Origin: Syncephalis plumigaleata
Taxonomy: Eukaryota; Zoopagomycota; Zoopagomycetes; Zoopagales; Piptocephalidaceae
Length of the DNA stretch: 21,544 nt
NCBI GenBank assembly: GCA_025201365.1
Contig: JAIXMF010000237.1
Span: 1-21,544 of the forward strand
Direction: 5' to 3'
Shown: in pieces, positions 1 through 21,544 of the stretch
Numbering within the stretch: the first letter of the stretch is position 1
How the letters are laid out: every line of letters begins with the position of its first letter
Program-made: the position numbers and the translations under genes
The notes under the pieces: generated by a model
What the model was told of the DNA's origin: nothing
Database searches by the model: none
What the model saw: only the letters and a program-made list of their open reading frames with translations

Positions 1-1121
1 GAGCTTCATGTGCTTTACTATTGCAATCAATGGTAGTCATCCCACCAAGTGTGTTTTCTTTCAGGCTGATCGTCATTGTTAGGCCATCGAATACCCATGA
101 TTGACAATAATACAAGAGCGCATACGAAATGAGGGCATTCAGTATAACCTCTTCAGAATTAAAGGGGGTTTTGGTAGTTGAATCTAATATAATCCAAATT
201 ATTAATGGTATCAAATTTGAAAATAGACCTATTAATGAGAAATATGTAAGCTAGCATGGTGTGTTAGACCTAATATTAAGTATGATGGTTTTACGTACCT
301 GTGTAAATTTGGAAAAGCCTTCTGGGTGGCGCTTTAGTCTATAAGCGTTAATGCCGAACCATATGGCTACGCAAGCAGGCCACAGTTAATACCATGCATG
401 CTTGCTATAATTCTGTACTTACCAAATCCACCAAATAAGATGACACCCGCTGTAGGTATTACTATTAGGCTAATATGGACATCAATAGCAAGAATTCCAA
501 TAGATACAACGTTACTGGATCTATAAACCACAAGAAGTACAAGTCTATATATGTTTCCTGCAACATCAGTCATTATCAGTGTACGAAGAAGTATTATGGA
601 TTTCCTCGAGAATAGATTTCTACCAATGGACGACCTATGAACATGTCAATTGTCAGTGATGCTAATAATCAAATGATAGATTACACACCAATGCCATATA
701 ATCATATCGAATGGAAGCTTGCCTAGGAAACTGTATGCGTACGATGTCCTGTTCATTATAATGGGATCGGTCGAGTAGGCAAAGTATACCAATAATGCTG
801 ACAGTCATGTTAGTAATAGTAAGGTAAATAGGCAACGACTTACTTATGCAATAGGCACAGGTTACAACGAATGATGCTGACAGCAGGTTAAAGCTGAACT
901 TCCTCATCACAATTAACGCAATAGTACGTGCCGATGTGTACAATAATGCCACCAGTATCTGTACTCGCATCATTAGCATTTGTTTACAAATCATTATCGA
1001 TACATACCAATGCAAATAGGGTCCATTTATAGGCCAATCGTTCAGTAGAAAAAAAGAAGTAATTAAATGGATTGGGATCTACGGATAATGATCAGTCAAT
1101 ATACAACTACTATTCATAATA
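1..1121. repeat. Left arm of large inverted repeat
   Basis: The reverse complement of this segment matches 3146-4269. Position p pairs with 4267-p over most of the arm. By eye I found no substitutions. The only differences are three missing bases on this side, all in homopolymers: GGGG to GGG near 152, and GG to G plus TTTTT to TTTT near 50-56. The arm starts at the window edge, so it may extend further. It carries exons 3-8 of the receptor-like gene with their introns. Confidence 0.95.
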
Positions 1122-1710
1122 CTTACCGTGTGTTGCAGTGTACTCATATGCTTTATATTGGCCAACGATCATAAAATCCTTAAATGATACCAAAGTGGAT
1201 TTAGTTTCAATGATCTTCAATGGTGTGGATAATAAATATCTATGAAATGAGTTATCCAAAAAGTACGCGAAATAATCATCATTCCAAAGTGAGAATAGAG
1301 TCAAAGGCTTCGTCATTATAATGAGTTTAATCTGTGCCATAGCATCTGGATGCCATTATCGGATCCATTCATTCATGCTATCGATTATCTAGTATTCGTC
1401 AGTAGACGCGGTTTACCAAGTGATGCTTACTCACATGCTCTACACAATGAGTGTGGTCATAAAAAATGCTGTCGAATACGGCGAAATCGAGGTGTTTCCC
1501 CGCCACCTTAACAAGTTCCTGTATATCTGGATCGGAAGTGTTTGCCGGTGGAAGTTTGCAATGCTCGTCCATAGTCATGTCAACGCCTAATACCATGCCT
1601 TGATGGTTATAACGCTGCTCAGGGCGGAATACAAAATCGTTAGCCTCGTATGTTACGCTGCTATTATCCCTTCCGGTAAGCACGAATTTTGCTTCGATAG
1701 TCGTGCATTG

Positions 1711-1748
1711 CTCTAGTAATAGTAGTAGTAGCAGTAGTAGTAGTAGTG
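1711..1748 (-). repeat. Trinucleotide microsatellite coding for poly-Leu
   Basis: An AGT/AGC repeat on the plus strand reads as CTA/CTG codons on the minus strand. It encodes the run of about 11 leucines in the hydrophobic core of the left copy's signal peptide. The right copy has a shorter, more mixed leucine stretch at this place. Confidence 0.85.
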
Positions 1749-1782
1749 AAAATGAAGTAATGGAGTATGCTGGCGAGGACAT

Positions 1783-2502
1783 ATTGGTAATGTAACAAAA
1801 CGGAATAGAATAGTAGATCTCTGGCAAACTGAGTGGCATAAACACCTGCTATGCTTCTATGAAACGCGTTCACGTGGTCGTCCATTTAAACTGGTTTTAT
1901 TAGTCGAATTACATGACTACTTGTAGTAACCTAATAAATTCATTACCTATTTCGTAATTGCTTACTTATCGATGAATGCGCCATGTCAATCCAACTCGAA
2001 CGGATGACCTTGTCAAGTGATATTATCATGCTTGTACCAAAGCAATCATACTTATTTGTTACAGTAGCTGAATTCTAAGCACAATCGCATTTTACCTGTC
2101 ATCTATGCACGTATCCCTTAGTGAGGGTCTACTACCGCCACAATGTTACACTGCATGCCTCCCTAATGAACAACAAACGCGTTATAATCGATGCTTCTCT
2201 TATTTATCAAACAACTACATGTAATGAATACAGTTGACAAATTCAACTAGACATCAATAGATAGATAGATGTTATCGTGCCGTGCCTATGATGTAGACAT
2301 CCTCATATACTCACGTATGATTCAGTTTAATGCGTCATAAGAAGATGAATGGAAATGCAATTGGGATTTAATGGCCTGCATGGCCTGAATGGAAAACCTG
2401 TTATCAATGAACAAATATTGCAACAAACACTGTGGTATATATTTCCATGATCGTATGCCGTCGAATGGAACAGCAACTCATTCTATTTCGTTTAATTTCA
2501 AC
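1783..2502. promoter_or_regulatory. Divergent intergenic region between the two receptor-like genes
   Basis: About 720 bp separate the two inferred start codons, so any promoters here are shared or back to back. The 30 or so bases before each ATG look alike between the copies (both contain TTCTATT followed by CGTTT), so the duplication included the immediate upstream sequence. A short GATA repeat lies at 2256-2270. Open frames extend upstream of both chosen starts (to 1845 and 2389), but the signal peptides begin at 1782 and 2503. No convincing TATA box or operator was identified. Confidence 0.55.
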
Positions 2503-4289
2503 ATGCTATTTCCAAGATATCAACTTTTACTTTCCCTATTACTTCTGTTATCGCAGCAATGGATGGTTGCCAATGCAAAGCTAACTATCATTAGCAACAA
2601 TGGTACTAAAATAGCATACGAATTAAAAGACCTTCCATTTCGTCCGGAGCAGCCTTATAGTTATAATGGCATAATATTAGATAATCTTCTTTCGACACAA
2701 TACGATTGCACTTTTCCTTCAGTTAATGCCTCTGACCCGGATTTGCAAAGAGTAGCCAAGATAGCATCGGAATATCCCGATTTTGCATTATTTGCTAGCA
2801 TTGGTTTTGTCGAAGAGTGCAATGTGGACCAGGTAAGTTAATGTCATCTCAATTTCTTATACTGACCAATTATAGGCTACCAAGGCAATAAGCAACTGGA
2901 TTCAACAATGGCATGCGTTTGGACTGCCTCAAATTAAACTAATTGTGCAATATTCCGCAGGAGATATTCATAATACGAATACACTCGGAAGTTATGTTAG
3001 ATTTCCGGTCAATAGCCCTTTTATACGATATGTGCCATCAACTCCTATCAAGGTGGCCGGGACCCAGGAATATTTGCCAATAATGAATTATTCAATAAAT
3101 ATAGGCGAATATGTTATATACAACTACACTGCAACCCACGGTAATTATTATGAATAGTAGTTGTATATTGACTGATCATTATCCGTAGATCCCAATCCAT
3201 TTAATTACTTCTTTTTTTCTACTGAACGATTGGCCTATAAATGGACCCTATTTGCATTGGTATGTATCGATAATGATTTGTAAACAAATGCTAATGATGC
3301 GAGTACAGATACTGGTGGCATTATTGTACACATCGGCACGTACTATTGCGTTAATTGTGATGAGGAAGTTCAGCTTTAACCTGCTGTCAGCATCATTCGT
3401 TGTAACCTGTGCCTATTGCATAAGTAAGTCGTTGCCTATTTACCTTACTATTACTAACATGACTGTCAGCATTATTGGTATACTTTGCCTACTCGACCGA
3501 TCCCATTATAATGAACAGGACATCGTACGCATACAGTTTCCTAGGCAAGCTTCCATTCGATATGATTATATGGCATTGGTGTGTAATCTATCATTTGATT
3601 ATTAGCATCACTGACAATTGACATGTTCATAGGTCGTCCATTGGTAGAAATCTATTCTCGAGGAAATCCATAATACTTCTTCGTACACTGATAATGACTG
3701 ATGTTGCAGGAAACATATATAGACTTGTACTTCTTGTGGTTTATAGATCCAGTAACGTTGTATCTATTGGAATTCTTGCTATTGATGTCCATATTAGCCT
3801 AATAGTAATACCTACAGCGGGTGTCATCTTATTTGGTGGATTTGGTAAGTACAGAATTATAGCAAGCATGCATGGTATTAACTGTGGCCTGCTTGCGTAG
3901 CCATATGGTTCGGCATTAACGCTTATAGACTAAAGCGCCACCCAGAAGGCTTTTCCAAATTTACACAGGTACGTAAAACCATCATACTTAATATTAGGTC
4001 TAACACACCATGCTAGCTTACATATTTCTCATTAATAGGTCTATTTTCAAATTTGATACCATTAATAATTTGGATTATATTAGATTCAACTACCAAAACC
4101 CCCTTTAATTCTGAAGAGGTTATACTGAATGCCCCTCATTTCGTATGCGCTCTTGTATTATTGTCAATCATGGGTATTCGATGGCCTAACAATGACGATC
4201 AGCCTGAAAGAAAAACACCACTTGGTGGGATGACTACCATTGATTGCAATAGTAAAGCACATGAAGCTCCCATGTACAGCAAACAATAG
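2503..4289 (+). CDS. Receptor-like membrane protein: signal peptide, ectodomain, about 7 membrane segments (intact copy)
   Basis: Eight inferred exons: 2503-2832, 2876-3140, 3189-3259, 3309-3423, 3470-3578, 3633-3844, 3901-3972 and 4039-4289, giving 474 residues. Introns are 43-66 nt; intron 4 (3424-3469) has a perfect TACTAAC branch site. The start at 2503 puts the signal peptide (LLLSLLLLL core, ending near ANA) first; an in-frame ATG also lies at 2389. The ectodomain (about residues 24-198) has FRPEQ, ASDPD, two cysteines shared with the left copy and several N-x-S/T sequons. The middle (FALFASIGF, a cysteine, then ATKAISNW) is weakly reminiscent of protease-associated domains, which I cannot confirm. 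After it come roughly seven hydrophobic segments and a polar tail ending at TAG 4289. The exon 7 donor is the weakest call: the strong GTACGT at 3969 breaks the frame, so GTAAAA at 3973 is used. Receptor function is inferred from architecture only; no family is recognised. Confidence 0.7.
2833..2875 (+). other. Intron 1 of the right receptor-like gene
   Basis: This 43 nt intron has donor GTAAGT, branch-like ACTGAC and acceptor TATAG. It sits in phase 0 between the signal/ectodomain exons. The left copy has a 46 nt intron at the same codon boundary (1389-1434) with donor GTGAGT, branch TACTGAC and acceptor CTAG. The shared position confirms that the two genes are paralogues and that the splice calls are right. 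Confidence 0.85.
3141..3188 (+). other. Intron 2 at the ectodomain/membrane-module junction
   Basis: This 48 nt intron has an atypical donor, GTAATT, where the left copy has GTAAGT (1121-1126). The acceptor is CCGTAG. If retained, translation ends at an in-frame TAG six codons on, giving an ectodomain without membrane segments. Splicing joins the ectodomain to exon 3 through a split Asp codon. Confidence 0.75.
3146..4269. repeat. Right arm of large inverted repeat
   Basis: Inverted match to 1-1121. The match begins at the sixth base of intron 2 (3141-3188) of the right gene. Just inside that point the copies differ in the splice donor (GTAATT here, GTAAGT in the left copy) and rapidly lose similarity. 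It carries the membrane-spanning exons, and introns are as conserved as exons. Confidence 0.95.
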
Positions 4290-4726
4290 CGAGCACTACA
4301 GTACACAGCATTGATAGCTATTAGTTAACGTCAAGGCTGCTTGCCATTAATGCTTCTAAATCATTTCTACAAATGATATACTCCTGCTTCTCGATCTTAA
4401 ATAAATCAAGATGGATATTGCTCACCAGTTATGCTTACCTTTATCACCTGCCTGTTCATTACATCTACGGCTTATGCAATACCTTTAGTGAATGTCTGTT
4501 ACGGCGCATAGTATTGGCATTGCGTTACAGATATATCTGCCTATCGATAGGTAAATGCTGTGATCATTTTTTCCCTACTATAACGTCTACTATCTACTCA
4601 TCTGATTCATACTTGTATGCCAAACACTGTAACTATAACTAGATAAGCTGGCAATCATCCTAGCTATTATTTGCCACTACATCAGTTCGATTGTATTTTC
4701 TATAATGCCCATTATCATTGCTAGTT
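4290..4726. other. Spacer downstream of the receptor-like gene, no supported gene
   Basis: This holds the presumed 3' UTR of the receptor-like gene, with AATAAA at 4400-4405, 111 bases after the stop. An open frame at 4373-4642 encodes 89 residues but shows no recognisable domain, has biased hydrophobic/tyrosine content typical of AT-rich spacer, and is not repeated in the left arm. I do not call it a gene. Confidence 0.5.
4400..4405 (+). terminator. Possible polyadenylation signal for the right receptor-like gene
   Basis: This is a canonical AATAAA 111 bases past the TAG at 4289, at a usual distance for a short fungal 3' UTR. A single hexamer in AT-rich DNA is weak evidence. Confidence 0.4.
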
Positions 4727-4916
4727 TCATTTCGTATCTAATAGCTTGAGCATATCTTCGAGACAAGCAAGCTTTTCCCGTGGTTTTCCTATTAGTTCCC
4801 CTTGAGTCACCTCATGACTATCTAATAGACGCCAGTCGTCAAATGTGAGATAGCGAATGTTTCTGGATTGGAGTAGTTCTGGTAGATCTGACGGTATTCC
4901 AGTTGCTTGATCCAAT
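4727..4916 (-). pseudogene. ARH1: Stranded terminal exon of mitochondrial NADPH-adrenodoxin/ferredoxin reductase
   Basis: The minus-strand reading ends at TGA 4727-4729 and encodes about 62 residues. They include FDDWRLLDSHE, then GELIGKPREKL and EDMLKLL. This order matches the extreme C-terminus of adrenodoxin reductases (FDXR in animals, Arh1 in yeast), where a W..LD..E motif, GKPREK and a final EML.LL stretch close the protein. That enzyme is an FAD flavoprotein of the mitochondrial matrix that passes electrons from NADPH to ferredoxin. A plausible acceptor (ACATTAG at 4917-4923) precedes the exon. Upstream on this strand there is only about 300 bp before the oppositely oriented glycosidase gene, and neither the FAD- nor the NADP-binding parts are seen. 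I infer a gene fragment left by rearrangement; a misassembly is the main alternative. Confidence 0.65.
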
Positions 4917-5225
4917 CTAATGTACCCACCATTAATCACGTACTTAAGATGCAATTACACGTAGCAATACTGTTTATATCTCAATCGTTTCCCTCAATAT
5001 AGAATAAAACATTATGAAAAGGAACATGTAGTAATATTGAATAATTATCATATCGTATGCACTTATGCCATATCAACGGCAATGGCCATTATACTTGACA
5101 TGCATGCAAGAAGTAGCATATGCATTGGTAGTACAATGGATGGCCTTCCCACGTCAACCAGCATCTCTTTCATTGTACTCTCGCATGGTCATGGCAATTC
5201 ATGTGCACGACCCTACGCGCAACAA

Positions 5226-8200
5226 ATGGAAAGGCCTTTGTCTTTCCTTCTTTCTCTTTCGATTACTATTACTATTACTATCATAATTATTACTATTTTA
5301 TTATTACTCGCACTAGCATTGTTATCGTTGTTACAGCCTCCTATCTATTTCAGTGTCATGTACGTATTATTTCATGATAAAAGTTTTCCAGGATACGTGT
5401 CGCCAATCGATGCAAGCGATATAGTTAAAGACGCTCATGGCGTTGCTGTCACTGCCACTACATTATCGGAGCAATTGAACGGTTTACCTGGTGGACAGGC
5501 ACACACGTTGATATCACTACACGGTGCTTATTTCCCCTGTAGAGCATGGCCGGCAATATATCAATTCCTACAAGGAGGCGGCAACCTTATCGTGGCAGGT
5601 GGCCCTGCCTTCTCGCGTCCCGTTCATTGGAAGGCCGCAAACGGTGGTAGCTGGGAAGCAGAACCGGAAACCTGGATCTATTGTCGTCAATTACGCTTAG
5701 GTCCATTCGTACCCATTGATCTAGCCAGTGTTTGTTACGAGGAGCATGTGGAGCATAGTAATAGCGGCACTGCTACAACTACCGCTTCCAGCATTGAATA
5801 CGCTCTAATGCCGACTAGACGAGCACATTTCCTATTGCCTGCACTTAGATCGATGATAGGCAAGGATAAATTACTAGTTGATCCTACCATGGACACCTTT
5901 TGGGCATCCACTCCTCAATTATCCGAGACCAATAGTTATCCGGGCGAGGAGGGAAGTACAGGTGCACTGGATACAATGCTACTTCCACTGGCTACCGTGC
6001 ATCCCGTCTGGAGTAGGCAACGAGTGTCGGGACAACAACTGGCCACGCCATTACTTATTCTAGACCAGTTGAATGGCAGTTTCCGCGGTGGTCGATGGCT
6101 CATCATACCGTGGTCGAGACGAACATTGAATGCACAGGCGTATTACCGCTACGTACAACTGATCGGTGCGTGCTATCCACTAGTGGCTGCTGGTAGTAAA
6201 ACGCTGGATATTCAACCGACACTCAGCTGTTATCGTATGAATGAACGACCAACCATTCAGATTGAATGGCAAAGACCGCGCAACAAGTATTCCAATCCAA
6301 TACTGGAGTCAGGCGAGAAGTGGTGTATACGCTTGACGGTCAAGGCACCTGGTAAGCAATTCAAAGAGATATTCGACTTGTCCATTCCAATGAACGATCA
6401 GGAATCCGATTGCTACGAATATCCGTTGCCATTTGCCGCGGAGATCCAGGGCATGTACACACTGGTGGCTATTTATTCAACAAACACGCTACCCGACAAG
6501 AAGCTGTATCAAACCGATGGATTTATCACATGGAATGATGATGTCGCTCGATTGTGCGATCGATTACGACCTGGTCGTAATTTGTTCTTCAAAAGCCAGC
6601 AGGATAATCCGTGCAAGGAACAGGCATGGTTCATGTTCGGCACGACCTATATGGATTCTCGTGTACAACGCCACTATTTGCACAAGCCAAATCCACTTCG
6701 TTGGAGTTGCGATCTGCAAAACATGAAGGCGTGCGGTGTAAACACCATTCGAACGGGATTATGGTGTGGTTGGCGTGATTGGTACAGTAATCGTAGTAGT
6801 CGCAGCAACCATAGTAACAGTTGTAATGATGATAACAATGCTAACGATGATGAAATGGATATATCGCCACCTAAAGAATTAATGCGAGCATTAGACGCGT
6901 TTATTATGGTGATATGTCGACATAAACTACAGGTGATCTTTAATATCTACGCGTTTACACCAACGCCCACCGGTAAGCATCCGTATCTGGATCCAGATAG
7001 CGTTGAACAGCAGGAGAGGTTTATCACATTCCTCGCTCGTACCTACGCGGCATTCTCTTGCGTACACTGGGATCTCATCAATGAGCCTAGTTTCGGTGGG
7101 CCTAATCAACTATGGAGTGGCCGCGCTCGACCTAACGGCGACATTTACGAGAGGGAAGCATTCGGCGAATGGATGCAGCAGCAGTATACGACGCTCGATC
7201 GTGTTCGTACACGCTGGCAACTACTATATCCCGAACCTGTTTCATGGCAGCAAATACCATTACCCGTGGATGCCGATTACAATGATCAACCGGGTAATAC
7301 GGCATTCCGTCGTATGTTGCGTGCCGGCGATTTTACACGAGCATCGCAGCATTGGTTCCGTCGATGGGCGTCTAGAATGGCCAACACCATACGCGACACC
7401 GGCTGCAAGGGAATGGTGACGGTGGGGCAGGATGAAGGAGCGCTAAGACCGTTGCCGTTGTATCATGCGCCTGCTATCGATTTCACTGCAACTCATCCGT
7501 GGTGGAACAACAACGACATACTATGGGATTATCTAACGGCTAAAACGTTGAATAAACCGGCGATTGCCGAGGAGGTGGGTGTAATGCTGGCACGCGATCT
7601 ATACGGCAGATCATTTCGTAGTGAGTTGAACAATGCCGCATTGCTCAAGCGTAAGCTATACCTGTCATTATGCTTGGGCGGGATGATTCAATGGTTGTGG
7701 TATACGAATGCCTACATGACAAGCGATAACGAGTGTCAAATTGGTATGATACGCGCGGATGGTAGTCAGAAACCGGAACTATTGATTTATTTGAAGTTTA
7801 GCGATCTCATCGAACGAATACAACATCGATGGCTCGACAATAGTGTGGAGTTGTCACAGCATGCTACTCGACAGAATGGCATGGCAAATGATTCTACTCC
7901 ACCATCACCAGTATCAATAGAACAGGATTGTCTTGATGGTCATTGCAATGCTACTACTACTACTACTACTACTGCCAGCACCGTATGGCTTGTCGTATTG
8001 GATCATCAATGTTTTGCGCATCCTGATCTCACGATGAAAGCAACTAAAATGGCCGTACGCGTACTTAGTAGTCGATTCAGTATTCTACCGCAACTAGTCA
8101 CGGAGGAGACAATAGGACAACTAGCATCATACGCCAATCAATCTAGCGTGAATGCGTTACCGACATCGCTACAACCATTACCGCAACTTGTTATTGTGCC

Positions 8201-8852
8201 AGGCGCACAACTCATCAGTGATGCCGCATTCACCGGTCTATGTTGGTTGGCGGGTCAACAGGTACACGTACACATAAGCGGCATAGTGGAACAGAATGAA
8301 GATGCAATTCCCGCTTTATTACGTTTGAATCAAATGGGTATCTCGTCGAATAAGCTAGCATCATTGTCAGCGTCAATACAACCGATCTCCCGTTATGAAA
8401 TGGTTATGCCATCCTGTGCATCGGCTCAGTTCTCCGGCGACACCATTGAATACGTTAAAAAGTCCACTATACCACCGGTTGATCGACTTTTACGTAAAGG
8501 TAATTTCAGTTGGACGGGTATACCAGTGGAATTGAACGATCAACCAGATATTGTGACTGCACTTTATTCGCAACTATTACGTAAAACACCAAGAAAGGAT
8601 TGTGGTCTACTTGTACTTAAACGACCATTACGACATGGATATCTAGTGGTACTCATTAATGAATCATCTCATCCTATTAGTTATACGCTCAATTTGAATA
8701 TGGAGAATGACAAATCGCAACAATTACTATTTCCATTAGTGGTGAAAGGCGAGGATTCCGGTGCCATTGTCGTGATACACGAACCTAATAATACATCTAA
8801 CGAGAATGGAGCCTTTCTATTTGGCGGTGTTAATCACCGTAAAACCAAGTAA
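5226..8852 (+). CDS. Membrane-anchored clan GH-A glycoside hydrolase, beta-galactosidase-like
   Basis: Single uninterrupted frame of 1208 residues from ATG 5226, chosen because a hydrophobic signal-anchor (about residues 5-45, Ile/Leu/Thr-rich) follows at once. In-frame ATGs at 5082, 5100 and 5136 are alternatives, and the frame is open from 5037. Layout: anchor; a Rossmann-like stretch (GGGNLIVAGG, about residue 120); a beta-rich middle; then a TIM-barrel from about residue 485, opening with GTTYMDSR and a D..NMK.CGVNTIR segment as in GH42/GH5-type enzymes. Probable acid/base Glu620 lies in NEP (codon 7083-7085); probable nucleophile is Glu783 in EEVG (codon 7572-7574). C-terminal of the barrel, a second Rossmann-like segment around VIVPGAQLISDAAF resembles the GH42 trimerisation domain. 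Asn/Ser-rich and poly-Thr insertions (near 6790-6860 and 7945-7975) look like local expansions. It would act on glycans outside the cell or in the secretory lumen. Substrate and exact GH family are not determined. Confidence 0.8.
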   Translation: MERPLSFLLSLSITITITIIIITILLLLALALLSLLQPPIYFSVMYVLFHDKSFPGYVSPIDASDIVKDAHGVAVTATTLSEQLNGLPGGQAHTLISLHGAYFPCRAWPAIYQFLQGGGNLIVAGGPAFSRPVHWKAANGGSWEAEPETWIYCRQLRLGPFVPIDLASVCYEEHVEHSNSGTATTTASSIEYALMPTRRAHFLLPALRSMIGKDKLLVDPTMDTFWASTPQLSETNSYPGEEGSTGALDTMLLPLATVHPVWSRQRVSGQQLATPLLILDQLNGSFRGGRWLIIPWSRRTLNAQAYYRYVQLIGACYPLVAAGSKTLDIQPTLSCYRMNERPTIQIEWQRPRNKYSNPILESGEKWCIRLTVKAPGKQFKEIFDLSIPMNDQESDCYEYPLPFAAEIQGMYTLVAIYSTNTLPDKKLYQTDGFITWNDDVARLCDRLRPGRNLFFKSQQDNPCKEQAWFMFGTTYMDSRVQRHYLHKPNPLRWSCDLQNMKACGVNTIRTGLWCGWRDWYSNRSSRSNHSNSCNDDNNANDDEMDISPPKELMRALDAFIMVICRHKLQVIFNIYAFTPTPTGKHPYLDPDSVEQQERFITFLARTYAAFSCVHWDLINEPSFGGPNQLWSGRARPNGDIYEREAFGEWMQQQYTTLDRVRTRWQLLYPEPVSWQQIPLPVDADYNDQPGNTAFRRMLRAGDFTRASQHWFRRWASRMANTIRDTGCKGMVTVGQDEGALRPLPLYHAPAIDFTATHPWWNNNDILWDYLTAKTLNKPAIAEEVGVMLARDLYGRSFRSELNNAALLKRKLYLSLCLGGMIQWLWYTNAYMTSDNECQIGMIRADGSQKPELLIYLKFSDLIERIQHRWLDNSVELSQHATRQNGMANDSTPPSPVSIEQDCLDGHCNATTTTTTTASTVWLVVLDHQCFAHPDLTMKATKMAVRVLSSRFSILPQLVTEETIGQLASYANQSSVNALPTSLQPLPQLVIVPGAQLISDAAFTGLCWLAGQQVHVHISGIVEQNEDAIPALLRLNQMGISSNKLASLSASIQPISRYEMVMPSCASAQFSGDTIEYVKKSTIPPVDRLLRKGNFSWTGIPVELNDQPDIVTALYSQLLRKTPRKDCGLLVLKRPLRHGYLVVLINESSHPISYTLNLNMENDKSQQLLFPLVVKGEDSGAIVVIHEPNNTSNENGAFLFGGVNHRKTK
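7948..7975 (+). repeat. ACT trinucleotide repeat coding for poly-Thr
   Basis: Consecutive ACT codons encode about seven threonines in the linker after the glycosidase barrel. It keeps the frame, and its length is likely to vary between strains. Confidence 0.8.
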
Positions 8853-9056
8853 ACAGATATAACAGAAGGAAGATCAGTTAGATGAATACAATAATACACT
8901 ATTTTATGGTTAATTCATAGATTTACTATTAATATTACTGCTAATAAAAGATGAATAAATGGACCAACTTCATTGGTATACATAAAAATGCCGCCTAAAT
9001 ATGCTTAGAATCACAGAGAAATGAGTGTTATTGATGTAGTTGCTGTAATTGCTTGC
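8853..9056. terminator. Convergent 3' region of the glycosidase and NST1 genes
   Basis: Only 204 bp lie between the two stop codons. Two AATAAA hexamers on the plus strand, at 8943-8948 and 8954-8959, are likely polyadenylation signals for the glycosidase. No matching hexamer was seen on the minus strand for NST1. Confidence 0.55.
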
Positions 9057-12000
9057 TTATGAAATAGATCCCATATAATGATTGTTCATCAATAGAGATG
9101 GATTGCTAGTACTATTACTACTATTGCCGCTATTATTAGCATTGTTATTAGTATTACTACTATTACTATCATTGCCATTCTCTACATGAGTAGTAGTAGT
9201 ACGCCATATTCCCTGAGTATTGGCACCAGGTGGCATAGTTAGATAGGATGGCCATCCATCCACTATATTGGATGTAGTATTAGTAGCAGTATTAGTAGCC
9301 ATTGATGGATGCATCATTGTGGATTGATGTAACTGATGATGATGATATTGTTGTTGTTGTTGTTGTTGCTGATAAGATTGATGTAGCTGATGATGTGCAT
9401 GTAGTTGCGGTGTTGTAGTAGATGTATTCGAAGGCTGACCATAGAGTGATATGGATGTACCACCCGGTGTAATGGTTTCCGGTTCAAATCGTGTCAATAG
9501 TAGATCTGGTTGTGTTGGGTGTGATCTAAATGCAAATTGACCCCGTGATATATCACTCAATCCCATACGATTGGGAGGTGCTCCATCCATAGACGGTGGT
9601 AATGCTGAGGCACTTGGTTGTCTATACGTGCACGCATGATATAAATCACGCTGACTACAAGGGAATCCCGGGAACATTTCCAGATAGGCTGCGTACAAAG
9701 CACCAAATGGTAGATAGTCCATACGCATACCTGTTTGATAAGCACGAGCTGTCTCTAGTTTGAAATAGACTGCCACTGCCCGTTCTCTAATACTTAGATA
9801 GATATCCTTTAATGGACAATATCATTGATCAATGGATTAGCTAATTAATGATATGCTAATGTAATAGGCTATGTCATTCACTTACTGTATTTGAATTGTA
9901 TGAATTCATTTGTCCCATTACAGGATTCATAACAGATATCGGCAGTATATTCGTATTAGTTGAAGCAGGTATGGATGTTGTATTAGTACTAGTAGTAATA
10001 GCACTAGCAGCAGTATTCAATACAGTAGGTAACCAGTCAATAGTATTATTATTGTTACTTGTATGATAGAGTTGTGAAGGACCCATAGGTGGTGTAAGTG
10101 TAGAATGGATCGGCATACCAGTCGAGAATGGATCAAATGTAGTTGTAGCGGTGGAGGATTGCACAGCTGTCGTCTGATATGAATGTTGACGCCAATTATT
10201 CTGTCTATGATGTTCACCTTCATTACTAAATGAATGTCGACGACCAAGTAATTGACCTTGATCTAATTAGTAATAGTATACATGTATACATAGATAAGCA
10301 TTTATTAATCATGATTAGTAGTATAGTTACTTACCTCGATTACTAGCAAATAATGTATTAGAGAATAGTGAGTCTCCCGTCGTTGTTAGCGGTGCTGATA
10401 ATGTCGACTCCATAAATGGATCCTTATTATCACTAGGAGATAGTAATGACGTTGTAGTATTAGATTCATTCGTGGAGATGGCCAATGTACGACGTATTGT
10501 CGTCTCTTCTGATTGACTTCGTTGTTCGGCCATCCTAGATGATGATGATGCTGATGACGATGACACTAGCAATGGACGTGATTCAGGTATGGATGCACTG
10601 CTTGTTGTCTCAGATGATCCATGATGACGTGATACACCACTACCGATAATACCTACTTTACGAATATCAGGTACGGGTGACATGGATCTAGACTGGATGG
10701 GTGATGTACTTGCTGCTGGTAGTAATCCTGTACCAAGTTGAAGTGGGAATACCGGTGGTTGATCAAGTATTGTCGGTGTATGATGTACGGGTGGTGCAGC
10801 AGCAGCAGCGACAAATGGCAGAAGAGATGCATGCGGTGACACCGGTAATATACCAGCTATTGGTGATGTCAAAGGAGGAATGATTTCTGTATGTGTTGGT
10901 ATACTGGATACCGCTGATGCTTGAGACAACAAGGTTACCAATGGAGAATGAGTTGCTATCATTGACGGGGACAGTAGAGGTGTTGTAGATGGATGTGTGG
11001 TTACAGAATGAATAGTTGTTATAGGTGCACAAGTAGATGTCGAATTATCAGGTAAATGTCCAGTTTCATTCGATGTACTTGTAGGAGGAATAGATTCAGT
11101 TACTGATTGTTGTTGCGGCTGTTGCTTCTTGGTAGGTTTAACACTTTTTGCAGGTGATGATATTGCAGTTGTAACTTTGCTGGTAGTAGTTGTTGTTGTC
11201 GTTGATTCCGTGTCTGGCTTCAATGATTTCGTATTATCTGATGTAGTCGATGCTTTGTTAGTAGATATCGAACGATCCTTGCCATTATTATTAGTAATGG
11301 CTTCCTTCTTCGGTTTATCTTCAGATTCCTTCTTCTTCTTCTTGGATGTGGCAGTTGCAGTTTTCAATTGTCGTTCTCGTTCCCGTTCTTTCTCTTGACG
11401 TCGTTTCTCTTCTTCCTTACGACGCTTTTCTTCCTCGCGTGCACGCTTCTCCTCTTCACGTCGTTGTCGTTCTTGCTCTTGACGACGTCGCTCTTCTTCC
11501 TTACGTCGTTGCTCCTCTTTACGACGTTCCTCCTCTTCGGCACGTTTCTTCGCCTCTTGCTGTTGTCGTTCCTCTTCTCGTTGTTGTTTCAACTGCCGTT
11601 TACGATCCTTTTTGCGTTCTTTATCTCGCTGCTTCTTTTGCTCCTTCTCTTGCTTCTGTCTCTCCTCCTCTTCAATCTCTTGTAGCAGTTGCTCTTGTCG
11701 TTCACGTGCCACCTAGTATATTCAATTATGAATGACAGTATCCAATATTATTAGTATGCTGCTTACCTTCTCTCTATACGCCGTGAGTACACGTTGCTCA
11801 AAGAGACGAGCTGCAAATGTTTGAAACATCTTACGCCCCTCCTCCATTCTTTGCTCTTCCGTTAATGGATCCTACATTGCTGGTTAGCGAATACTACTCT
11901 AATACCCCTCTCTATTAATGTTGCCGTCATTCACCTCATCTAAGTCTTCATCTTCATATTCCTCGTCGTCATACTCCTCTTCCTCCTCGTACACTTCTTC

Positions 12001-13951
12001 TTGTTCGTAGGCTATGTCATCCTCCTGTTGAAGTCGTCGTTCTGCCAAACGTTCCATCATGTCCAAGAACTTTTTACCATCGTTTTGTAGTAGATCATCG
12101 GCCACCGTTAGAATACCGCCTAATTCATATGTACGTGCTTCAGTTCATTTGTATACATGTATATCGATAATAATACTAATCATTCTAATAGTTATTACTA
12201 TATATACCTTTAACTGTTAGACTGCTGCCAAAATTGAAATATGAACTGCGTATATCGGCCATTCGATCGCGTGAGATACCATCGATATGAGATTGATCAT
12301 GATGATCGTAGTATAGATTGATATTAACTTCATCATCACTAGCATCGACATGATCATCGATTGCTTCATTGCCATTATGATGATGATGATGATGATGATG
12401 ATGGTGATGATCAAGTTCATGTCTGACGTGTTCATCGATACATGTGTCCCTATCATCTAATTCTACATGAATTGCATTGTCATGAAGATCATCGTCTTGA
12501 TTACACTAAATATCATATATTCATTAGATGTCTATGGCTCATTTGTACCTTACTAACAATATACTAACCGATTGTGCCTGATGTATGTCCGATATCAATG
12601 TAGATGCATCTGTATGATTTGGTTCCGTGTTGTCTTCATTCAGTGTTTGTTTTGTTACTTTCTGTGTAGATGATGATGATGATGATGGTGAGAATGTCTG
12701 TTTGGTACGAGATGCATTGGCGGTATTGGTACATGTGTGCTTAGCTAATAGTTCTTCATCTGACCAAGTATCAGATGGTTCACTCGATTCATTCCTAAAT
12801 CTTAACTGTTGATGTTGCTTTTGTTGTTGTTGCTGTTGCTGTTGCTGTTGTTGGTTAGCGTATTGTTCTAGTTCTTCATAATACGCATCGTATAAGATCT
12901 CCAATTCCTCTTCAATAGCAGTGCGCTTCCTACCACAAAATGAACATGAGCAGTTACGCTTTTGTTGCTCCTTAAGCTTCTGCAGCACGGCCTCCTTCTC
13001 AACTTTAACCAATGCACGTCGCTCCTCCTCGCCAAGCTGCAACCAGAACTCGCGTATCTTTTGTCGATTATCGTATGTGTCATTGCTCCATAGATCATAG
13101 TCATAGTGCGAGTCGTACGCTTGCATCTGATACTGATAGCGGTCATCGTGAAATCGCTCGTATAATTCGGCGTGTTGCATCGTTTCATCGGCATAGTGAA
13201 TGTCACTGTCGTTGTTTCTCATGCTCGTTGCCATCTTATTCTTACGATGCTTCTTTTTCTTTTTCTTACCACCATTCGATGTCAAATTGCCATGCTGATG
13301 TGTTGCTAATGGCAGTGTAGATGCTGCTGCCATGGGTATATCCAATGATGCTGATGCTGCCGCTGCCATTGCATGATGATCATTCGCGCAACATTCGTGA
13401 TGATTCTGATTGTGAACGAGATTACCCGTGATCACTTCTTGAGGTAGATGATGACGTCGTCGCTGACGTCGCCTGGATCCGGCCACTTTAACACCACTTG
13501 TATGATTGATCATATTGCCGCCTGTACTAGGAGTTGCACTGCTGCCGTTCATGCTACCGGAATACCCGCTGGAAACGGAACATTCGGATTCGCTACCTCT
13601 TGCGGAAAGACGCGTGTCAGGATATCGCCTTGCATTCAAATGTCGCTGGTGTTGTTGCTGTTGCTGTTGCTGTTGCTGGTCAATACGACAAGCCGTGTCA
13701 TATGCCACGACGTCCAGCGCAGCATCAATATCGTGTGTAGTATGCCTCGTCGAATCCGTTTGCTTCCTCCTAGACTTGTCCATTTTGTGTGTTCCATTCC
13801 CATCATGCGTAGCTATGGTGTGTTCCTTGCAATTTCTCGACAATATTGCATAGTTTGCCGGTTGCTCCTCCGAAGTTGTATGATGTTGACTGGCAATACG
13901 TGCTGGCGGTGGTAAGGTCTCCTCGGCTGGAAACCTACGCTGTGTTGTCAT
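9057..13951 (-). CDS. NST1: Stress response protein NST1
   Basis: Seven exons on the minus strand: 12569-13951, 12208-12505, 11935-12119, 11767-11871, 10335-11712, 9886-10262 and 9057-9806. They join in frame to 1491 residues; introns are 54-88 nt. NST1 hallmarks appear in order. [12 protein letters not shown] tract (about 238) is followed by [21 protein letters not shown] and a [10 protein letters not shown] cysteine motif (about 299-345). [12 protein letters not shown] follows, then [12 protein letters not shown] across intron 2, an acidic run, and [16 protein letters not shown]. Next is a long Glu/Arg/Lys helix (about 657-770) and a Ser/Thr/Gln-rich tail. Poly-Gln (about 93 and 366) and poly-His runs are present. 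In yeast NST1 is linked to salt tolerance; other fungal NST1 proteins are reported as stress-related. Biochemistry is unclear. The last intron (9807-9885) uses acceptor AAAG because the nearer TTAG breaks the frame. The C-terminal exon is the least certain part. The gene is convergent with the glycosidase and divergent from the zinc-finger gene. Confidence 0.93.
12376..12403 (-). repeat. ATG/CAT microsatellite coding for poly-His in NST1
   Basis: The GAT repeat on the plus strand reads as consecutive CAT codons on the minus strand, giving a run of about ten histidines in NST1 exon 2. Confidence 0.85.
12813..12853 (-). repeat. CAA/CAG repeat coding for poly-Gln in NST1
   Basis: Alternating CAA and CAG codons on the minus strand encode about 12 glutamines right after the conserved [13 protein letters not shown] motif. 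A second such tract lies near 13648-13680. Both keep the reading frame. Confidence 0.85.
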
Positions 13952-14201
13952 TGCAATAAGTTCCTATCAAATAGTTGCTACAATAATAATAAGAGTAGTA
14001 GTAATAGAAATAAGAGTCGGTTAGATATGATCCATTGTGTGTTACCCCGATAGAACAATAAAATAGCTGGCGTACTGCTGATATTACGCAACATATATGT
14101 TGTAATTCAACAAGAAAAAGGGGGAAGAGTACTAGTACTGACGACGACCAAGTAGCTATTAGCGGTTGACGAGTCAAGCTTTAGGGGTTTGTATAAGGAG
14201 G

Positions 14202-14274
14202 TATATATATATATATATATGCGTGTGTATGTATATGCATGTATGCGTTTGCGTGTTTGCGTGTTTGCGTGTAT
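14202..14274. repeat. TA dinucleotide run followed by GCGTGTTT tandem repeats
   Basis: An uninterrupted TA run at 14202-14220 is followed by a GT/GTAT-rich stretch. Near 14245-14274 there are about three and a half copies of an 8-base unit, GCGTGTTT. It lies about 250-320 bases upstream of the NST1 start codon and may be in its leader or promoter. Confidence 0.8.
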
Positions 14275-15891
14275 CTCGTTAACAGCAGTTGATCAGCTGG
14301 CTGAATAGTGCATACAGCTTTCTTATGGGTCTATCCGCAATTCATTCTCAATTCAAAGCTACACTTACTGTACTGTGTATGATTGTCGATAACCGTTCTT
14401 GATTGCTACTTAAAATATGTATATGTAGAGTATATATAGATATATAGATATCAAAAAAGCTACTGAATCCGTCAGAAGAATACGTATGTATGCGTTGTAA
14501 AGAATAAAAAAGCAAAGAAAACCTTGCGTGTAGCGAATAGAACAATAGCTGTAGTCGTCACTCAAGAATGATACCCGTAGTAGAAGTGCTAATAGTTGAA
14601 AAAGAATATGTAAATAAGCACAGACAATTATTATAGGATGCCAATAGACTGGAAAGGTGTTAGGATCTCGAGCAAGTAATCCGCAACCAGGAATAACCAA
14701 GGATCTGCTAGAGCAGAGATAATGTGAATTGCGCTACTGAAGACGTGCCGTGTACTGGATTTGGATAGAGGTGCACGCTAGCGAATAGAAAGGTATGAGA
14801 TGTCGTAGTGACAACGATGAAAGGAAGAAAAGAATGTCTGCCGTAAAGAGAGTGGTGGTAATATTTGTTGAGAGAAGTGATTATTGATTATTATGATGAT
14901 GATTATTAGTGTACGAATCTATGAGCAAAGAATGATGGTCGTGTGAATGTGTAGACATTATGATTACATTGTTGCCAACAATGAGACTGACATCAAAACA
15001 ACAAAAAACAACAACTGCGAACAACAATGACCTGCATCGGTCTAGATAGAATGCCATGTCATTGTAAAGTAGATTCATGTAAGCATACTATAATGGGCCA
15101 TTGAACGGCATGATTAATAGATAGTAAATTGCAATGAGTAATAAAGCAGTTAATAGTGTCATAGCATTCTCGTATTTCTAATTAATAAAGTATCGTTTCA
15201 TTTAATAATCAAATAGCATAACATCGCTTTAGTAATGATGAATATCTTATGATAGACTATTGTACACGAATACTTGTAATGGTTGGCTTCTTCTTCTAGG
15301 AATAATTGATTGTTTTTGTACATATACGATCCGTTTGTATCGTAATGATGAGATGGTGTGCCATTAATGATTGCCATTCATCAATGCGGACTCTGAACTA
15401 CTACAAATACTGTAAGAGTACTCCGCTCATAGTAAGTAATGAACGGTATACAAGCATCGCATCTTCCTAAACTGTAATGGATGTACGCATACGAAATACT
15501 ACTATAGCGTATAATTCGGATATTTTGTCAATGCCAAGAATAGCCATAGGTAATTATTGCCAAACGTACAATGTAAATTATGCTAAACCTATGATAAATT
15601 TAACAAAACGACTGTCTCCATGTATCTCCTTGTTTTTCTTTTCTCGCGCATCCTAGTACGGATAGCTTTTCCACGTAGGTTGTATTGTCGTGTGGCCCAT
15701 GCGTTTCACTTTTACTGGTATGTTTAGTGTGCTCTCCGTACATTGGAAACAAGTTGCAAATCCCTTTTCTAACAAATGTCTCAGTAGTTACTTTCCGGCG
15801 AAACGCCGACTTTGAACTATGACACACTACGTGGAGTGAGTGGCAATGGAAGCTATCACTACTATGCTCAAAATCTAAACCGATAATTAGT

Positions 15892-15920
15892 TACACACAT
15901 ACACATGCACGCGCACGCAT
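15892..15920. repeat. CA-rich simple repeat
   Basis: An imperfect ACACAT/CACGCG stretch, not part of any supported gene. A similar CA/GA-rich stretch lies at 16689-16732. Confidence 0.6.
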
Positions 15921-16688
15921 TGTAGTACCATTATTGTAGTCGCAATCGTAGTTGTCACAGCTATAATTAGATAAAAGTAATACAAGTGTTCTCCTTTCAT
16001 TCGATCATAATCAACGTGATTATACAAATGTTTTGTACATTTAGAATAGCAACGAAGAAAGAAAGAGAGCATGTTAGTTGCAATGCAAATGGATGATATC
16101 ATATATCTGAATTGCAATAGGAAAGCATGCTACTACTAAATATTTCCATCGTTGTTGTAATAACGACTAGATAGTAAGCTAGTACATTGCTCACTTTCTC
16201 CTGTGGCATACCTACACAGTACTAGACGTGCTGATGTAAAAAATGGACAACGGCCGGGTTCTTAATGCTAGGAATACCGTTGAAAACACGAACTTTCTAG
16301 AATAATTATAATTAATCGATAGCGGCGAGTGTTATCGATTTACTGCTATTGTAAGACATACGGGTTACGACGATTGATGATTGCGGGTTTGACGAGCTTC
16401 TCTTCTTACTTCAGGAACACACTGTAGTGCTTTCATTTGAAACAGAGTAGATCTGATGGTTTATGGAATTCCACGCAGAAATCCGTAACTAAGGGTGAAT
16501 TGAGTGTGGTATGAGCGGACCAGCCATATGTATCTATTTTTCTTTTTTAACGTGCAAACAACTACAGATATGGAAGCACGAGCATTGTTCGGTACGAGTT
16601 AATGCCGTGGCATTCCCTTTTTCTCTTTGACGTCTATCCATATTATTGTTAGAAGCTGTACTGTAATGCTCAGTTACCTGAACACATA

Positions 16689-16732
16689 GTGCACACACAT
16701 ACAACACAGAGAAAGAGCACACACACACACAT
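16689..16732. repeat. CA microsatellite
   Basis: Two runs of CACACA separated by an AGAGAAAGAG-type segment, in the NST1/zinc-finger intergenic region. This repeat explains the Cys/Val-rich minus-strand open frame there, which I reject as a gene. Confidence 0.7.
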
Positions 16733-18297
16733 TTACTTGGCAAAATTAGCAATAAACTTGTTTTTCTTTAACATCATGGAATGTTCGACAAAGTTACATA
16801 GTCGATTGTAAACTTCTAACTCTGATTTTTTACAAAAGTATCAGCTTTCAAGCTTTGACACTTTGACTAGTGGGACTACCCGGTTTGAGACTATCAGTCT
16901 GTATTGATCTACTAGGCCTTTTTTTGCGCCTGCACATTGATACCAAAAACGACGCGCTTCGGCAATTGTGCTCTCCCCCTGCGGTTTCCTAAACACGAGC
17001 TTCTAATGATTACGCTGAACATACGCGGTAAACAGAGGAGGTATCGCGGATGTTCTATCGGCTGTTTTGTTGCAGTATACGGTCCTTTTTTGTTCATTAA
17101 TCGATCAACCTATATGGGGAATTCCTCACAAATTGCACCGTCACCATTTGCGTTCTTGGCGTATTCAATGACCATACCACTCTACCGATACCGATTGACA
17201 TCTTGACAAGTGTACGATAATTCATATGAACAATGCTTATACTTTGAATGAAAATAAAATAAAACCTTTCATATCAATTAATATGTATATTGTCGAGTAG
17301 ATCTGCGGTAATTGTTGCAAAAAATTACGGCACTCGGCAAAGTTAAAACTGGGGTATACGGAGCTCTAAATAAAACTAGCCGTATATCCAATAAGCCAAG
17401 GTGATATAAAACGTGAACCGAACGCTAGCATGAGGATTAAAACGCGAGATTATAAATAAATCAATGTGTTTGCTGCTGCTGTGTCCTTTCTTCCCTCCAC
17501 CAACAACATCAACATCAATAACAATCGCTATCAACTACATCGCTACTTGTGGCGCCGTAAATCAGTGCCATATCCATCGTTCACTTTTATCTGTCTTATT
17601 TACCGTATCAAAAAAACAAGCATCCTCCCTATAAACTCATATAGTACCAGTTTCCCTATTCCATCGGTAAGTGTTCGTTGTCATGGTATTGAGTAGGCGG
17701 CGCATCAAATAGTAATAACAACTATCATTGTCCGCTCGACAATAATAGCGTAATATCAAGCAGAAATTAATTGAGACTTATTCAATATGCTTTCCTTGGT
17801 GATTATTGCCGTGTAGTCCGTGTATCCACTAATGGATACTTTGGCTTCTTTCCATCTGCACTACTCTTGTATAGTTTTGTTGATATTACGCGTTTATACT
17901 TTATAATAGTCAGTGTTCGAACATTGTATATTTACCTTTTTTTCCCTTCAACTGCATCATAGCATTCAAACGGTATCTAATTCATTCGTTTCTTCATCCG
18001 TTATTGCGCGTATTATTTGCTTGTACATATATCTTGAATTACACCAAGGCATTATGCTTTTGTAATAGCATCATTATCATTCTGAATATCATTGTAATCA
18101 TTCGACTAGCTTACTAACACTAATCAATTACACGTCTATTTCATCAGGCATTTATTTGGAAGGTTATCTCTCAAGCTGGTTTTACACGTAGTATTTTACA
18201 TACTGCTTACTTGGGTAACATTCTAAATTTACTTTCTCGCTCTCCGATTACTTTTACAACTAATATACTCCATTTGGAGCAACATTATTTACTATCG

Positions 18298-18360
18298 GTA
18301 AGCGTCATTTATTCATATAGTTTGTATCTAACTCACTTATTATTATTATCATCCTCACAG
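18298..18360 (+). other. Probable intron in the 5' leader of the zinc-finger gene
   Basis: Donor GTAAGC, branch-like CTAAC and acceptor CTCACAG delimit 63 nt. The length is a multiple of three and contains no stop, so an open frame runs straight through it and wrongly suggests a longer hydrophobic N-terminus. Confidence 0.6.
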
Positions 18361-18426
18361 CTTCATCTGTCTGGCTGTTTACTTCTTATTAATACGGCGA
18401 ATAATTGTTACGACAAGCTTAGGAAA

Positions 18427-20043
18427 ATGCTATCAACTGGTGAGTTATCATTATTACGCGTTTTGAATGTCGCACCAATATTATTCGTATCTATACTTTT
18501 ACTAATACATCAATTAGCACGTCTAGACTTTGCAAGCAACAGTGCAATGAAGAAACCGCATCAACTTCGAGCGTTGGATCTTCCACAATGCTTGCCTACT
18601 CGTCGTACTGATTCACTACCCGAACTAGCCGTACCTTATAGTCCCGTAGGAGGAGCGGAGAAATCCACGACCTTCTCCTTACCGCCAATATCCTCGCTCA
18701 TTAATAACGCGGAAGATCTAACTGAGGAATATCCATCTTTTCCTGATTTAAATGATGGCGATGCAAGGAATACGGCAAACGTGCCCTTCTTTAATTCCGC
18801 ACTAGCGATATTCATCCGATACACGCTCATTCCTTGGCCGTATCGCCGGCAACTAATGGCAATCGATGTACAAGTGCTCGACCACTCATCACTCACACTT
18901 GTCTTCACCAGAAACATCAACGCCATCCAAGCATGCTGCCATTTAAGTGTGCTACCATCTTCAAACGCGTTCCAATACACACCGTATTATTGCGAGACTC
19001 AACAGCAACCGCAGCCTCAACATTTGGAGACGGGCGTAACGCCAATATGGCATCGTGATGATCACCAAACGCATTGTGATGGTTTGATGTATCGGCATGT
19101 GTCACACAGGAGTTCCTCCGACAAGCCACCAGTGTTCCATTCTTATCACCGCCATCATCGTGCATCAACACGAGTATTAAGGGAAGAAACCACGTATGAA
19201 TATTCAAGTTATGCCTACCAGTCCTATTATAGCGTATCAGATAATCAATGGGTGACCGCTGGTGGTATCCCGGCGAATGACGAGACAATGCCGCAAGCCA
19301 GCGTTTCACATGAACGTGTCCACCACCTAAGCTGTCATGAAACGCATGCCTCCACCTCGCAATCGATACCCCTCATTGCTGATAGTGCTTCCCCTGCGTC
19401 CCACGCTGAAAATCCGAATCCGAATATTGCAGCCATCGCGGCTCTAAGCACTTCATACACGCCAATGGACCAACCCGTACGGCCTATCGTTAACAATAAG
19501 GCACGCGAGCACGTCTGTCCCGAGTGCGGTCGTGCCTTTCAACGAGCCGAACATGTGCGGCGACATCAGCGCACTCACACGAACGAGCGTCCGTTTGTTT
19601 GTCCGCATCAGGATTGCGGTCGTGCATTTGGTCGATCCGACAATTTGAACGCACATTTACGCAGTCATGAAAAGAAGCAAAAGAAGTATAATTACAATCG
19701 CAGCTTAAGACAACGCAATGTTTTCCGTAATTTCATATTTCACGTTGACATGAACAAGACAAATGAGTATGAAACTGACAATACAAGCTTACTACACCAC
19801 AATGATGGTTTGCCGGTGTATAATAATCCGAATGATTTCACCGGTATGCTAGATAGACCGTATTGGATGGCGTATGATGATGGCTCGGAGGAGCATACCG
19901 GTCTATCTCCAGTGGCCTCATTCAACGGTCATAGCAAGTCTGTCTCTCCAGACTCGACTATTTCTCACTCATCATCAACATCATCATCATCATCAGTACC
20001 AGGCTATTGCTCAAATACACCATCTTTATCGCCATCTTTCTAA
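18427..20043 (+). CDS. Two-finger C2H2 transcription factor, Msn2/Com2-like
   Basis: Inferred exons 18427-18439 and 18518-20043 give 512 residues. The 78 nt intron (18440-18517) has donor GTGAGT, branch TTACTAAT and acceptor AATTAG. ATG 18427 has an AAAATG context; the frame is open back to 18211, but that extension crosses two intron-like segments. Two tandem C2H2 fingers lie at residues 338-358 (C-x2-C-x12-H-x3-H, helix RAEHVRR) and 366-388 (C-x4-C-x12-H-x3-H, helix RSDNLNA), joined by TNERPF. The DNA-contact positions R.EH..R and R.DN match those of yeast Msn2/Msn4, so a target close to the stress element AGGGG is expected by family rule. A basic stretch follows the fingers. The N-terminal two thirds are low in structure and rich in His, Ser and Tyr; the tail is Ser-rich. 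It would act in the nucleus. Msn2, Com2 and CreA-like factors cannot be separated without a tree. Confidence 0.8.
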   Translation: MLSTGELSLLRVLNVAPILFVSILLLIHQLARLDFASNSAMKKPHQLRALDLPQCLPTRRTDSLPELAVPYSPVGGAEKSTTFSLPPISSLINNAEDLTEEYPSFPDLNDGDARNTANVPFFNSALAIFIRYTLIPWPYRRQLMAIDVQVLDHSSLTLVFTRNINAIQACCHLSVLPSSNAFQYTPYYCETQQQPQPQHLETGVTPIWHRDDHQTHCDGLMYRHVSHRSSSDKPPVFHSYHRHHRASTRVLREETTYEYSSYAYQSYYSVSDNQWVTAGGIPANDETMPQASVSHERVHHLSCHETHASTSQSIPLIADSASPASHAENPNPNIAAIAALSTSYTPMDQPVRPIVNNKAREHVCPECGRAFQRAEHVRRHQRTHTNERPFVCPHQDCGRAFGRSDNLNAHLRSHEKKQKKYNYNRSLRQRNVFRNFIFHVDMNKTNEYETDNTSLLHHNDGLPVYNNPNDFTGMLDRPYWMAYDDGSEEHTGLSPVASFNGHSKSVSPDSTISHSSSTSSSSSVPGYCSNTPSLSPSF

Positions 20044-20549
20044 TTATGCTAATCTCGTATCATTACTATCACTATCATATAATGGTGCATATCTGTCGTG
20101 TTCAGGTAACACCGATGACCGTAAAATGTCATTATATGCACCACACTTGTTCATTTGTTATTAATCCATAGCAACGTATACGCAAACACCTATCTACTTG
20201 TTTACCTTCATATCTATCTACCTTCATATACGTACATATACACATGCATATTTGTCGTTATCTTCTTTTTACACTATTAGTTATTTTTTTTGTTTCTTTC
20301 CCCGTGGAACACGTAATAATTTAAGCAACCTTTTTGTTGCTGTCGCTTCATCTAAGCAATCAAGTAGCGTTCACTTTGAAGTTACGCTAATGATGAAGAA
20401 TATATCGATTATTGCAAATGCGCACAATTATTGCGAATGACATATAATAAATAAGTATTCAACTATACTGAAATGAGACACATCAGACGTGACAACAATA
20501 TTATATACACGTCATGATACGCTTATATCCATTTGCAATTACAATGTAA
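20044..20549. other. 3' region of the zinc-finger gene, convergent with galactokinase
   Basis: This 506 bp stretch between two stop codons holds no supported gene. AATAAA at 20446-20451 may end the zinc-finger transcript. Short open frames such as 20198-20440 have no domain. Confidence 0.5.
20446..20451 (+). terminator. Possible polyadenylation signal of the zinc-finger gene
   Basis: AATAAA about 400 bases past the stop at 20043. It is the clearest plus-strand candidate I saw before the galactokinase stop. Confidence 0.35.
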
Positions 20550-21544
20550 TTATAACTGGTAAATACATGCGCCTGCATCAGCATGACAGACAAATGCTCT
20601 CGTATCAAGATGTACTATCCGCCATGTTTGGCGTAATACTCGGTCGAAACACTGGTCAAAAACTGAGTCGCTTGATCTGCTGCAACTAGTGCTATACAGC
20701 AACCGCCCCATCCGGCACCAGTAAGTCTTGCACCATAGGCATTGTACTTTCTATTATTATTACTATCACTACTGCTGTTCATATATTGCAATGTTCTTTA
20801 CTATTACCTGCAGATATCGGTTAATAAATCTAATTCTGGACAGCTACATTCGTAATAGTCTCGACAGCTCGTTTGACTTTGATTCATTAGCTCCCCTAGC
20901 AACTGCGATTAGTTAGCTAGTGTCATGCATACAATCATACATTATTCCTCGTATATAGTACCTGTTTTGAGGTTTGCTGCTGGTCGAGCGAAACATTCTG
21001 ATCGGCGATTTCCATGCAAATTTGACGGAAACGACACACTCGCGCTGCCTCAGAATAGACGTGATACGCCCGGTCATACAGTTTCAATTTGCTTATCCTT
21101 ACGGGAAACCTAGTAAGATAAGTGTTCGAGAGTTCATTGACCTTCAGTAACAACGGTGACATTTAGTAAATGTATCCGTATTGATCAATCTCGCATTAAT
21201 TTACCGTGATTCCTGCTGCCGCCGCTGCTTCCTCCAAAGTGTACGGCGATCGTTTAAATACAATATCCACTTGACTTAGGAATAACTCGAGTGCGTCTGC
21301 ATTCTCGCAAACATTGATACTGCTACCGTATCCATTCTTCGACAGCCATTCTTGGGCAACGCTGCGTAACGTGCATTCCTCTAATAGGATTTATCAGCAT
21401 TTGCAATATCGACATTGGCCGGCGATAAATAAAGTCCAAGCGAGTGAGCCAAAACACGAGCAGCCAATCGTGTCTCCAATACACGTATATTAAATTGGTA
21501 ATCGGCCGCGGCCACCTTCTCTGACACGACCAACGAATCGATAA
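20550..21544 (-). CDS. GAL1: Galactokinase, C-terminal part (5' end off the window)
   Basis: Minus-strand exons 21205-21544 (partial), 20962-21141, 20808-20902 and 20550-20750, with introns of 57-63 nt. The product phosphorylates galactose with ATP at the start of the Leloir pathway in the cytosol. GHMP-kinase galactokinase landmarks appear in order: [68 protein letters not shown], the CSCPELD stretch, and the glycine motif [12 protein letters not shown]; the end is GACIYQL. Two places break the frame: near 21383-21384, between KSY and LEECT, and near 20620, between AKHG and IVHLD. Each would be healed by one extra base in a T or G run, so I read them as sequence errors, though real lesions are possible. 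The gene is convergent with the zinc-finger gene. Confidence 0.85.

Follow-up and report, generated by a model that had tools for sequence, protein, structure and literature searches.

The window, which is the entire contig C154 (21,544 bp), carries two inverted copies of an eight-exon gene, and raises the question of why these copies are nearly identical in their membrane halves and only distantly related in their ectodomains, and of what sets the border between the two parts. The genes lie head to head. Gene A runs on the minus strand from a start codon at 1782 into the contig start, which cuts off the left arm, and gene B runs on the plus strand (2503-4289) with an open reading frame of 474 residues, whose product has a signal-peptide-like start, an ectodomain of ~175 residues (exons 1-2) and then a hydrophobic half (Table 1). 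Eight exons, with GT-AG ends at all seven introns, were found in each of the 12 copies examined in this genome. NST1 and C2H2 genes are also present in the window, which we take to be consistent with a fungus. A search for IFT57 gave no hit, which carries little weight, as all 14 control genomes likewise stayed below the cut-off.

Table 1. Coordinates of the inverted gene pair in the window (contig C154).
Feature	Position	Strand	Remark
Left inverted arm: gene A end of exon 2, introns 2-7, exons 3-8	1..1142	-	1140/1145 alignment columns identical to right arm
Right inverted arm: gene B, end of exon 2 to exon 8	3125..4269	+	Arm alignment
Gene A exons 3-8 and introns 3-7, hydrophobic half; exon 8 incomplete	1..1078	-	
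Gene A intron 2; identity with gene B starts at sixth base, 1121	1079..1126	-	
Gene A exon 2 (ectodomain); premature TAA, first base 1358	1127..1388	-	
Gene A exon 1 (signal-peptide-like start, ectodomain), 348 bp	1435..1782	-	
720-bp segment between start codons, inverted vs C112	1783..2502	.	C154 vs C112: 92.5% inverted, 55.3% direct
Gene B exon 1 (signal-peptide-like start, ectodomain)	2503..2832	+	
Gene B exon 2 (ectodomain)	2876..3140	+	
Gene B exons 3-5: 3189-3259, 3309-3423, 3470-3578	3189..3578	+	
Homogenised core, intron 3 to intron 5	3260..3632	+	A/B difference within haplotype: C154 0%, C112 4.6%, C362 1.6%, C357 1.9%
Gene B exons 6-8: 3633-3844, 3901-3972, 4039-4289; distal membrane half and tail	3633..4289	+	

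Three 1-bp indels aside, a base-by-base alignment of the left arm (reverse complement) with the right arm agrees with the first-pass annotation, which had described about 1.1 kb of identity that starts at the sixth base of intron 2 and runs outward. Outward from that base (3146/1121) there are zero substitutions over ~1.12 kb; the two arm substitutions both lie at the inner end, at 1131/3136 in exon 2 and at 1122/3145, the fifth base of intron 2. The indels (135/4132, 57/4211 and 51/4218) all fall in exon 8 of gene A, in the outermost 135 bp near the contig start. Inward of the junction, identity drops to 37-65% per 60-bp block, so that the ectodomain exons are indeed only distantly related, as had been claimed: they share ~50% DNA identity, 46.4% of sites differ between the two copies over 2503-3119, and 57 of 173 residues are identical between the A and B ectodomain proteins (with the A copy of contig C357 used in place of that of C154). 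The splice junction itself is no sharp end, 19 of the 20 bases of 3125-3144 being common to A and B. The two C154 copies agree over a run of 403 consecutive polymorphic sites, a length reached in none of 5000 column shuffles, and the near-identity of the arms is not due to chance.

DNA searches of this one genome, available as assembled contigs, revealed further copies on C112, C362, C357, C224 and C1. Together with C154 they form three loci with two haplotypes each, every one a head-to-head pair of the same eight-exon gene: locus I (C154, the window, and C112), locus II (C362 and C357, the latter carrying a 5.6-kb insertion) and locus III (C224 and C1). Copies are labelled by contig number and gene, as in 154A or 357B. 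Positions 5300-8900 of the window are 98% identical to C112 and otherwise match only 33 bp on C1, and this almost unique match identifies C154 and C112 as alternative haplotypes. Beyond 12 kb their divergence is down to 0-5 substitutions per kb, and the last 1,544 bp of C154 show zero substitutions and five small indels. At both of its ends C154 passes into sequence with hardly any substitutions relative to C112, the pattern that a haplotype bubble should leave. On the other side, a search with 6.9 kb of the C112 left flank brought up no second contig for it. Alignment pieces were dropped below 60 bp (C154/C112), 100 bp (self comparisons), 150 bp (between contigs) or 400 bp (flank comparison).

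Comparison of the haplotypes revealed which part of the gene is shared within a pair. In exons 1-2 the four A copies of loci I and II are 3.0-3.8% apart, whereas A and B differ by 44.8-48.0% (45.5-47.9% in the ectodomains within haplotypes). In the 60-bp blocks from 3283 to 3582, all four A/B pairs are 92-100% identical. The plateau ends at ~3583 in C112, ~3643 in C362 and ~3703 in C357; over 3703-3822 A/B identity in these three is down to 38-57%, whereas the C154 pair stays at 93-100% to the end. The N-terminal part therefore groups by gene and the membrane part by pair, although not cleanly for C112, whose A core lies 4.6% from its B core and groups beside locus II (support 67) rather than with 112B. 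In AU tests the core data reject the ectodomain tree (p 5e-60) and the ectodomain data reject the core tree (p 1.3e-4). A run test on the eight copies of loci I and II (1,715 ungapped columns, 785 of them polymorphic) gave longest agreement runs of 403, 20, 41 and 56 polymorphic sites for the four A/B pairs, each reached in 0 of 5000 shuffles. Column shuffles treat all sites as equally constrained, and the introns consequently argue more strongly. Within C154 and C362, A and B have the same sequence in introns 4 and 5, and within C357 in intron 5, yet between loci these introns differ by up to ~19%. At locus III identity between the two copies extends over the ectodomain as well, which is thus also homogenised; the core introns show zero difference within each haplotype and 2.0% between haplotypes.

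The interpretation that gene conversion homogenises part of the membrane module while the ectodomains differ is well supported by these sequence comparisons, the inverted copies being homogenised in the core in four A/B pairs and over entire genes at locus III. The first-pass annotation had proposed conversion of the signalling module, and this holds for part of it, on the strength of four A/B haplotypes at two loci and of mutually rejected trees. Its further suggestion, a breakpoint placed at a domain boundary for functional reasons, is not supported. The stretch homogenised in every case reaches only from about intron 3 to intron 5, the inner edge varies by haplotype, and locus III has homogenised ectodomains. 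An end exactly at the exon boundary fits the C154 haplotype and not the family, because the other three A/B haplotypes have other block edges. The core is common to the four A/B haplotypes, its edges vary, and the loci may exchange sequence. Conversion would reach as far as homology allows, a rule that would cover all six haplotypes.

Conversion is not the only exchange to which the haplotypes point. The segment between the start codons lies in opposite orientations in the two haplotypes of two of the three loci: it is inverted between C154 and C112 (Table 1), and C224 and C1 are 98.8% identical in it when inverted and 54.5% when read directly. The segment is collinear between the locus II haplotypes, and between C154 and C362 (93.9%). 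The inverted loops at loci I and III point to crossovers besides conversion. From the layout, a flip by arm recombination would move both ectodomains and the region between them, joining them to the opposite arms. The distal membrane halves are in keeping with such exchange: A differs from its own B by 40-42% at locus II, 112A has another type that is 22-24% from the locus I B halves, and 154A carries the B half itself (0.3%). The A ectodomain thus sits on three different distal halves, which means that ectodomains and distal halves have been re-paired. The earlier idea that the ectodomain is replaced as a cassette is therefore partly right, in that the loop is inverted at two of three loci and the A ectodomain occurs on three distal halves.

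Taken together, the sequences make it probable that these loci are head-to-head inverted paralogue pairs whose arms keep recombining, conversion copying tracts between the arms and crossover flipping the loop. The ectodomains of A and B would have diverged long ago, while the inverted membrane-module arms still recombine with each other. Repair without crossover would copy tracts between arms, as seen in the sequence pattern, and crossover would invert the segment that holds the two ectodomains with the upstream region separating them, as seen in the opposite orientations. In C154 the membrane half of A would have been overwritten by B-type sequence from intron 2 outward, the tract ending where A and B can no longer be aligned; remaining homology is more likely to have set this edge than protein-domain function. 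Outer arm sequence of the C154 type occurs at the left in both locus I haplotypes and at the right in C154 only. The flip and the long tract may stem from one crossover event, and separate events are equally possible.

The long tract of C154 could also be an artefact of assembly or amplification in this one haplotype, the contig end being a copy of the right arm made by inverted template switching or by an assembler join in the short homologous stretch that closes exon 2, and the junction bases shared by A and B would suit such a join. Assembly quality is indeed weakest at the left arm, which in C154 is a contig end with homopolymer indels and in C112 appears to be poorly corrected: outward of about window position 3320, the C112 left arm differs from C154 by 13 substitutions and 31 indel events over 1,548 aligned bases, most of which look like uncorrected errors. 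Right-arm homology to this C112 arm extends to ~4895. An artefact is nevertheless unlikely. The C154 left arm matches the C112 left arm in direct orientation and at the corresponding place (94.1% over 1,144 columns), the differences being mostly indels farther out; the homogenised cores of C112, C362 and C357 lie well inside their contigs; and at locus III near-perfect arms, with 99.9% and 99.7% identity over 2.08 kb, lie inside two contigs. At most the tract length, and not the process, would thus be artefactual; the general conversion pattern is independent of the C154 left arm, on which the full 1.1-kb length depends. Much less probable is a young inverted duplication in which one ectodomain was later replaced and conversion plays no continuing part. 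The C154 arms alone, being nearly identical, would suggest it, but the pair layout is common to three loci, and the A-B ectodomain dS (>2 or saturated), together with the divergent distal halves of A and B at locus II, marks the duplication as old and the core alone as young. An explanation by strong purifying selection confined to the membrane half, which would agree with the greater conservation of exons 3-5 than of exons 1-2 and 6-8 between paralogues and with the alignability of distant paralogues over the hydrophobic half, is scarcely tenable, as introns 4 and 5 in C154 and C362, and intron 5 in C357, are identical between A and B and divergent between loci, and as the stop of 154A precedes a membrane half that is thus not kept by its own translation.

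With codons containing gaps or stops excluded, dN/dS in the A ectodomains was 0.12, 0.12 and 0.27 in three comparisons. In the B ectodomains it was 0.38 for 154B-362B, a close pair from different loci, and 0.50, 0.56, 0.65 and 0.88 (dS 0.26-0.41) in the other four comparisons of loci I and II. No ectodomain comparison gave dN/dS >1; the value of 1.43 for the transmembrane core of 154B-362B rests on one synonymous change and means little. Low diversity and low dN/dS of the kind left by purifying selection, which would speak against a variable ectodomain, are therefore found in A (dN/dS 0.12-0.27) and not in B. The ectodomains of 154B and 362B differ by 3.6%, less than the 15.7% and 20.0% that separate them from their respective alleles. 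Truly allelic B pairs have an ectodomain dS of 0.352 and 0.358. Flank divergence, by comparison, is 0.5-3.3% in 400-bp blocks at locus I and 0.4-4.8% in 250-bp blocks at locus II, which marks the B alleles as lineages that are either old or imported. Most differences among the A copies are transitions (24/26, 20/23 and 22/25 in three comparisons), and RIP-like mutation was considered as a possible cause from these counts.

Several copies are broken. In 154A, CAA has changed to TAA in exon 2, and 112A has lost one base in exon 1 and carries TAG for TGG in exon 2; one nonsense codon common to both locus I A copies was ruled out, as the changes differ. The last exon-1 codon of 357B is TAG, and 112B has numerous small indels in exons 6-8, which are likely consensus errors. 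Reading frames are open in 362A, 362B, 154B, the locus III copies and 357A, whose last codons lie beyond the stretch read. With their different breaks, neither 154A nor 112A is a working receptor as predicted, and the perfect membrane half of 154A is consequently no evidence for a kept signalling function.

The genes appear to encode a membrane protein of receptor-like, seven-transmembrane-like build, judging from the translated sequence. Hydropathy of gene B gives six clear membrane segments after the signal-like start, and a seventh by eye only. Fungal GPCR classes are defined by Pfam domains, and many fungal seven-transmembrane proteins are unclassified (PMC12842992, in excerpt). As in these classes, a predicted extracellular N-terminus is followed by several membrane passes; unlike them, the proteins here match no Pfam model: with three spliced proteins as queries, no family passed its cut-off (best E 0.37). 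The sequences of solved structures gave no match either (best E 0.65). A possible likeness of the ectodomain to a protease-associated domain was considered by eye. A protein search of the genome revealed more distant relatives, for example on C135/C168, C329, C35/C369 and C157; 90 of 112 candidates were scored, and the family count is thus a lower bound. The matching pieces of these relatives lie on one strand per place, and the inverted-pair layout is therefore not universal in the family.

TLR1 and TLR6, unlike the multi-pass proteins predicted here, are single-pass receptors. In mammals, their N-terminal parts keep their identity between species, and conversion between the paralogues homogenises a C-terminal region that includes the transmembrane domain (PMC2077338). 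The present pair resembles them in its distinct N-terminal parts and homogenised membrane part; the TLR paralogues, however, are tandem, with no inversion described in the excerpt of that report, whereas the genes here are inverted. The flip/flop region of Saccharomyces chromosome XIV offers the other half of the comparison. According to the excerpted account, its inverted repeats of ~4 kb carry YNL018C/YNL034W, are homogenised within strains and surround 24 kb with 15 genes, which occur in both orientations, and its authors propose conversion with occasional crossover (PMC9731477). Gene-bearing inverted copies are likewise homogenised here, with the loop in both orientations; unlike in that region as described, the recombining part lies inside two genes, and the ectodomains of two loci escape homogenisation. 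Template switching at short inverted repeats in S. cerevisiae also homogenises arms and inverts the spacer (PMC8604942, in excerpt), but the tracts here range from some hundreds of bases to >1 kb. The present case joins features of Saccharomyces flip/flop and TLR1/TLR6 within one gene pair. The literature matches listed, which do not prove absence, describe neither this gene family nor a loop that inverts with recombination taking place within receptor genes.

Variable ectodomains on a shared membrane module had been read as typical of recognition systems. The very divergent B alleles agree with this reading, and the haplotype-specific edge, the stop of 154A and the conserved A ectodomains speak against it. 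In an extended form, the loop would be an invertible cassette, core recombination would re-pair ectodomains with distal halves, and old B lineages would be kept and shared between loci, giving a combinatorial, polymorphic receptor repertoire, possibly for the recognition of partners or other individuals; we regard this as a doubtful, if conceivable, function. Inverted paralogue pairs that homogenise and flip are already known. What sets the present pairs apart is that they recombine within the genes themselves, with the result that each flip makes a new combination of ectodomain and membrane module. Also notable are the lack of a Pfam match and a B allelic dS of ~0.35 within flanks that differ by only ~0.4-4.8%. 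The six haplotypes present three outcomes, in which the ectodomain and the distal half escaped, the whole membrane half was overwritten, or the whole gene was overwritten; as these occur in one genome, the relation between homology and the reach of conversion is directly testable.

At locus II, the second A/B gene pair of this genome, the ectodomain and distal exons (exons 6-8) of gene B differ by 15-28% between the two haplotypes (C362:833750-835749 compared with C357), and the difference is only 3.2% in a block of the homogenised intron 3 to intron 5 core (834500-834749 in C362 coordinates) and 0.4-4.8% in the flanks around the gene. The haplotypes are also distinguished by an insertion in C357, which carries direct repeats of 314 bp, 100% identical, at both ends, and whose flanks overlap by 4 bp. 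This insertion looks like a young LTR element.

At locus I, comparison of C112:2264916-2266100 with the window, its alternative haplotype, revealed dense 1-2 bp indels, both in exons and in introns, and few substitutions; this part of C112 appears to be an assembly stretch with poor correction.

Beyond the gene pair, a long open frame in the window scored 22.3 bits against the Pfam family Cellulase, a glycoside-hydrolase-like hit under the cut-off of 23.5. The 12-residue stretch in one of the minus-strand pieces at the right end is reminiscent of galactokinase.

Features of the window and of locus II
Feature	Location	Strand	Detail
Long open frame	window 5325-8849	+	1,175 codons
NST1 domain	window 12542-13951	-	E 4.4e-51
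C2H2 zinc fingers	window 18211-20040	+	E 2.1e-12
Short open pieces	window about 20615-21544	-	one with the 12-residue stretch
Insertion	C357:8967-14562		5.6 kb, separating the locus II genes A and B; absent from C362
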